Origin: Luteolibacter sp. LG18
Lineage (GTDB): Bacteria > Verrucomicrobiota > Verrucomicrobiia > Verrucomicrobiales > Akkermansiaceae
DNA: 64,000 bases
Assembly (NCBI RefSeq): GCF_036322585.1
Contig: NZ_AP024600.1
Coordinates: forward strand, 744,001-808,000
Reading direction: 5' to 3'
Below are positions 1-64,000 of this stretch, in pieces. The notes beneath the pieces were generated by a model that ran no database searches, was not told where the DNA came from, and saw only the letters and a program-made list of their open reading frames with translations. A program made the translations under genes and the position numbers. Within the stretch, counting starts at the first letter, position 1. The number at the start of each line of letters is the position of its first letter.

Positions 1-377
1 CGGTCCAGCGGGAACACCATCTGGCGCTGGCTCATGTTCCAATCGTCGGCGGAATCCGCCCCCACCAGTTTCAGCACCGCGGCGTTGATCAGCGGGTTCA
101 GCGGCGCGTGATAGGTATCCGGAAAGCCAGCGAAGGAGGCGGAACCGTTGACCTTCTGGACCTGATGGTAGGCCACCGGACGGATCACCTTGGTGGTGAA
201 TCCATTGCCGCGTGCGATTTCCCGGGCGATCTGGGCCTGGTCCATGGCCTGCGGGGCGTTCAGCCCACGGAAGACGGTGAAGAGGTTGACCAAGGTCAGG
301 GTGACCAGCAGCAGGATGAAAAGAATCCGGCGGATGATCACCCCGGCGTCGAGGGATGGAGACTGGGCGGCGCTCAT
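1..377 (-). CDS. Glycosyltransferase-39-like membrane protein, N-terminal part (cut by window edge)
   Basis: The reading frame opens at ATG 377 on the minus strand and continues past base 1, so only about 125 N-terminal residues are visible. A short polar N-terminus is followed by one clear membrane segment (about residues 14-36, IIRRILFILLLVTLTLVNLF). After it comes an extracytoplasmic stretch with the order A-Q-I-A-R-E-I-A-R-G-N-G-F and later P-L-N-P-L. This resembles the first loop of ArnT/PMT-type (GT39) lipid-linked sugar transferases, where a similar 'ia.g.Gy' pattern follows TM1. The gene starts 26 bases after the stop of the NtrC-type regulator, so it may be the last gene of that operon. 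The family call is inference from a fragment; any polytopic envelope protein remains possible. Confidence 0.55.
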   Translation of the reverse strand, partial: MSAAQSPSLDAGVIIRRILFILLLVTLTLVNLFTVFRGLNAPQAMDQAQIAREIARGNGFTTKVIRPVAYHQVQKVNGSASFAGFPDTYHAPLNPLINAAVLKLVGADSADDWNMSQRQMVFPLD

Positions 378-403
378 GGAAAATCGGGGTGGATCCGGGC
401 GGC

Positions 404-1777
404 TCAGAGGCCCAGTTCCTTCAGCTTGCGTTGGAGGGTGCGGCGGCTCACGCCGAGCAGGTCCGCGGCCCGGGTTCGATTGCTCCCTGCTTGGTCGAGG
501 GCTGCCCGGATGGCGCGCGTTTCGAGCGCATGCAAGTTGAATTCCACGGGACCGGCAAGGTCCATTTTGTTGGAGATCCCGGGACCCGCGGGAGCGATTG
601 GGCCTTGATCCGCAAGGAACGACGGCAGGTGGCGGACGTCTATGACGGAATCGTTACTCATCACCACCCCGTGCTCGATGGCCGTCCGCAGCTCGCGGAC
701 GTTGCCCGGCCAATGGTAGCCCCGCAGCAATTCCAGCGCCTGATCCGTCAGCGGCTTGACCGGTCGACCGTTGTCCTTGGCGAACTCCTTCAGGAAACTC
801 CCGGTCAGCAGCACGATGTCCTCGCGGCGGGTGCGCAGCGGCGGCATCTCGATTTTCACCACGTTCAGGCGGAAATACAGGTCCTCGCGGAACTTCCCTT
901 GGTCCACCAGCTCGCGGAGGTTCTTGTTGGTGGCCGCGACCACCCGGACGTCGATCTTCACGGGCGTGTTCGACCCGACCCGCTCGATCGTGCGCTCGGA
1001 GAGCGCGCGCAGCAGCTTCACCTGGGTGGCGGCATCGATCTCGCCGATCTCGTCCAGAAACAGGGTTCCGCCATCCGCCTGCTCGAAGCGGCCGATCCGC
1101 CGCTGGGCGGCTCCCGTGAACGCCCCCTTCTCGTGGCCGAACAGCTCGCTTTCCAACAACTGGGGGGAAAGGGCCGCGCAGTGGACGATCACCATCTTCG
1201 ACTCGGGGCGGCCGGACAGGTGGTGGATCGCATGGGCCACCACCTCCTTGCCGGTGCCGCTCTCGCCCTCGATCAGGACGGTCGCACGGGTCGGAGCCAC
1301 CTGCTGGATCAGATCGAACACCCGCGTCATCGCCGGGGACTTGCCGATCAGCTTGTCGAGCTTGTGGCGCTCGGACGACTGCTGCTTGAGCTCGCGGACC
1401 TCCGTTTCCAGACGGCGGTTTTTCAGCGCCCGTTTCAGGAGCATCTCGACCTCGTCCAGATTCAGGGGTTTGGTGACGAAATGCCAGGCTCCGCGCCGCA
1501 TGGCCTCCACGGCCGTGTCCACCGAACCGTAGGCGGTCATCATGATCGCCACCGGTGGATTGGGGCGCGCCAGCGCCTTTTCCAACAGATCCATGCCGGA
1601 ATCCCCGCCCATCCGGAGGTCCGTGAGCATCAGGTCGATCGGCTCGCTCTTGAGAATCGCAAGCGCCTCGGCGGTGCCGCTGGCGGTGTAGACGTCGAAC
1701 TCCTCCTCCAGGGCCGCACGGAGACCCTCGCGGGTGGCGCGTTCATCATCAACGATCAGGAGCGTGGGCTGTTGCAT
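404..1777 (-). CDS. Sigma-54-dependent response regulator (NtrC family)
   Basis: 457 residues with the full NtrC-type order. The receiver domain (1-120) has acidic pocket D10-D11, phosphoacceptor D53 and K103. The AAA+ domain (about 143-372) has Walker A GESGTGKE at 171-178, the sigma-54 contact loop GAFTGA at 218-223, Walker B around 236-246 (GGTLFLDEIGE) and the R-finger region REDLYFRLNV. The C-terminal Fis-type helix-turn-helix covers about 418-457 (NRTRAADLLGVSRRTLQRKL). All residues needed for phosphorylation, ATP hydrolysis and sigma-54 contact are present. It lies 49 bases downstream of the histidine kinase gene on the same strand, so the two should form a pair. The regulated genes are not evident. 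The first candidate is the membrane protein directly downstream. Confidence 0.95.
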   Translation of the reverse strand: MQQPTLLIVDDERATREGLRAALEEEFDVYTASGTAEALAILKSEPIDLMLTDLRMGGDSGMDLLEKALARPNPPVAIMMTAYGSVDTAVEAMRRGAWHFVTKPLNLDEVEMLLKRALKNRRLETEVRELKQQSSERHKLDKLIGKSPAMTRVFDLIQQVAPTRATVLIEGESGTGKEVVAHAIHHLSGRPESKMVIVHCAALSPQLLESELFGHEKGAFTGAAQRRIGRFEQADGGTLFLDEIGEIDAATQVKLLRALSERTIERVGSNTPVKIDVRVVAATNKNLRELVDQGKFREDLYFRLNVVKIEMPPLRTRREDIVLLTGSFLKEFAKDNGRPVKPLTDQALELLRGYHWPGNVRELRTAIEHGVVMSNDSVIDVRHLPSFLADQGPIAPAGPGISNKMDLAGPVEFNLHALETRAIRAALDQAGSNRTRAADLLGVSRRTLQRKLKELGL

Positions 1778-1826
1778 ATGAAAGATTCAAGAATCCAGAG
1801 ACCAGAACCCAGAGAAGAGGAGGAGG

Positions 1827-3008
1827 TCATCCGACGTCGATGACGGTGTCGTCCGCCTGTCCGAGCAAACGGACGGTGCGTTCGCCGCGGGGGAGGAAAA
1901 TGGCGATGCGGGTGCCGTGGCCCTCCTCGCTGTTGATTTCGATCTCGCCGCCGTGTTCGCGCACGATGCGGCGCACGATCAGCAGGCCGAGGCCGCTGCC
2001 CGAAGCCTTGGTGGTACGGTAGGGTTCGAAAATCGCCCCCATGTGCTCGGGTGAAATCCCGGTGCCGTTGTCCTCGATGGCGATCCGGTATTCGTAGTCG
2101 TTCGCGCGGGTGCGGATGGTGATCCGCCCGTCCCCCTCGCGCAGCGCCTGGTAGGCATTCCGGAGCAGGTTGTAGAACACCTGCTGGAACTGGCCGCCAT
2201 CGATCTCCGCGGGCGGCAGACTCTCGGCCAGATCAAGTTCCACCGCAATGCGGCGGGACGCCAGCTCCGGCTCCAGCAGCCGCAGGGTTTCATGCAGCAC
2301 CTCGTTCAGGTCGGTGCGCTCGCGGCGCAGGGTGGTGGGCCGAACCGCTGAAAGGAACTGTTTAAGAATCGCATCCAGCCTCTGGATCTCGCCACGGGCG
2401 GTGGCGAGGTTTTCCTCCAAGGGGGCGCGGTCGCCGGGAGGCAGTTTCCGCAGCTTGCGGTCGAGGAGCTGGAGATGGATGTCCAGCGAGTTCAGGGGAT
2501 TCCCGATCTCATGGGCCACCCCGGCGGCCAGCAGCGTCAGGGCATTGAGGCGTTCGCTCTCCAGCGTTTCCTCGGCCTCGGCGCGGGTACGGGTCAGGTC
2601 GCGGACCAGCATCACATAGCCGGGCGGGGCGGCTTCCGGTCCCTCGTCCGCACTGATCGGAGCGAGATAGAAATTAAGGTAGCGGTTCTCCGGATAGAAG
2701 ACCTCCAGGTCCCGGCTGACGGTTCGACCGGGCTTCGCCAGCGACTTCCACTCCAGCCCCCGGACCTGCCGCGAGAGCGGCTCGCCGATCGCCTGCTCGG
2801 GATCGAGCCCGAAGAACCCGCACGCCGCGCGGTTCACGAAGGCGATCGTGCCTTCCGGATCGAGGAGGATCACCCCCTCCAACAAGGCCTCGAAAACCTG
2901 CTCGAGAAAGCCCTTTTCCCGGATCAGCCGGGCGACGATCTGCTGGACCTCCCCGGGCTCCACCTTGTCCAGACGGGAGACGAGTTTTTCAAGGAAGCCG
3001 GATTTCAC
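1827..3008 (-). CDS. Soluble PAS-domain sensor histidine kinase
   Basis: 393 residues from a GTG start at 3008. There is no membrane segment, so the input is cytoplasmic. A PAS domain (about 35-145; VILLDPEGTIAFVNRAA) precedes the HisKA helix pair with H166 in GVAHEIGNPLNS. The HATPase domain has an N box (N280, N284), a G1 box D313-N-G-T-G and a G2 box GSGLGL at 337-342. Its layout is like the cytoplasmic part of NtrB, AtoS or ZraS kinases, which partner sigma-54 activators. The response regulator downstream supports this. A weak N-terminal helix (1-30) precedes the PAS domain. The signal sensed cannot be read from sequence. Confidence 0.93.
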   Translation of the reverse strand: MKSGFLEKLVSRLDKVEPGEVQQIVARLIREKGFLEQVFEALLEGVILLDPEGTIAFVNRAACGFFGLDPEQAIGEPLSRQVRGLEWKSLAKPGRTVSRDLEVFYPENRYLNFYLAPISADEGPEAAPPGYVMLVRDLTRTRAEAEETLESERLNALTLLAAGVAHEIGNPLNSLDIHLQLLDRKLRKLPPGDRAPLEENLATARGEIQRLDAILKQFLSAVRPTTLRRERTDLNEVLHETLRLLEPELASRRIAVELDLAESLPPAEIDGGQFQQVFYNLLRNAYQALREGDGRITIRTRANDYEYRIAIEDNGTGISPEHMGAIFEPYRTTKASGSGLGLLIVRRIVREHGGEIEINSEEGHGTRIAIFLPRGERTVRLLGQADDTVIDVG

Positions 3009-3042
3009 GGAAAAGGTTGCCAGTGTTCAGGTTTCTGTCTTC

Positions 3043-3047
3043 AGGAG
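3043..3047 (+). promoter_or_regulatory. Shine-Dalgarno site of cutA
   Basis: AGGAG ends six bases before ATG 3054. It is one of the few convincing Shine-Dalgarno sequences in this window and it fixes the start of cutA, although the same frame stays open far upstream through the antisense of the kinase gene. Confidence 0.6.
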
Positions 3048-3053
3048 AGGGTC

Positions 3054-3383
3054 ATGAGCGAAAGCGGCGAGCTCCGGATAGTCCTCTGCACCTTCCCCGA
3101 TCGCGAGCAGGCGCGACAGATTGGCACGGCCCTGGTGGAAAAGCAACTGGCGGCCTGCGTGAACCTCCTGCCCGGAGTGGAGTCGATTTACCCATGGGAT
3201 GGGAAACTGGAAACCGCCTCCGAGGTGCTGGCCGTCTTCAAGACCACCCGCGCGGCCTACCCGGCCTTTGCCGAGAAGCTCTCGGAACTCCACCCCTACG
3301 AAGTGCCTGAAATCCTGGCGCTGGCACCGGCCGCCGCCGCGAAAGCCTACGCGGCGTGGGTGCGCGCCAGCACCGGTCAATAA
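3054..3383 (+). CDS. cutA: CutA1-family divalent cation tolerance protein
   Basis: 109 residues, the normal length for CutA1. The family pattern is complete: an N-terminal beta strand (LRIVLCTFPDREQARQIG), then LVEKQLAACVNLLPGVESIYPWDGKLE, the E-VLAVFKT strand, and the C-terminal signature HPYEVPEILALA. CutA1 forms a very stable ferredoxin-like trimer that binds metal ions; its physiological role is unsettled. The start is ATG 3054, chosen for the AGGAG just upstream. The last seven bases overlap the 3' end of the rhodanese gene on the other strand, so the two are convergent with no space for a terminator between them. Confidence 0.93.
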   Translation: MSESGELRIVLCTFPDREQARQIGTALVEKQLAACVNLLPGVESIYPWDGKLETASEVLAVFKTTRAAYPAFAEKLSELHPYEVPEILALAPAAAAKAYAAWVRASTGQ

Positions 3384-3733
3384 CGAGGCACTTCCGGATC
3401 GACCGAGCGCGACCACGCGTCGATCCCGCCCGCCATCGAAAAGACGTTTGCGACCCCGTTCGCCCGCAGGAACGAGGTGGCCCGCAACGAGCGCATGCCG
3501 TGGTGGCAATACACCACCAATCCCTTGTCCGCCCCCTGCCTCAAGGCATCGACTTTCTCGGGAAACGTGCCGAGGGGCACCAGGTCGGCCCCCTCCAGAC
3601 GGCAAATGTCCCATTCCTCCGGCTCCCGGCAGTCCACCAGCCACGGACGTTCGTCCGCGGGCATCGAGATCCAACCGGCCACCTCGGAGCAGGTGACTTC
3701 CAGCGTCTCCGCCGGATCGGGGAGCGGGCTCAT
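3377..3733 (-). CDS. Rhodanese-like domain protein
   Basis: 118 residues forming one rhodanese homology domain. The visible features are WLVDCREPEEWDICRLEGA (the CH2A-like strand with D-x-R-x-x-x-E), then the active-site loop VVYCHHGMRS with catalytic C76 and the C-terminal AGGIDAW. A six-residue loop starting with Cys fits the sulfurtransferase class, not the phosphatase class. No signal peptide is visible, so it is probably cytoplasmic. Its ATG shares the four-base ATGA overlap with the stop of the upstream L,D-transpeptidase gene, which indicates translational coupling, although a functional link between them is not obvious. Confidence 0.9.
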   Translation of the reverse strand: MSPLPDPAETLEVTCSEVAGWISMPADERPWLVDCREPEEWDICRLEGADLVPLGTFPEKVDALRQGADKGLVVYCHHGMRSLRATSFLRANGVANVFSMAGGIDAWSRSVDPEVPRY

Positions 3734-4344
3734 TCGACGATGACCGGGGTGCCGACCTCGACGTTTTCGAAGAAATGACGGGCCATGTGGTCCGGCATGC
3801 GGATGCAGCCGTGGGATGCGGCGTAGCCCGGCAGGAAGCCGGTGTGCATGCCGATGCCATCCGCGAAGCGCATGAAATACGGCATTGGCGCGGCGTAGTA
3901 GATCTGGCCGGGCAGCACCGGGGTGCGGATGTCGGCGTTGTCATTCACCATCATGCCGGTGGCCTTGTCCTTGATGCAGCCGTAAGTGGAGGATTTGTGG
4001 TCCAGGTCCTTCTGGCTGATCTTGTAGCGGCCCGCGGGCGTGCCGTGATCCTCCTTGCCGGAGGAAATCTTGGAAATGGCGACGAGCTGGCCGCCCTTGT
4101 AGAAATAGGCCTTCTGTTGGGCACGGTTGATCTTGATCAGCGGCGCACCGGTCGCGCCTTCGCCGTCCCAGTAGGAAATGTCGTCCGGGATCGCCGGGGC
4201 GGAGTGGTGCTCACCCTTGCCGGTGGGGCCGTTGTTGCGGTTGTAGCCGAGGAGGTAATCCGACTTCTGCGGACCGCTGGGGGCGCAGGAGGCGGCGAGG
4301 ACGGCAACAAGGGCGAAAATCGAGCTACGGAGGGCGGCTTTCAT
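3730..4344 (-). CDS. L,D-transpeptidase (YkuD) lipoprotein
   Basis: 204 residues from ATG 4344. This start was chosen because it gives a clean lipoprotein signal (MKAALRSSIFALVAVLAASC, lipobox cysteine C20); an upstream in-frame codon adds a non-signal tail. The YkuD catalytic domain begins near residue 68 (LIKINRAQQKAYFYKGG). It ends with the signature H167...SHGC180-I-R, where C180 is the nucleophile that accepts the tetrapeptide donor. Such enzymes make 3-3 peptidoglycan cross-links or attach proteins to peptidoglycan. Anchoring to a membrane facing the periplasm is predicted from the lipobox. Downstream coupling with the rhodanese gene is by an ATGA overlap. Confidence 0.9.
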   Translation of the reverse strand: MKAALRSSIFALVAVLAASCAPSGPQKSDYLLGYNRNNGPTGKGEHHSAPAIPDDISYWDGEGATGAPLIKINRAQQKAYFYKGGQLVAISKISSGKEDHGTPAGRYKISQKDLDHKSSTYGCIKDKATGMMVNDNADIRTPVLPGQIYYAAPMPYFMRFADGIGMHTGFLPGYAASHGCIRMPDHMARHFFENVEVGTPVIVE

Positions 4345-4444
4345 GGGAATCGCGGGGCGCGCGACTCTCCCCCGGGATGGGCTTCGGGTCAAGCCGCCAA
4401 GGCCGCCCGGACTCTAACGGGTGCCGCCCCGGGGCCGATGGGGG

Positions 4445-4472
4445 TTGCTTCCCGCGGTGGGCATGGTATGGA
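4445..4472 (+). promoter_or_regulatory. Putative promoter of the FmdB operon
   Basis: TTGCTT (4445-4450), a 16-base spacer and TATGGA (4467-4472), with TG one base before the -10 (extended -10). Transcription would begin about 4-5 bases before ATG 4484, leaving almost no leader. Assigned by eye; no transcript data. Confidence 0.4.
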
Positions 4473-4483
4473 GGCGCCCCACC

Positions 4484-4765
4484 ATGCCAAACTACGATTA
4501 CGAATGCCAGGCCTGCGGGCACCGCTTCGAAGTGTTCCAGAGCATGAATGACGCGAAGCTCACCGATTGCCCGCAGGACGGCTGCGGCGGCATGGTGAAG
4601 CGCCTGCTCGGCACCGGTGCCGGCCTCCTTTTCAAGGGCGGCGGATTCTACCAGACCGACTACCGCTCTTCCTCCTACCAAGCCGGGGCGAAGGCCGACG
4701 CGGGTTCGAGCGCCGCCAGCGCGCCGGCACCTTCCAGCGCTCCATCCACCCCCGCCTCCAACTGA
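4484..4765 (+). CDS. FmdB-family zinc ribbon protein
   Basis: 93 residues. The N-terminus MPNYDYECQACGHRFEVFQS is the FmdB/CxxC zinc-ribbon signature; C8, C11, C29 and C34 are the four metal ligands. The ribbon ends with a GxGFYxTDY-like motif (GGGFYQTDYRSSSY), after which the chain becomes low-complexity Ala/Ser/Pro to the end. FmdB-type proteins are widespread, and the original regulatory label comes from methylotroph amidase operons; the real role is uncertain. It is the first gene of a plus-strand operon, with only six bases to the next gene. The start is fixed by the zinc-ribbon homology. Confidence 0.88.
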   Translation: MPNYDYECQACGHRFEVFQSMNDAKLTDCPQDGCGGMVKRLLGTGAGLLFKGGGFYQTDYRSSSYQAGAKADAGSSAASAPAPSSAPSTPASN

Positions 4766-4771
4766 TTTTCC

Positions 4772-5482
4772 ATGGCCAGCAAGCACGAGGAAACTCCCCC
4801 CGCGAAATCCCGCGGCGGATGCATGGGGGTGCTCACGAAGACTTTCCTCTTCGTGACCCTTCTCGGGCTGGTCATCGCACTGGCCTTCTCCTACCGGCCG
4901 CAGGATCTCAGCGGAATCGACGGCGTCGGCCCGGCAGCGGCCGCGGCTCCCAAAAAAGACGTCCGCGCGATCCTGCGCAGCTCGTTGGAACGGGGCTTCG
5001 AGGTTTCGTTCACCGAGGAGGAACTCAACGCCTATCTATCCCGCACCCTCGCCAGCAAACAGAACGGCCTGCTGGGCAAGAACGCCACCATCGACGGGGT
5101 CTGGGTGAGCTTGGAAAAGGACTGCGCCGAGGTGATCATCGAGCGCCGGGTGTTCGGCCACTCCTTCACCGTATCCACCTTCCTCCAGGTCGAACAGACC
5201 GAGCAGCCGAACGGCAAGGCGAAGACCGAAGTGGTGCTCCACGGTGGCCCCTACATCTCCGGCACCTATCCCTACCGCGGCGGCCGATTCGGCTCGCTGG
5301 TGGTACCCCAGGGCTTCCTGCGCCTGGTGCTGCCCGCGTTCGAGAACCTCGCCGCGGTCTATCAGGATGAAATCGGCCTGATCTCGGACATGTCCCGGAT
5401 CCAGATCGGCGAGAACCGCATCACCTTCAATCCCCACGCTCCGGGCGACGATCTGTCCGGCCTCGGCGGCGGATCGTTCTGA
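4772..5482 (+). CDS. Unknown membrane-anchored protein
   Basis: 236 residues. A polar N-terminus (1-20) is followed by one membrane segment (about 21-40, LTKTFLFVTLLGLVIALAFS), so most of the chain should lie outside the cytoplasmic membrane. The exported part contains FTEEELNAYLSRTLASKQNG, a valine-rich beta region (VWVSLEKDCAEVIIERRVFGH) and GPYISGTYPYRGGRFGSLVVPQGF. I do not recognise the family. It resembles other single-pass conserved proteins of Verrucomicrobia in which a helix-rich start leads into a lipocalin- or SRPBCC-like beta region, but that is an impression only. It sits between the fmdB-like gene and a signal-peptide protein, apparently in one operon. Confidence 0.75.
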   Translation: MASKHEETPPAKSRGGCMGVLTKTFLFVTLLGLVIALAFSYRPQDLSGIDGVGPAAAAAPKKDVRAILRSSLERGFEVSFTEEELNAYLSRTLASKQNGLLGKNATIDGVWVSLEKDCAEVIIERRVFGHSFTVSTFLQVEQTEQPNGKAKTEVVLHGGPYISGTYPYRGGRFGSLVVPQGFLRLVLPAFENLAAVYQDEIGLISDMSRIQIGENRITFNPHAPGDDLSGLGGGSF

Positions 5483-5501
5483 ACCCGCATCCCCTTCCCC
5501 G

Positions 5502-6938
5502 GTGAAACGCCACGCCGTCGCCTTCGCGCTCATTTGCGGCGCGGCTTTCGCCGCCGATCCGCCGAAGGCGATCGTAGCGGAGCCTGTCGCCCCCCCCGCT
5601 CCGGCAGGTCCGGAGGTGGTCCCCGCGGCGGAACCTCCGGTGGCCGCCCCCCAGCGGATGGTGAGTGCCTCGAAGCAATTCGTGGTGGTCGGCGGAGAGC
5701 CGCACACCCGCGGCACCGTGGCCATGATGGCCGACGACGTGAAACTCCGCCTGCTCCGGCTCTCGAAGTCCACGGATGCCTGGAAGATTCCACTCACGAT
5801 CCTCCTCCAGGGCCAGGTGGGAGATCCCCTCCCTGCGAAGCCGACCCAATTCGACCTCTTTTTCGACGACAGCGGCTGGGTGCTGCAACTCAAGCTCCAC
5901 CTGCCGAAAGGCTACGAGAATGGCTCCGAGCACGAGAAGTTCGACCGCGCCATCCTCTCCGCCCTGCTCTATGAACAGGCGCTGCGGAAGATGCCGCCCC
6001 AGGAAATGGATGAACCGTTGATCGTGCCGCCGTGGCTGGTGGCCGGCCTCCAGGAAACGATGGCCTGGAAAGACGGCCAGAGCGACCGCAAGCTCTACGC
6101 CGCCTTGGACAAGAGCGGGGGCCTCTACAAGCTCGCGGACCTGCTGGCGGTCAAGGAAAGCCGGTTTGACTCGCTCGACGGCGCCTCACGCGGGGCTTTC
6201 CGCGGCACCTCCGGAGCGCTGGTGATGGCCTTGGTGGACCAGCCGGACGGCGAGGAGGGTTTCCGGCAGTTTCTTTCCGAGGCCGCCAACTTCGGTGGTG
6301 AAATGCCGGTGCTGTTGAAGCGCTGCTTCCCGGGCCTGAACCTCTCCGAGACCAGCCTCTCGAAATGGTTGGCGCTGAAGGTGAAGGAATTGGCCGAGCC
6401 GCCCCTCACCGAATCGCTGTCGGTGGCCGACTCCGATGCCTCCCTCGAGCTGGGGCTCAAGGTCCACTACCGCGATGCCGTGGGCAACCGCGTCGAACGC
6501 CCGCTCGGCGAATGCTGGCAGGACCTCGCCGCGCTAGCCCCCTCCGCCCGTGCCGAGGCGGTGAAACAGGTGCAGGATGACCTCGTGCGCCTCAGCTACC
6601 GCTGTTTCCCCTCCTATCGCCCGCTGTTGGAAGAGTATCAGGCGATCCTCCTCGATATCCTCAAAGGCAAGACCCCGAAGACCGCCGCCCAGCTCTCGAA
6701 GCTGGCGGACACCCGGACCACCATGAAGGAGCGGGCGCGCCAGGCCGGGGATTTCCTCGACTGGTTCGAAATCACCCGTGCCCGCGAAACCAGCGGTGCC
6801 TTCGAGGACTACCTCAAGCTCAAGGAGAAACTGAAATACGAAACCCCGGTCCGCAAAGACCCGGTCTCGAGCTACCTCGACCTGATGCAGAAATCGTTCG
6901 GCCGCGAAGAGCCCGCGCCGAAAGGCACCGGCCGCTGA
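5502..6938 (+). CDS. Unknown exported protein, possibly a degenerate peptidase-MA-like domain
   Basis: 478 residues from GTG 5502, 19 bases after the preceding gene. A short signal peptide (MKRHAVAFALICGAAFAAD) is followed by a Pro/Ala-rich spacer (about 20-50). The middle part has LFFDDSGWVLQLKLHLPKG, then a helix (RAILSALLYEQALRKM), then VPPWLVAGLQE. In gluzincin peptidases of the peptidase-MA type a helix carrying HExxH precedes a 'PpWL.eGla' motif. Here the helix has LLYEQAL and no HExxH, so if related it is catalytically dead. The C-terminal half (about 300-460) is helical and charged. The fold suggestion is inference; I would call it hypothetical. Confidence 0.75.
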   Translation: MKRHAVAFALICGAAFAADPPKAIVAEPVAPPAPAGPEVVPAAEPPVAAPQRMVSASKQFVVVGGEPHTRGTVAMMADDVKLRLLRLSKSTDAWKIPLTILLQGQVGDPLPAKPTQFDLFFDDSGWVLQLKLHLPKGYENGSEHEKFDRAILSALLYEQALRKMPPQEMDEPLIVPPWLVAGLQETMAWKDGQSDRKLYAALDKSGGLYKLADLLAVKESRFDSLDGASRGAFRGTSGALVMALVDQPDGEEGFRQFLSEAANFGGEMPVLLKRCFPGLNLSETSLSKWLALKVKELAEPPLTESLSVADSDASLELGLKVHYRDAVGNRVERPLGECWQDLAALAPSARAEAVKQVQDDLVRLSYRCFPSYRPLLEEYQAILLDILKGKTPKTAAQLSKLADTRTTMKERARQAGDFLDWFEITRARETSGAFEDYLKLKEKLKYETPVRKDPVSSYLDLMQKSFGREEPAPKGTGR

Positions 6939-7307
6939 TCAGAGCACGGCGTGCCGCTTCAGGTCCGCCATGTCGGCGAACTCCAACGCCGATTCGTGGG
7001 TGGCCTCCAGCACCACCTCGGGCGCGCACCCGGCGTGCAGGGCCTCCTGCCAACGCGCCGCGCAAAGGCACCAGCGATCACCCGCCTTCAACCCCGGGAA
7101 TCCATACTCGGGACGGGGAGTGGTCAGGTCGTTGCCACGGCGTTTGGAAAACTCGAGGAAGGACTCGTTCATCCGGGCGCACACGACGTGGACGCCCGCG
7201 TCTCCCTTGCCAGTACGGCAGCAGCCGTCCCGGAACCAGCCGGTGAGGGGCTCGATCGAGCAGGTGATGAGCGGCGTGCCGAGCACGTTGAGCGCTTCGC
7301 GGGGCAT
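6939..7307 (-). CDS. DUF2237 family protein
   Basis: 122 residues with the full DUF2237 pattern: NVLGTPLITCSIEPLTGWFRDGCCRTG, GDAGVHVVCARMNESFLEFS, GNDLTTPRPEYGFPGLKAGDRWCLCA, then RWQEALHAGCAPEVVLEATHESAL. The many conserved cysteines (CS, DGCC, VCA, WCLCA) look like metal or redox sites, but no function is established for the family. There is no signal peptide, so it is probably cytoplasmic. It is convergent with the preceding plus-strand operon and directly abuts its stop codon. A divergent 75-base gap separates its start from the ABC-2 permease gene. Confidence 0.9.
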   Translation of the reverse strand: MPREALNVLGTPLITCSIEPLTGWFRDGCCRTGKGDAGVHVVCARMNESFLEFSKRRGNDLTTPRPEYGFPGLKAGDRWCLCAARWQEALHAGCAPEVVLEATHESALEFADMADLKRHAVL

Positions 7308-7382
7308 GCAGCCAATCTAACCGGAAATGCCGTGGCGTCCAGCGTGCTTGCCGTCCGGAGGGATCGATGGAACAATCGTCAC

Positions 7383-8345
7383 GTGGGATCAGCATGGGAC
7401 AATGACCTGCCCGAGCGCTTCGGGCCGATGACCGTCAAGGAACTGCGGCAAAATCTCCGCCGCGGGAGTTTCGTTTATCCATTCATCGGCATCCAGTTGC
7501 TGGCCGTGCTGGCGGTGGTCGCGGAGTTCCAGATGCGGCGCGTGGGCGAATACACCGAGTACATCGGCATGCTGAACCTCGGGATGCTGTTCACCTCCGG
7601 CCCGTTCTGGATCGTGGTCGCGGTGATCTGCATGGTGATCATGCCGCTGGGCGGGCTCATCCTGATGGGCCAGGAGCTGGAGGAGGGCAACCATGAGCTG
7701 CTGCTGCTCACCCAGCTCAACCGCTGGAAGGTCGTGCTCGGGAAGTTCTACACCATCTGGGGCCTGTGCGCCCTGACCTTCGTGTCCCTGCTGCCCTACG
7801 TGGTGGTGCGTTACCTGCTCGGCAGCATCGAATGGTGGCGGGAATCCTGCTGCTCGCTGAGCGTGCTCGGCGGCTCCGCCATCATCGCCGCCGGAGCCAT
7901 CGGCGCCTCCTCCTTCAAAGGGCTGGCCGCGCGCATCGGGATCATGACGCTGTTCCTCTTCTCGTGCGTCGGAGCCTGCGGGGTGCCGCTGGCATCCTCC
8001 GCGAACATGGGCACGGTGAAGGGCTGCGGCGTGTGGTACCACCTCAATGCCATCTCCTCCGTGTTCTGCTACACGCTGCTCGGCCTTGCGCTCGCGCGTT
8101 CCCGGCTGCGGCTGGTGGTTCACGCCTACGAGGTGAAGCCGAGCTGGATGATCGTCGGGCTGCTGGTCTTCACCCCCTTCGTGGTGTGGATGACCACCCT
8201 TTTCACCGGCGGCTACGCCGGCTTGGTCGGGTTGGTCGGCATGGCCTTCGTGTCCATCTACTCGGACGTGACCCCGAAGGCCCCGAAATGGATGGCCGCG
8301 CCGCCGCCGAACGTGCCGCCTCCCCCGCCGATGCCGACGGCTTAA
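7383..8345 (+). CDS. ABC-2 type permease-like membrane protein
   Basis: About 320 residues from GTG 7383. The codon was preferred because the amphipathic ERFGPMTVKELRQNLRRGSF block is conserved in planctomycete/verrucomicrobial ABC-2 permeases; ATG 7428 inside that block is the alternative. Around seven hydrophobic segments follow, with the cytoplasmic loop GQELEEGNHELLLLTQLNRWKVVLGKF, which is the typical ABC-2 'ER..gTl..LL.tPls..~ivlgK' motif. The chain ends in a proline-rich tail (APPPNVPPPPPMP). No ATP-binding partner lies next to it, so the partner must be elsewhere or the protein acts alone. It is convergent with the MYG1-family gene, overlapping by four bases. Confidence 0.78.
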   Translation: MGSAWDNDLPERFGPMTVKELRQNLRRGSFVYPFIGIQLLAVLAVVAEFQMRRVGEYTEYIGMLNLGMLFTSGPFWIVVAVICMVIMPLGGLILMGQELEEGNHELLLLTQLNRWKVVLGKFYTIWGLCALTFVSLLPYVVVRYLLGSIEWWRESCCSLSVLGGSAIIAAGAIGASSFKGLAARIGIMTLFLFSCVGACGVPLASSANMGTVKGCGVWYHLNAISSVFCYTLLGLALARSRLRLVVHAYEVKPSWMIVGLLVFTPFVVWMTTLFTGGYAGLVGLVGMAFVSIYSDVTPKAPKWMAAPPPNVPPPPPMPTA

Positions 8346-9193
8346 ACCCGCGCCGCGGCGAGCAGTTCGCGCAGGCGTGCCAGCTCGGCCGCCGAGGTCT
8401 TCGCCACGAACCCGCGCGCGTGGGCGAAGTGGACGTCGTGCTCCTCCTGGATGCGGGTGAAATCGAACAACGGGCTATCGTTATGCCGGGACAGCCCGTA
8501 GCCGCTGCCGCGGCGGTCCGGATAGACGAGCCCCGCCACCGTGGTGTGCTTTCCGATCGATTCGAGATAGCGCCCGAGACCCGCGGAGGGCTCCTCGGAC
8601 ATCGGCTCGGTGCGCGGCAAGAACAGCACCTCGGTGCCATCGAGGTCCCACAGCTCGGCATGGCGCGCGACGAAGTCGAGCCGCTCGCGCAGGTTCTTCA
8701 GGTAGTCGAGCAGGTCCTCGCCGATGAAACGCAGGAGCTCCCAGATCGGGTCGCCGGGCTCCAACCGCTTGGCCTTGGCGAAGCGCCGCAGAACGGTCAC
8801 GTCCACCGGCGAGTTCAGCTTCGCCAGCGTCTCGCGTTCGAGGCCGAGCCACTTCGCCGTGGAAACCGGGCCGCGGGTGTCGAACCACTCCGCGGGCTCC
8901 AGCCAGTCGCAGAACTTCCGGGCGTCCTCGTAAACCCCGAGGTGCTGGAGCACGAGCGTGAGCGCGCAGACCGGCGGATGGTCCGCGGGAAACTGGTGGT
9001 GATCGAAGTTGTTGCGGGCCGGATCGTGTTCGCCACCCACATCCACCACCGCGATCGCCACATCATCGAGATCCGCCTGCGTCGGCTCGCGGCGCTCGAT
9101 CGGCACGCCGTGGACGGCGACGAGCAGGCTGCACGCGAGGAGTTCATCTTTGTGCGCGCCGCCGGGATGGGTGAGGATCAGGGAGAGGGACAT
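8342..9193 (-). CDS. MYG1 / UPF0160 family protein (DHH-like phosphoesterase)
   Basis: 283 residues. The family motifs are LTHPGGAHKDELLACSLL (H9, H14 and D16 as metal ligands), VVDVGGEHDPARNNFDHHQF (D51, D64-H65-H66) and, later, VAGLVYPDRRGSGYGLSRHND. MYG1 proteins have a DHH-phosphoesterase-type metal centre, and the eukaryotic member has been described as a 3'-5' RNA exonuclease. For the bacterial branch the substrate is unknown. The chain is somewhat shorter than eukaryotic MYG1. There is no signal peptide, so it should be cytoplasmic. The gene is transcribed alone. Confidence 0.85.
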   Translation of the reverse strand: MSLSLILTHPGGAHKDELLACSLLVAVHGVPIERREPTQADLDDVAIAVVDVGGEHDPARNNFDHHQFPADHPPVCALTLVLQHLGVYEDARKFCDWLEPAEWFDTRGPVSTAKWLGLERETLAKLNSPVDVTVLRRFAKAKRLEPGDPIWELLRFIGEDLLDYLKNLRERLDFVARHAELWDLDGTEVLFLPRTEPMSEEPSAGLGRYLESIGKHTTVAGLVYPDRRGSGYGLSRHNDSPLFDFTRIQEEHDVHFAHARGFVAKTSAAELARLRELLAAARV

Positions 9194-9287
9194 CGGGCCG
9201 CCAATCTAGGCGGCTTTTCCCGCCCGGCAAGCCTGCCCGGAGCAGAGCGAGGTTGAGATGTCCGCCTCCAACTGATTCAGTCATCTC

Positions 9288-10166
9288 ATGAGTTCATATG
9301 GCAGTCTCGGACGGATCGCCGGCTGGTCCACCGTCGGATGGATCGGAGGATGGTTTCTTGCCGCAACGGTTTGTTACTTCCAGCCAAAGAAATACCAATC
9401 CCGCGCGGGCTTCGAGGGACAAGAGCCGAAGGACCGCACGGTGGAACTGGCGCCGATCCATGTGGCGCAGGTGGTGCGTGACCAGGAGTTCAACAACCGC
9501 TGGCTGGTTTCGGAACAAGAAGCCGCGGCGATCGTGAAAAAGGCGATCAGCATCCGTTCGGTTCCAGGTGGGGTGGCGGTGATCGCCACCCACACCAACA
9601 AGGAGGACGCCCGCGATCTAGCCGCAGCGGCCGGCCAGTATTTCCGCGGCATGGACGCCGAGGTCGCGCTAGCCGCGAAAAGCGTCACGGTCCCGCCCCT
9701 CACGGAGAAGGCGGACTACGACCTCAGGCAGCTCCTGAACGATCTCCGTGCGAACGCCCGCAAGGCGAATCTGCCGGACTTCCGCCTGATTCCCCGCGCC
9801 GCGGAAGCCGGGGAGAAGGCCGCGGCCACACTCTGGAGCGACCCGGCATTCCAAACCCGCTGGACCGAATACGACAAACTCTCCGCCGCGGTCGACGGTC
9901 TGCCCACCGATGGCTCCGCGCCGAAGCTGTCCCATCTCGTCGAGATGCCCGTCATCGCCGCCGCCCCCTCCTCGCCCAAGGTCAATCTGTATCTCGCGGC
10001 AGGCTGCTGGCCGGGGCTATTGATCGGCTGCCTGTTCGGCCTGCGCCAGGAGAAGAAGCGGCCCGTGGACGCGGATGAAACCCATCCGAGCACCGATCTC
10101 GCCTTCGAAGACGCCCCGACGCAGCCCGTCCGGCAAACCCGCGCCACCGTGGAGGAAAGCTGGTGA
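9288..10166 (+). CDS. Wzz-like protein with two membrane segments
   Basis: 292 residues. There is one membrane helix near the N-terminus (about 13-32) and one near the C-terminus (about 234-252, LYLAAGCWPGLLIGCLFGL), with a periplasmic domain between and a short cytoplasmic tail. This is the topology of polysaccharide co-polymerases. The stretch EAAAIVKKAISIRSVPG-GVAVIATHTNKEDARDLAAAAGQYF matches the Wzz pattern in which a strand of 'i~I~~~~~dp~~Aa~lAN~ia~~Y' type follows the first helix. No kinase domain and no exopolysaccharide genes lie nearby, so the role in chain-length control is inference. Confidence 0.55.
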   Translation: MSSYGSLGRIAGWSTVGWIGGWFLAATVCYFQPKKYQSRAGFEGQEPKDRTVELAPIHVAQVVRDQEFNNRWLVSEQEAAAIVKKAISIRSVPGGVAVIATHTNKEDARDLAAAAGQYFRGMDAEVALAAKSVTVPPLTEKADYDLRQLLNDLRANARKANLPDFRLIPRAAEAGEKAAATLWSDPAFQTRWTEYDKLSAAVDGLPTDGSAPKLSHLVEMPVIAAAPSSPKVNLYLAAGCWPGLLIGCLFGLRQEKKRPVDADETHPSTDLAFEDAPTQPVRQTRATVEESW

Positions 10167-10221
10167 CGCGCCCGCGGAATTTTCCTTCGACACCACCCCG
10201 GGGCCGCCTCCATACGCGGGT

Positions 10222-10890
10222 ATGAAAATCACCCGCCACCTCGCCACCTGCACCACCAAGGACGGCTCCGTGCTCGTCCTGCAGGAGCATGACGGGCACT
10301 TCTACCTACGCGTCGATGGCGTGCAGCTCATGAGCACCACCGCCTCGTCCTCCGAGCAGACAATGGCGGAGCTGGCCTGCTCCCACCTGCCGGAAAAGCC
10401 ACGCGTGCTGATCGGCGGGCTCGGCTTCGGTTTCACCCTGAAGCGCGTGCTCGAACTGGTCCCCGCCGATGCGATCGTGGAGGTGGCGGAGCTGCTGCCG
10501 GAAATCGTCGCCTGGAACCGCGAGTTCCTCGGCGAGGTGAATGGCAAGCTGGTCGATGATCCGCGCGTGATCATCCACGTGCGGGATGTGAATGAATTGC
10601 TCAACCGTTCCGGCGCGGACCGTTACCACGTCATCCTCCTCGATGTGGACAACAGCCCAGACCCGCTGGTCCAGCGCGGCAACGCCCGCCTTTACAACCG
10701 CTCCGGACTGGAACGGGCGAAGGCGGCTCTCCATTCGGGAGGTCGCATCGTTTATTGGTCCGCGAACCAGGACAAGGACTTCGCCCGCTCGGTGGAGAAG
10801 GTCTTTGGCAATGTCGAGTGCGTGGGTGCGAAGGCCTACCCGAAGGCGAAGCGGTTCACGCACACGCTGTTCGTCGCGGATCGGAAGTAG
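10222..10890 (+). CDS. Spermidine-synthase-like protein
   Basis: 222 residues from ATG 10222. It has the Rossmann methyltransferase fold of spermidine synthases: a small N-terminal beta domain (VLVLQEHDGHFYLRVDGVQLMSTTASSSEQTMAEL), the nucleotide loop VLIGGLGFGFTLKRVL, the acidic strand end VEVAELLPEIV, the DDPRVIIHVRDV block and DVDNSPDPLVQ. Comparable bacterial proteins are often annotated as spermine/spermidine synthases. This one is short, and the D-x-x-Y putrescine pocket is not obvious, so the substrate may not be a polyamine. It lies between the Wzz-like and VanX-like genes with no evident partner. Confidence 0.72.
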   Translation: MKITRHLATCTTKDGSVLVLQEHDGHFYLRVDGVQLMSTTASSSEQTMAELACSHLPEKPRVLIGGLGFGFTLKRVLELVPADAIVEVAELLPEIVAWNREFLGEVNGKLVDDPRVIIHVRDVNELLNRSGADRYHVILLDVDNSPDPLVQRGNARLYNRSGLERAKAALHSGGRIVYWSANQDKDFARSVEKVFGNVECVGAKAYPKAKRFTHTLFVADRK

Positions 10891-10923
10891 GCATTGTTTG
10901 GCCGGTCGTGTAGGGTTCGCCGC

Positions 10924-11538
10924 ATGAAACTCCGGCATGCGAGATGGATCGCCGCCTGCGGCCTTTTCGCAAGCTGCGCACCGCGATTGGTCGATGTGGA
11001 AGCCCTTCCCCGCCCACCGGTGCTGGACGTGCGCTACGCCACCACGGACAACTTCACGCGGACGAAACTCTATCCGCTGCCGAAGGTCTTCCTGCATCCG
11101 GACACGGCGCGAGCTTTGGAGGAGGTGCAGTCGGATCTCGCCTCACGCGGACTGGGCTTGAAGATCTTCGATGGCTACCGGCCGCTCTCGGTCCAGTGGA
11201 AGATGTGGAATCTGATCCACGATGAACGCTACGTTTCGAATCCCGCCGTGAACCGCGGCCGCCACACCCGCGGCACCGCGGTGGATGTGACTCTGGTGGA
11301 TCGCAGGGGCCGGGAGTTGCCGATGGGCACGGCTTTCGACGATTTCACCGACCGCGCGCATCCGGACTATGCCGCCCTGCCGGAGGCGGTGAAAGGGAAC
11401 CGACGCCTGCTGGCGGAGGTGATGACGAGGCACGGCTTCGAAGCATATGCCTACGAGTGGTGGCACTTCGATCTGAAGGGATGGAAGCGCTACCCGGTGC
11501 TGGATGTCGGCATCGACCAGCTGGCGGTCGCACGTTAG
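10924..11538 (+). CDS. D-alanyl-D-alanine dipeptidase (VanX/DdpX type), lipoprotein
   Basis: 204 residues from ATG 10924. The signal ends in FASC with lipobox cysteine C18, so a lipid-anchored periplasmic enzyme is expected, unlike cytoplasmic VanX. Peptidase M15D motifs are complete: FDGYRPLSVQWKMW, zinc ligands H114 and D121 in RGRHTRGTAVDVTL, catalytic E178 and ligand H181 in YEWWHFDL. The family cleaves the D-Ala-D-Ala dipeptide. There are no vancomycin-resistance partners (VanA or VanH type genes) nearby, so a nutritional or recycling role of the DdpX kind is more likely than resistance. It is convergent with a serine hydrolase gene. Confidence 0.9.
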   Translation: MKLRHARWIAACGLFASCAPRLVDVEALPRPPVLDVRYATTDNFTRTKLYPLPKVFLHPDTARALEEVQSDLASRGLGLKIFDGYRPLSVQWKMWNLIHDERYVSNPAVNRGRHTRGTAVDVTLVDRRGRELPMGTAFDDFTDRAHPDYAALPEAVKGNRRLLAEVMTRHGFEAYAYEWWHFDLKGWKRYPVLDVGIDQLAVAR

Positions 11539-11571
11539 CTGGCTCAGCCCTCCAGGCGTCCGAGCCCCGGG

Positions 11572-12654
11572 CTACTTTGGCGCACACTTACCGATCAGCA
11601 AACTCGCGGCCTGATCGCACACCTTCGCGCCTTCACCGCTGTTGCACATGACCACCACGGCAAAGTCCTTCGCCGGAGACAGCCACATCACCGCGAAGAA
11701 CATGGTGTTCGAGCCATTGTGCGTGAGCGTGGTGCCGCCCGCCCAATCGCGCTGCATCACCCCCCAGCCACAAGCGTAGTCGTCTCCCGGGGGCACCGGG
11801 CGATGCAGGTCATCGAGCTGGGCCTGGCTCAGCGGGCCCTTTTTCAGATCTCCCAGATGGAAGCTGGCATACTTCGCGAAATCGAGCACCGACATGCACA
11901 CCGTGCCCGCGGGACCGATGGCCGCGGGATTGTCGCCATTCGGCTGCGGATTCACGGCGGTGAGTTTGCCATCCACCAGATGATGGCCGTAGGGCTGATC
12001 CACCTTGCCATTCGTGGCCGGTGCCCCGAAGCCCGCGGAGGTGATGCCCAGCGGCTTGAACAGGCGGTCCCTCATCAGATCCTCCCACGCCTTCCCGGTG
12101 ACCTTCTCCAGAGCCGCGCCACCGATTGAAAATCCGCCATTGGAATAAACGCGTCCCTGCCCCGGCGTGTAGTCCGGCTTCACGGAGAGGACGTCTTTCA
12201 CCAGCGCCTTGCGTTGTTCCGGCCCGCTCTGGTTCCGATCCCATGACGGGTTTTTCAATACGTGAGGAACCCCGCCACTGTTGGAAAGCATCTGGCGCAA
12301 CGTGGCCTCGCGATAGTCCCGATGAATCTCGATGTCCTTGAAAACATCGGAGACTTTCGTCTCCCAACCGATCTTGCCGTCCGCGATGATCATTGCCGCG
12401 AGGCTGGCAGTCATCGATTTGGTGCAGGAACCGACGTGGAAATGATCGCCGAGCCCCACCTTCTGCGGTTCATCGAGCTTGCGGACTCCGGCCACCCCGG
12501 AGGCGACCACCTCGCCCTTCAGCACCACCGCCGCGGCCATGCCCGGCACCGGTGCGCCTTCGATCAGTTTCGCCAGATCGGCGGAAACGTCGACCGGTTC
12601 CGCCGCCGCGGTCACGGCGAGGCTGGCGCAAAGAGCGAGGATGCAACGAATCAT
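11572..12654 (-). CDS. Exported serine hydrolase of the class C beta-lactamase family
   Basis: 360 residues with signal peptide MIRCILALCASLAVTAAAEP. The catalytic motifs of the beta-lactamase/transpeptidase-like fold are S76-C-T-K79, Y170-S-N172 and a C-terminal H-N-G (TLTHNGSNTMF) in place of K-T-G. The H-x-G variant is common in esterase and D-aminopeptidase-like members, so true beta-lactamase activity is not implied. Predicted to act in the periplasm. It is convergent with the D-Ala-D-Ala dipeptidase gene, 33 bases apart; both act on peptidoglycan-type or peptide substrates, but they are on opposite strands and not an operon. Confidence 0.88.
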   Translation of the reverse strand: MIRCILALCASLAVTAAAEPVDVSADLAKLIEGAPVPGMAAAVVLKGEVVASGVAGVRKLDEPQKVGLGDHFHVGSCTKSMTASLAAMIIADGKIGWETKVSDVFKDIEIHRDYREATLRQMLSNSGGVPHVLKNPSWDRNQSGPEQRKALVKDVLSVKPDYTPGQGRVYSNGGFSIGGAALEKVTGKAWEDLMRDRLFKPLGITSAGFGAPATNGKVDQPYGHHLVDGKLTAVNPQPNGDNPAAIGPAGTVCMSVLDFAKYASFHLGDLKKGPLSQAQLDDLHRPVPPGDDYACGWGVMQRDWAGGTTLTHNGSNTMFFAVMWLSPAKDFAVVVMCNSGEGAKVCDQAASLLIGKCAPK

Positions 12655-12691
12655 GGCAGCGGTGACATACGATCACCGCTGCGCCGCTTCA

Positions 12692-14332
12692 TCAAGACTT
12701 CGCCGGAGGCGGAAACGGCTGGTCGGTGATCTCCCAGTCCTCGTTCTTGTCCGTGAAGGTCTTCAGCGCCCACTCGTGCGGGATCAGCGCGACCAGCGCG
12801 CCGTGGACATCGCGGGCCAGCGTGACGCCCATCGAAAGGGCGGGAAGGTCCTCGCCGGTCTTTTCCGGGTCCTTCGGCCTCATCCAGCGGGCGAAGCTCC
12901 AGGTGCCGTTCTCCAGGCGGGTCTCCGCGCCGTATTCGTTTTCGAGGCGGTGCTGGAGCACTTCGAACTGGAGCGGGCCGACCGCGCCGAGCAGCGGCAC
13001 GGCGATGCCGATGGCATCCAGCAGCGTGAACTCGGTGACGACGCCTTCCTTGAGCATCTGCTCCAAACCGGCCTGGAAGCGCTTGTATTTCGCCGTGCTG
13101 CGGTTGTGCAGGTAGGCGAAGCACTCCGGAGCGAAGCGCGGGATCTCGTCGAAGCTCACCTTCGGGTCGCTGGAAAGCGTGTCGCCGATCAGGAAATCGT
13201 GGTTGCCCACCAAGCCCGCCACGTCGCCCGCATAGGCGTCGTCCACGGTCTCGCGTTCCTGCGCGAACAGGCGCTGCGAGTTGGAAAGGCGCACGCGCTC
13301 GCCGGTGCGGGTGTGGACCACCGTCATGTCGCGCTCGAACTTCCCGGACACGATCCGGATGAACGAGACGCGGTCGCGGTGCTTCGGGTTCATGTTCGCC
13401 TGGATCTTGAAGACGAAGGCGGTGAACTCGGGAGAGGTCGGTTCGATCAGCTTGCCGCCGCCGCTTTCGCGCGAGGCAGGTGGGGGAGCAAGTTCCAGGA
13501 AGCGGTCGAGCAGGAGCTGGACACCGAAGTTGTTCGCGGCCGAACCGAAGAACACCGGCGTGAGTTCACCGGCCTCCACGGCGGAAATATCGAAGTCCGC
13601 GCCCGCGCCTTCCAGCAGCTCCAGTTCATCGCAGACCTGGCGGTAGGTGCCCTCGTCCAGCGTCTGGGTGACGATCGGATCGTGGATGTCCTTCACCGAT
13701 TCCGCGGCGCGGTAGGCCCCGCCCGGGGTCTTTTCGAAAAGGTGGACCTGGCCGTGTTCGCGGTCGAAGACACCCTTGAAGCGCGGGCCATCGCCCAGCG
13801 GCCAGTTCAGCGGATAGGCGGCGATGCCGAGCACGGATTCCAGTTCATCGAGCAGCTCGAGCGGCGGACGTGCCGGGCGGTCGAGCTTGTTCATGAAGGT
13901 GAAGATCGGCACCCCGCGGCGGCGGCAGACCTCGAAGAGCTTCCGGGTCTGGCTTTCGATGCCTTTACCGGCATCCACCACCATCACGGCGGCGTCCACG
14001 GCGGTGAGCACGCGGTAGGTGTCCTCGGAGAAGTCCTTGTGGCCCGGGGTGTCCAGGATGTTCACCATGCAGCCCTTGTATTCGAACTGGAGCACCGTCG
14101 AGCTGATCGAGATGCCGCGCTGCTTTTCCAGCTCCATCCAGTCGGAGGTGGTGGCGCGCTGGTTCTTGCGCGCGGTGACGCTGCCGGCCTGGTTGAGGGC
14201 GCCGCCGTAGAGCAGGAACTTTTCCGTGAGGGTCGTCTTGCCCGCGTCCGGGTGGGAAATGATCGCGAACGAACGTCGGCGGGCGACCTCGCGTTTCAAT
14301 TCGGCGGCGGTGGGAGCATCGGAAGCGGACAT
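12692..14332 (-). CDS. prfC: Peptide chain release factor 3
   Basis: 546 residues, a normal length for RF3. The GTPase motifs are G1 SHPDAGKTT (about 26-34), G2 within QRGISISS, G3 DTPGHKDF and G4 NKLDR. RF3-specific features are the start RRRSFAIISHPDAGKTTLTEKFLLYGGA and DWMELEKQRGISI, which separate it from EF-G and LepA. The C-terminal part carries GAVGPLQFEVLQHRLENEYG, typical of RF3. It is a class II release factor that recycles RF1 and RF2 from the ribosome after termination. Single gene, divergent from the desaturase. Confidence 0.96.
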   Translation of the reverse strand: MSASDAPTAAELKREVARRRSFAIISHPDAGKTTLTEKFLLYGGALNQAGSVTARKNQRATTSDWMELEKQRGISISSTVLQFEYKGCMVNILDTPGHKDFSEDTYRVLTAVDAAVMVVDAGKGIESQTRKLFEVCRRRGVPIFTFMNKLDRPARPPLELLDELESVLGIAAYPLNWPLGDGPRFKGVFDREHGQVHLFEKTPGGAYRAAESVKDIHDPIVTQTLDEGTYRQVCDELELLEGAGADFDISAVEAGELTPVFFGSAANNFGVQLLLDRFLELAPPPASRESGGGKLIEPTSPEFTAFVFKIQANMNPKHRDRVSFIRIVSGKFERDMTVVHTRTGERVRLSNSQRLFAQERETVDDAYAGDVAGLVGNHDFLIGDTLSSDPKVSFDEIPRFAPECFAYLHNRSTAKYKRFQAGLEQMLKEGVVTEFTLLDAIGIAVPLLGAVGPLQFEVLQHRLENEYGAETRLENGTWSFARWMRPKDPEKTGEDLPALSMGVTLARDVHGALVALIPHEWALKTFTDKNEDWEITDQPFPPPAKS

Positions 14333-14469
14333 GGGACGGAAAACGCGGACGGCGTCAGGCGGAAGTAGGGTGCATTTCCGGTCGAGTCGAGGCTTTAGGC
14401 GGGGCCGAGGCCGCCGGAACTGGAGATCCTCCCCCGCTCCGGCTATCTTGGGATACCCACCGGCATCCG

Positions 14470-15504
14470 ATGAATGCCCCCTCCATCCCCCCGCGGCGCG
14501 GCCACGAATTGTTCGAGGCCACCAGGCCGTTTGCCCGGGAATCCCGCCTCAGGAGCTGGTGGGAGGTGGCGTCCACCTTGGTGCCACTGGTGCTGGTCCT
14601 CGTGGCGGCGGCCCTGGTCACGGATTGGCCGTGGCGGCTTCTCCTTTCCCTGCTGGGCTCCCTGCTGATGGTTCGTTCGTTCATTTTGTTCCACGATTTC
14701 CTGCACGGCTCGATCCTCGTCCATTCCCGCCTCGCCCGGATTCTCCTATACGGGGTGGGGGCCCTCTTGCTGGTGCCCCCGCGGTCGTGGCGGGAAAGCC
14801 ATAATTTTCACCACGCCCACGTCGGCCGGATCGGCGCGCCCGGCAACGACACCGCGCCGGTGATCATCACCGACATCGGAGCCTTCCCCATGCTCAGCGT
14901 CCAGGAATGGCGGCGCGCCACTCCTCTCCAACGCTTCCTCTATGCCCTCAGCCGCCACCCGGTGACGATCTGCTGCGCCTACTTCTCCGTCTTCCTCGGC
15001 AACATCTGTCTCGGCTCATTGTTCCGGAATCCGCGCAAGCACTGGCCCTCCGCCTTGGTTTTCCTCGCCCACGTGACGCTCATCGGCGGATTGTGGCGGG
15101 CGTTTGGCTGGAGCGTGATGCTCCACTCCTACCTTCTGCCCGTTTGGATCGCCGGGGCCATCGGGGCCTACCTCTTCTACATCCAGCACAGCTTCCCGGG
15201 CGTGAGGGTGTTCGTTCCCGATGAATGGGACCTGTTCGATGCGGCGATGGAAACCGCCAGCTACCTCAAGACCGGTCGGATTATCGAGTGGTTCACGGGG
15301 TGCATTGGCTACCACCACGTGCACCATATCAATTGCACCATCCCATTCTACCGCCTGCGGGAGGCCATGCGGGCGATTCCCGAGTTCCAGCACCCGATGA
15401 CCACCCGGCTCCGCCCCTCTGAGATCTCCGGCTGCTTCCACGTGAATCTTTGGGATCCGGAAAAGCGGAGGATGGTGAGCTATCGCGAGGCGATGGCCTC
15501 GTGA
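14470..15504 (+). CDS. Membrane fatty acid desaturase
   Basis: 344 residues. The three histidine boxes that bind the di-iron centre are present: H75-DFLH79, H111-NFHH115 and H282-HVHH286. Four or more hydrophobic segments are visible (about 36-70, 88-103, 165-185, 197-240), as in acyl-lipid desaturases. The box set HxxxH, HxxHH and HxxHH fits the omega-type or acyl-lipid class (DesA-like), not the soluble acyl-ACP enzyme. The likely role is introducing a double bond into membrane lipid acyl chains. The electron donor is not encoded nearby. Confidence 0.9.
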   Translation: MNAPSIPPRRGHELFEATRPFARESRLRSWWEVASTLVPLVLVLVAAALVTDWPWRLLLSLLGSLLMVRSFILFHDFLHGSILVHSRLARILLYGVGALLLVPPRSWRESHNFHHAHVGRIGAPGNDTAPVIITDIGAFPMLSVQEWRRATPLQRFLYALSRHPVTICCAYFSVFLGNICLGSLFRNPRKHWPSALVFLAHVTLIGGLWRAFGWSVMLHSYLLPVWIAGAIGAYLFYIQHSFPGVRVFVPDEWDLFDAAMETASYLKTGRIIEWFTGCIGYHHVHHINCTIPFYRLREAMRAIPEFQHPMTTRLRPSEISGCFHVNLWDPEKRRMVSYREAMAS

Positions 15505-15547
15505 GTTCCGATCCGAGATGGCCGGACGCCTCCACAGGCGGACGCTT

Positions 15548-15688
15548 TTAATGGCAACCCTTGAGCACGTAGAGGATCAGAAGCACCGGCAGCGGCACGC
15601 CGAGCAGCCAAAGGAGAGCCCAGCCGACTTTGCCGGCGGCGAAGTTCCAGAATCCGGGACGTTGGGTGGGATGGGGAGGCGTTTTCAT
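15548..15688 (-). CDS. Small single-pass membrane protein
   Basis: 46 residues from ATG 15688, beginning MKTPPHPTQRPGFWNFAAGK, followed by one hydrophobic helix (VGWALLWLLGVPLPVLLILYVL) and a short polar end. The frame is open further upstream, but that part has no membrane-protein character, so the internal ATG is preferred. No family is recognised. The clean polar-then-helix pattern with positive N-terminal charge argues for a real small protein. It is convergent with the desaturase gene, 43 bases apart. Confidence 0.45.
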   Translation of the reverse strand: MKTPPHPTQRPGFWNFAAGKVGWALLWLLGVPLPVLLILYVLKGCH

Positions 15689-15891
15689 GAGGATGGAATG
15701 GATCTCGGGATTCCATTCGCACGCCTCATGCCGCCGACAATCCGACTGATTTCCAGATAGTTGCAAACCGGGAAAGAATTGCGGATTGCGCCGAATGCCG
15801 CATTCCCGAGGCCCGCGATGCAGAACGCAAGATCACGGCGGGCATCGCCGCTTTCCATTTCCGCGCCGCCCCTTCAGCGTGCCGTCCGCGC
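15689..15891. other. Intergenic region upstream of the helicase
   Basis: 203 bases between the small membrane protein and the helicase. No gene is supported and I see no strong promoter. Slightly AT-richer in its middle (around 15740-15790). Confidence 0.4.
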
Positions 15892-18429
15892 ATGGCAGTC
15901 CTCGATCCCAGCTCCATCACCGATCCCTCCTCGTCGGATGAGATCCTCAATGCCTTCCTCGAATACCTCGTCGAGGCCGGGATCGAGCCCTATGGCCACC
16001 AGGAGGAAGCCATCCTGGAGTTGTTCGATGGCAACAACGTCATCCTGAACACGCCCACCGGTTCCGGGAAATCGCTGGTGGCGCTGGCCCTCCATTTCAA
16101 GGCGATCTGCCAGAACCGCCGCTCGTTCTACACCGTGCCGATCAAGGCGCTGGCGAATGAGAAATTCCTCTCGCTGTGCCAGATCTTCGGCCCGGAGAAA
16201 GTCGGCATGATCACCGGGGACGCCACCGTGAATCCCGGCGCACCGGTCATCTGCTGTACCGCCGAGATCCTCGCGAACCTCGCGCTGCGCGAGGGCATGC
16301 GCGCCCAGGTGGACGATGTGATCATGGACGAGTTCCACTATTACTCGGACTCGTCCCGCGGCGTGGCCTGGCAGGTGCCGCTGCTCACGTTGCCGCAGGC
16401 GCGCTTCCTGCTGATGTCCGCCACGCTCGGCGAGACCGTGTTCTTCGAGGAAACACTGACCAATCTCACCGGTACGAAAACCGTGCTGATCAAGAGCGAG
16501 GACCGCCCGGTGCCGCTGCAGTTCGACTACAGCGAGACGCCGATGGAGGAACAGGTGATCGAGCTGGTGGAGGCCGGGAAGGCTCCCGTCTATCTCGTCC
16601 ACTTCACCCAGCTCGCCTGCGCCCGCAGCGCGCAGAACCTGCTCAGCTCGAATTTCTGCACGAAGGAGGAAAAGCAGCAGATCGCCGAGGCCCTGCACGA
16701 CGCGAACTTCCGCAGCCCCTATGGCAAGGAGGTCAGCAAGCTGCTGCGCCACGGCATCGGCATCCACCACGCCGGGCTGCTGCCAAAGTACCGCATCCTC
16801 GTCGAGAAGCTCACCCAGCGCGGGCTGCTCAAGGTGATCTGCGGCACCGACACCCTCGGTGTGGGCGTAAACGTGCCGATCCGCACCGTGGTTTTCACCC
16901 AGCTCTGCAAGTACGACGGCAACGGCACCAAGACCCTGGCGGTGCGCGATTTCAAACAGATCTGCGGCCGTGCCGGTCGCCGCGGCTATGACAACGTCGG
17001 CTACGTGGTCGCCCAGGCCCCGGAGCACGTCATCGAAAACCTCCGCCTCGAACAAAAGGCCGCGAAGTCCGGCAAGAAGAGCTTCGTGAAGCGCAAGCCG
17101 CCGGAGAAGGGCTACGTGGCGTGGGACGAGAAGACCTTCCGCAAGCTCCTCGATTCCCCGCCGGAAAAGCTCGTCTCCAGCTTCACCGTCCATCACGGCA
17201 TGCTGCTCAATGTGCTCGGCCGCCAGGACGAGGACGGCTGCGCGGCGCTGAAGAAGATCATCGCGGACAGCCACGAGCCGCCCGCGAAACGGAAGGCGCT
17301 CAAGCGCCGCGCGATGCAGCTTTTCCGCGGCCTGGTGGAAGGGAAAATCCTCCGCATCATCCCGCCCGCCGAACGCACCGGCCCGGCCAAGGTCGGCCTG
17401 AACGTCGAGCTCCAGGAGGATTTCTCGATGAACCAGGCGCTCGGCCTGTGGCTGATCGACACCATCCCGCAGCTCGACCGCGAGTCGCCGGAATACGCGA
17501 TGAACGTGCTCTCGCTGGTCGAGTCGATCCTGGAGAATCCCGAGATCGTGCTACGCAAGCAGGTCGAGCAGCTGCGCGGCGAACTCGTGGCGCAGCTCAA
17601 GAACGAGGGCGTGGAATACGAGGCCCGGATGGCCCTGCTCGAGGAAGTCGAGTGGCCGAAGCCCGGCAAGGATTTCATCTACGACACCTTCAACTCGTTC
17701 GTCGCCGGCCGCCCGTGGATGGCGGAGGGCAACGTCCGGCCGAAGTCGATCGCCCGTGAGATGTTCGAGAACTGGCAGTCGTTCGAGGACTACGTGAAGA
17801 CCTACGGCCTGGAGAAAAGCGAAGCCGTGCTGCTGCGCCACCTTTCCGAGGTCTACAAGGTGCTCATGCAGACCGTGCCGCCCGCGGCGAAAACCGAGGA
17901 ACTGGTCGAGGCCGAGCAATTCCTCGAGGACATCCTGCGCAGCGTGGACTCCAGCCTGCTCGACGAGTGGGAGAAACTGCGGAACCCGGACTATGTTCCC
18001 GAGGCGGAGAAACCGGTGGCCGAGCGCCGCGCCGTGCCCTTCACCCGCAACCGCGCCGCCTTCACCCGGGCGCTGCGGAATGCCGTCTTCTCGATCATCA
18101 AGTCGCTCGCCGCGGATCACGCCGAAGCCGTGCTGGAACAGATCGAGCCGAACGACGCGGACGGCACCGCCTGGACCCGCGACCGGCTCCTCGATCTCCT
18201 CGACCACTACCACGAGGACCACGAGCGCATCCGCCTCGACCCCGAGGCCCGCAACATCAAGCACACCCACATCGACAGCGAGCAACCGCGCCGCTGGACC
18301 GTGCACCAGACCGTGGTCGACCCCGAGGAGAGCAACGACTGGACCGTCACCTTCAGCGTCGATCTCGACCGCAGCGATGCCGAGGCGCGGCCGGTGCTCA
18401 CGCTGGAGTCGATCGCGCCGACCGCGTGA
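15892..18429 (+). CDS. Ski2-like DEAD/DEAH-box helicase with DUF3516-like C-terminus
   Basis: 845 residues. Motifs in order: Q-like PYGHQEEAI, motif I TPTGSGKS (54-61), Ia [10 protein letters not shown], Ib and surrounding [17 protein letters not shown], motif II D146-E-F-H, motif III LMSATLG, then the second RecA domain with [25 protein letters not shown] and motif [14 protein letters not shown]. The H-x-AG-x-LP and GRAGR-x-G pattern is that of the Ski2/Mtr4 group of RNA helicases. The rest (about 400-845) is long and helical and resembles the DUF3516 region found in actinobacterial homologues. Probable role: RNA unwinding or RNA turnover. Transcribed alone; followed by a repeat island. Confidence 0.9.
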
Positions 18430-18878
18430 GAGAAGCGGCTGACCACAGGGAGCAGCTTCAACTGGACCGCGGACTTCAGTCCGGCCTTCGCAGGCGAAGC
18501 TCGATGGATATTGGACTCCTTTCCCGTCATGGACGGAGGGATTCAGAGGCGAACTGAGACTGTCGACAAAAACCTCATAGGCAGGAGCCACTCCGGAAGT
18601 CTTCTCTTCCAATCAGTATAATCAGCGTAATCAGTGGTCATCCTTTCCCTTTTAAAGAGAGAGCTTTCCACGAAGAAGAGCGTCTCTTGGACTCCGAAAA
18701 GGAAACCACTGATTACGCTGATTATACTGATTGAAGAAATCCCCTTCGGGGGGAGGGGGATTTGTGGCGTCCCCCTTCGTCAGGGGCACCGATCCGAGCG
18801 GACTGAAGTCCGCGGTCCAGTTGAGATTTCCCGTTTTCCAAAGCGTTCCCCGGAAACCGTGCTACCCTCCCGCACCCG
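18430..18878. repeat. Repeat island with two nested inverted repeats
   Basis: 449 bases without a supported gene. An outer pair of arms (18459-18483 and 18799-18823) is a perfect 25-base inverted repeat whose core GCGGACTTCAGTCCG is itself palindromic. An inner pair (18610-18638 and 18705-18733) is a perfect 29-base inverted repeat. Each inner arm is built from three near-identical 9-mers (AATCAGTAT, AATCAGCGT, AATCAGTGG). The centres of the two pairs differ by about 30 bases, so they are two elements, one inside the other. It looks like a REP/BIME-type or MITE-like insertion between the helicase and EcsC-like genes. A putative open frame across it is discounted. Confidence 0.8.
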
Positions 18879-19535
18879 ATGGACCATCCACCTGCGGACC
18901 CACACGAATCCCCCGGCAATCGCATCGCCGAGGCGATCCTCCATTTCCTCGGCAAGGTGCCGGAAACCGAATTGACCGAAAGCCGCACCCCGGCGCAGTG
19001 CGCCCGCACCATCGCCAACGGCGCGGCCGTGAAAGCGGCAACCGCGGCCGGGGCCTTCGCCCTGCCACCGGGACCGCTCGGCTGGCTCACCATCCTCCCC
19101 GAACTGGCCACGGTCTGGAAAATCCAAGGCCAGATGGTCGCCGATATCGCCGGCGCCTACGGCAAGCAAACCGCGCTTTCCCGCGAGCAGATGATCTACT
19201 GCCTGTTCCGCCACGCCGCGGCGCAGGCGGTGCGGGATCTGGTGGTGCGGGTCGGCGAACGCTACTTGGTGCGGAAGGTGTCCACGCGGGTGCTGGAAAC
19301 CGTCGCGAAGAAGGTCGGCCTCAAGGTCACCCAGCACGCGGTGGGCAAGGGCGTGGCCCGATGGATGCCGGTGATCGGCGCGCTCGGCGTGGGAGCCTAC
19401 GCCTACTATGACACCGCGCAGGTGGCGAAAACCGCCATCGAGCTGTTCGAAAGCGAGATCGAGACCGAGGAGGAGCCACCCAAGGGACCACCGCCGCTGC
19501 CCATTGGTGCGGGCCCTGCCACCCCCGCCGAATAG
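18879..19535 (+). CDS. EcsC-like protein
   Basis: 218 residues. The central part is rich in small residues and glycine: GAAVKAATAAGAFALPPGPLGWLTILPELATVWKIQGQMVADIAGAYGK. This is the pattern of the EcsC family, in which a hairpin of hydrophobic helices precedes 'r~Q~~mv~~iA~~yG'. A second hydrophobic block near the C-terminus (WMPVIGALGVGAYAYYD) is followed by an acidic, proline-rich tail. EcsC was named from the Bacillus ecsABC operon and has no clear biochemical function. No ABC genes lie nearby. The upstream extended -10 candidate TGCTACCCT ends ten bases before the ATG. Confidence 0.7.
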   Translation: MDHPPADPHESPGNRIAEAILHFLGKVPETELTESRTPAQCARTIANGAAVKAATAAGAFALPPGPLGWLTILPELATVWKIQGQMVADIAGAYGKQTALSREQMIYCLFRHAAAQAVRDLVVRVGERYLVRKVSTRVLETVAKKVGLKVTQHAVGKGVARWMPVIGALGVGAYAYYDTAQVAKTAIELFESEIETEEEPPKGPPPLPIGAGPATPAE

Positions 19536-19574
19536 CCCATTCGGGTTATTGCCCGCAATTTCCGAAATGGGCTA
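19533..19574. terminator. Hairpin overlapping the EcsC-like stop codon
   Basis: TAGCCCATTCGG pairs with CCGAAATGGGCTA around an 18-base loop; the TAG is the stop codon of the EcsC-like gene. There is no run of T directly after the stem, so it may be a processing or REP-like structure and not an intrinsic terminator. Confidence 0.4.
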
Positions 19575-19640
19575 TAAAGCTGTCACTCCGGCATGGCGTT
19601 GGACGCCACCGGAACCAGCTTTTATTGGGTACGATGCTCC

Positions 19641-19677
19641 CAACGCCGTGGTTCTTTTCGAGGGTGCCACGGCGTTG
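19641..19677. terminator. Stem-loop between convergent genes
   Basis: CAACGCCGTGG (19641-19651) and CCACGGCGTTG (19667-19677) form an 11-pair perfect stem with a T-rich 15-base loop. It sits between the EcsC-like gene (plus) and the TamA-like gene (minus), so it could terminate either. No U-tract is seen on either side. Confidence 0.45.
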
Positions 19678-19696
19678 GATCGTGTACATCCCGCGC

Positions 19697-21772
19697 TCAG
19701 AACGTCGTGCCGATGGAGAAATGCCAGGCACCCGACGGCTCGCCTGGATCCTGCGTGAGGTTGTGACCGTATTCGAAACGGACCGGCCCCACCGGCAGGT
19801 CGAAGCGGATCCCCAGGCCGGCCGCGACATCCGGATTGGGGTCGGACGAATTGCCCGAGCCGGCACCGCGCTGGGAAAGAGAACCGGCGTCGATGAAGCC
19901 CACCAGCTTCAGCGAGCCCGCGAGGCTGTGGATGTATTCGGCGTTCGTCACCCAATAGGCCTCGCCTCCGATCGGATAACCGGTGCGGGAATGCGGGCCC
20001 ATTTCGCGCTCGGCGTAGCTGCGCACGGTGTTCGCGCCGCCGAGGAAGAAGCGCATGTCGATGGGTAGATCGAAATCCTCGCCGCTGGCCGCGATCACCC
20101 CGCTGCGCGCCGCGAGCGCCACCTGGCCCTTTTTCCCGACCGGGTGATACCAGGCCGCGGAAAGCTCCGCCTTCGTGTAGATCGTTGACACCTGCCCGAT
20201 CGCGGAGCCGAACTCGATCGGCATCTCGACCTTCCAGCCCTTGGTAGGCAACACCGCGCTATCGCGGTAATCCAGCCGCTGGTTCAGGCGGACGTAGGGG
20301 TTTTGATAGACCGTTTCACCCAGCAGGGTGCCGGGAATGTCCTCGCTGTTGGTGTTCACGAAGCCCCAGCCGACGCGGCCATCGACCGTGTAGTGGGGCG
20401 TCACCGGCCAGATCACACTGCCTTCCAGCCCGGCCTTCCAGGTGCTGTAGCCCTCGTTGTCATGCGTAAGCAGGAACAAGCGCGCCGTGCCGCTCGCATC
20501 CGTGCCCCACAGCCAGGGATCGGTGAGCGACACCTCGCCGAGGATCGAGCGGGCGGAGACCTCGAAACCGCTGCTGAAATTGTAGAGCCGTCCGAGGAAA
20601 TTCCGGTCGTAATAGGCCACCCCGGCGATCGGTCCCTCGTAGCTGCCCAGGCCCGCGGACAGCGTGTAGCCGCGCGCATCGCCTTCCTCGAAATGCAGGG
20701 TGGCGTCCATCACCCCATCCTCGCGCGGGTGGCGCTCCAGCCGCACGGTCTCGAAGGCCCCGGTGGCCATCATCCCGCGCAGCCGCTTTTCCATTACCGT
20801 TTCATCGAGTGTCTTCCCTTCCAAGTTCGCGATCCGCTGGCGGATGCGCCACGGCTTGGTCTTGGAAAGACCCTCGATGGCGATGTGGCCGAGCTGATAG
20901 CTTTTCCCCTCCTCGATGATCAGGCCGGGCACGAATTTCCCGCCCGCGAGCGTGCTGGTCATCAGCACCTTCGCGTTGGCGAAACCGCGCTTCCGGTAAT
21001 AGGTCTCGATGGCGGCGCGCAGGCCATTGACGTTCGCGGTGTCCGCGGGCAGCCCGGTGAAGGCGGCGGCCTCGCGCGCCACGCCGTCGCGATTGCCGCC
21101 CGCGCCCTCGATGGTGGGCGCGGCGATCGTGTGCAGCGGCCCGGGATTGGTATCGATCAAGATGTCGATCCGGCCGCCCTGTTTCGGATTGAACTCGCGG
21201 TTCCGCACGGTGGCGGTGGCCGCCCAGTAGCCGCGGGAATGGAAATCCTCGATCACCAGCGCGAGCCCTTCGTCGATGTCCGACTCCCGGAACGGAGGAC
21301 GCTGGCCCGCGCCGAAGCGCCGCTTTTCCGCGGGCACCGCGTAGAGTTTCGAGAGCCGCTTCGCCGTGTCCTTGTCGACACCGAGCACCTTCACCTCGCC
21401 CAGTTGCTGGCGCGGCCCTTCATTCACGATGAGCTGGATCGAGGCGGGCCCGGTGATCTTCCAAGTCACCTCGCACTGGTTGAAGCCCTGGTTCCGGAAC
21501 AACTGGCGGGTCATGAACGCGGCATCGCTCGCGCGTGAGGCGCTCGGGGCCTGGCGGTGGACGTGCTCCAGCCGATCCCCGATCAAGGAAAGCGCGTCAC
21601 CCTCCGACATGGTTGTAGTGCCCGCGATGCGGACCTTCGTGCGATGGTCCACCTCCGCCTCGCCATGGAGGATCTCTTTGAAAATCTCACGCAGTCCCGA
21701 TGGCTTCTGCTCCGCACGCGCGAGGGAGGGCAGCAGAACCAGGACAAGCAGCGCTGTGGAAAGCCGGGTCAT
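19697..21772 (-). CDS. TamA/BamA-like Omp85 outer-membrane protein
   Basis: 691 residues from ATG 21772, which shares an ATGA overlap with the stop of the TamB-like gene; a longer open frame upstream is only antisense-type shadow of tamB. Signal peptide MTRLSTALLVLVLLPSLARA. POTRA-like domains fill about residues 60-340 (for example GEVKVLGVDKDTAKRLSKL and SYQLGHIAIEGLSKTKPWRI). The C-terminal half is a 16-strand-like Omp85 barrel with GPIAGVAYYDRNFLGRLYNFS, RFFLGGANTVRSYAERE (the conserved barrel motif) and a last strand ending WHFSIGTTF with terminal Phe. Such proteins insert outer-membrane or surface proteins. Coupling to TamB supports a TAM-type machine. Confidence 0.88.
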   Translation of the reverse strand: MTRLSTALLVLVLLPSLARAEQKPSGLREIFKEILHGEAEVDHRTKVRIAGTTTMSEGDALSLIGDRLEHVHRQAPSASRASDAAFMTRQLFRNQGFNQCEVTWKITGPASIQLIVNEGPRQQLGEVKVLGVDKDTAKRLSKLYAVPAEKRRFGAGQRPPFRESDIDEGLALVIEDFHSRGYWAATATVRNREFNPKQGGRIDILIDTNPGPLHTIAAPTIEGAGGNRDGVAREAAAFTGLPADTANVNGLRAAIETYYRKRGFANAKVLMTSTLAGGKFVPGLIIEEGKSYQLGHIAIEGLSKTKPWRIRQRIANLEGKTLDETVMEKRLRGMMATGAFETVRLERHPREDGVMDATLHFEEGDARGYTLSAGLGSYEGPIAGVAYYDRNFLGRLYNFSSGFEVSARSILGEVSLTDPWLWGTDASGTARLFLLTHDNEGYSTWKAGLEGSVIWPVTPHYTVDGRVGWGFVNTNSEDIPGTLLGETVYQNPYVRLNQRLDYRDSAVLPTKGWKVEMPIEFGSAIGQVSTIYTKAELSAAWYHPVGKKGQVALAARSGVIAASGEDFDLPIDMRFFLGGANTVRSYAEREMGPHSRTGYPIGGEAYWVTNAEYIHSLAGSLKLVGFIDAGSLSQRGAGSGNSSDPNPDVAAGLGIRFDLPVGPVRFEYGHNLTQDPGEPSGAWHFSIGTTF

Positions 21773-24700
21773 CGGAAGCGGACGAGATACATCAGCATCA
21801 CCCGGGAGCGGCCTTCCTCCCCCATGCCGGCGCTGATCAGCCAGTTGTCGTCGAGATTGATCGTGGCGGAATTGTACTTCTGCCCGGAGTAGCGGTTCTG
21901 TTCGCCGATCTGGAAATCGACCCGGTCCAGCACCTTCAGCAACGGCTGGAGCCGCCTCGCGAAACGGATGCGCCCGCGCCGCAGCTCCTCGATCAGGAGC
22001 TGTGCACCGCGGGTGGTGGCCGCCTGCGGATCGGCGATGCCCGCGGTGGTGGTGCCGGTTGCGAGCAGGGTCATCACCTCGCTCTCCGGCATCGGCGGGT
22101 TCGAGGTGGTCAGCACCTTCGGATCGGACACCGGCCCATAGACGTAAACGTTCACCTCGTAGGGCCGCACCATTGAACGGCCGCGGATGTTCAGCGTGGG
22201 ATCGAAGGGCGCATCGGGCCGGAAATCCACGGTCCCCTCCTCCACCAGCAGCGTGCTGAACGGCAGCTTCGCGGACACGTCCCGCATGATCGCCTGACCG
22301 CGGGGGGCGGGCTTCCCGAGGGTGCCGCCGACATTCACATCGAGAATCGCCTGGCCGCTGGCGAGATTGCCACGGATCAGGAACGCGTTCGCCGTCTTCA
22401 CCTTCACCGCGAGCGGCCAGTTCCGGAACGGCTCGGGAATCGCCTCGACCGCGGCATCTTTCTTCGCCGTGTCGATCGCGGGCACCGAGGGCGGCGTCGG
22501 CTGGTTGAAGGGCACGCCAATCGGCAGCAGTTCGATGTCCCGGTAGAACAAGCTGTCGACGATCGCGACATTGCCACTGACGGCAGCCGTCTGCCACGGC
22601 CCGCGCACGGTGAGATCGACATCGCTGCGGACGATCATCGACTCATCCCGCTTCAAGGGCAGCGCGCGACCGCGCAGCGTGAGGTCGATGGTCTCCGGTT
22701 TGCCCTCCTTGAGGGCGATCTTCCCGCGGGCATCGAAGGTGCCGCCATCCATCTGCAAGCCGGACTGCTCCAGCACGATCGCCTCGGGCGTGGCAGTCGC
22801 CTTCAGACCGATCCCCTGCAACGGCGGAAACGCCTCGCTGACCAAGGTGAGGCCGCCGCCTTTCAGCTCCACCACGCCGTGGGGCTCCGGCTTGCCAAGC
22901 GTGCCGCCCACGATCAGGTCGCCTTTCAATGATCCGGCCAGCGACTTCACGCCGGGCACCAGCGCAGCGAGGCGGGAAAGTTCGAGATTCGGAATCCGCG
23001 CGGCGGCATCCAGTTTCTCGTCCTTGAGCACGGCGGGATTCTCGACCCACACGCCGGGGCGGAACGGCAGCTTCGCCGAAAGGTTCGCGGCCGGATAGCC
23101 CGGCGTGGTCAGCGTGCCGGCAACGTCGAGTTCCGCGCCCTCGGTCTTCAAGGTGAGGTCCAGGTCCGCCTTCGGGACCTTTGGCTGCGACAGCAGGCCG
23201 ATGTCGCGGGCCGTGACCCGGGCATCGATCACCGGCTGGGCCGGGGTGCCGGAAACGTGGAGCACCAGCTTGCCGCGCGCGCTGTCCGGAAAGCGGGTGG
23301 TCGGCGGCAGGAACGGGTGGAGTTTCGCGAGCGGGAGTTCGCGCGATTCGATGTCGATGGCGAGCGGACGCGTCTGCTTGAGCAGGCCCTTCCAATCGGC
23401 GGGATTCTCGGTCACCGGCACGCTCGCCTTGCCATCGAGCAGCACCTCCATGCCATCGGTCCACTGGAGCTGGTCGAGGGTCAGAAGTTGGTCGGCGAGC
23501 TTCGCGTTGCTGACGAATTTCTCCGGTCCCTGCACCAACGTGAGTCCGCGGGCCTCGGCGCTCCTCGGCCAATCATAGGTGAGATCGCCGGTGGCGGTGA
23601 GCGGACCATTGGCCGCCTTCGCCGCGGTGAACTCCGCGATCACCGCGTGGCCCTTGTGAGATTTCGGCCCCAGGTCGCCCTCGCCCTCCCAAGTGCCACG
23701 CAGGGTCATCTGCGGCGGCACCCGCACCGCGAACGCTTCCAGCCAGCCGCGCAACCGGTCCGGCGTGAACTCCGTGAACGCCGCCCGCCCGCGGTAGCGC
23801 CGCGCCGTGGGGTCCACCGTGCCATCGACCTGCGCGCCATCGGCCACCACCCGCGCGTCCACCGGCCCGTGCGGCAGCCACCCGGCGGTGACATCGAGTT
23901 TTGAAACAGCCTCCGGGTGCGCCGGGGTCAGGATCGCGTGGGCGTCCGCCCGGGAAATCTTCCCCTCCGTGAAAGCCGCGGTGGCGGTGGCCTGGAGCGA
24001 CGACTCTGGCACCTCGCCCGGCTCCTTCAGGTTCTTCATGCGCCCGCGCAACTCGGTGAGCACGGCAGCGGCATTCGGCGCGGCGATGTCCGCCGACGCG
24101 TTCTGGAGCACGATGCCCGCCGCCCGGGAAACGGCCGCCCGCGCCGCGATCGTCACCGACGAGCCCAGGGCCTCCGCGCTCACATCGGCACGGAGATCTC
24201 CCCCTTTCAGCTCGCCATTCAAGCGCAGGGCCGGCACCTGCCAGTCCTGATAGGCAATCCCGCGCAAGGCCGCGCGCATCGTGCCATCGAGAGTCTTCAC
24301 ACCGCCCTTCAACCCGCGCGCCTCGACCTCGAACGTCTCCAAGGTCCCATCCACCGGCAGTTTCACGCCGAAGGTCTCCCCCACCGGTTTCGCCTGGAGC
24401 GTGCCCTCGGCCAGCCGCACCTGCGCCCGCTCCAGCGTGCCCGCCGCCAGCAACCGCGCGTCGTTCAGGCGGATCGCCCCGTCGTAAGCCAGCTCGCCAC
24501 CCGCGGGCAGGTTCGCCTTCACACCCTCCAGAGTCAGTCCCGGCAGCAGCAGCGCCTTTTCCAACACCACCGATTCACTCCCCCACACCAACGCCGTCTC
24601 CTGCGGCGGCAGCGTGCGGCCGTTGGAAAAACTGAGCTGCCCGAGTTTCAGCGCGAACCGGTCGTCGCCCGCGGTGTGCTGGAGATCCATCGACGCGAGC

Positions 24701-25233
24701 CCGAACACCGGCTGGCCCTGCCGCGTCACCATCACCTGCAGGTCGGCGATGTCCGCCTGCACCGGCACGATCCGCTGGCGTAGGGTGCGCAGCGTGTCGG
24801 AGAGTTTCGAGAGCCCGTCGGACTGCGCGTCCTTCGGCTTTTTCGGCCCCGGCCACGGCTTGTCGAGATTCAGCTCGGCATGCAGACCATCGATCCGCAC
24901 CGATTCGATCTCGCCGTGGATCACGCGGGACGGCTGGTAGCGCAGCACCACCTGGCCGAGCTCGACCGACTTCACTGCACCGTCCCCTTTCAGGTCCACG
25001 CCCTTCAGCACGATCTCGCCGCTACTCAGGTTGCCCGCGAACGCCACGTCCCCGGATAGCCCCAACTCCGGCAAATAGTGGGCTGCCACCCGCCGCGCGA
25101 TCCACCGCCAGCCGGGCCCGTTCAGCACCACCAGGCCGATGCCCGCGAGCAGCGCCAACACGAGCAACGTCCAGCGTTTCCAGCGCCGCCGCTTGCGCGG
25201 TGGCTTCTCGGGAGCAGCATCGGGATCCGGCAT
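21769..25233 (-). CDS. TamB-like translocation and assembly protein (DUF490 C-terminus)
   Basis: 1,154 residues from ATG 25233. The start was chosen for the MPDPDAAPEKPPRKRRRWKRW leader directly before one membrane helix (about 22-40, TLLVLALLAGIGLVVLNG). The chain then consists of long repeated beta-rich segments (AsmA/TamB beta-taco pattern, for example LSGDVAFAGNLSSGEIVLKGV and repeated 'G.l..G...aP..~G.v.l~ggg~'). It ends with the DUF490 block LTTSNPPMPESEVMTLLATGTTT and QNRYSGQKYNSATINLDDNWLISAG. TamB bridges inner and outer membranes and works with an Omp85 partner, or transports lipids. The partner is the next gene, translationally coupled. The 330-base region upstream divides it from ppdK. 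Confidence 0.9.
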   Translation of the reverse strand: MPDPDAAPEKPPRKRRRWKRWTLLVLALLAGIGLVVLNGPGWRWIARRVAAHYLPELGLSGDVAFAGNLSSGEIVLKGVDLKGDGAVKSVELGQVVLRYQPSRVIHGEIESVRIDGLHAELNLDKPWPGPKKPKDAQSDGLSKLSDTLRTLRQRIVPVQADIADLQVMVTRQGQPVFGLASMDLQHTAGDDRFALKLGQLSFSNGRTLPPQETALVWGSESVVLEKALLLPGLTLEGVKANLPAGGELAYDGAIRLNDARLLAAGTLERAQVRLAEGTLQAKPVGETFGVKLPVDGTLETFEVEARGLKGGVKTLDGTMRAALRGIAYQDWQVPALRLNGELKGGDLRADVSAEALGSSVTIAARAAVSRAAGIVLQNASADIAAPNAAAVLTELRGRMKNLKEPGEVPESSLQATATAAFTEGKISRADAHAILTPAHPEAVSKLDVTAGWLPHGPVDARVVADGAQVDGTVDPTARRYRGRAAFTEFTPDRLRGWLEAFAVRVPPQMTLRGTWEGEGDLGPKSHKGHAVIAEFTAAKAANGPLTATGDLTYDWPRSAEARGLTLVQGPEKFVSNAKLADQLLTLDQLQWTDGMEVLLDGKASVPVTENPADWKGLLKQTRPLAIDIESRELPLAKLHPFLPPTTRFPDSARGKLVLHVSGTPAQPVIDARVTARDIGLLSQPKVPKADLDLTLKTEGAELDVAGTLTTPGYPAANLSAKLPFRPGVWVENPAVLKDEKLDAAARIPNLELSRLAALVPGVKSLAGSLKGDLIVGGTLGKPEPHGVVELKGGGLTLVSEAFPPLQGIGLKATATPEAIVLEQSGLQMDGGTFDARGKIALKEGKPETIDLTLRGRALPLKRDESMIVRSDVDLTVRGPWQTAAVSGNVAIVDSLFYRDIELLPIGVPFNQPTPPSVPAIDTAKKDAAVEAIPEPFRNWPLAVKVKTANAFLIRGNLASGQAILDVNVGGTLGKPAPRGQAIMRDVSAKLPFSTLLVEEGTVDFRPDAPFDPTLNIRGRSMVRPYEVNVYVYGPVSDPKVLTTSNPPMPESEVMTLLATGTTTAGIADPQAATTRGAQLLIEELRRGRIRFARRLQPLLKVLDRVDFQIGEQNRYSGQKYNSATINLDDNWLISAGMGEEGRSRVMLMYLVRFR

Positions 25234-25563
25234 CGTGGGCGCAGCATGGACGCGAACTCCCGTGGCGGCAACGACGTAGCGACGGATTCCGGACTGCAAT
25301 GCGCACCCTTCCACCGCCTCCGCCTGACGCCGGAATCCTGCACCGTGGCCTTCCTCCAACGGAAATTCCCGCCCGGCGATCTCTCCGAACCGCTCTCCAA
25401 CCGCCGCCGCCACCCCGCGCGGAAAACCGGTTGTACTACGCGCAACTGGTTCATTGACACGGGGATGGCTGTTGCTAGCCTCCGCGCGCCTTGCGCCGGA
25501 TCGAATGGGGCTCCCTGCCTTTTTTCCATCCGTCACGAAGTCTCACAACCCGACTAACACCAC
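25234..25563. other. Divergent intergenic region between tamB-like gene and ppdK
   Basis: 330 bases. It holds the ppdK promoter (25454-25481) and a leader of about 75 bases. No small gene is supported on either strand; the frames present are short and lack family-like features. No riboswitch-like structure was recognised by eye. Confidence 0.5.
25454..25481 (+). promoter_or_regulatory. Sigma-70-type promoter of ppdK
   Basis: A perfect TTGACA (25454-25459), a 16-base spacer and TAGCCT (25476-25481) preceded by TG-C (extended -10). It is the best promoter match in the window and stands about 80 bases before ATG 25564. A strong promoter fits the strongly biased codon use of ppdK. Confidence 0.6.
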
Positions 25564-28440
<2,877 letters not shown>

Positions 28441-28470
28441 TCGCGAAAGCGGTCACTCCGACTGACTGAT

Positions 28471-28511
28471 TCCAAAGCCGCTCCGGGAAACCGGAGCGGC
28501 TTTTCCATTGG
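28471..28511 (+). terminator. Intrinsic terminator of ppdK (repeat copy 1)
   Basis: GCCGCTCCGG (28477-28486), loop GAAA, CCGGAGCGGC (28491-28500), then TTTT: a perfect 10-pair stem. The whole 41-base segment recurs at 28944-28984 with three differences. Confidence 0.9.
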
Positions 28512-28545
28512 CCCGCATCTCCTGCCCACGATAGGTTCAGACGAA

Positions 28546-28917
28546 ATGCAGGCGGCAGCCGTCATTGATGCCAATCACGAAACGTTCGCCGTACAGTGGT
28601 ATGTCGATGGCGTTCGGATCTCGAAAGAGATCGGCTGGAACGAGCTTCTGACCGTAACCGCATTCAAACGCGATCTCGCCCTCTTCGACCTCATTTGCCT
28701 CGGCATCCGGACGGTCGATGGCTTGATCGAAATCGACGAGGAAGATCCGTTGTGGGAAGATTGGATCGCAAAGGCCACGGAGATGTTGCCAGGCATGGTC
28801 CCATGGAGCGAATGGTTCACCTCCGTCGCATTCCCCGCATTCACGACGAATGAACGGGTGATCTTCACGAGCCCGCAAGACCATGACGGCACCGTGGCAC
28901 TGGAACGCCCTTCATAG
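28546..28917 (+). CDS. Small acidic protein of unknown function between duplicated terminators
   Basis: 123 residues, MQAAAVIDANHETFAVQWYV at the start. It is acidic and has no signal peptide. Notable stretches are EIGWNELLTVTAFKRDLALF-DLICLGI, then IEIDEEDPLWEDWIAKATEMLPG and FTSVAFPAFTTNERVIFTSP. The order 'W..i..i.afKrDl...D.icL ... lpg ... vafPaF.tN...i' is one I associate with widespread small hypothetical proteins that look like immunity-type or SUKH-like proteins, but I cannot name the family. Base composition is visibly lower in GC than its neighbours. It lies between two copies of one terminator, which suggests acquisition. The plus strand is favoured because the opposite frames are serine-rich shadows. 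Confidence 0.6.
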   Translation: MQAAAVIDANHETFAVQWYVDGVRISKEIGWNELLTVTAFKRDLALFDLICLGIRTVDGLIEIDEEDPLWEDWIAKATEMLPGMVPWSEWFTSVAFPAFTTNERVIFTSPQDHDGTVALERPS

Positions 28918-28943
28918 TCACATCCCGACGAGCCGTTCTTGAC

Positions 28944-28984
28944 TCCAAAGCCGCTCCGGAAAACCGAAGCGGCTCTTCCATTGG
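28944..28984 (+). terminator. Intrinsic terminator (repeat copy 2)
   Basis: GCCGCTCCGG (28950-28959), loop AAAA, CCGAAGCGGC (28964-28973), then TCTT. It has one mismatch in the stem and a weaker T-run. 38 of 41 bases match the copy after ppdK at 28471-28511. It should end the transcript of the small gene before it. Confidence 0.75.
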
Positions 28985-29038
28985 GTGGCATCCCGTTTCC
29001 TGAGCACCCGGCCAAGGATACTTTCATCGCGATTGCCA

Positions 29039-29066
29039 TTGCCAGCCCGCGCGCGGCCGCTATCTG
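29039..29066 (+). promoter_or_regulatory. Putative promoter of the thioredoxin-family gene
   Basis: TTGCCA (29039-29044), a 16-base spacer and TATCTG (29061-29066). The -10 ends 11 bases before ATG 29078, leaving a leader of only about five bases. Confidence 0.4.
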
Positions 29067-29077
29067 GTAGCCCTTTT

Positions 29078-30046
29078 ATGAAATTCTCGTTCCATCAATT
29101 CGCGTTCGCCGCCGTGACGGCCCTGTTCTGCTCCGGTGCCGCGCTCGCCAGCGGCGAAGGCTGGGTCACCGATTTCGAAGCCGCCAAGAAACAGGCCGCC
29201 GCCGAGAAGAAGGACCTGCTGATCGACTTCACCGGCTCCGACTGGTGCGGCTGGTGCATCAAGCTCGACAAGGAGGTTTTCTCCGAGGAGGCCTTCAAGA
29301 CCGGCGTGAAGGACAAGTTCGTGCTCGTCTCGCTCGATTTCCCGCGCAAGCCCGAGAACGTCGAGAAGCTCGGCGAAACGCTCAAGGCCCAGAACAGCGA
29401 GCTCCAGAAGAAGTTCGCGATCCGCGGCTTCCCCACCATCATGCTGTGCGACGCCACCGGCAAGCCGTTCGCGAAGACCGGCTATCAGGAAGGCGGCCCG
29501 GAGAAATACGTCGCCCACCTCGACGGGCTCCTCGCGAACAAGAAGACCCGCGATGAGGCCCTGGCCGCCGCCGGAAAAGCCCAAGGCCCGGAGAAGGCAA
29601 AGCAACTCGTCGCCGCCCTGAAGGCGATGGACCTCGATGACGGTGCGGTCGCCAGCTTCTACGGCGACATCGCGGAGCAAATCAAAGCCGCCGACCCGAA
29701 CGACGAAAGCGGCTTCGCCAAGGCTGCCGCGGCCAAGGAGAAGAAGGCCGCCTTCGAAAAGGAACTCACCACCCTCCTGCGCGCGAAGGACACCGCCGGC
29801 GCGATCGCCCTCATCGACCGCACCATCCAGACCGGCGACCTCGATCCCGAGACCAAGCAGCAGATGACCATGGCGAAGACCTCCGTCTACGCGCAGGCCG
29901 GCAAGTTCGACGAAGCCGTGAAGGTCTGCGACGAAGCCATCGCCCTGGCTCCGGACAGCAAGAGCGTCCCGCGCATCCAAGCCTTCAAGGAGCAGCTCGG
30001 CATGGCCAAGTCCAAGGCCGCCGACGCGCCGAAGGAGAAGGAATAA
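29078..30046 (+). CDS. Exported thioredoxin-family protein with helical C-terminal extension
   Basis: 322 residues from ATG 29078, which begins a good signal peptide (MKFSFHQFAFAAVTALFCSG-AALA). The thioredoxin fold spans about 30-160, with active site C57-G-W-C60 in TGSDWCGWC and cis-proline in RGFPTIML. The C-terminal half (about 165-322) is helical, Lys/Ala-rich and TPR-like (ALIDRTIQTGDLDPETKQQ; YAQAGKFDEAVKVCDEAIAL). Predicted to be a periplasmic thiol-disulfide protein whose helical part may bind a partner. The W-C-G-W-C pattern resembles the thioredoxin_7 / DUF255-like group and not classical WCGPC. Followed by a strong intrinsic terminator. Confidence 0.88.
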   Translation: MKFSFHQFAFAAVTALFCSGAALASGEGWVTDFEAAKKQAAAEKKDLLIDFTGSDWCGWCIKLDKEVFSEEAFKTGVKDKFVLVSLDFPRKPENVEKLGETLKAQNSELQKKFAIRGFPTIMLCDATGKPFAKTGYQEGGPEKYVAHLDGLLANKKTRDEALAAAGKAQGPEKAKQLVAALKAMDLDDGAVASFYGDIAEQIKAADPNDESGFAKAAAAKEKKAAFEKELTTLLRAKDTAGAIALIDRTIQTGDLDPETKQQMTMAKTSVYAQAGKFDEAVKVCDEAIALAPDSKSVPRIQAFKEQLGMAKSKAADAPKEKE

Positions 30047-30070
30047 CCCCCCTTTCATCGATCGATTCCA

Positions 30071-30101
30071 AGCCATCCCGGTTCCTCCGGGATGGCTTTT
30101 T
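30071..30101 (+). terminator. Intrinsic terminator of the thioredoxin-family gene
   Basis: AGCCATCCCGG (30071-30081), loop TTCCT, CCGGGATGGCT (30087-30097), and a T-run (30097-30101). Perfect 11-pair stem. Confidence 0.88.
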
Positions 30102-30127
30102 CGTTCTGGCCAGCCTACACTGGCGGA

Positions 30128-30994
30128 GTGAGAACGCGGCTCTTGCTGCCACTCCTGATCGGAATCATCGCCCGTGCCGATGATTTCTCGGAGGAGCTCA
30201 ATCGGCTCTCCGGCCCAGGCAGTCACTCGCGGGAGGCGGCCGCCCTCTTCGTGGAAGCGGAGCTCGAAGTACAGCGGAGCAATCCCGACTACTACGCTGC
30301 GGCGGCCACCTTCTGGTGGCATATGGCCCTCGCCAAGGAAGCCACCGACAAGCTCGACGCGGGAGGCATTCCGGATGGCAAGGGTGACCCACTCATCCGC
30401 CAACGCGCGATTGATCTCGCGATCGAAGGCCACCGGAGGTTCCCTCAGCGCGTCGACATCGCCTTGTTTCTCGCGCTGCTGGAGATCCGCACCGATCGAC
30501 CGGACAACGCAGTCGCCACCGTCCGGACCCTCCTCGATCAAGCAAAGTCCACCCCGGACAACCTCACCTGGAAAGACAATGCCAGGCTTCCCTCCGCACC
30601 GGATACTTTCATCCCTGATCAACTCACCCTCCACACGTTCCTGCTGATCACAACCCGTGCTCCGCGCGCGCCGGACCTCGCCCGGGAGCTCGCCTCCGCC
30701 ACCATCGCAGTCTATCCCGATCATCCCCGCGCCTACAGTGCCCTCGCCGAGATCGCGAACCTCCAGGGAGATCGAGAGGCGGCCTTCCACTGGCTCAAGC
30801 TCGGACACACCAAGGCACCCTCCGACCGCTACCTCCTGGATTGCCTGATCGAAAGCGCCCATCGCATCCGCCGCTTCGGCGACCTGCCGCAGCTCTACCG
30901 GGATCTCCTCGCGACCGACATCGACGAGGAAACCCGCAAGAACGCCAACAAGTCCCTCGATCAGGTGAACTCTCGGCTGGCGAAGGGCAAATGA
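30128..30994 (+). CDS. Exported TPR-like protein of unknown function
   Basis: 288 residues from GTG 30128. An upstream ATG at 30092 would place the start inside the preceding terminator, whereas GTG 30128 begins a clean signal peptide (MRTRLLLPLLIGIIARADDF) and follows a -10-like TACACT by six bases. The chain is helical with paired motifs typical of TPRs: DYYAAAATFWWHMALAKEATD, ALLEIRTDRPDNAVATVRTLLDQA, AYSALAEIANLQGDREAAFHWLKLG. It carries no enzyme motif. It probably acts as a periplasmic scaffold. It is convergent with the sulfatase gene, only three bases apart. Confidence 0.72.
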   Translation: MRTRLLLPLLIGIIARADDFSEELNRLSGPGSHSREAAALFVEAELEVQRSNPDYYAAAATFWWHMALAKEATDKLDAGGIPDGKGDPLIRQRAIDLAIEGHRRFPQRVDIALFLALLEIRTDRPDNAVATVRTLLDQAKSTPDNLTWKDNARLPSAPDTFIPDQLTLHTFLLITTRAPRAPDLARELASATIAVYPDHPRAYSALAEIANLQGDREAAFHWLKLGHTKAPSDRYLLDCLIESAHRIRRFGDLPQLYRDLLATDIDEETRKNANKSLDQVNSRLAKGK

Positions 30995-30997
30995 ACC

Positions 30998-33112
30998 TCA
31001 GTGGGAAAACGCCGCCGCCGGAACCGGCTGCCGCGCGATGCCCGGCCCGCTCCACTCGAAATCCAGCGCGGGCTTTCCACTACCATGCGTGTAGTAGAGG
31101 CGGAAGGCGTGGGGACCGGCCTTGAGCAGGATCCGCCCCTCCGCGTCCACCGCCTTGGAGCCGAAGCCGCCGTCGATCACGGTCGCTTCGTGCACCCGCA
31201 GCACCACGCCGGAGTCCGCCTTGCAATGAAAGGTGTATTCGCCATCCGCCGGCACCTGGATGAACCCGGACCACAGCACCCCGGCATCCTCCTGCTTCGT
31301 CAGCGCGGCAACCTCCGGCCGCGCGGACACACCGGCCTTCACCGGCACCACGGAATCGAACTTCGGCACCCACGCGAACTTCGCCTCATACGCCCGCCAC
31401 GCGACGCCCGGCTCCTTGCCGCCCGCCTTGTCCGCGGGCACCAGCTCGCCATCGTAGGGACGCTTCGCCGCAGGCAGCGGACGGCGAAGTTGCAGCACCT
31501 TGTCCTTCATCTCCTGCTGGAGCTCCTGGTTCTGCCCGGCGAGGTTCTTCGTCTGCTGCGGGTCCTTGATGACGTCGTAGATCTCGAAGTCGTCGGCCTG
31601 CGCCTTCACTGCATAGCGGACCCCCACCAGGTTTCCAAGGCGGATCACCTGCATCTGGCCGCGCTGGCGATCGCGGTGCGAGACATCGAACTCCGGAAAC
31701 GACGGCGTCCGGCCATTGAAGGCGTATTCCACGTACACCGTGGAGGGCTTCTGCTCGCCCTTCCCGGTCAACGTCGGAACCAGTGAAACACCATCGGCAC
31801 GTGCCGGAGCAACCACGCCCGCCACCTCGGCGAAGGTCGTCATCCAATCGTGCGCCTGACAGGGCAGCTCGCTCACGCGCTTGCCGGGAACGAAGGCGGG
31901 CCAGCGCACGATCGCGCCGGTGCGGATGCCGCCTTCCCAGCAATCGCGCTTGATGCCATCGAAGGGACCAAAGCTGGCGAAGAAATTCGGTTGGAACTGC
32001 TGCGGCAGGTAGGACTCGTTGCTCGGACCGTTGTCGGTGGTGAAGATGACCAGCGTGTTGTCGTCGATCTTCAAGTCCTTCAGGAGCTGGCCGAGGTCCG
32101 CCACGCACTCGTCGATCCGCCGCACCGAGGTGGCGTAACGCTTGTAGACATCCGGCCACGGGCGCTTCTCCACCGTGTCATCCTTCTTGTCCTTCTTCCC
32201 GCCCCATGCCGGACCGGTGTAGGTCGCGTTGGCAAACTCCGGATAGTAATAGGAGTCCACGGTCCCGGTGGCAGAGCTGATCATCGCGCCCGGCTTGCCG
32301 GTCCATTGGAGCCCACCCTTCACCCCCTTGCCTGCCGGGTAGGGCCCGGTCGGCAATTCGGTGGTGGCGTGGGGGGTGTCATACGCGAGGTAGAGGAAAA
32401 ACGGCTTGTCCGGCGCGGAGGCCTTCTGATCCACGATCCACTTCTTCGCCCGGGCGGTGAAAAGGTCGGTGGTGTAGCACTTGTCGAGCTGCGCGGAGAT
32501 CTCCTGGTTTCCGTCCCACACTTGCTTGCCCCCCTTGTAGGTGCCCTCCTTCGGATAATGCTCGTGGCCGTCGCCGTGGCGCACGTAGCCGAAGAAGTAA
32601 TCGAAACCGCGCTTCGTCGGATAGGCCGGCCAGGTGCCCGGCGAACCGGCCTTCTGGCCCTTCGCCTCGTCCACCTCGCCACCGCCGCCGAAGGGCGAGC
32701 CTTGCAGCCCCCACTTGCCGATCACCGCGGTGGCGTAGCCCGCCTCCTTCAGCACGGACGCGACGGTGTGGTTGTCCTCCAGCGCCTTGTCGAACTGGTT
32801 GTCCCGCACGTTCGCATGGCCCTGGTGGACGCCGCTGAGAAACGAGGCGCGGGAAGGTGCGCACACCGGAGCCGGGCAGTAGTGGCCGCGGAGCTGGAGT
32901 CCCTCGCCCGCCATCTTGTCGAGCGCCGGGGTCATTTCCGCGGCGGCGTTCTTGGCGGCCCGCTGGTTCTGGAAAAACACGCCGACATCGCCGTAGCCCA
33001 AGTCGTCGGTGAGGATGTAAATGATGTTCGGCTTCGGCGCGGGAGCCGCTGCGGACGCGACCGGGCCAAGAACCGCCATCGCGGCGAGGGTCAACAGGAC
33101 GGGAATCTTCAT
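30998..33112 (-). CDS. Secreted sulfatase with C-terminal PA14 domain
   Basis: 704 residues from ATG 33112, chosen for the signal peptide MKIPVLLTLAAMAVLGPVAS. The sulfatase core has NIIYILTDDLGYGDVG (metal ligands D36, D37), the formylglycine motif C84-A-P-S-R88 (Cys type, needs a maturase), VIGKWGLQGSPFGGGG, then VIFTTDNGPSNES (metal D-N). The end (about 585-704) is PA14-like: GVLWSGFIQVPADGEYTFHC, DSGVVLRVHE, HAFRLYYTHGSGKPALDFEW. The layout is that of arylsulfatase A-type (S1) enzymes common in Verrucomicrobia that degrade sulfated polysaccharides; PA14 may bind carbohydrate. The substrate is not readable from sequence. Confidence 0.92.
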   Translation of the reverse strand: MKIPVLLTLAAMAVLGPVASAAAPAPKPNIIYILTDDLGYGDVGVFFQNQRAAKNAAAEMTPALDKMAGEGLQLRGHYCPAPVCAPSRASFLSGVHQGHANVRDNQFDKALEDNHTVASVLKEAGYATAVIGKWGLQGSPFGGGGEVDEAKGQKAGSPGTWPAYPTKRGFDYFFGYVRHGDGHEHYPKEGTYKGGKQVWDGNQEISAQLDKCYTTDLFTARAKKWIVDQKASAPDKPFFLYLAYDTPHATTELPTGPYPAGKGVKGGLQWTGKPGAMISSATGTVDSYYYPEFANATYTGPAWGGKKDKKDDTVEKRPWPDVYKRYATSVRRIDECVADLGQLLKDLKIDDNTLVIFTTDNGPSNESYLPQQFQPNFFASFGPFDGIKRDCWEGGIRTGAIVRWPAFVPGKRVSELPCQAHDWMTTFAEVAGVVAPARADGVSLVPTLTGKGEQKPSTVYVEYAFNGRTPSFPEFDVSHRDRQRGQMQVIRLGNLVGVRYAVKAQADDFEIYDVIKDPQQTKNLAGQNQELQQEMKDKVLQLRRPLPAAKRPYDGELVPADKAGGKEPGVAWRAYEAKFAWVPKFDSVVPVKAGVSARPEVAALTKQEDAGVLWSGFIQVPADGEYTFHCKADSGVVLRVHEATVIDGGFGSKAVDAEGRILLKAGPHAFRLYYTHGSGKPALDFEWSGPGIARQPVPAAAFSH

Positions 33113-33300
33113 GAGCTGGAATGAAAGCAGGGGCAGCGGCCTCGCCGTGAGCGCGTGGGACGGCAGCCCGGCCTTCCCCACCCTATGACGAAACCTCCCG
33201 GAGTCTTACACCATCCGCGGAGGAAAATGATCATGCAAAATGCCGGAACCTATCTGCAATTTCCGCTCGCCACCGGCCTGATCCACAGGCACCCACGGGC
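33113..33300. other. Divergent intergenic region, sulfatase / ferredoxin
   Basis: 188 bases between two divergent genes. It should hold both promoters. The part 33205-33265 is AT-richer than its surroundings. No gene or clear promoter pair was found. Confidence 0.4.
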
Positions 33301-33651
33301 ATGGACGATGAACTCAGGATCGCCGCGAAGGCCGCGGGCGTGGGGCAAGTGAAACGCCACATCTTCCTCTGCGCCACCCCGACCAAGCCGAAATGCTGCG
33401 ACCCGGCCAAGGGCACGGAATCCTGGGAGTTCCTCAAACGCCGCCTCGCCGAGTTCGGTGCCGCCGCCCCCGGCCTCCTCCGCACCAAGGCCGATTGCCT
33501 GCGCGTCTGCACCCGCGGCCCCATCGCCGTGGTGTATCCGGAGGAAGTCTGGTACCACTCCTGCACGCCCGCAGTGCTCGAGCGCATCGTCGTCGAGCAC
33601 CTCGTGGGCGGAGAGATCGTGGAGGATTTCCGGATCGAAGCCGCGGGCTGA
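33301..33651 (+). CDS. Thioredoxin-like [2Fe-2S] ferredoxin
   Basis: 116 residues. The start HIFLCATPTKPKCCDPAKG and the later TKADCLRVCTRGPIAVVYPEEVWYHSC give the ligand set of thioredoxin-like ferredoxins: C24, C33, C66 and C70, with one extra cysteine (C32) beside the second ligand. VVYPEEVWYHSCTPAVLERIVVEHLVGG is the conserved C-terminal part. These proteins carry electrons, and relatives are the NuoE subunit C-terminal domain. No signal peptide. Single gene, convergent with opgH; the 21-base gap and a GC-rich hairpin at the 3' end of opgH (33678-33703) may end transcription. Confidence 0.85.
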   Translation: MDDELRIAAKAAGVGQVKRHIFLCATPTKPKCCDPAKGTESWEFLKRRLAEFGAAAPGLLRTKADCLRVCTRGPIAVVYPEEVWYHSCTPAVLERIVVEHLVGGEIVEDFRIEAAG

Positions 33652-33672
33652 ATCCCCGCGGCCTCCCCGGTT

Positions 33673-35901
33673 TCAAACCGCATCCGGCTCGGTGCGGATG
33701 CGGTAGCTCTCCACCGCCTTGCCCCAGGACGAGTGGAGCGTGTCGAAGGGGCGGGACCACACCGCGCGGTGCATCGCCAGCACGGACGGACCGTGGTAGA
33801 GGATGTTCGCCAGCTCGTCCTTCTTCAGGGCACCCGGCCCTTCCTTGAGCATCTTCTCCGCCAGCTCGGAATGATCCTCGTCGGGATCGGAGGCATCGAG
33901 CAGGGAAACGTGGACGCCGTTCACATACGGATCGACGACCGCGGCGATCACGCCCTCGCGACCGGCAGCCCGGGCGGTCAGCGCCGCGTCCACCGCGGCC
34001 TGGGCATTGTCCGCCAGCGTCATGATCTCCGGCTGGTTGATCTCCTCCGGGATCGAGAACAGCTTCCGCTTCTTTAGCGCCTGGCCATAGCGGACCCGGC
34101 TGGTGAACACCGAAAGCGGGATGGAAAGCAGCATGCCAAGCAGGATCGGGCTCATCCACAGCGCGAACGAGGGTCCGATCCACAGGGCCAGCGCGGTCCA
34201 GAGCACACCGGCGATGAACGCCGGGCCGTGCACGGCGACCGCTTCGCCCCAGCCGGTGCCATCGGTCTCGCGGGTCTGGTTGCCCCAGCTCACGGAGGCC
34301 CCCATCACCATGCCCAGAATCATGAAGGTGTGGGCGATCATGATCGCCGGTGCCATGAACATCGAGAGCACCAGCTCCATCGCCACGCCGAGAATCAGCG
34401 GGATCGCCCCGCCGAAGGAACGGCGCGTCGGACCATGCAGGACACCACCGATCAGGGCCAGGATCTTCGGCAGGAACAGCATCGTGGCGACCAGGCCCAT
34501 CAGGATCAGCGCCTGGTCGTTCGTCGTCATCTTCAGCGTCAGGTCGCGCAGATGATGTAGCTGGGTGACCACCGGCTTCAGGGACGGCCATTGACCCACC
34601 CATGCGGCCAGCTTGTCCAGCCATTCGAAAAGGCGGCTCACCACCGTCAGATCGCTCAGATCGCTCTTGCGGCGCTCCCACGCCACCCAGGTGCCGAAGG
34701 CGAGGAACAGGAACCACAGCGGGCTGCCGAGGTAGGCCATGATGCCCATGAAAAGATGGACACGGGAAGGCAGCGGGAATTTCCGGGCGAACACCAGCCA
34801 CATGTGCTGGAGGTTGCCCTGACACCAGCGGCGGTCGCGCTTGAGGTGGTCCACCAGCGTCGGCGGAGCCTCCTCGTAGGTGCCAACGATGTCCCAGGCG
34901 AGCCAGACCTCCCAGCCCTCGCGGACCATCAGCGCGGCTTCCACGAAGTCGTGGCTGAGGATGCGGCCGCCGAAGGGCTCGCGGCCCGGCAGCGCGGGGA
35001 GTTCGCAGAACTCCGAGAACGGCTGTACGCGGATGATCGCGTTGTGCCCCCAGTAACTGCCCGAATTGAGCTGCCAGTAGTTCAGACCGCGGATGAACAG
35101 CGGCCCGTAGAGGCGCATCGCGAACTGCTGCATCCGGGTGAACACCGAGCCGCCACGGATCAATTTCGGCGGCGTCTGGAGGATACCCAGTCGCGGATAG
35201 AGCTCCATCGTGCGGGCCATCTTCACGATGTCGCCGCCGTCCATCAGGCTGTCCGCATCAAGCACCACCATGGCCTCGTAGTGGCCGCCCCAGTTGCGCA
35301 CGAAGTCGCCGATGTTGCCCGCCTTGCGGTTCTCGTTCTTGCGGCGGCGGCGGTAGTAGATCTTGCCGAAGCCGTCGAGGCGGCGGCACAGGTTCGTCCA
35401 CGCGACCTCCTCCTCCACCCAGCAATCGAGGTTGGTGGTGTCGCTGAGGATGTAGAAATCGAAGGCGTCGAGCTGACCGGCGGCCTCGATCGAGCGGTAG
35501 ATCGCCTCGACACGGCCGCAGACCTTCACGATGTCCTCGTTGTAAACCGGCATCACCACCACGTGCTTCTGCGTGAGCGGGCCTGTCTTATCCTTCGCCA
35601 GATCGGTGATGCAGATCGCGCGGCGGCGGCCGCGCAGGAAATCCCACGCACCGATGAAGGCGTGCATCGTTCCGAGGGTGAGAAGCCCGTTGAGCAGCAG
35701 GAAGAGTCCGAGGATCAGACCGTGGGCACGATGCATGCCGAGCCGGTCATAGAGATCGAACAGCCAGATTCCGGCCGCCAGGTTGATCGTGAACACCAAG
35801 CCGAAGAAAATCGTCCGCCGCACTCCGGCCGTGAACAGGCTGGTGTAGGGCTTGATTCCAGTGGGCGGGCCGCTATCGGCGTGAGAAGGGGAGGAATCCA
35901 T
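33673..35901 (-). CDS. opgH: Glucans biosynthesis glucosyltransferase H, short form
   Basis: 742 residues from ATG 35901 (TGATG overlap with the gene before it). OpgH polymerises and exports the glucose backbone of osmoregulated periplasmic glucans from UDP-glucose. GT2 signatures are VVVMPVYNED (114-123), D215-A-D217, S-H-D318 and the acceptor motif RDRRW (355-359). About eight membrane helices are visible, two before the GT2 domain (28-47, 60-82) and the rest after 370. The E. coli protein is 847 residues; this one appears to lack most of the cytoplasmic N-terminal region before the first helix. The preceding 203-residue gene might supply it. Confidence 0.92.
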   Translation of the reverse strand: MDSSPSHADSGPPTGIKPYTSLFTAGVRRTIFFGLVFTINLAAGIWLFDLYDRLGMHRAHGLILGLFLLLNGLLTLGTMHAFIGAWDFLRGRRRAICITDLAKDKTGPLTQKHVVVMPVYNEDIVKVCGRVEAIYRSIEAAGQLDAFDFYILSDTTNLDCWVEEEVAWTNLCRRLDGFGKIYYRRRRKNENRKAGNIGDFVRNWGGHYEAMVVLDADSLMDGGDIVKMARTMELYPRLGILQTPPKLIRGGSVFTRMQQFAMRLYGPLFIRGLNYWQLNSGSYWGHNAIIRVQPFSEFCELPALPGREPFGGRILSHDFVEAALMVREGWEVWLAWDIVGTYEEAPPTLVDHLKRDRRWCQGNLQHMWLVFARKFPLPSRVHLFMGIMAYLGSPLWFLFLAFGTWVAWERRKSDLSDLTVVSRLFEWLDKLAAWVGQWPSLKPVVTQLHHLRDLTLKMTTNDQALILMGLVATMLFLPKILALIGGVLHGPTRRSFGGAIPLILGVAMELVLSMFMAPAIMIAHTFMILGMVMGASVSWGNQTRETDGTGWGEAVAVHGPAFIAGVLWTALALWIGPSFALWMSPILLGMLLSIPLSVFTSRVRYGQALKKRKLFSIPEEINQPEIMTLADNAQAAVDAALTARAAGREGVIAAVVDPYVNGVHVSLLDASDPDEDHSELAEKMLKEGPGALKKDELANILYHGPSVLAMHRAVWSRPFDTLHSSWGKAVESYRIRTEPDAV

Positions 35902-36512
35902 CAACGGGGAAGTTCGATATCAGGGCCGAGCACGAACCAGAGCACCACGGCGACGAGGAGCAGCAGCAGGAAGAAGAAGAACATCTTCCGGATCACCGGG
36001 CGGCGGTCCATGGTTTCCCACCACTGCGCGGCACCGGAACCGATCGCGTTCAGCTCCAGCGGGCGGGGGGTCATGGTGAGAGCGGCAAACTGCGGGCCAG
36101 CCTTGAGGTAGGATTTCCGCATCGACTCGACGAAAGCCGGGGGCCACGGCTCGGGGGTGAGGAAGACGGACTGCCACTGGCCGGGCATGTCCGTCAGCAG
36201 CAGCGCCAGACGGCCGCGCGCGGCGAGGCGGCCCTGCTGGAGCGGCTCGGCGAGCACCTGCTTCGTCCACTCCGCGATCTCCTTGAGCGTTTCATCCATC
36301 GCCAGGCTGCGGACGGAAACGCCGGGCTCCTTCGCGTGGCGGGCGGAAGCACGCCACAGGATGCCGCGCACCAGCTCCGCCACCAGCAGGCGATTGCGGA
36401 TGCGGAGCGCACCGAGGTACGCCTCCACGGCGACGTAGGCTTCTTCCCACTCAATGAGTTCGCCCTCGTTCAGAGGGCGCAGAGCGGCTAGGGAATGATC
36501 CGGTTGACCCAT
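35901..36512 (-). CDS. Unknown tail-anchored protein between opgG and opgH
   Basis: 203 residues. The body is helical and charged (LNEGELIEWEEAYVAVEAYLG, ALRIRNRLLVAELVRGILWR). It then has LTDMPGQWQSVFLTPEPWPP and, near the end, GSGAAQWWETMDRRPVIRKM followed by one membrane helix (about 176-197, FFFFLLLLLVAVVLWFVLG). The N-terminus is probably cytoplasmic and the tail crosses the membrane. I do not recognise the family. It overlaps opgG by 25 bases and opgH by one base, so it is firmly part of the operon. By position and size it may replace the cytoplasmic N-terminal region missing from this OpgH. That is inference; no sequence match was demonstrated. Confidence 0.75.
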   Translation of the reverse strand: MGQPDHSLAALRPLNEGELIEWEEAYVAVEAYLGALRIRNRLLVAELVRGILWRASARHAKEPGVSVRSLAMDETLKEIAEWTKQVLAEPLQQGRLAARGRLALLLTDMPGQWQSVFLTPEPWPPAFVESMRKSYLKAGPQFAALTMTPRPLELNAIGSGAAQWWETMDRRPVIRKMFFFFLLLLLVAVVLWFVLGPDIELPR

Positions 36513-38065
36513 GTTTCAGTGAGGAAATCGTCTCCCACTTTCAGCGAGACGCGGATATCGAGCGGGCCCACGTCGGAAAGCTTGGCGCCTTCCTTGAGCG
36601 GAGCGATCTGGAAACCGGCGCGCCAGCGGTCGCCGGGAAGCGATTGGACGGCCAAGCCCTGGACCTTCGCGCGCTCCTTGCCGTCGCCCACGAGTTCCAC
36701 CACCGCGGTCGGAACCACATCCTTGCCGTCCTTGTCCTTGAGGCGTTCCGGAGCGATGCCGCTGAATTCCACGGCGATCGTCCGCTGCTCCGGCTGCCAA
36801 TCGTGCAGGCCGGTGCGGGTGGCGACCACGTGGCCGCCCGCCTTCGCCGGATCCTCGGAAGTGGTCCAGTGCTGGCGGTAGACGAATTCCATGCGCTGGC
36901 CGGGCTGGGCCTTCTGGCCCGGCTCCCACATCGCCACCACGTTGTCCGAAAGCTCGTTGGCGGTCGGGATCTCCATCAGGAACACCTTGCCCGGACCCCA
37001 GTCGTTGACCGGCTCGATCCACAGCGACGGGCGCTGGTCGTAAGCGGCCTCGCCGTCCTCATAGGCGGCGAAACGGCGGTCGCGCTGCAACAGGCCGAAG
37101 CCGCTGAGCTTCTCGACCGCGAAATAGTTCTTCTCCAGCCGGCCGGTGTCGTTCGAAAGCGGGCGCCAGATGCTCTCGCCGGAACCCTGCTTGATCGCGA
37201 GGCCGTCGGAATCGTGGACCTCGGGGCGGAAATCATCGAAGCGGCGGCGGGAATTCTCACCGAACCAGAACATGCTGGACATCGGCGCGACGCCGAAGGT
37301 CTTCACCTCCTTGCGAGGGAACAGCACCGCCTTGACCGTCATCACCGTGTCGTCGCCCGGCTGGACCACGAAGGCGTAGGCACCAGCCACCGACGGGCCG
37401 TCAAGCAGGGCCAGCACCTGGGCCGCTTGGTCGCCCTGGTCCGGCTTGCGCAGCCAGAACTCACGGAAGCTCGGGAACTCCTCGGCGGAACCCTCCGCTC
37501 CGGTGTCGATCGCCACCCCGCGGGCGGAAATGCCGTAGCGCTGGCCCTTGCCAAGCGCGCGCCAGTAGCTCGCTCCTTGGAACACCGCCAGTTCGTCAAA
37601 TTTCCCCTGCTGGTTGAGCTGGGACAGCAGGCGGACGCCAGCGAAGCCCGCGTTCGGCGGAAACTCGCCCTTCTCCCCCACCAGCGAACCGTAGTCGTAG
37701 AACCCCGGCGTGAACCGGACTTCCTGGGAATGGGTGGAGGTGAACTCGCGGACCTGGACCGACTCCCGGAACAGGTAGCCCGGATGGAAAAACATCGCCC
37801 GGAACGGCAGATTTCCCTGCAACCACAGGGCTTGGTCCTCGCGGAACCGGATGTCCCGGTACTGGTCGTAGGAAAGCGCCTTCATCCATCCCGGCAGGGC
37901 CTCGCGGTCCGGTGCCTGATAGGGCTGCGACGCGAGCTCTTTGGCGCGGGCCTCGATTTTCTGGAAATCGACGTCCTCGCGTAGCCAAGTCTGCGCGCGG
38001 GCGAATCCGCTGGCTGCGACGACCCCGAGCGCGAGGGCTATGGGCCGGTAGGGATGGAGTGGCAT
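36488..38065 (-). CDS. opgG: Glucans biosynthesis protein G/D
   Basis: 525 residues from ATG 38065, which begins a signal peptide (MPLHPYRPIALALGVVAASGFARA). OpgG family features: LREDVDFQKIEARAKELASQPYQ, LSYDQYRDIRFREDQALW, LFPRKEVKTFGVAPMSSMFWFGENS, HDSDGLAIKQGSGESIWRPLSND and DRRFAAYEDGEAAYDQRPSLWIEP. OpgG and OpgD act in the periplasm on the beta-1,2 / beta-1,6-linked glucose backbone of osmoregulated periplasmic glucans. The exported N-terminal half is a beta-sandwich and the C-terminal half an Ig-like fold. It is the first gene of the opgG-unknown-opgH operon. The cell type of Sec signal, not Tat, points to OpgG rather than OpgD, but the two are hard to separate. Confidence 0.9.
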   Translation of the reverse strand: MPLHPYRPIALALGVVAASGFARAQTWLREDVDFQKIEARAKELASQPYQAPDREALPGWMKALSYDQYRDIRFREDQALWLQGNLPFRAMFFHPGYLFRESVQVREFTSTHSQEVRFTPGFYDYGSLVGEKGEFPPNAGFAGVRLLSQLNQQGKFDELAVFQGASYWRALGKGQRYGISARGVAIDTGAEGSAEEFPSFREFWLRKPDQGDQAAQVLALLDGPSVAGAYAFVVQPGDDTVMTVKAVLFPRKEVKTFGVAPMSSMFWFGENSRRRFDDFRPEVHDSDGLAIKQGSGESIWRPLSNDTGRLEKNYFAVEKLSGFGLLQRDRRFAAYEDGEAAYDQRPSLWIEPVNDWGPGKVFLMEIPTANELSDNVVAMWEPGQKAQPGQRMEFVYRQHWTTSEDPAKAGGHVVATRTGLHDWQPEQRTIAVEFSGIAPERLKDKDGKDVVPTAVVELVGDGKERAKVQGLAVQSLPGDRWRAGFQIAPLKEGAKLSDVGPLDIRVSLKVGDDFLTETWVNRIIP

Positions 38066-38122
38066 AGGGAGGCCCTTATCGGACGACGAACGCCACCCTA
38101 CTGTCAATTCTCTACCGTTATT

Positions 38123-39103
38123 TCAATAATCCCGCCGGCAGAAGATCCACGCGGCCAGGCCCAACATCACAGCCTCGAACGCCAGCGAGGTGCCGATGAT
38201 GTAGAAGGCTGAATGGCGGGTGGCTACGCTCTTCGACAGCTGCCCTAGCTCGCCATACCCGGACGTAGTGGCGGAAATCAGATCGTCCTGCGCCCCTTCC
38301 CTGGCGGTTTTGACCTTGATGAGCCGGTTCATCAGCCTCGTGGTCTCACCGGTCTTGGGCAGAGCCATCATGACCCCCTCGGTAACACGGTGCCATTTTT
38401 CCCACTGGATATCGGTTTGACCAGGCTCCAGGCGAGGAGCCCCGAGGACATCACTGCCTTTTGCCATCATGTAGAGGCCATCGTTGGTGAACTGCATGAA
38501 GAACACGAGCGCCCAGAAGAAAAAGCCCGCCAGCAACCCCGGAAGCACTGAGCGGGTCTTTACCGCAACGACCACCACCACCGAATATATATAGCTGAAC
38601 ATCAGGGTCACCAAGGGCACCGCCCAGAAAACCCCCGGATTCCAAATACCTATCCGCCACCGGACCGCGACGAACACAATCACACAAAACGCGAGGACCT
38701 GAAGGAGCACGAACAGCAGGCAACCCACGTACTTATAAAAGAACAGGGTTCCCCGGGATACTGGCTTCGACATGGGAATCCCGATCGCCCCCTCGGTCAT
38801 GAAATCTGGAAAGATCGGGGCACATGAGATCAAGGCCAGAATCACCGCAGCCCACGACAACCAGAAGCCAACCAGCTTCCCGAAGATGTCCAAATACATG
38901 GATTGGGCACCGGGACTGCCGGCCCGGATCACCTCGTCCTTCGCCGTGAGCATTCCGAATCCCAGATACCAGCCATCGCTAGTAAAGCCCACGGACAAAT
39001 AAGCCAGAGCCACTACAATCGAGATCGCCAAGGTCACCCAGAACAAGCGCCGCGCGCGCAGCAGCCGCAGCGAGTCCACCAGCAATGTCATGAACACCTT
39101 CAT
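38123..39103 (-). CDS. ABC-2 type transporter permease
   Basis: 326 residues with six or more hydrophobic segments: about 18-37, 72-100 (LVGFWLSWAAVILALISCAP), 122-145, 158-175 and 188-207, and one near the end (AFYIIGTSLAFEAVMLGLAAWIF). The loop after the second helix has IFPDFMTEGAIGIPMSKPVSRGTLFFYKYV, the ABC-2 hairpin. A short inserted soluble loop (about 215-290) follows. Its start shares ATGA with the stop of the ATPase gene, so the two form one transporter. The substrate is unknown. Composition is somewhat less GC-rich than surrounding genes. Confidence 0.87.
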   Translation of the reverse strand: MKVFMTLLVDSLRLLRARRLFWVTLAISIVVALAYLSVGFTSDGWYLGFGMLTAKDEVIRAGSPGAQSMYLDIFGKLVGFWLSWAAVILALISCAPIFPDFMTEGAIGIPMSKPVSRGTLFFYKYVGCLLFVLLQVLAFCVIVFVAVRWRIGIWNPGVFWAVPLVTLMFSYIYSVVVVVAVKTRSVLPGLLAGFFFWALVFFMQFTNDGLYMMAKGSDVLGAPRLEPGQTDIQWEKWHRVTEGVMMALPKTGETTRLMNRLIKVKTAREGAQDDLISATTSGYGELGQLSKSVATRHSAFYIIGTSLAFEAVMLGLAAWIFCRRDY

Positions 39104-40023
39104 GCTCCGTTTTCCTTTCCTTGGGATTTGACCGCGCTGAGGAACAGATCCTCCAGCGAGAGCCGGGCCTCCTTCACCTCCCGGATCATCAGGTTCGCCG
39201 AGCGCAGGGCGTCGATCACCGGCTGGACCGGCGCGGCGTTGTCCGCCTCGATGTCGATGCGGTCGCCCGCCACCTGCCAGCCCGCGGCCAGAAATTGATC
39301 CCGCAGCGCGAGCGGCACCGGGCCCTCGGTACGGACCTCATAGTGGCGGCCGCGGTTGGTGAGATCGGACATCCGGCCGCTTTCCACGATCCGGCCCTTC
39401 GAGAGGATCGCCACGTGGTCGGCCACCTGTTCGACCTCCGCCAGCAGGTGGCTGTTCACGAAGACCGTCTTGCCCTCCGCCCGCATGCTTTCGATGAGCT
39501 TCCGGATCTCGATCCGGCCCTCCGGGTCCACCCCGTCGGTCGGTTCGTCCAGGAACACCAGCTCGGGGTCGTTCACCAGCGCCTGGGCGAGGCCGACGCG
39601 CTGTTTCATCCCCTTCGAATAGGTGCCCACCGGCTTGTCCGCCCAGGCGGCCATACCGACCCGCTCCAACAGGGCCGAGGTCCGCGGGCGGCTCACGGAA
39701 GCCGGGACCTTGGACAATCCGGCGGTGAACTCCACCACCTGGCGGCCGGTGAGGTAGTCGGGAAACTTGGCGTGCTCCGGCAGGAACCCCACCTTCGCCA
39801 GCGTGGCCCGGTGACCGATCGGCTGACCGAGGAGCTGGCCGCGGCACTCGGTCGGCCGCAGGATGGTGAGCAGGGATTTCACCATCGTGCTCTTTCCCGC
39901 CCCGTTCGGCCCCAGCAGGCCGAACACGCTGCCCCGCGGCACCTCCAGCGAGATTCCCGCCAGAGCCTCGAAGCCCCCGCGGTACACCTTCCGCAGATAT
40001 TCAATGGATACCGCCAGACTCAT
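39100..40023 (-). CDS. ABC transporter ATP-binding protein (DRA/Nod type)
   Basis: 307 residues. Walker A GPNGAGKS (38-45), signature YSKGM at 135-139 within TYSKGMKQRVGLAQAL, Walker B LVFLDE (155-160) with D-E-P-T-D-G-V-D-P and the switch histidine in VNSHLLAEVEQVAD. The C-terminal part (about 215-307) is an extra domain with GRHYEVRTEGPVPLALRDQFLAAGWQ, as in ABC-2 export ATPases. It is coupled to the permease by an ATGA overlap. Likely an ABC-2 exporter, for example of a drug, lipid or polysaccharide; no neighbour tells which. Confidence 0.92.
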   Translation of the reverse strand: MSLAVSIEYLRKVYRGGFEALAGISLEVPRGSVFGLLGPNGAGKSTMVKSLLTILRPTECRGQLLGQPIGHRATLAKVGFLPEHAKFPDYLTGRQVVEFTAGLSKVPASVSRPRTSALLERVGMAAWADKPVGTYSKGMKQRVGLAQALVNDPELVFLDEPTDGVDPEGRIEIRKLIESMRAEGKTVFVNSHLLAEVEQVADHVAILSKGRIVESGRMSDLTNRGRHYEVRTEGPVPLALRDQFLAAGWQVAGDRIDIEADNAAPVQPVIDALRSANLMIREVKEARLSLEDLFLSAVKSQGKENGA

Positions 40024-40157
40024 GGCACCGTGTCTAACCGATCACGAATCCCGCGCAATCTGGAATTCCATGACTCGGCCCGCCGTATGGGCTATGGAAT
40101 CCCTTGTCCGGAGCCCCTTTTGTTTTTCCGGGAACAATTTCCCATCCGCGCCATCTT

Positions 40158-40787
40158 ATGATCATGAACCGCCGCTCGATCCTGGCCTTGCTTTTCATGC
40201 TTCCCGCGCTTGCTTCGTGCGAACCCGAAAAGCCCATGGACCACACCCCCGCCCCCACGCCGAAAGTCCCCGCCGGAGACGAAGTCGTCACCCTCGGCGC
40301 CGGCTGCTTCTGGTGCGTCGAAGCCGTCTTCAAGCAGATCGATGGCGTCGCGTCCGTCACCTCCGGCTACATGGGCGGCAAGGTGAAAAGCCCGACCTAC
40401 CAGCAGGTTTGCGAGGAAGACACCGGCCACGCCGAGGTCGTCCAGATCGTCTACGATCCCAAGAAAGTCACCCTTGAGAAGATCCTCGACTGGTTCTGGA
40501 AGCTCCACGATCCCACCACCTTGAACCGCCAGGGCAACGACGCGGGCACCCAATACCGCTCGGCGATCTTCTACCACACCGACGCCCAGAAAACCGTGGC
40601 GGAGGCCTCGAAGAAGGCGGCCCAAAAGGATTTCACCGACCCGATCGTGACCGAGATCACCAAGGCCACCGACTTCTGGCCGGCGGAAAACTACCATCAG
40701 GACTACTACTTCCTGAACAAGAACAAGAACGGCTACTGCCGCGTGGTGATCGAGCCCAAGCTGAAGAAGCTCAAGCTCGAACACTGA
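40158..40787 (+). CDS. msrA: Lipoprotein methionine-S-sulfoxide reductase
   Basis: 209 residues from ATG 40158 (ATG 40164 is equally possible). A lipobox ASC ends the signal (C21, LPALASCEPEK), so this MsrA should be a periplasm-facing lipoprotein. The catalytic motif is GAGCFWCVEAVF with nucleophile C50 and an extra C53 (usual form GCFWG/CFWC). PTYQQVCEEDTGHAEVVQIVYDP, HDPTTLNRQGNDAGTQYRS and AENYHQDYY are the family signatures. A C-terminal cysteine in KNGYCRVV is the likely resolving residue. MsrA repairs oxidised methionine in proteins, here probably in envelope proteins. No msrB lies nearby. Confidence 0.9.
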   Translation: MIMNRRSILALLFMLPALASCEPEKPMDHTPAPTPKVPAGDEVVTLGAGCFWCVEAVFKQIDGVASVTSGYMGGKVKSPTYQQVCEEDTGHAEVVQIVYDPKKVTLEKILDWFWKLHDPTTLNRQGNDAGTQYRSAIFYHTDAQKTVAEASKKAAQKDFTDPIVTEITKATDFWPAENYHQDYYFLNKNKNGYCRVVIEPKLKKLKLEH

Positions 40788-40796
40788 CACCCCGCC

Positions 40797-41600
40797 TCAG
40801 CGGCGGCGGCGGAAGATCAGCAGGGTGGCGAGGCCACCGAGCAACGCGGCGGACGGCTCCGGCACCGGGGTCGTGGCCGCCGGAGTGGTGCTGAACTGGC
40901 CCCACAGCTCGGCCTTGCCCTGGGTGCCCTCGTAAACGCGGAACTCGTCCGCGCTGGAGAGGGTGTTGCCCATGGTGTTCGCGTCCGGGCGGAAGGAGAG
41001 GTTCAGGTAGTAGGTGTTGCCCTGGGCATCGGTGAAGGTCAGGGCCGAGGCCGGATTGCCGAGTTTCACGATGTCCGCGCTGGCCGCCGGATCGCTACCG
41101 TTCGGGGTGTTGATAAGGTCCATCGAGAACGTCGTGGTGACGTCGGAAAGGCCGCTCGGATTGGAAAAAGCGAGCTGGAGGGTGAGCTCCACGCTGGTGG
41201 CACCGGTATTGGTGACGATGGTGCCGTTGCGGTAGTAGAGGTCGGCGATCTTGAAGACCTGCTCCGGCGAGACGTTCGAAACCTCGGCCGGCGAGAACCA
41301 CAGCGCGCTCGGGTGGGCGTAGGAGGAGGAGCTCGAAGCCTTGCCCCACTGGAAGGCCGCCGATCCGGCCGGGCCGCCGCCGGTCATGCCGGACGGGGCA
41401 TCCTTGAGATCGAAGCCGCTGGCATAGCCATCGGTCAGGTTGTTGTCGGCGATCAGGAGGCTGTTCTTGCTTTCCGCGGTGGCGTTCGAGAATCCGCCGG
41501 TCACCTCGAAGCTCAGGCTTCCAGGGAGGTTTTGGGCGGAGGAGCTACCGATCAGGATGGCGAGGACGGGGACGATTTTGAAGAGACGGGGGAATCTCAT
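40797..41600 (-). CDS. PEP-CTERM sorted protein
   Basis: 267 residues with N-terminal signal MRFPRLFKIVPVLAILIGSSSAQ and the C-terminal sorting tail VPEPSAALLGGLATLLIFRRRR: V-P-E-P motif, one hydrophobic helix and four terminal arginines. In PEP-CTERM/exosortase systems the tail is removed by an exosortase and the protein is delivered to the surface. The exported body is beta-rich, Asn/Thr/Ser-rich and includes LIADNNLTDGYASGFDLKD and YYLNLSFRPDANTMG; it looks like a beta-sandwich, family not identified. No exosortase gene is in this window, so it must be elsewhere. Confidence 0.88.
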   Translation of the reverse strand: MRFPRLFKIVPVLAILIGSSSAQNLPGSLSFEVTGGFSNATAESKNSLLIADNNLTDGYASGFDLKDAPSGMTGGGPAGSAAFQWGKASSSSSYAHPSALWFSPAEVSNVSPEQVFKIADLYYRNGTIVTNTGATSVELTLQLAFSNPSGLSDVTTTFSMDLINTPNGSDPAASADIVKLGNPASALTFTDAQGNTYYLNLSFRPDANTMGNTLSSADEFRVYEGTQGKAELWGQFSTTPAATTPVPEPSAALLGGLATLLIFRRRR

Positions 41601-41852
41601 GTTTGGGGGCTGGAAACCGCGGCTGGAGGGGGGGAACGCCTTGGCTTCCGGGGGGTAGGGGGAGCAGTGTGGGGGGGAGTGAAGCCGCCTCCGGGGGTGG
41701 TGCTGACTTCGAGAGGATCATGACACTTTTTCGGCCACAGCGACATTACGGTTTCGCGTAAGCTGCTGAAAAAGGCCACATTACGGAAAACCGAAATAAT
41801 TCCGCCGATCTCCCGCCTTGGCGGATGCCCGCCGGTCCCTATGCTGCGGGCG
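41601..41852. other. Divergent intergenic region, PEP-CTERM / Nudix
   Basis: 252 bases. 41620-41700 has purine/GC-rich runs of G. From 41740 to 41805 it becomes AT-richer than its surroundings. The Nudix promoter candidate lies at 41818-41845. No gene is supported. Confidence 0.4.
41818..41845 (+). promoter_or_regulatory. Putative promoter of the Nudix gene
   Basis: TTGGCG (41818-41823), a 16-base spacer and TATGCT (41840-41845), ending seven bases before ATG 41853. An earlier in-frame ATG at 41841 lies inside this -10 element, which supports ATG 41853 and a leaderless message. Confidence 0.45.
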
Positions 41853-42476
41853 ATGTCCAAATACGCGGGAGAAGAAGTGCTGGTGGTGCCCCGGGCACTG
41901 ATGGAAGAAACCGGAATGTTCCACGGCATCCGCACCGAAGGGGTGGAGGCCGTGATGGAGCGCCTGCTCGATCCGGCGAACCATTTCTTCATGGACCGCG
42001 CCGCCGCCGAGGAGGACCCGAGCCACAAGCAGCTCATCCCCTACTGCGTCTTCCGCCACGGCGACCGCATCCTCCACTACACCCGCGGCAAGTCCGGCGG
42101 GGAGGCCCGCCTGCACGCGAAGATCTCGGTGGGCGTGGGCGGCCACATCAATCCGGTGGACACCGGCGAAGGCCGCACCGGCCCGGCCGCCTACCACGCC
42201 GCCGTGGCCCGCGAACTGGCCGAGGAACTCCACCTCACCGGCGGCTACCGCGAATCCATCATCGCGCTCCTCAACGACGACACCAACCCCGTCGGCCAGG
42301 TCCACCTCGGCGTCGTCCACCTCATCGAACTGGACGACGAGGAAGTCGCCTCCCGCGAGGACGCGCTGTGCGAACTCGGCTTTTCCTCCCTGGAGGACCT
42401 CCGCGGCCCGCTGTTCGAGCGGCTGGAGACCTGGTCCCAGCACTGCATCGAGCACTTGGCCGGACAGCCGGTGTGA
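41853..42476 (+). CDS. Nudix hydrolase-like protein
   Basis: 207 residues from ATG 41853. The Nudix box begins GGHINPVDTGEG and continues with H-A-A-V-A-R-E-L-A-E-E-L, giving the R-E-x-x-E-E core (REL-AEE, 120-125) that binds divalent metal. The N-terminal part (MSKYAGEEVLVVPRALMEE, residues 1-90) precedes the Nudix strand KISVGVGGHI. Nudix proteins cleave nucleoside diphosphate linkages; the N-terminal region VLVVPR-PYCVFRHGDRILHYTRG is typical of a group annotated as phosphoesterases. The start is fixed by the promoter candidate above. Transcribed alone; convergent with the DUF1460 gene. Confidence 0.82.
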   Translation: MSKYAGEEVLVVPRALMEETGMFHGIRTEGVEAVMERLLDPANHFFMDRAAAEEDPSHKQLIPYCVFRHGDRILHYTRGKSGGEARLHAKISVGVGGHINPVDTGEGRTGPAAYHAAVARELAEELHLTGGYRESIIALLNDDTNPVGQVHLGVVHLIELDDEEVASREDALCELGFSSLEDLRGPLFERLETWSQHCIEHLAGQPV

Positions 42477-42629
42477 TCCTCCAAGGAGTGGCGGATTTCG
42501 ATCCGCCATGCTCCTGGCGATGGCCATCGCTCGCCGTCACACGGCTCCCTTGATGTTCCGGTATTCGCGAAGCGTAAGGATGTCTTTTTCATCATGGCGG
42601 ATCGAAATCCGCCACTCCTTGAGCCCCCC
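42477..42629. repeat. REP-like inverted repeat pair
   Basis: A perfect 28-base inverted repeat with arms at 42483-42510 and 42593-42620 and an 82-base spacer. Each arm contains the palindrome GGCGGATTTCGATCCGCC. It sits between the convergent Nudix and DUF1460 genes. The core GCGGATTTCGATCCGC differs from the 18.46 kb element core GCGGACTTCAGTCCGC by three bases, two of which pair with each other (C-G becomes T-A). Confidence 0.8.
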
Positions 42630-43607
42630 TCAGCTCGCGCCCGGCTTCTTCCCTTCCTCACCGGCGATGTTCTTCTGCCACAATGACGACGGCGGGAGAT
42701 CTTTCGGGCGGCAGACGATGATGCCGGTGTGCTTGGACATGCCGTTGAGGTAGTCGGTGATCGGGCGGTCGATCACGACCATCTTGCCCTTGTCCCGGTC
42801 CGAGGTGGCGTGGGAGAAATAGGCGCGGCCGTTCACGCGGACGATCAGGCCGACGTGAGTGGTGTAGCAGCTCTTGTCCGCGCCGGTGATCGCGCAAATG
42901 TCGCCATCGGCGAGGTACTTCTCGATGCCGAGCACCTTCGACTTCGGCACGTAGGACACCGGCAGTTTCGACACCCGGGCCTCCACCGCGGCCATGCCGG
43001 GCAGCAGGCCGGGATTGTTGCGGAGGTAGCGGTAGTCCTTCCACTGCACCGTCATCTCGTGGATCTCGCGGCTGAGCCCCTCGGCCCCGGGGATGCGCGG
43101 AGTGATGTTCTCGGCGATGCCGCGGCGCTGGTTGTCGTAGAAGACCTCCTCGAGCTGGTGCATGCGGCTGAGATACTCGCCGGTGCAGCGGCCGCCGCGG
43201 TAGCGTTCCAGCTCCACCATCTGGAGCAGGTCCTCGGGCTTGTACGGGCCGGGCTTGTAGGAAATGAGACGCGCCATCGCGAGGGCGTTCTCGTAGTAGG
43301 TCCAGCAATCCATGGCGGTGAGGTTCACCACCGGCGATTCGATGTGGTCATCCACCTCCAGCGTGTAGTGCTGGTAGGGGGTGCCCACGAGCTCGCGGCC
43401 GATCCGGACCGTGCGTGCACCGAGCGGCAGCGCCCGCCAGTTCTCGCGCTCGGCCTTCGCCATGATCGCCTGGAATTTCGTCTGGCCCTTGAACACCGTG
43501 TCCAGCGGCAGGCGCGGCGCGACGGGCACCGGCAGGACGTCCGCACGGGCGGAAGCGCCAAGGCCAAGCAGCACCGCGGCGGAGAGAGCGACGACTTTCC
43601 CGATCAT
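42630..43607 (-). CDS. DUF1460 N-acetylmuramoyl-alanine amidase-like protein
   Basis: 325 residues from ATG 43607, chosen for the signal peptide MIGKVVALSAAVLLGLGASA. The family motif VVNLTAMDCWTYYENALAMARL carries nucleophile C101, and Y-T-T-H251-V-G-L-I-V-R carries the catalytic histidine. The fold is NlpC/P60-like cysteine peptidase; characterised DUF1460 members from Bacteroides are amidases acting on peptidoglycan fragments. Other visible stretches are GTPYQHYTLEVDDHI, GDICAITGADKSCYTTH and the C-terminal STD-type HATSDRDKGKMVVIDRPITDYL. Predicted periplasmic. Single gene. Confidence 0.87.
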   Translation of the reverse strand: MIGKVVALSAAVLLGLGASARADVLPVPVAPRLPLDTVFKGQTKFQAIMAKAERENWRALPLGARTVRIGRELVGTPYQHYTLEVDDHIESPVVNLTAMDCWTYYENALAMARLISYKPGPYKPEDLLQMVELERYRGGRCTGEYLSRMHQLEEVFYDNQRRGIAENITPRIPGAEGLSREIHEMTVQWKDYRYLRNNPGLLPGMAAVEARVSKLPVSYVPKSKVLGIEKYLADGDICAITGADKSCYTTHVGLIVRVNGRAYFSHATSDRDKGKMVVIDRPITDYLNGMSKHTGIIVCRPKDLPPSSLWQKNIAGEEGKKPGAS

Positions 43608-43766
43608 CCGCGCAGCATACGAAGTTCCGCCCAAAAGCAAAGGCGGGATTCCAACAGGTAGATGGCGCGCCGCGGACTAATCCATTCGGCGTAGCGAGGG
43701 CTTTCCCCTTTGCAGCGTAAACCCGGTTTCTTATCATTCCCAACTATTGCATTCAACATTCACCCC

Positions 43767-46433
43767 GTGATCTCCAAGCCCCTTCTCCGCCAACTCCTGC
43801 TCGGTTCCCTGGCCCTCGTTCCCGGTTTCGCGGCCGAACCCGGGGCCGACGTGGCGTGGCCGCCGCAGACCCGTGAAGCCCGCCCGTGGACCCGCTGGTG
43901 GTGGCTCGGCAGCGCGGTGGACAAGGAGAACCTGACCCGCCAGCTCACGCTCTATCGCGATGCCGGCATCGGCGGCGTGGAGATTTGCCCGCTGTATGGC
44001 GCGAAGGGCTACGAGAGCCGCTATCTGCCGTTCCTCTCGCCGGGCTGGATGGAGATGTTCGGCCACACCACGGCGGAAGGAAAACGCCTCGACCTCGGCA
44101 TCGACCTCACCACCGGCACCGGCTGGCCGTTCGGTGGGCCGTGGGTGAAGACCGAAGATTCCTCCGCAAAGGTCATCCTGAAGCAGGTCGATGCCACCGC
44201 CGCGGACAGCCTCAAGGAGGCCGGGAAGAAGGCCACCCTCCAGTGCCTGACCGCCGTTTCCGACAGCGGGGAAACGCTCGACCTCACCGCGAAATGGAAG
44301 GACGGGAAGCTCGATTGGACCGCGCCTGCGGGGACGTGGAAACTTTACAGCGTCTGGCAGCAGAGCGGCATCCAGCAGGTGAAGCGCCCGGCGCCCGGCG
44401 GCGAGGGCAATGTGGTCGACCCCTACTCGCTCGATTCACTGAACCGCTACCTCGCGAAATTCGACGAGGCCTTCGCCGGCTACCAGGGCGCGATGCCGGG
44501 CTACCAGTTCCACGATTCGTTCGAGTACTTCGGCGCGACGTGGACGAAGGACTTTTTCCGCGAGTTCGAGAAACGGCGCGGCTACGACCTGAAAACGAAG
44601 CTGCCCGCCTTCTTCGGTGAGGGCGATCCGGACACCGTCGCGCGCGTCAAGGGCGACTACCGCACGACCATCTCCGAGCTGCACCTCGCCTACATCCAGC
44701 GCTGGACCGACTGGGCGCACGGCCACGGCAGCCTCACACGCGAGCAGGCCCACGGCGCGCCCGCCAACCTGATCGACCTCTATGCGATCGCCGACATCCC
44801 GGAGACGGAAATCTTCGGCACTGCGGACGACAAGCTGGAGCCGATGTTCCAGTTCGCCTCCTCCGCCGCCCACCTCACCGGGCGCAAGTATGCCTCGTCC
44901 GAATCCTTCACCTGGCTCGGCGAGCATTTCCAAACCACGCTCGCGGAAGCCAAGCCCGCGGCCGACATGCTGCTTCTATCCGGCATCAACCACCTGTTCT
45001 TCCACGGCATCCCCTACTCCCCCGCCGAGGCCCCGTGGCCGGGCTGGCAGTTCTACGCCGCCGTGAACTTCGGCCCGCAGGGCGGCCTGTGGCGCGATCT
45101 CCCGAATTTCAACGGCTACCTGACCCGCTGCCAATCGGTGCTGCAAAGCGGCGCGCCCGACAACGACGTGCTGCTCTATTTCCCCGTCGACGACCTCTAC
45201 CACGACGCCAAGGAACAGCTCATCCCCTTCACCATGCACAACGCGGAAACGGTGATGGCGAAGCACTCGTTCTACAAAACCGCGCACACGCTCACCGCCC
45301 GCGGCTACAACTACGACCACGTGTCCGACCAGTTCCTGGCCAAGGCCACCGGCGGCGAGGGCACCGTGAAGATCGGGGACGCGAAGTACCGCGCGATCAT
45401 CGTGCCGAACTGCCACGTCATCCCGCTGGCGACGATAGAGAAACTCGCCGCGTTGTCCCAGGAAGGCACGCCGGTGCTGTTTCTCGACAAGCTGCCGGAC
45501 GACGTGCCGGGCCTCAGCGATCTCGACAAACGCCGTGCGGCATTCCGGGCCGTGATCGAAAAGAACCAAGCCCAGCTCACCCTCGGCAGCGACGTGGCGG
45601 CGATGTTGGACAAGGCGGGCGTGCACCGGGAGATGGCCGTCGATCAGGGCCTGCGCTACATCCGCCGCACCCACGACCAGGGCTGGCACTACTTCCTCGT
45701 GAACCGCGGCACGCAGGCGATCTCCGGGTGGGTGCCACTTTCCGTGCCGGCGAACTCCGCGGTGATCCTCGATCCGCGCCAAGCGGACCGCAGCGGCGTG
45801 GCGCGGCTCCAAACGACCAAGCTGGGCACGGAGGTGTTCCTGCAACTGGAGCCGGGCGAATCGTGCATCGTCCGCACCTTCACCACCGAAACCGCCAAAG
45901 GGCGGGCGTGGGACTACGATGAACCGGCGGGCGAACCGAAGCTCGTGGACGGCACCTGGAGCGTGCGTTTCATCGACGGCGGCCCGGCCTTGCCCGCACC
46001 CTACCAAGGCAAGGATCTGGTTTCCTGGACCAGCCTCGACGACGTGGAGGCAAAACGTTTCGCGGGCACCGCGCTCTACTCCACCGAGGTGACGATCCCG
46101 GAGGGAGTCACGAGCGAATGGGTGCTCGATCTCGGCCGGGTGTGCGAGAGCGCGCGGGTGCGCGTGAACGGCAAGGACGCCGGAGTCGCCTGGAGCGCGC
46201 CGTTCAAGATCCACCTCGGCCACCTCCTCCACGCCGGAAGCAACACGCTGGAGATCGAGGTGACCAACGTCGCCGCCAACCGCATCGCCGACCTCGACCG
46301 GCAGAAGGTGGATTGGAAGTATTTCCACGAGATCAATTTCGTGGGCAAGGACTACAAGCCCTTCGACGCCTCCAAGTGGCCCGCGCGCGATTCCGGACTG
46401 TTCGGCCCGGTGCGGTTGTTGCCGGTCAAGTAG
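43767..46433 (+). CDS. Alpha-L-rhamnosidase-like glycoside hydrolase (GH106-like)
   Basis: 888 residues from GTG 43767, the start of a signal peptide (MISKPLLRQLLLGSLALVPGFAAEP). The N-terminal signature PWTRWWWLGSAVDKENLTRQLTLYRDAGIGGVEICPLYG resembles the first barrel segment of GH106. Further blocks are GWMEMFGHTTAEGKRLDLGIDLTTGTGWPFGG, FHDSFEYFGATWTKDFFREFEKRRGYD (candidate catalytic carboxylates) and the C-terminal galactose-binding-like ADL region (FAGTALYSTEVTIPEGVTSEWVLDLG). GH106 enzymes remove L-rhamnose from plant or microbial polysaccharides. The family number is an estimate. It is a secreted saccharide-degrading enzyme that fits the sulfatase at 31-33 kb in lifestyle, though it is not linked. 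Confidence 0.85.
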   Translation: MISKPLLRQLLLGSLALVPGFAAEPGADVAWPPQTREARPWTRWWWLGSAVDKENLTRQLTLYRDAGIGGVEICPLYGAKGYESRYLPFLSPGWMEMFGHTTAEGKRLDLGIDLTTGTGWPFGGPWVKTEDSSAKVILKQVDATAADSLKEAGKKATLQCLTAVSDSGETLDLTAKWKDGKLDWTAPAGTWKLYSVWQQSGIQQVKRPAPGGEGNVVDPYSLDSLNRYLAKFDEAFAGYQGAMPGYQFHDSFEYFGATWTKDFFREFEKRRGYDLKTKLPAFFGEGDPDTVARVKGDYRTTISELHLAYIQRWTDWAHGHGSLTREQAHGAPANLIDLYAIADIPETEIFGTADDKLEPMFQFASSAAHLTGRKYASSESFTWLGEHFQTTLAEAKPAADMLLLSGINHLFFHGIPYSPAEAPWPGWQFYAAVNFGPQGGLWRDLPNFNGYLTRCQSVLQSGAPDNDVLLYFPVDDLYHDAKEQLIPFTMHNAETVMAKHSFYKTAHTLTARGYNYDHVSDQFLAKATGGEGTVKIGDAKYRAIIVPNCHVIPLATIEKLAALSQEGTPVLFLDKLPDDVPGLSDLDKRRAAFRAVIEKNQAQLTLGSDVAAMLDKAGVHREMAVDQGLRYIRRTHDQGWHYFLVNRGTQAISGWVPLSVPANSAVILDPRQADRSGVARLQTTKLGTEVFLQLEPGESCIVRTFTTETAKGRAWDYDEPAGEPKLVDGTWSVRFIDGGPALPAPYQGKDLVSWTSLDDVEAKRFAGTALYSTEVTIPEGVTSEWVLDLGRVCESARVRVNGKDAGVAWSAPFKIHLGHLLHAGSNTLEIEVTNVAANRIADLDRQKVDWKYFHEINFVGKDYKPFDASKWPARDSGLFGPVRLLPVK

Positions 46434-46453
46434 CACAAGCATTCCTGCTTGTG
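46434..46453. terminator. Hairpin after the rhamnosidase-like gene
   Basis: CACAAGCA (46434-46441), loop TTCC, TGCTTGTG (46446-46453): a perfect 8-pair stem directly after the TAG stop codon. There is no T-run, so it may be a REP-like structure or a weak terminator. Confidence 0.45.
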
Positions 46454-46571
46454 AGTGGGAAGACTCGCGAAGTTGTGCATAGCTCCAGTCCGCCTTTGAG
46501 AGACAAACTGGACACCCGGGACATTCGCGGCTCTCCCCAGCACGCCGGGCCAAGCCCAGCGCTACTATCGC

Positions 46572-47999
46572 TCACGCCAGAATCCCCTCCACCACCTTGC
46601 CGAAGACATCGGTGAGGCGGAAGTCGCGGCCGGAGTAGCGGTAGGTCAGGCGCTCGTGGTCGAAGCCTAACAAATGCAGGATGGTCGCGTGCAGGTCATG
46701 CACGTGCACCGGGTTCTCCACGGCCTTGAAGCCGAACTCGTCGGTCGCGCCGTGGACGTGACCGCCCTTCACGCCGCCACCGGCGAGCCACATGGTGAAA
46801 CCGTAGTGGTTATGGTCGCGGCCCTTCATCACGCCCTTGTTCGATCCGGCCTGCGGCAGCTCCACGGTGGGCGTGCGACCGAACTCACCGCCCCAGATCA
46901 CCAGCGTGTCATCGAGCATGCCGCGCATCTTGAGATCGGAAAGGAACGCGCCGATCGCCTGGTCGCACTCGCCCGCGAGCTTGCGATGGTCCTCGATGTT
47001 GTCGTGGCTATCCCACGGCTGGCCGTTGCCGTGCCAGAGCTGGATGAAACGCACGCCGCGCTCCAGCAAACGCCGCGCCATCAGGCACTGGCGGGCAAAA
47101 TTGCCCGGGCCATACATCTCACGGACATGCGACGGCTCCTTCGAAACATCGAAGGCATCGGTGGCCTCGCTCTGCATGCGGTAGGCGAGTTCGAAACTGC
47201 GGATGCGGGCTTCGAGCTGCGGATCGTGCGCGCGCTCGGCGAGGTGGCGTTCGTTCAGCTCCCGCAGCAACTCGATCTGCCCGGCCTGGCGCGGATCGCG
47301 GGCCGAGGGATTGCGGAGGTTCTCGATCATCCGCTCCAGCTCCTGGATCGAGGTGTCGAGGTAGGTGCCCTGGAATCGTCCGGGCAGGAAGGCCGAACGC
47401 CAGTTCTCGGTGCGCTTCACCGGCATGCCGCCGGGGCACATCGAAATGTAGGCGGGCAGGTCCTCGTTGCCACTACCCAGGCCGCAGCTCACCCACGAGC
47501 CCATTGAAGGCCGGGCAAGCCGGCCATCGCCACAGTTCATCAGCATCAGCGACGGCTCGTGGTTCGGCACGTCCGCCGTCATCGAGCGGATCACGCACAG
47601 ATCGTCGGCATGCTTCGCGGTGTGCTTGAACAGCTCGCTGACCTCCAGCCCGCACTCGCCGTAGCGGTCGAACGAGAACGGCGAACGCAGCGCCGCACCG
47701 GTGGGCCGTTCGGTCTTCAGGCCATCCAGCGAGATCGCCTTGCCGTGCTGCTGGTCGAGCAGGACTTTACGGTCAAAGGTGTCCACCTGCGACGGCCCGC
47801 CGTTCATGAACAGGTGCACCACCCGCTTCGCCCGCGGCGCGAAATGGGGGCCCACTACATCTCCCGCGGTCAGCGGCATCGCCGACGCCCGGCCACCCAG
47901 CAGGCTGCCGAGCGCGAGCCCGCCGAAACCCATCCCACAGCGGCGGAGGAAATCGCGCCGGTCGAGAATGAGGTCCTTGGCGGTGAGGGAATGGCTCAT
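46572..47999 (-). CDS. DUF1501 family protein with Tat signal
   Basis: 475 residues from ATG 47999, chosen because it gives a twin-arginine signal (LILDRRDFLRRCGMGFGGLA, R14-R15) and follows the upstream gene by five bases. The DUF1501 blocks include RVVHLFMNGGPSQVDTFDRK, SVMLMNCGDG-RP-MGSWVSCGLG type stretches, FIQLWHGNGQPWDSHDNIEDH, WGGEFGRTPTVE and DHNHYGFTMWLAGGGVKGG, with the metal-binding alkaline-phosphatase-like residues. This family belongs to the alkaline phosphatase/sulfatase superfamily and occurs mostly in Planctomycetes and Verrucomicrobia with DUF1549/1553 partners, as here. Function is not established; export by Tat is predicted. Confidence 0.9.
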   Translation of the reverse strand: MSHSLTAKDLILDRRDFLRRCGMGFGGLALGSLLGGRASAMPLTAGDVVGPHFAPRAKRVVHLFMNGGPSQVDTFDRKVLLDQQHGKAISLDGLKTERPTGAALRSPFSFDRYGECGLEVSELFKHTAKHADDLCVIRSMTADVPNHEPSLMLMNCGDGRLARPSMGSWVSCGLGSGNEDLPAYISMCPGGMPVKRTENWRSAFLPGRFQGTYLDTSIQELERMIENLRNPSARDPRQAGQIELLRELNERHLAERAHDPQLEARIRSFELAYRMQSEATDAFDVSKEPSHVREMYGPGNFARQCLMARRLLERGVRFIQLWHGNGQPWDSHDNIEDHRKLAGECDQAIGAFLSDLKMRGMLDDTLVIWGGEFGRTPTVELPQAGSNKGVMKGRDHNHYGFTMWLAGGGVKGGHVHGATDEFGFKAVENPVHVHDLHATILHLLGFDHERLTYRYSGRDFRLTDVFGKVVEGILA

Positions 48000-48004
48000 G
48001 GCGG

Positions 48005-50779
48005 TCAGTCGATGAAATTGAATTCGTTCGAGGCCCACAGTATTTGGATCACGTCCGCCCACGGATCGACGGCAGCGGAGGCATGCGAGGGCGCACCCGG
48101 TTTCGGAAAATCGCTGGTGAAATTCCCGACCACTGCGGGCTTCGCCTGTGGCGTCTCGCGGCCCATCACCTTCACCGTCCACGCGATGCCGCCGCAGGCA
48201 TCGCCATCCGGCGCGCGCAAGACGAGATCAAGAGTATCCCCGGCCTTCACCGTCACCCATTCGCCAGCGGGATCGATGGTGCTCTCGGGCGCGAACTTTC
48301 CTTCCACAAGCGTGCGGGTGCCCTGGGCATCGATCCGCCACGCGAGCGTGTTCCCCTCCTTCTGGGTGCGCTTGAGATGGGCGGTCATCTTCACCTCGCC
48401 GGAGCCGGTCGCGCGCCAGCGCAGGATCATCGCGTGCCGGGCCGCGACGTGGCCGCCGTTCGCCCCGACATTGAGCCAGCGGATCGGCGCGGTGGCCGGA
48501 TCAGGGCCGGTCTTCCACACCTCGTCCGCGAACAACGGGAACTCCCGTACTTCCAGCGGCAAGGTCGGGCTGTCATCGGCATGGCGCACCTCCCAAATGC
48601 CGCCGAGCTTCGGCTCGTAGTCCGCCGGATCGACCTTGGCGAGCCATTGCAGGATGGCGCGCGACTCGGCCTCGCGCGGCTCGCGCTGGAACAGGCGGCG
48701 GTAGAGCCAAGCCACCCGCGCGGCATTGTCCGGCTGGCGCTTGAAATCCGCATCCCCCGCAAGAGCTTCGGACCGACGCAGCAACAGCGGGTTGTTCAGG
48801 AAATACAGCGCCTGTTGCGGCACGGTGGTCTGGCCACGCGCCGCGCTGAGGTGGTCGGGATGCGGCAGATCGAACGACACGAACACGCCCGGCAGCGCGT
48901 AGCGGTCGATGAACGAGTAGACGCTGCGGCGTTCGTCGGCGGATGGCTCCTCAATCTTCACCGATCGCCCGCCCACGCTCTTCGTCTCCAGACTCCCGGC
49001 GGATGCCAGCAGGTGATCGCGCATCACCTCGAAATCCAGACGACGGCGGTTCCATTTCCAAAAGCGCGTGTTCGCCTCATCGATCGCGTTGTTTTCCGCC
49101 GGTCCTTCCGCCGCGAGCCGGAATGCCTGCGAGGTCGCCAGCAGGCGATTGAGTTCCTTCACCGAGCCGCCGTGCTCCGTGAACCACACGGCGAGGTAAT
49201 CGAGCAACGGCTGGAGCGGAGGTGCGGCCTGCTGCGTGCCGAAGTCCGCGGGATCGGCGAGCGGCGCGCCGAAATTCCACGCCCACACGCGGTTCACCAT
49301 CACGCGGGCGGTGAGCGGGTTTTTCGGATCGGCGATCTTCTCCGCCAGCGAGAGCCGCGCGCTGCGGTCCTTCGAAAACACCTCGCCGCCGAGGAAGCTG
49401 AACCAGTGGCGGTCGAACTTCTCCCCTCTCATCGCCGGGTTGCCACGCTTGAACACCACCGCCTCGCTCCACTTCGGCTTGTCCTGGAGCGTCATCGCGC
49501 GCGGCGGCGAGCCGGGGTGCTCGGCCTGGAGCTTGCTCGTGGCGCTGGCGCGCTTGCGCCGGGCGTTGTCGTCCTCCGTGTCCATGATCGAGGTCACCCG
49601 GTCCACGCCATAGGCCATCGGGCACGATGGATCCTTCGAACATTCCGCAAAGGCGCCACCCGCCATCCATTCCTCCGCCAATTTTGCGCAGGCCGCCTTC
49701 TTGCCCGCGTCATCCGCCGCGGCCATCTCGCGGTCCCATTCGGCGAGGCGCGGCACCGCCTTGTCGCCCGAAGTGTTTTTCCGCAACCAATCCCGCCACT
49801 GAAGCACGGCCTTCGCCCGGTAACGCCCGCGCTTGAACGCCTCCGAGGCCGCCATGCCGTGCTCCCAACCCTGCGCCTTCGCGCGCCAACCGAGATCGAG
49901 ATACACGGCGAGCGATTCCTTGCTCCGCAAGTGATCGACCAATGCCTGGCGGGCATCGAGGTCCTCCTTCTCCAGCTTGGCGGCTTCCACTTGATAAACC
50001 TTCAGCGCGGCCTCGTCGGCGGGCGCGCCCACCACCGGCTTCTGCTCCGGCTCGGTGACGTTGTCGAAGATCGAGTAGAGCGAATAATAGTCCTGCGTGG
50101 TGATCGGATCGAACTTGTGATCGTGGCAGCGCGCGCACGACACCGTGCTGGCCATGAAGCCGCGGGTCACCACGTCCACGCGGTCATCGATCGTCTCCTC
50201 GTGCCCGGATCGCGGTCCCACGGTGATGAAGCCGAGCGCGGCGAGGTCGGGATGATCCGGACGGTCCACCATCAGGTCCGCAGCGATCTGGAGTTCCACG
50301 AACCGGGCGTAGGGCAGGTCGCGGTTGAAGGCCCCGATCAGCCAATCCCGGTAGGTGTAAGCGAAGGGGTAACGGTTGTCGGCGTCGAAATTGTAGCCGC
50401 TGGTATCGGCGTAGCGGGCGACGTCCATCCAATGGCGGGCCCAGCGTTCGCCGTAGGCCGGGCTGGCGAGCAGCTCATCGACCAGCGCCTTCCGGGTGGC
50501 CTCGTCCGGATGCGCGTCGATCCGGGCCAGTTGCTCCGCGGAGGGCGGCAGGCCAATGAGGGTGTAAGCGGCCCGCTCCAGCCACTGGCGCGGGGAAGTC
50601 TCCGCCGCGGCCTTCATTCCCATCTTCGCCCGCGCATCCTCTAGGAAAGCATCGACCGGGTTCCTTCCCTCCGCTCCAGCGGGAGCCGCAGCCACCGGAG
50701 GCACATACGCCCAGTGCGGTTCATCCGCCGCGAGGACGGAGGAAACCGACAGGCAAACGCTGACCAAGGGCCGCCACAT
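48005..50779 (-). CDS. Planctomycete-type cytochrome-like DUF1549/DUF1553 protein
   Basis: 924 residues from ATG 50779 with signal MWRPLVSVCLSVSSVLAADE. DUF1549 (about 42-245) has DAFLEDARAKMGMKAAAE, ERWARHWMDVARYADTSGYN and the heme-type C215-A-R-C218-H219 in STVSCARCHDHKFDPIT. A middle variable region (about 250-500) precedes DUF1553 with LTARVMVNRVWAWNFGAPLADPADFGTQ and AARGQTTVPQQALYFLNNPLL. The final part (about 790-924) is a carbohydrate-binding-like beta domain (WLNVGANGGHVAARHAMI). It lacks a separate N-terminal cytochrome domain. Together with the DUF1501 gene downstream it forms the common operon of these phyla; its biochemical role is unknown. Confidence 0.9.
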   Translation of the reverse strand: MWRPLVSVCLSVSSVLAADEPHWAYVPPVAAAPAGAEGRNPVDAFLEDARAKMGMKAAAETSPRQWLERAAYTLIGLPPSAEQLARIDAHPDEATRKALVDELLASPAYGERWARHWMDVARYADTSGYNFDADNRYPFAYTYRDWLIGAFNRDLPYARFVELQIAADLMVDRPDHPDLAALGFITVGPRSGHEETIDDRVDVVTRGFMASTVSCARCHDHKFDPITTQDYYSLYSIFDNVTEPEQKPVVGAPADEAALKVYQVEAAKLEKEDLDARQALVDHLRSKESLAVYLDLGWRAKAQGWEHGMAASEAFKRGRYRAKAVLQWRDWLRKNTSGDKAVPRLAEWDREMAAADDAGKKAACAKLAEEWMAGGAFAECSKDPSCPMAYGVDRVTSIMDTEDDNARRKRASATSKLQAEHPGSPPRAMTLQDKPKWSEAVVFKRGNPAMRGEKFDRHWFSFLGGEVFSKDRSARLSLAEKIADPKNPLTARVMVNRVWAWNFGAPLADPADFGTQQAAPPLQPLLDYLAVWFTEHGGSVKELNRLLATSQAFRLAAEGPAENNAIDEANTRFWKWNRRRLDFEVMRDHLLASAGSLETKSVGGRSVKIEEPSADERRSVYSFIDRYALPGVFVSFDLPHPDHLSAARGQTTVPQQALYFLNNPLLLRRSEALAGDADFKRQPDNAARVAWLYRRLFQREPREAESRAILQWLAKVDPADYEPKLGGIWEVRHADDSPTLPLEVREFPLFADEVWKTGPDPATAPIRWLNVGANGGHVAARHAMILRWRATGSGEVKMTAHLKRTQKEGNTLAWRIDAQGTRTLVEGKFAPESTIDPAGEWVTVKAGDTLDLVLRAPDGDACGGIAWTVKVMGRETPQAKPAVVGNFTSDFPKPGAPSHASAAVDPWADVIQILWASNEFNFID

Positions 50780-50897
50780 GAAACGCACAATTACCACGCG
50801 GGACGTCCCGGAGCTGGCGATTCTTTCACCGCGGCGGCGACCGGGCAAATCGCCCGGCTGCCCCGTGTAAATTAATCGTCAAGGAATCTCACGTCTC

Positions 50898-50925
50898 TTG
50901 TCGCCGCACCGTGCCGATATGTTAT
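50898..50925 (+). promoter_or_regulatory. Putative promoter of the giant solenoid gene
   Basis: TTGTCG (50898-50903), a 16-base spacer and TGTTAT (50920-50925), ending nine bases before GTG 50935. The upstream GTG 50911 would lie within the promoter, which favours GTG 50935 as start. Confidence 0.35.
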
Positions 50926-50934
50926 GCACTATCC

Positions 50935-53900
50935 GTGCACTCCGCATTCCTCCGCTGCCTGCTGGCAGGCTCTCTGGTTTTTTCCTCTACCTACCTTTCC
51001 GCCGAGGAGATCCAGCTTTCCGAAAAAGCGTCGAGATATCACGAGGCGCTGCTGGGACGCCCCTCCAGCGACACCCTTTACCGGCGGTTCGTGGAAGCGT
51101 GGCGGGAAGACGGATCGACCAACGAGCTGGAGCAATTTCTCATCAAACGCGCCGACGTTGGCCGACCCGCGGACTGGGCGGTGCTGGCGCGGAACCAATT
51201 GCTCGCCGGAAAAGAAAAGGAGGCGATGGCCAGCTTCGACAAGGCTCTGGCCGCGGGAGCCGAACCGGGATGGATCGAGCTGGAAATCGCCCGCATGCAC
51301 CTCCGTGCCGGGCGCTTCGACGAAGCCATCGCCCATGCCGACAAGGTGCCCGCCACCGCCGCCGAGTTCCCGGAGGCCGTCCGTGCCGCCGGTGAAGCCG
51401 CTGCCCGCGCCGGGCAGGGCGAGGATGCCGTGGCCCGCTGGACGAAGGCGCTCGATGCCGCGCCGGACGATCTCGACCTGCTGGCCGACCTGATCCGCAC
51501 CGCGGGCCGCGAGGGACAGAAGGAAGCGGCCCTTACCTTCAGCCAGCGGCGGGTGGAACGGGAAAAGGATCCGTTCAAGAAAACCGAGGCCCGTCTCGAT
51601 CGCGCCGATCTGCTCACCGCCGCCGGGCGCACCGATGAGGCCCTGGCCGAATGGACCGCCGCCCTCGATACCTCCGGGACGGATTCGTGGCTGGAATCGG
51701 AAATCCTCACCCGCGCGGAGAAGAGCAGCCGCAACCGGCAGGGCGACACCGGCTGGCTCAAGCAGATCGCCGCATGGAGCACCGCATTTCCCAACCGCAT
51801 GGAAATCGTGCGCCGCCATGCCCGTGCGCTGGCCGCAACCGGTGATCCCAACACCGCCTTCACCCTGCTCACCGAGCTCCTCAAACGCATTCCCGGCGAT
51901 CAAGCGCTGCGGTTGGAACGCATCGATCTCCTCGACCGCGGCAACCGTCTGGATGAAGCCGCCGTCGAGTGGCGGAAGCTCGCAGCGGACGACCCGAAGA
52001 ACGAAACCCCGTGGCTGAAACTCGCGGACCTCCAATTCCGGTTGGACCGCCCCGCGGAGATCCGTTCGGCCCTGGAGGGGCTCTCGAAACTCTCCTCCGC
52101 CGATCCCCTGAAGCAGGTCAACCAAAGCGACCTGTGGTTCCGCTACGGCCTGGCCTCGGAAGGCGAGGCCCGTTTGCGCGAGCTCGCGAATGGAGCGGCT
52201 GGAGCCCAGGCCGAGCAACGGCTGGCGCAGTATCTCGCCAGGATCGGCCGGCCCAAGGACGCGATCGAGTGGTGGCGGAAACTGGGAGCCCGCCCGGCAC
52301 TCACCGATCTTCTCGCCGCGGCCCAGGGCCTGGGCACCGCGGGTTCGCATGACGCGGCATTCACTCTCCTTGTTTCCCGCCAACAGGAGTTCGCGAAACT
52401 CCCGGACTACCGTGCCGCCTACGCACCTGCGGCCCTGACCGCCCAACAACCGGCCAAGGTGCTGGAAATCGCAGCCGATCTGCTCAAGGACGGCGCGGCC
52501 GCCGGCAATTACGACGCCGCCATCGGATGGATCGCGACCGCCACCGAGGCCGCAGGCGAGCGGGACGCATGGATCAGGACTCTCCAGGAAAACCCGGCCC
52601 GCAGCGTGGCGGAGACGCTGCTGCTCGGCCGCCTCTTCGTGGGAGCGAACCGCCCGGCGGACGCGGATACCCTGCTCGGGGCCTCCACCGATCCCCTGCT
52701 GCGGGACGGCCACATCGCCCTGCTGCAGCGCCAGGGCAAAACCCGCGAGGCGGTCGAACGCCTCGGCACCCAACCACCGGCCGACCGCCTCCAGGAGGCG
52801 GCCTGGCAACGCCGGGTGGCGGGCTTGAAGCGTGCAGCCGGAGATCCCGCCGGAGCCCTGGCCGCTTGCCTGCGTTGGCGCGAGCTGGCACCGGAGGAAA
52901 TGAACGCTTGGCTCGAAGAAGCCCGGCTGCTCCTCGTCACCGACGCCCGGGCGGCGGAAAAACAGCTCCGCAAGGCCGTGGCCCGCTTCGACAAGGAGCC
53001 CGTCTTCCGCACCATGCTGATGGAGGCCGTTGAAAACAACGGCGACGCCCGCGGCGCGATCGAACTCGCCTGGCAGCAATATTCGGTCGCGGAGAACTCC
53101 GCCGACCAAAGCCGCTGGCTCCACCGGCTCGCCGAACTCGGGCAGCGCTACAACCTGCTGCCCGATATCGTGGAAGAATTCCGCACCCGCGGCCGCCGCG
53201 ACCCTCTCTCCCCCTCCCCATGGCTGGGCCTGGCCGAGTGCGCGAAATTGCAGAACAACACCCGCGACGTGGTCGAAGCCCTCCAACAGGCAGCCCAGCG
53301 CGCCCCGCGTGATGCGGCGATCCTTGGGGAACTCGCCACCCTCGACGAGCGCTCCGGCAACAACACGAACGCCATCGCCCGCTTCGAGGACATCGCCCGC
53401 CTCGCCCCCGGCCCCGAATCCGCCCGGCAACTCGCCCAGGCCCGCGTCCGCAATGGCCAGATCGCGCGCGGTCTGCTGGAGATCCAGGCCCTTGCGGGTG
53501 AAGCGGGCACCGATATCCGGGTGATTGAAAGCACCGCGGTCTCGGTCGCCTCCGCCGGCTGGACGGAAGCCGCCATCGATCTGCTCCGGAACATCGACCC
53601 CAAACTCCACGACATCCGTTCCCAACTCACCCTTGGCAAGCTCCTGGCCATCGATGGTCACGAACGGGAGGCCAACGCCTTGTTCCTGGCCATCCTCCGG
53701 ACCCCGGAACCTCCGCCGTCGACTCCGGAGGAAGAACAGGCGCGCCAGGGCAAAAGCAACTGGCCCGAGGCCACCCGGATCAACCAACTGATCCAAACTT
53801 TCACCTCATCGATCCGGAACCAAGCGTCCGGCGGAGTCGCGTCCGTTCTCCAGAACACCTATGGCCACCAGCCCGGCTATGAGAGGGATCTCTGCGCCGC

Positions 53901-56900
53901 CCACGCACTGGCCACCGCCCTCACCCTGGACGATGACGTGTGGCGCGCCAATGTGGACGCCATCCCGATCCTGAAATCAGGATCGAAGGAGGAATGGCGG
54001 CAGACGCTCGACGAAGCGATGTCCTACGACAGCGCCCCCTCCGCCTCCCTTCCCCCGGAAAGCGGAGGACGGCTCATGCTGCTCCGCTACATGAACTACG
54101 GCGCGTGGAACTCGCTTCCGGACGACCAGCTATCGAGCCTTCACCAGCGCCTGCGGAAAGCCGGCATCGATTCCCAATGGCAGGTGCTAGCCACCTTGGC
54201 CGGACGATCGGACGCCGCTTTGGCCAAACATCTGCAGGAATTTCTCGACCATCCGGAAACGCAACCGTTGGAACAAACCCATCGGCAGACCATGCTGCAC
54301 ACCATCGCGTCCAAGGCGACCGGACTTCAGACAACCTCCCCGCCTCCGCCTTGGGTGCCGCTTGCACGCAAGTGGATCGAAGGCTCGCTGGCACAGCCGG
54401 ATCTCGGCCCCGGGCTGAGCGTCTACTACCGATCCGTCCTGATCCGCCTGCTGGACGCCATGGGGGACACGGAGGCGCTTGTCGCCACGCTCAATGCGAT
54501 CGGCCGGGATCACCTGGCGGCCCTGAACCCATCCGCCGCCAAGTCCCCTCCGCCGCCTCCCGCCCCGTTTTTCTCATACCCTTACTGGCAAGCGGACGAT
54601 TTCGGTTACCAAGGCCGCTGGAGCCGTGGCTACGCCGGGCTCTCCCGCCGGGCTCTTCCGCCACCCCAGCCGAGGGTTGCCCCCGCGGATGCCCGGACCT
54701 ATCCGCTGTATTACCTGAACGGACTCGGAGCCACCTGGTGCAAGCGCCTTCAACCGGACGCCACGCTGAAGCGGCTGGAATCCCCGGTCCTGCGCGCCTA
54801 CGTGGCTTGGACCGCGACGAGCTCGCTGAAACAAATCGATCGCGAGATCGAGGCCCAGCCCCCCTTCTCGGAAATCGCGGCCGACCTCGTCGCGATCCGC
54901 TGGACCTGGGACGTAGAGCACCTTGAGAAACGGACCAACGAGCTGGAATCGTGGGCGAAACGGCTCAAGGAAAACCCCGGCACCGCCCAAAAGGCGTGGT
55001 CGGCGCTCACCGGACTCGCCGCGAAGGACAAGGACCGCCGGACCACGATGATCACCCGGCTCACCGGCCTCCTCGATGAACCGGCCAACGCCCTGCTGGT
55101 CTCGCAGTGCGCTCCCCTCCTCCGCGACCAAACCCTGGTAGAGAAGGCCCAGCTCCTCTACGAGAATCAGATGTCCTCCTCCGGACTCTCGAGAACTTTC
55201 AGGACCCCACAGCAGATGGGTTTCGGAGGCGCCGCGCCACTCATCCAGATCCAGCCTCACCGCACCGATTGGCAGAAGATCGCCAAACTCGTCGGGTCAA
55301 ACCAGCAGGACCTGGCCACCGCGGAGGCCACCCGCGCCTTGGAAGGGGTGATCCGGACCTGGAACACCGGTTATGACCGCTCCCTACGTCAGCAAATCCA
55401 ATCCCTCAAGCCCGACATCAAGGGCGTGGTGGATGCGGCCCTCAAGCGGCTAGCACCAGGACCCGATCATGGGTTGCTCTACCGGATCAACCACATCCGG
55501 CTGCTGGATGCCCTCCAAGGCTCACAGGCCGCCCTCGAACCGGCCGAAGCGCTCGCCCGCCTCCGCCCTTCCGATCCTGGCTGCGCGCTGGACGCCATCC
55601 TACAGCTCCCACCGAACCGGCAGAACGAAGCGTTTGCCCGCCTCGACGCCCTCGCCGGATCGGATGTCACCGGATTCAGGGCCGCCATGCGGCAGAGGGC
55701 CTCAAGCGTGCTTTCCCAAAGCAGCATGTCCGGGTCGATGGATGAATTCGAACTCCTTGGAACATGGCAATCACGCCCCGGGTTCAATGTCCCGGGTGGT
55801 TCCCCTTGGCGGATCGGAATCCTGAGTGCGATCTCAAGGGGACTGCAGGAATCGAACGGTGGGGACGCCCAAACGAACGCCGCCCGGCTCAAACGCCTCA
55901 CCGACCTCGTCCTGCTATGGACGGAGCTGTGCCTGGATGATCCGGAGACCGCCGAGGCGGCGTTTCAACTTTGCCTGAGCGCCCACAAATCCTCCGACTC
56001 CATTGACCTGCTCACAGCGGCAAGGCGGGTGATCGGCAGCGGGGCCTATGCCACCTCCGCCGCCCAGGTGGATCGCAATGGGATTCTGAGGGTCCACCAA
56101 AACAGTGATGACGATGGTGCCTACGCCTTGGAATTCCTGCTGTTCAACCGCGATCCCGGGGCCGCCATCGATGCCGGGCAGCTCACGGCCATCCGCGCGA
56201 AGGACCCCGACCTGGCTGACTGGATCGAACGCTTCCGCACCGCCAAATCCGCCCCAGATTTTCTACCTCTCCTCGTCCGCCAGTCCCCCTCGTCTTCCTT
56301 CAACAGCGGCCAGACGTGGCCCGCCACCGCGAAATTCCGGGCCGCCGTGCGGCGGGCCGCGGAACTCCCGAAGGCGGGCGCTGCGGTGGAAGCACTGATC
56401 GCGCAGAACACCAACGTCAACCCGTTGCTCGGAGGCGATCCTCGACAGCTCGATCCGCTTTTTGCCCGCGCGCTCGAGGACGCCTACGCCCGCGGGCCGA
56501 AAGAATTCGGCCAGTTCGTCACCCATTGCCTCACTCGTGCGGACAAGGCCACGGACGGCAATCCGCATGGCTACAACGCCGACTACCTCCGCCAGCAGGT
56601 CATCGGTCGCATGATTGATGCGGCGGAACGCCCCGTGATCGCCTGCGCCGTTGTCCGCCATCTGGCCGATGCGAGGATCGAACTGCCAAACGTGTCCCTT
56701 AGCAGCGGCAATGCCCGACTTCTAGACCCGACGATCCATGACCTGGCCGCCGCGCTCAAGAACGCCGGGATCGACCGCCTCGATGCCCTCGCCCGGATCG
56801 GGTTCTGGACCCGCACCCGCCAGAACAGCCATGGGTTCGATGGATACGACATCTACGATAGCCGGATGAATGGAGAGAACGAGGATGGGACTCCGCCCCC

Positions 56901-59484
56901 TCTGTCGTTCAACTGGCTCGCCACGGAAGCCTTGAGCCGGTTTTCACAATCGACGGATCGGAACAAACTCTTCGAGGCCTCCGCCAAAAAGACGAATGCC
57001 TCCGCGGCCGAATGGGTCGCCGTCGCGCTGTTGGCACCCGCGGGCCCGACCCGCACCACGTTCGCCCGCAAGGCCCTCGACGCGGGAGCGAAGGAGTTCG
57101 GCGCCCTCCCCGCCGGGTTCCGGGAACCGATGTTGAACGAGCTGTTCGGTGCCGCGAGCCCCGCTGAACTGGCTGCCCTGCCGGAAATGGTCCGCGCCCC
57201 TTTGCGTAAGAACCGCAAGGCGCAGCTCGACCAAGTCGAAAAGGATCTGGAAAAGGCCGTCAGCCTCCTGAACGACAACTCCCCCACCGATCCCTATCGC
57301 CGCCAACGGGCCGGCGGCGTGATCCAGCAACGCGTCCAGCTCCTCGCCCAAATGGGGGAAATCGAAGGACTCCATCACCTGCTGGTTACCTGGGCGGAGA
57401 AAGCCAAGGGCCTTTCGGCCTCCACCCTCGATCCCCGTTACCGATCAGCAGCGCTCCTGCAGAACGCCCTGTCATCCTATCCCAATACTCCCGGGCTGCT
57501 GGCGGCGACCCCGGCGTGGCGGGAGGAGCTCTCCACCATCGACTCCACCAGCGCAGGTAGATCCGGCATCGAGTCATTCTGGAACGCGCTGAGGCAATCC
57601 ACGCAGTCCTCTCTCGGCTCCCAAGCGATCTCCCGGGACGCGTGGGGTGGTTTGACGGCGGTATCACCGAAGGTCCAGGCCACCTACCTGATGTCCGCCG
57701 AGTCCCTCACCTACCTGTTGGAGCGTCAATCGAAGGAAACCGTCGGCGGCTGGCTCACCGCGGCAAAAAGCTCTCCCCTCCTCACCGCTGCGATCCACTG
57801 GCACGCCAGGGAGGCATCTGGTTCCTCCGATGTCTCCGAAGCCACCCTGCTGGACAGTTACACCTCGGCGCTGGCCGAAGCGGGTGTCTCCGCCCAAGAG
57901 GTGGCCAAATTCGCCCTGGCCCGGATCCTGGAGTCCCGCCGCGACTCCAATCCCGCGCGTCCGGATGAAATTCTCCGCATCACCACCAAGCACCTGACGG
58001 CGATGGGAAGCGCCGCGACCTCCTCTCATGAGCAGGCCTCCTCGCTTCTTTACCAGATGACCTCCCGGTCCCCCCTCAGCCCGGAGACCATCACTGAAGC
58101 CGGACGACTCCTCGAACTCCTGCTCGGCTCCAATCCCTCCGCCAAGTCGGCGGACAATTCCAACTCCTACCTAATGAGAACCGCGGAGGCCATCGGGCGG
58201 CAAGACCTCATGGTTGTCATCATCCGGAAAAGCGGCGTCCCTCATGACAACTCGGCCTCGATGCTCCAGGAGCAGGCTCGCAAGGGCCGGCTCGATGTGG
58301 TGGCGGAGATCCTAGTCCGGGACTCGGACGCTTGGTTCGAAGCCCCCACCTTCACCATCACCACCGAACGGCTCATCTCCGCGGCGACCGCGGAAGGAAA
58401 ACTGGCGGATGCCCGGGGCCTGCTCCTGAGGACCTTCCTTTCGTCCGGCCTCGATGGGTCTGGCGGCAATGAAACCCCGGCGGAATCCCGCGATGCCCGC
58501 ATCACCCGCCTCCAAGCGGAATTCCAAAACTCGAAGATCGAGGAGGCTGCAATCCGCAGGGCGCTGTATGTCTACCTCGCCCAACCCGCCGCCTATCTCC
58601 TAGGCAGGACCGCGGTGGCGGAGGAATTCCGGGAAGTCGATTGGAGCCGCCTCCCCACTCCCAGCGATGACCGGGCGAACGGATTCCAGAAGTTCGGGAT
58701 GGCCCGACGTCTCCTCACCTTCACCACCTGCTCCGCGCTCCACGCCGGAGACACCGCTTCTCTCCAATCGTTCACCCACATGCTGGAGTCCATCCCTCAG
58801 GCGGTGACCCGGACCGAGGCAGCCCAGTCAATGATCACCCAGAATGCGCAGCCCATCGCGCTGACCCTGCTCGTCCTCGCCGGAAAAAATGGCGGCACGC
58901 TGCCGGAGCCCTTGCGGCCGGTGACCCGCGACTTCCTCACCGCGATCCTGAACACCATCGGGGCAACCAGCACCTCCAGCTACCGGAGCCAGCCCTTCGA
59001 CGCATTGGCGCTCGTCTTGGTTCCCGCCGACGAAGATCCCGGCAAGCTCGCCCCGCTCGTCGCTCCCGCGGCAAAAGACTGGCCGGATTCGTTGCAGAAG
59101 ACGCTTGAAACCCTGCAAATCCAACGGGTTTCACGGGACGTCGATCTGCGGCTCACCATCCTGAAACTAGCGGCGAAAACCCCGCGGCTGGCCAGATTTC
59201 TGGAAAACTCCGGCCGGACTTCCCTATGGGACGGGATGCCAGCGGAAGGACCGACCCGCGCGGCCTTCGTGAAAGAAGTCCTGGGCGATCCGGCCCTCCG
59301 GGCGAAGCTCGCCCCGGTGAATGTCGCCAGCCTGCCCGGCAGGAATCCGACCTCGGAAACCGTCGATCTCATCCAGCTCTACCTGAACGAGCAGCGCGGC
59401 CGCCTCGATCCCGAGGCGGCCAAGCGAATCGAATCGTGGATCGAAGCCACCCGCAAGAAGCTCGGCGGGGAGCCATCCAAATGA
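50935..59484 (+). CDS. Giant exported TPR/alpha-solenoid protein, unknown function
   Basis: 2,849 residues from GTG 50935 (GTG 50911 possible, but see the promoter entry). A signal peptide is visible (MHSAFLRCLLAGSLVFSSTY-LSAEE). The first 1,000 or so residues are helical pairs with TPR-like pattern (WAVLARNQLLAGKEKEAMAS, AARAGQGEDAVARWTKALDA, ALAATGDPNTAFTLLTELLK). A proline-rich linker lies near residues 1195-1250. The rest is helical, with little similarity I can name. The last 365 or so residues (DNA about 58380-59484) are clearly related to the 428-residue protein encoded at 59967-61253. No enzyme motif, membrane anchor or sorting tail was seen. One could think of a periplasmic or surface scaffold; this is inference. 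Confidence 0.8.
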   Translation: MHSAFLRCLLAGSLVFSSTYLSAEEIQLSEKASRYHEALLGRPSSDTLYRRFVEAWREDGSTNELEQFLIKRADVGRPADWAVLARNQLLAGKEKEAMASFDKALAAGAEPGWIELEIARMHLRAGRFDEAIAHADKVPATAAEFPEAVRAAGEAAARAGQGEDAVARWTKALDAAPDDLDLLADLIRTAGREGQKEAALTFSQRRVEREKDPFKKTEARLDRADLLTAAGRTDEALAEWTAALDTSGTDSWLESEILTRAEKSSRNRQGDTGWLKQIAAWSTAFPNRMEIVRRHARALAATGDPNTAFTLLTELLKRIPGDQALRLERIDLLDRGNRLDEAAVEWRKLAADDPKNETPWLKLADLQFRLDRPAEIRSALEGLSKLSSADPLKQVNQSDLWFRYGLASEGEARLRELANGAAGAQAEQRLAQYLARIGRPKDAIEWWRKLGARPALTDLLAAAQGLGTAGSHDAAFTLLVSRQQEFAKLPDYRAAYAPAALTAQQPAKVLEIAADLLKDGAAAGNYDAAIGWIATATEAAGERDAWIRTLQENPARSVAETLLLGRLFVGANRPADADTLLGASTDPLLRDGHIALLQRQGKTREAVERLGTQPPADRLQEAAWQRRVAGLKRAAGDPAGALAACLRWRELAPEEMNAWLEEARLLLVTDARAAEKQLRKAVARFDKEPVFRTMLMEAVENNGDARGAIELAWQQYSVAENSADQSRWLHRLAELGQRYNLLPDIVEEFRTRGRRDPLSPSPWLGLAECAKLQNNTRDVVEALQQAAQRAPRDAAILGELATLDERSGNNTNAIARFEDIARLAPGPESARQLAQARVRNGQIARGLLEIQALAGEAGTDIRVIESTAVSVASAGWTEAAIDLLRNIDPKLHDIRSQLTLGKLLAIDGHEREANALFLAILRTPEPPPSTPEEEQARQGKSNWPEATRINQLIQTFTSSIRNQASGGVASVLQNTYGHQPGYERDLCAAHALATALTLDDDVWRANVDAIPILKSGSKEEWRQTLDEAMSYDSAPSASLPPESGGRLMLLRYMNYGAWNSLPDDQLSSLHQRLRKAGIDSQWQVLATLAGRSDAALAKHLQEFLDHPETQPLEQTHRQTMLHTIASKATGLQTTSPPPPWVPLARKWIEGSLAQPDLGPGLSVYYRSVLIRLLDAMGDTEALVATLNAIGRDHLAALNPSAAKSPPPPPAPFFSYPYWQADDFGYQGRWSRGYAGLSRRALPPPQPRVAPADARTYPLYYLNGLGATWCKRLQPDATLKRLESPVLRAYVAWTATSSLKQIDREIEAQPPFSEIAADLVAIRWTWDVEHLEKRTNELESWAKRLKENPGTAQKAWSALTGLAAKDKDRRTTMITRLTGLLDEPANALLVSQCAPLLRDQTLVEKAQLLYENQMSSSGLSRTFRTPQQMGFGGAAPLIQIQPHRTDWQKIAKLVGSNQQDLATAEATRALEGVIRTWNTGYDRSLRQQIQSLKPDIKGVVDAALKRLAPGPDHGLLYRINHIRLLDALQGSQAALEPAEALARLRPSDPGCALDAILQLPPNRQNEAFARLDALAGSDVTGFRAAMRQRASSVLSQSSMSGSMDEFELLGTWQSRPGFNVPGGSPWRIGILSAISRGLQESNGGDAQTNAARLKRLTDLVLLWTELCLDDPETAEAAFQLCLSAHKSSDSIDLLTAARRVIGSGAYATSAAQVDRNGILRVHQNSDDDGAYALEFLLFNRDPGAAIDAGQLTAIRAKDPDLADWIERFRTAKSAPDFLPLLVRQSPSSSFNSGQTWPATAKFRAAVRRAAELPKAGAAVEALIAQNTNVNPLLGGDPRQLDPLFARALEDAYARGPKEFGQFVTHCLTRADKATDGNPHGYNADYLRQQVIGRMIDAAERPVIACAVVRHLADARIELPNVSLSSGNARLLDPTIHDLAAALKNAGIDRLDALARIGFWTRTRQNSHGFDGYDIYDSRMNGENEDGTPPPLSFNWLATEALSRFSQSTDRNKLFEASAKKTNASAAEWVAVALLAPAGPTRTTFARKALDAGAKEFGALPAGFREPMLNELFGAASPAELAALPEMVRAPLRKNRKAQLDQVEKDLEKAVSLLNDNSPTDPYRRQRAGGVIQQRVQLLAQMGEIEGLHHLLVTWAEKAKGLSASTLDPRYRSAALLQNALSSYPNTPGLLAATPAWREELSTIDSTSAGRSGIESFWNALRQSTQSSLGSQAISRDAWGGLTAVSPKVQATYLMSAESLTYLLERQSKETVGGWLTAAKSSPLLTAAIHWHAREASGSSDVSEATLLDSYTSALAEAGVSAQEVAKFALARILESRRDSNPARPDEILRITTKHLTAMGSAATSSHEQASSLLYQMTSRSPLSPETITEAGRLLELLLGSNPSAKSADNSNSYLMRTAEAIGRQDLMVVIIRKSGVPHDNSASMLQEQARKGRLDVVAEILVRDSDAWFEAPTFTITTERLISAATAEGKLADARGLLLRTFLSSGLDGSGGNETPAESRDARITRLQAEFQNSKIEEAAIRRALYVYLAQPAAYLLGRTAVAEEFREVDWSRLPTPSDDRANGFQKFGMARRLLTFTTCSALHAGDTASLQSFTHMLESIPQAVTRTEAAQSMITQNAQPIALTLLVLAGKNGGTLPEPLRPVTRDFLTAILNTIGATSTSSYRSQPFDALALVLVPADEDPGKLAPLVAPAAKDWPDSLQKTLETLQIQRVSRDVDLRLTILKLAAKTPRLARFLENSGRTSLWDGMPAEGPTRAAFVKEVLGDPALRAKLAPVNVASLPGRNPTSETVDLIQLYLNEQRGRLDPEAAKRIESWIEATRKKLGGEPSK

Positions 59485-59488
59485 CACC

Positions 59489-59815
59489 TCAGGCGGTGAG
59501 ATCCTTGGTCTCGCCGCCCGCGTTCTTGATCACCGAGGCGATGCCGTTCTCCGCGGCCGCCTCCGTGACGTATTGCTGGCTCTGGCCGATAATCTGGCCA
59601 TTGCCCGCCTTCAGCACGAAATACGACTTCCCGCTGGAGCTCTGGCGGATCTCGAAATTCTTGCGGTCGGTCCCGTTCTTTTTCACGGACGCAATGCCGT
59701 TTTCCGCCGAAGGCTTCGCCTCGTAAGCCTCGCTGGAGAGGATGATCTCGCCATTCCCCGCCTTGAGCCGGAAGTGGTATTTACCGGACGCCTCGCTTTT
59801 GAAGAGTTCGTACAT
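59489..59815 (-). CDS. YegP-like protein (two DUF1508 repeats)
   Basis: 108 residues made of two tandem DUF1508 units. Unit 1 is MYELFKSEASGKYHFRLKAG-NGEIILSSEAYEAKPSAENGIASVKKN; unit 2 is FEIRQSSSGKSYFVLKAGNG-QIIGQSQQYVTEAAAENGIASVIKN. Each has the F.LKAGNGqii..Sq.Y....~aenGI.SV.kN pattern of E. coli YegP. The function is unknown; the proteins are small and soluble. It is encoded on the opposite strand between the two solenoid genes, and its stop codon lies four bases from the stop of the giant gene. It may be unrelated to them. Confidence 0.9.
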   Translation of the reverse strand: MYELFKSEASGKYHFRLKAGNGEIILSSEAYEAKPSAENGIASVKKNGTDRKNFEIRQSSSGKSYFVLKAGNGQIIGQSQQYVTEAAAENGIASVIKNAGGETKDLTA

Positions 59816-59931
59816 GGTGGTTTCGTGGATTCATCGTGACTAACTGTTATTTTCCCACGAAAGGCAAGCCCGGCCCGTCCATGCCGCCGTCGATTCCATC
59901 GGTAAAAACTCCGTCAACCGGTCGGCGTATC

Positions 59932-59959
59932 TTGCGGCCAACCACGAGCGATGGCTTAT
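59932..59959 (+). promoter_or_regulatory. Putative promoter of the solenoid paralogue
   Basis: TTGCGG (59932-59937), a 16-base spacer and GCTTAT (59954-59959), ending seven bases before ATG 59967. The layout matches the giant gene's promoter candidate. A GGAGGA directly touching the ATG is too close to act as a Shine-Dalgarno site. Confidence 0.35.
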
Positions 59960-59966
59960 CGGAGGA

Positions 59967-61253
59967 ATGCACCTCGCGTTCACCGGCCTCCTGTCGCTCA
60001 TCCTGCTTGCCCTGGCCGTGCCGGTCCGGGCCTACGAACCACCGGTAGACGAGAAGCTCCCGGCTCTCCTCCTGGAAGGGAAGACCGATCAAGCGCTGGC
60101 GCTGCTGCCCTTGGAACCGGACAGCCTGATCCACCCGCCCCACTACAGCCCGGCGTTGGAGAAGGCGATCCAGCAGGAACTCGCGGCCGGCCACCTGAAG
60201 GATGCACGCGGACTGCTGCTGCGAGCGATCCTGTCCGGCGGCGAAAATACAGCGCCCGACACGGAGACTCCGTCCGCCCGCATGGCCCGCCTGCAAGCGG
60301 AGTTCCACGCTCTCAAGATCGACGATTCCGCGCTGCGCCGGGCGCTCCTCGCGCACCTCGTCACGACCGCAGACTGCATCCTCGGCCGGGTGCCTGATTT
60401 GGGGGATTTCCGGAACGAGGACTGGGAGACATGGGCAAAGGGGCCTCTCGCGGCCGAAAACCGGGACACCTCGGATGACCTAATTCGCCATACCACCATC
60501 GCCAGACGGATGCTCCTCCTCACCACCTGTGCCAGCCTCCATGCGGGAAACCCCGCGGCCTTGGATTCATTGACCCGCGCCCTGTCCCTGGCAGGCAGCG
60601 ATGAGCACCCGGTGAGCCGCGATCTGCTGCTGGTGGACGGCCCCGTGATCACCCTGACGCTGCTGACCATCGCCGAACGGCATGGCGGCGCCTTACCGGA
60701 AGCGATCGAAACAGCCGCCCGCCGACATCTCACCACGTCCTTGGAAGCCCGCACGGCCCCCTTGTATGTCGATCCACCCCTCGATTCCCAAACGGCAATT
60801 CTTGCGCGCGACGCACGGGACCTCACCCGATTGAACGGGCTCTTCCGGACTTCATGGTCCCGTCTTTCTCCCCTCGATCGCCTCACCATGCATGCCGGCG
60901 TCTGGTGCCGGCCGGCGGATGAAGGCGTGGTCCGGATGATGGTTCGGCTGGCATTGAAGAATCCGCGGTTCGGCGGAACAGCCTTCCAAGCAAACCCCGA
61001 CCACCGGACGAATACCCTTACCTCTCTCGGCTGGAGCCAATTCCCCGGCCGTCAGGCAGAATGGACGCGGGCCGTGTTCGCCGATCCCGAGATCCGCGCG
61101 AAAATGCCGCCGGGCGCTCTCGCGGGGCTGCTGGCATCCTCGCCGCCCTCACGGGAACTGGCCGACAGCGTGAAAAGCTACCTGCATGAACAAGCCAGCC
61201 GGTTGGATACGGCCACCACCGCCACAATCCAGCGATGGCTCGATACTCCGTGA
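59967..61253 (+). CDS. Exported solenoid protein, paralogue of the giant protein's C-terminus
   Basis: 428 residues with signal peptide MHLAFTGLLSLILLALAVPVRA. From about residue 70 to the end it aligns with the last 365 or so residues of the 2,849-residue neighbour. Shared blocks are DARGLLLRxxLS, (I/M)xRLQAEFxxxKI, RRAL, (L)LGR, TTCxxLHAGxxAxLxSxT, xTLLxxAxxxGGxLPE and the end ADP-xxRAK with xxYLxEQxxRLD. It is all-helical with no enzyme motif. The upstream half of the giant (TPRs) is absent. It looks like a tandem partial duplication followed by independent export. Function unknown; a partner or regulator of the giant is a guess. Confidence 0.8.
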   Translation: MHLAFTGLLSLILLALAVPVRAYEPPVDEKLPALLLEGKTDQALALLPLEPDSLIHPPHYSPALEKAIQQELAAGHLKDARGLLLRAILSGGENTAPDTETPSARMARLQAEFHALKIDDSALRRALLAHLVTTADCILGRVPDLGDFRNEDWETWAKGPLAAENRDTSDDLIRHTTIARRMLLLTTCASLHAGNPAALDSLTRALSLAGSDEHPVSRDLLLVDGPVITLTLLTIAERHGGALPEAIETAARRHLTTSLEARTAPLYVDPPLDSQTAILARDARDLTRLNGLFRTSWSRLSPLDRLTMHAGVWCRPADEGVVRMMVRLALKNPRFGGTAFQANPDHRTNTLTSLGWSQFPGRQAEWTRAVFADPEIRAKMPPGALAGLLASSPPSRELADSVKSYLHEQASRLDTATTATIQRWLDTP

Positions 61254-61273
61254 AGGGTTCCCCATCCCCGGGA

Positions 61274-61301
61274 TTGCCAGCGCCGCTGCCCGTGCTTGAA
61301 T
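61274..61301 (+). promoter_or_regulatory. Putative promoter of the M42 gene
   Basis: TTGCCA (61274-61279), a 16-base spacer and TTGAAT (61296-61301), with TG one base before the -10. It ends seven bases before ATG 61309; the ATG at 61300 overlaps the -10 itself. Confidence 0.35.
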
Positions 61302-61308
61302 GGGCGGG

Positions 61309-62391
61309 ATGTCCATGAAACCCGACGACCGCGCCTTCCTTTTCGAACTTCTGGAAACCCCGAGTCCGACGGGCTTCGAAATGCCGGGACAGCGGGTCTG
61401 GGCGAAGTGGATCGGCCAGCACGCGGCGGAAACCGCCTGCGATGCCTACGGTTCCACCTGGGCCATCCTGCCCGGGAAGTCCGAGCGGATCGTGATGCTG
61501 GAAGCGCACGCCGATGAGATCGGTTTCATCATCAAGCACATCGACGACAACGGCTTCCTCCGGCTTGACCGCATCGGCGGCAGCGATGCCGCGACCGCCC
61601 GTGGCCGCCGCCTGACCTTCCTCGGCGACGAGGGACCGGTGTCCGGCATCATCGGCAACACCGCCATCCACCTCCGCCGCGACGAGGCGGGCCAGGAAAA
61701 GGCCCCGGCCGTGCACGAACTGTGGGTCGATGTCGGTGCCTCCAGCGCCAAGGAGGTGGCCGCGCTCGGCCTGCGCGTGGGCCACCCGGCGGTCTATCAA
61801 GACAGCCCGATGGAACTTTCCCACGACCGGCTGGTGGGCCGCGCCCTGGACAACCGGATCGGCGGCTACATCATCGCCCAGGTCATGAAGCGGGTGGCGA
61901 AGGAGAAAAAGAAGCCCGCCTTCACGCTGGTCTGCCTCAATGCGGTGCAGGAGGAGATCGGCGGCCATGGCGCGATGATGGCAACCTACCGCCTGAAGCC
62001 CGAGGTCTGCGTCTGCCTGGATGTGACTCACGCCACCGACACGCCGGGGATCGACCACGTGAAGTTCGGCCGGGTGAAGCTCGGCGGCGGCCCCTCGCTG
62101 ACGCACGGTTCGTCCAACCACCCGAAGGTGGTCCAGCGCCTGATCGAGGTGGCGAAGAAGGCCTCGGTGCCGGTCCAGCACGAGTCCAGCAGCCGCTTCA
62201 CCGGCACGGATACCGACAAAATCTTCCACAGCCGCGAGGGTGTGCCGAGCGCGCTCGTGTCGCTGCCGCTGCGCTGCATGCACTCGGTGGTGGAAACCGC
62301 CCATCTGGGCGACATTGAGAAGACAATCGAGCTGCTCACCGGCTTTGTCCTGTCGCTCGACGCCGACGACACTTTCCATCAGACCCTGTGA
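61309..62391 (+). CDS. M42 family aminopeptidase
   Basis: 360 residues from ATG 61309. All metal and catalytic residues of the M42 (FrvX/DAP) family are in place: H67 in LEAHADEIGF, D181 in VGRALDNRIGGY, E215-E216 in VQEEIGGHG, D238 in CLDVTHATDTPG and H325 in RCMHSVVE. The N-terminus MSMKPDDRAFLFELLETPSP-TGFE is typical. M42 enzymes are self-compartmentalising di-metal aminopeptidases, often dodecameric, that trim short peptides in the cytoplasm. No signal peptide. The next gene starts in the GTGA overlap at its stop codon, so it may be coupled. Confidence 0.92.
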   Translation: MSMKPDDRAFLFELLETPSPTGFEMPGQRVWAKWIGQHAAETACDAYGSTWAILPGKSERIVMLEAHADEIGFIIKHIDDNGFLRLDRIGGSDAATARGRRLTFLGDEGPVSGIIGNTAIHLRRDEAGQEKAPAVHELWVDVGASSAKEVAALGLRVGHPAVYQDSPMELSHDRLVGRALDNRIGGYIIAQVMKRVAKEKKKPAFTLVCLNAVQEEIGGHGAMMATYRLKPEVCVCLDVTHATDTPGIDHVKFGRVKLGGGPSLTHGSSNHPKVVQRLIEVAKKASVPVQHESSSRFTGTDTDKIFHSREGVPSALVSLPLRCMHSVVETAHLGDIEKTIELLTGFVLSLDADDTFHQTL

Positions 62392-64000
62392 AATCCCTGC
62401 TCCTCGCCTTGGCCCTCGTCACTCCCGTGCTTGCTGCCGACTCCGGCACCCCGGCGGAAGCCGCCGTGCGCTTCGTGGAGAAACTGCGGGGCGGCCAGGT
62501 GGACCTGGCTCCGGGCGCGGACACAGCCCTCTCCGCCGCGACCGGCAAGGACAAGCGTGAGATGATCGCCGCGAGGATCAAACGTCTCTCCCGTGAAATC
62601 AGCGCCGACCGCGTGGAGGTGGGCCCGGTGAAACAGGACGGCGACCTGGCCGCGGTGCTCGTTCGGCAGGCCGCCGGATTCGATCCCGGCAGCCTGCGGG
62701 TGATCGCCATCGGTCTGGTCCGCAAAGGCGACCAATGGCTCCCCGCCCCGGTGCCGGGATCCTTTGAAAACACCAGCCTGGGGTATGACGAATCCCGGGC
62801 TGGCCGCATCGCCGCCCTTGAGGCGTGGATGACCCGCGAACAGGTGGTGGATCTTTCCACCCTGCGGGACCAATCCGCCGAACGGCTGCACAAGGAAATC
62901 GGCGGCAAAATCCAGAAGGAAGTCCTCCAAAAGGAAAAGCCCCCGGAACTGGTCAAACGCCTGCTGACGGCCTGCGCCACCCGCGACCAAGCCACCATGC
63001 TCGGCCTGATCGGCGGTCTTCAGAAGGACTTGCCGCGGGACTGGAGCGAGCGGCTGGGAGCGGTGGGCCGCGCCTTTTCCAAGGAAACCTTCGAACCCGC
63101 GTGGCGGCTGCTCGCGGCACCGGGCGTGATCCGCTCGGTGGTGCTGGAGGACGGTGACGACCAACACGCGGCGATCACCATGGCCTGCCTCGATGCCTCC
63201 GCCGAATCGGGCCGCGGCACGCTGCCCCACATCCGCCTGCTCAGCCTGGATCTGGAAAAAGATCCCGAAGGACTCTGGCGCATCGATCTGCCCGCTGCCC
63301 TGCTGCGGAGCGATCCTCCCGATCCCCATGGCGACGAGGACGGCATCGTGGGCACGGACTACCTGGATGCGTTGCCCGCCGTCTGGCGGCGTCAATTTCC
63401 CCTCGCCAAGCTGGACACCGCCAAGGCCGCCAGCGAGGCCGTCGTCGCCGCGCTGCGGGCAAACACCCCGGATAGCCTGCTGACGCTACTCGATCTCGAG
63501 GGCGACCCGGAACAAGCCCGGCTGGGTGCCTCCCGGCTGGCCCTCATCTGGCGGGACCTTCATTCCCCGCGGGACCTGACCACGCTGCTGCCGATCGGAT
63601 TCATCGAGAAGAATGACGGGGCGGTCGCCTCCTACCAGGTCTTCTCCTCACGGCAACCGGAACGCGCGGACCTGCGCATGCTCTACTTCGTGAAACGGAA
63701 CGGCGGCTGGCACTTGATCCCCGGCCTCCGTCCCGGCGACCAGGTGCAACCCGAGCTGGCGGAAGTGAAGGCCCAGGCCGACACCGTCGCGCCCGATTGG
63801 ACCAAGGACTGGGAGGATCTCGCGCTCGCGGACAGCCCCGCGCTCGATAGCGTGCCCGGTGGAGAGGGGCCACCCGAAGAGGCCACACGTGGCATTTTCA
63901 ACGAGTGGAGCAAAGCGATCGTGGCCGGAGACATCGGCACCTCCATCCGTCTGACCGCCCATCTGAAACGCGACCGGGGAACCGCGCGCCTGCTGCGCAA
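62388..64000 (+). CDS. Unknown exported protein (cut by window edge)
   Basis: The frame opens at GTG 62388, which shares the GTGA sequence with the stop of the M42 gene, and stays open to the right edge (over 535 residues visible). The start gives a signal peptide (MKSLLLALALVTPVLAADSG). The body is helical and charged with two related halves: AAVRFVEKLRGGQVDLAPGA then, much later, GIFNEWSKAIVAGDIGTSIR. Strand-like ends include VIAIGLVRKGDQWLPAPVPGSFENTSLGY and MLYFVKRNGGWHLIPGLRPGD, which repeat the pattern 'v..v.r.g.~W...p..' and suggest two SnoaL/NTF2-like domains. I do not recognise the family. Probably periplasmic and translationally coupled to M42. Confidence 0.75.
   Translation, partial: MKSLLLALALVTPVLAADSGTPAEAAVRFVEKLRGGQVDLAPGADTALSAATGKDKREMIAARIKRLSREISADRVEVGPVKQDGDLAAVLVRQAAGFDPGSLRVIAIGLVRKGDQWLPAPVPGSFENTSLGYDESRAGRIAALEAWMTREQVVDLSTLRDQSAERLHKEIGGKIQKEVLQKEKPPELVKRLLTACATRDQATMLGLIGGLQKDLPRDWSERLGAVGRAFSKETFEPAWRLLAAPGVIRSVVLEDGDDQHAAITMACLDASAESGRGTLPHIRLLSLDLEKDPEGLWRIDLPAALLRSDPPDPHGDEDGIVGTDYLDALPAVWRRQFPLAKLDTAKAASEAVVAALRANTPDSLLTLLDLEGDPEQARLGASRLALIWRDLHSPRDLTTLLPIGFIEKNDGAVASYQVFSSRQPERADLRMLYFVKRNGGWHLIPGLRPGDQVQPELAEVKAQADTVAPDWTKDWEDLALADSPALDSVPGGEGPPEEATRGIFNEWSKAIVAGDIGTSIRLTAHLKRDRGTARLLR

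Follow-up and report, generated by a model that had tools for sequence, protein, structure and literature searches.

A giant exported TPR protein and a separate copy of its tail in Luteolibacter sp. LG18, and their relation to a MoxR/Bat-linked family of PVC bacteria

In Luteolibacter sp. LG18 a very long gene for an exported protein is followed, after one gene on the opposite strand, by a short gene whose product resembles the end of the long one. A sequence-only reading of the window (the whole stretch of DNA analysed, 64,000 nucleotides, positions 744,001 to 808,000 of contig NZ_AP024600.1) took the two for a modular system of a long and a short form, a candidate envelope scaffold or regulator pair. 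The question is whether they form such a system, and what kind of protein the giant is. The features concerned are as follows, with coordinates counted within the window.

50935..59484, forward strand: giant exported TPR/alpha-solenoid protein, 2,849 aa, assigned as an orphan paralogue in a MoxR/Bat-linked giant TPR family
51022..53724, forward strand: its N-terminal TPR domain, residues 30-930, family-defining (alignment A1 of 21 giants; Pfam TPR_19, TPR_14 and TPR_2 above cut-off)
58282..59481, forward strand: its C-terminal tail, residues ~2450-2849, homologous to the short protein
59489..59815, reverse strand: DUF1508/YegP-like gene (Pfam E=3e-40), convergent with the giant gene and lying between it and the short gene
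59967..61253, forward strand: short exported protein, 428 aa, a stand-alone version of the giant's tail (BLASTP, structural model and tail tree)
61300..62391, forward strand: M42 family aminopeptidase (Pfam E=1e-79), 46 bases 3′ of the short gene

Both frames lie where they were first described and are intact, and the DUF1508/YegP gene is the one opposite-strand gene between them. The giant may start at either of two GTG codons, 50911 (2,857 aa) or 50935 (2,849 aa). Both proteins look exported and helical, as had been claimed: the giant has a hydrophobic, signal-peptide-like N-terminus and otherwise lacks a strong transmembrane segment, and the N-terminus of the short protein is also signal-peptide-like. 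The codon-position GC of both genes is typical for coding sequence of this genome. Foreign origin was considered on grounds of composition and set aside, codon use and GC of both genes falling within the range of neighbouring genes with no clear signal.

The resemblance between the two proteins is specific. By BLASTP, giant residues 2450-2837 align with residues 37-426 of the short protein, almost its entire mature length, at 32-33% identity over ~400 aa (E=1e-43, 153 bits), while the best of 500 shuffled short proteins reached 28 bits. The shared blocks quoted in the sequence-only reading (DARGLLLR, RLQAEF..KI, TTC..LHAG and GG.LPE) are present, and the profile comparison of tail and short protein that it proposed as a check gave a significant match (99% probability, E=5e-18). 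It is highly improbable that these are ordinary TPR proteins related by repeat similarity alone. The giant does have TPRs in its N-terminus, and the solenoid fold of the short protein is generic, with no specific PDB match; but the short protein has no TPR match or recognisable TPR motif, and its match is collinear over ~390 residues of the tail and recurs in no other part of the giant. For the tail pair, the BLASTP, profile and shuffle results refute that explanation.

The shared C-terminal region belongs, as had been noted, to no named family: neither Pfam nor NCBIfam gave a match (for the short protein, at E up to 1), and no sequence relatives of the tail region were found in the PDB. AlphaFold2 predicts the short protein to be an all-helical alpha-solenoid (mean pLDDT 74, pTM 0.76), for which comparison with PDB structures returned generic helical-repeat matches only and no convincing or specific fold. 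Its paired-helix arrangement is broadly that of ARM/HEAT-like alpha-solenoids (SARM1 ARM, importin alpha, LbcA), with a best VIA-align Z of 8.9 (9% identity) and nothing from Foldseek at E<0.001; for the predicted model, this similarity is in the range expected between unrelated helical repeats. The last 950 residues of the giant are likewise all-helical in a model that is poor (mean pLDDT 60, pTM 0.44) and gives a hint of helical content only. A named stand-alone domain in the tail was rejected, there being no Pfam or NCBIfam match, no PDB sequence relative and no convincing fold. Of the shared module proposed earlier, then, the specific C-terminal match stands and the separable domain is not supported: the region resembles the final stretch of a helical solenoid, of which divergent versions are found in other giants as well.

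The giant is classified by its other end. Its only Pfam matches are TPRs, confined to the N-terminal region, where the sequence-only reading had also placed them, and the profile of alignment A1 matched residues 30-930 at all 907 positions (E=9e-301). With 2,849 aa and an N-terminal hydrophobic stretch, it has the length (~2,000-3,900 aa) and the N-terminal export signal of the family. The best NCBIfam similarities of the N-terminal TPR region are to PrsT (TIGR02917, the XrtA/PEP-CTERM TPR protein) and PgaA-type TPR proteins. Scores stay well under the curated cut-offs (for PrsT the window giant reaches 63.9 bits against 312.2), the likeness is limited to TPR stretches, and neither a beta-barrel nor an exosortase context was seen near it.

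Relatives of the giant are widespread. A search of 99 related genomes found proteins of ~2,700-3,900 aa whose first ~930 residues are 27-39% identical to the window giant, and the window genome has a second giant, at G000:C1:2.48 Mb. In a 289-genome even sample of the phylum, a giant was present in at least 16 genomes and 13 of 152 genera, a lower bound because three best candidates were scored per genome. The remainder of the protein diverges faster. Between the operonic giants of the window genome and G099, the nearest species by its M42 gene (92% identical), most of the first 800 residues show 80-90% identity and those past residue 1,000 show 48-66%, and a contig search of genomes with the window giant's C-terminal 699 residues returned no relatives. 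The giant family is PVC-wide, with proteins of 1,900-3,900 aa that combine a conserved ~900-aa N-terminal TPR domain with a fast-evolving helical remainder. Tandem giants also occur: a 3,878-aa protein beside one of 2,266 aa, 41% identical, in G095 (L043/L044), and a 3,786-aa protein beside one of 2,594 aa in G160 (L074).

The usual copy of the family sits in an operon with the recurrent order giant, ~550-aa protein, MoxR (AAA_3), DUF58, BatA (vWA) and a larger vWA/GATase1-like protein, a context hidden from the sequence-only reading. The second giant of the window genome, ~2,995 aa, heads a complete example (G000:C1:2481904-2498897; L035, L087), and G099 also retains an operonic giant. In more distant copies, from G155 and G240, the giant lies at the opposite end, after MoxR, DUF58, BatA and the vWA/GATase-like protein. 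Since alignment A1 is too divergent for such a scan, named genomes were scanned with the ~550-aa family, which gave 66 loci in Verrucomicrobiota, Lentisphaerota/Kiritimatiellota and Planctomycetota; carriers include Lacipirellula limnantheis, Lentisphaera marina, Rubritalea profundi and Roseibacillus persicicus. A profile-confirmed giant adjoins the ~550-aa gene in 38 of the 44 loci that could be assessed, which are those with at least 6.5 kb of upstream DNA, and in one further locus that position is taken by a large ORF that gave no profile match. In the 289-genome sample the ~550-aa protein occurs in 14 genomes, all 14 of which also have a giant. BatA, present in 214 of the 289, is far commoner, so that the giant marks one subtype of MoxR/Bat system.

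In the ~550-aa protein a membrane region at the N-terminus is followed by a long, charged central part, and a block at the C-terminus is conserved, with the consensus ESFVQRDDVPE..K.GVKEYF; the protein matched no Pfam or NCBIfam family. One member, at L051:4877-6535 on the reverse strand, and its relatives (alignment A5) make up a membrane/coiled-coil family of ~500-560 aa found across PVC bacteria beside giants and MoxR.

MoxR/Bat (Bacteroides aerotolerance) operons contain moxR, a DUF58 gene, the vWA genes batA/batB, the TPR genes batC/batE, and batD. The usual giant resembles them in being a TPR component alongside MoxR, DUF58 and BatA-type vWA proteins. Unlike their small TPR proteins, it has ~2,000-3,900 aa, and unlike their operons the PVC operon has the giant and then the ~550-aa membrane/coiled-coil protein; the window copy lies outside any such operon. 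A role in complex assembly has been suggested for TPR proteins in Bat operons with MoxR and vWA proteins (PMC5700661). The purpose of Bat operons is unsettled, and deletion of bat genes in Leptospira biflexa gave no phenotype (PMC3557215). Our literature search, incomplete in coverage, found no description of the giant family or its operon.

The window giant is not adjacent to moxR, DUF58 or batA genes, whereas its paralogue at 2.48 Mb is; nowhere in the 64 kb was there a profile match to MoxR, DUF58, BatA or the ~550-aa family. In a tree of the N-terminal domain, operonic copies are found throughout and orphan copies arose several times. (One tip, L074_3786, is labelled orphan, yet its operon is present in L086; L072 is cut by a contig end.) The window giant groups with copies from G020 and G002 (100/100), and the G104 giant is a further relative, closest to this clade. 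MoxR/Bat genes were not found in the DNA fetched around the G020, G002 and G104 giants. The window copy is ~30-38% identical to its orphan relatives, compared with ~46-65% among operonic copies in the same genus. Tree and gene context together show the window giant to be an orphan paralogue of the operonic family, from a deep orphan clade. Two orphan giants of one family, at L042:16068-20000 and L052:15684-20000 (reverse strand), are convergent with a DUF3686/DUF7902/AAA protein, an adjacency kept in two genomes.

The short form is distributed quite differently from the widespread giants. It was found in the window genome only, that is, in one of 73 congeneric genomes and one of 99 relatives, with none in the other genomes of the order that were searched and no match among plasmid records. 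The co-occurrence of long and short forms expected from the sequence-only reading, and with it the notion of a long/short pair system, therefore fails. A dedicated two-gene envelope regulator, in which a long TPR form and a tail-only form always cooperate, is on these grounds improbable. The genes are indeed adjacent, both products are exported and their tails are each other's closest relatives, but the orphan giants of G020, G002 and G104 and operonic giants do without a short form. The intervening DUF1508 gene, moreover, is on the opposite strand and older at the locus (the copy at the same place in G099 is 84% identical), so that the giant and the short gene are not one operon. Nor were the promoter-like elements reported at similar distances from both starts recovered: in a sigma-70 consensus scan, neither gene had such a site upstream.

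The M42 gene is another old resident, conserved in 71 of the 73 congeneric genomes. The 46-base spacing had prompted the idea that the short gene and the peptidase are functionally linked, an idea weakened by the near-universal presence of M42 in the genus and the rarity of the short gene; this closeness is no evidence of such a link. On the other side of M42, and overlapping it by 4 bases, 62388-63998 (forward strand) encodes an exported protein without a Pfam or NCBIfam match, whose gene is kept beside M42 in the relatives examined. A PVC-typical pair of DUF1501 and DUF1549/DUF1553 (PSD1) genes adjoins the giant at 46572-50848 (reverse strand). The stretch from PSD1 to M42 (50848-61300) varies across the genus, holding DUF1508 only in G099, the giant and short gene in the window, and a PATR-repeat autotransporter-like ORF in G002 (L130:7742-12655).

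What remains is the history of the short gene. In the tail tree its product and the tail of the window giant are sisters (97/97), within the orphan clade. The short protein is shown to be a lineage-restricted duplicate of that tail with its own signal peptide. The two tails are ~1.9 changes per site apart, and the operonic tails of the window genome and G099 only ~0.8, so these two species probably split after the duplication. In that case either both genes were lost in G099 or both were received by the window lineage.

It is a real possibility that partial duplication left the short gene behind as a by-product, or that it is what remains of a second giant; it would then have no role tied to the giant, which would itself be an orphan with an unrelated envelope role. 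The restriction of the short form to one genome fits this, as does the locus of the nearest species, which reads PSD1, DUF1508 and M42, lacks both giant and short form, and has 35 bases in place of the window's ~1.4 kb that contains the short gene; the tandem giants of G095 and G160 suggest that duplication is common at giant loci. However, the short gene keeps an intact 428-codon frame, normal codon-position GC and its own signal peptide. Twenty-two residues, among them the Cys of the TTC block, are invariant across the five tails of the orphan clade; the short protein thus has them in common with four giant tails, although some two changes per site have accumulated since it parted from its sister. 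A functionless copy is unlikely to have stayed open for so long.

In the most likely explanation, which we hold tentatively, a MoxR/Bat-associated TPR protein gave rise to the giant, now an exported scaffold, and the short form is a released tail that would bind the tail's partners. The ancestral giant would have been a long scaffold in the envelope, serving proteins that are clients or partners of the MoxR/vWA machine, as has been proposed for the small TPR proteins of Bat operons. The orphan giant, freed from the operon, may have been retargeted to other or accessory partners; as it has no MoxR/Bat genes nearby, any present-day link to that machine is an inherited one by inference only. Being essentially the tail solenoid alone, the short form would bind the same things as the tail, whether a partner or a second tail, and could act as a soluble competitor, a cap or an extra subunit. 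The tail evolves fast and giant and short protein are only 33% identical, so a common partner is not assured. A bolder version, which we consider rather unlikely in full, is that the PVC MoxR/DUF58/BatA machine has as its conserved core pair the giant (~300 kDa), as an exported solenoid scaffold, and a coiled-coil membrane partner, that orphans have been retargeted, and that in this lineage the tail-only protein acts on the giant's tail as a competitor or cap.

The homology of giant and short protein is real and specific, and the pair is a one-lineage event. The short tail copy is of lesser import, a natural experiment in which the end of a giant solenoid was freed as a separate exported protein. 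The more useful result is a PVC-wide giant TPR protein encoded beside the machine of MoxR, DUF58 and BatA, together with an unnamed ~550-aa partner, in an adjacency that spans Planctomycetota to Lentisphaerota. A likely identity is thereby provided for one kind of giant gene found in these phyla. MoxR/Bat operons are widespread and of unclear function, and the giant would supply the PVC machine with a concrete, testable scaffold.
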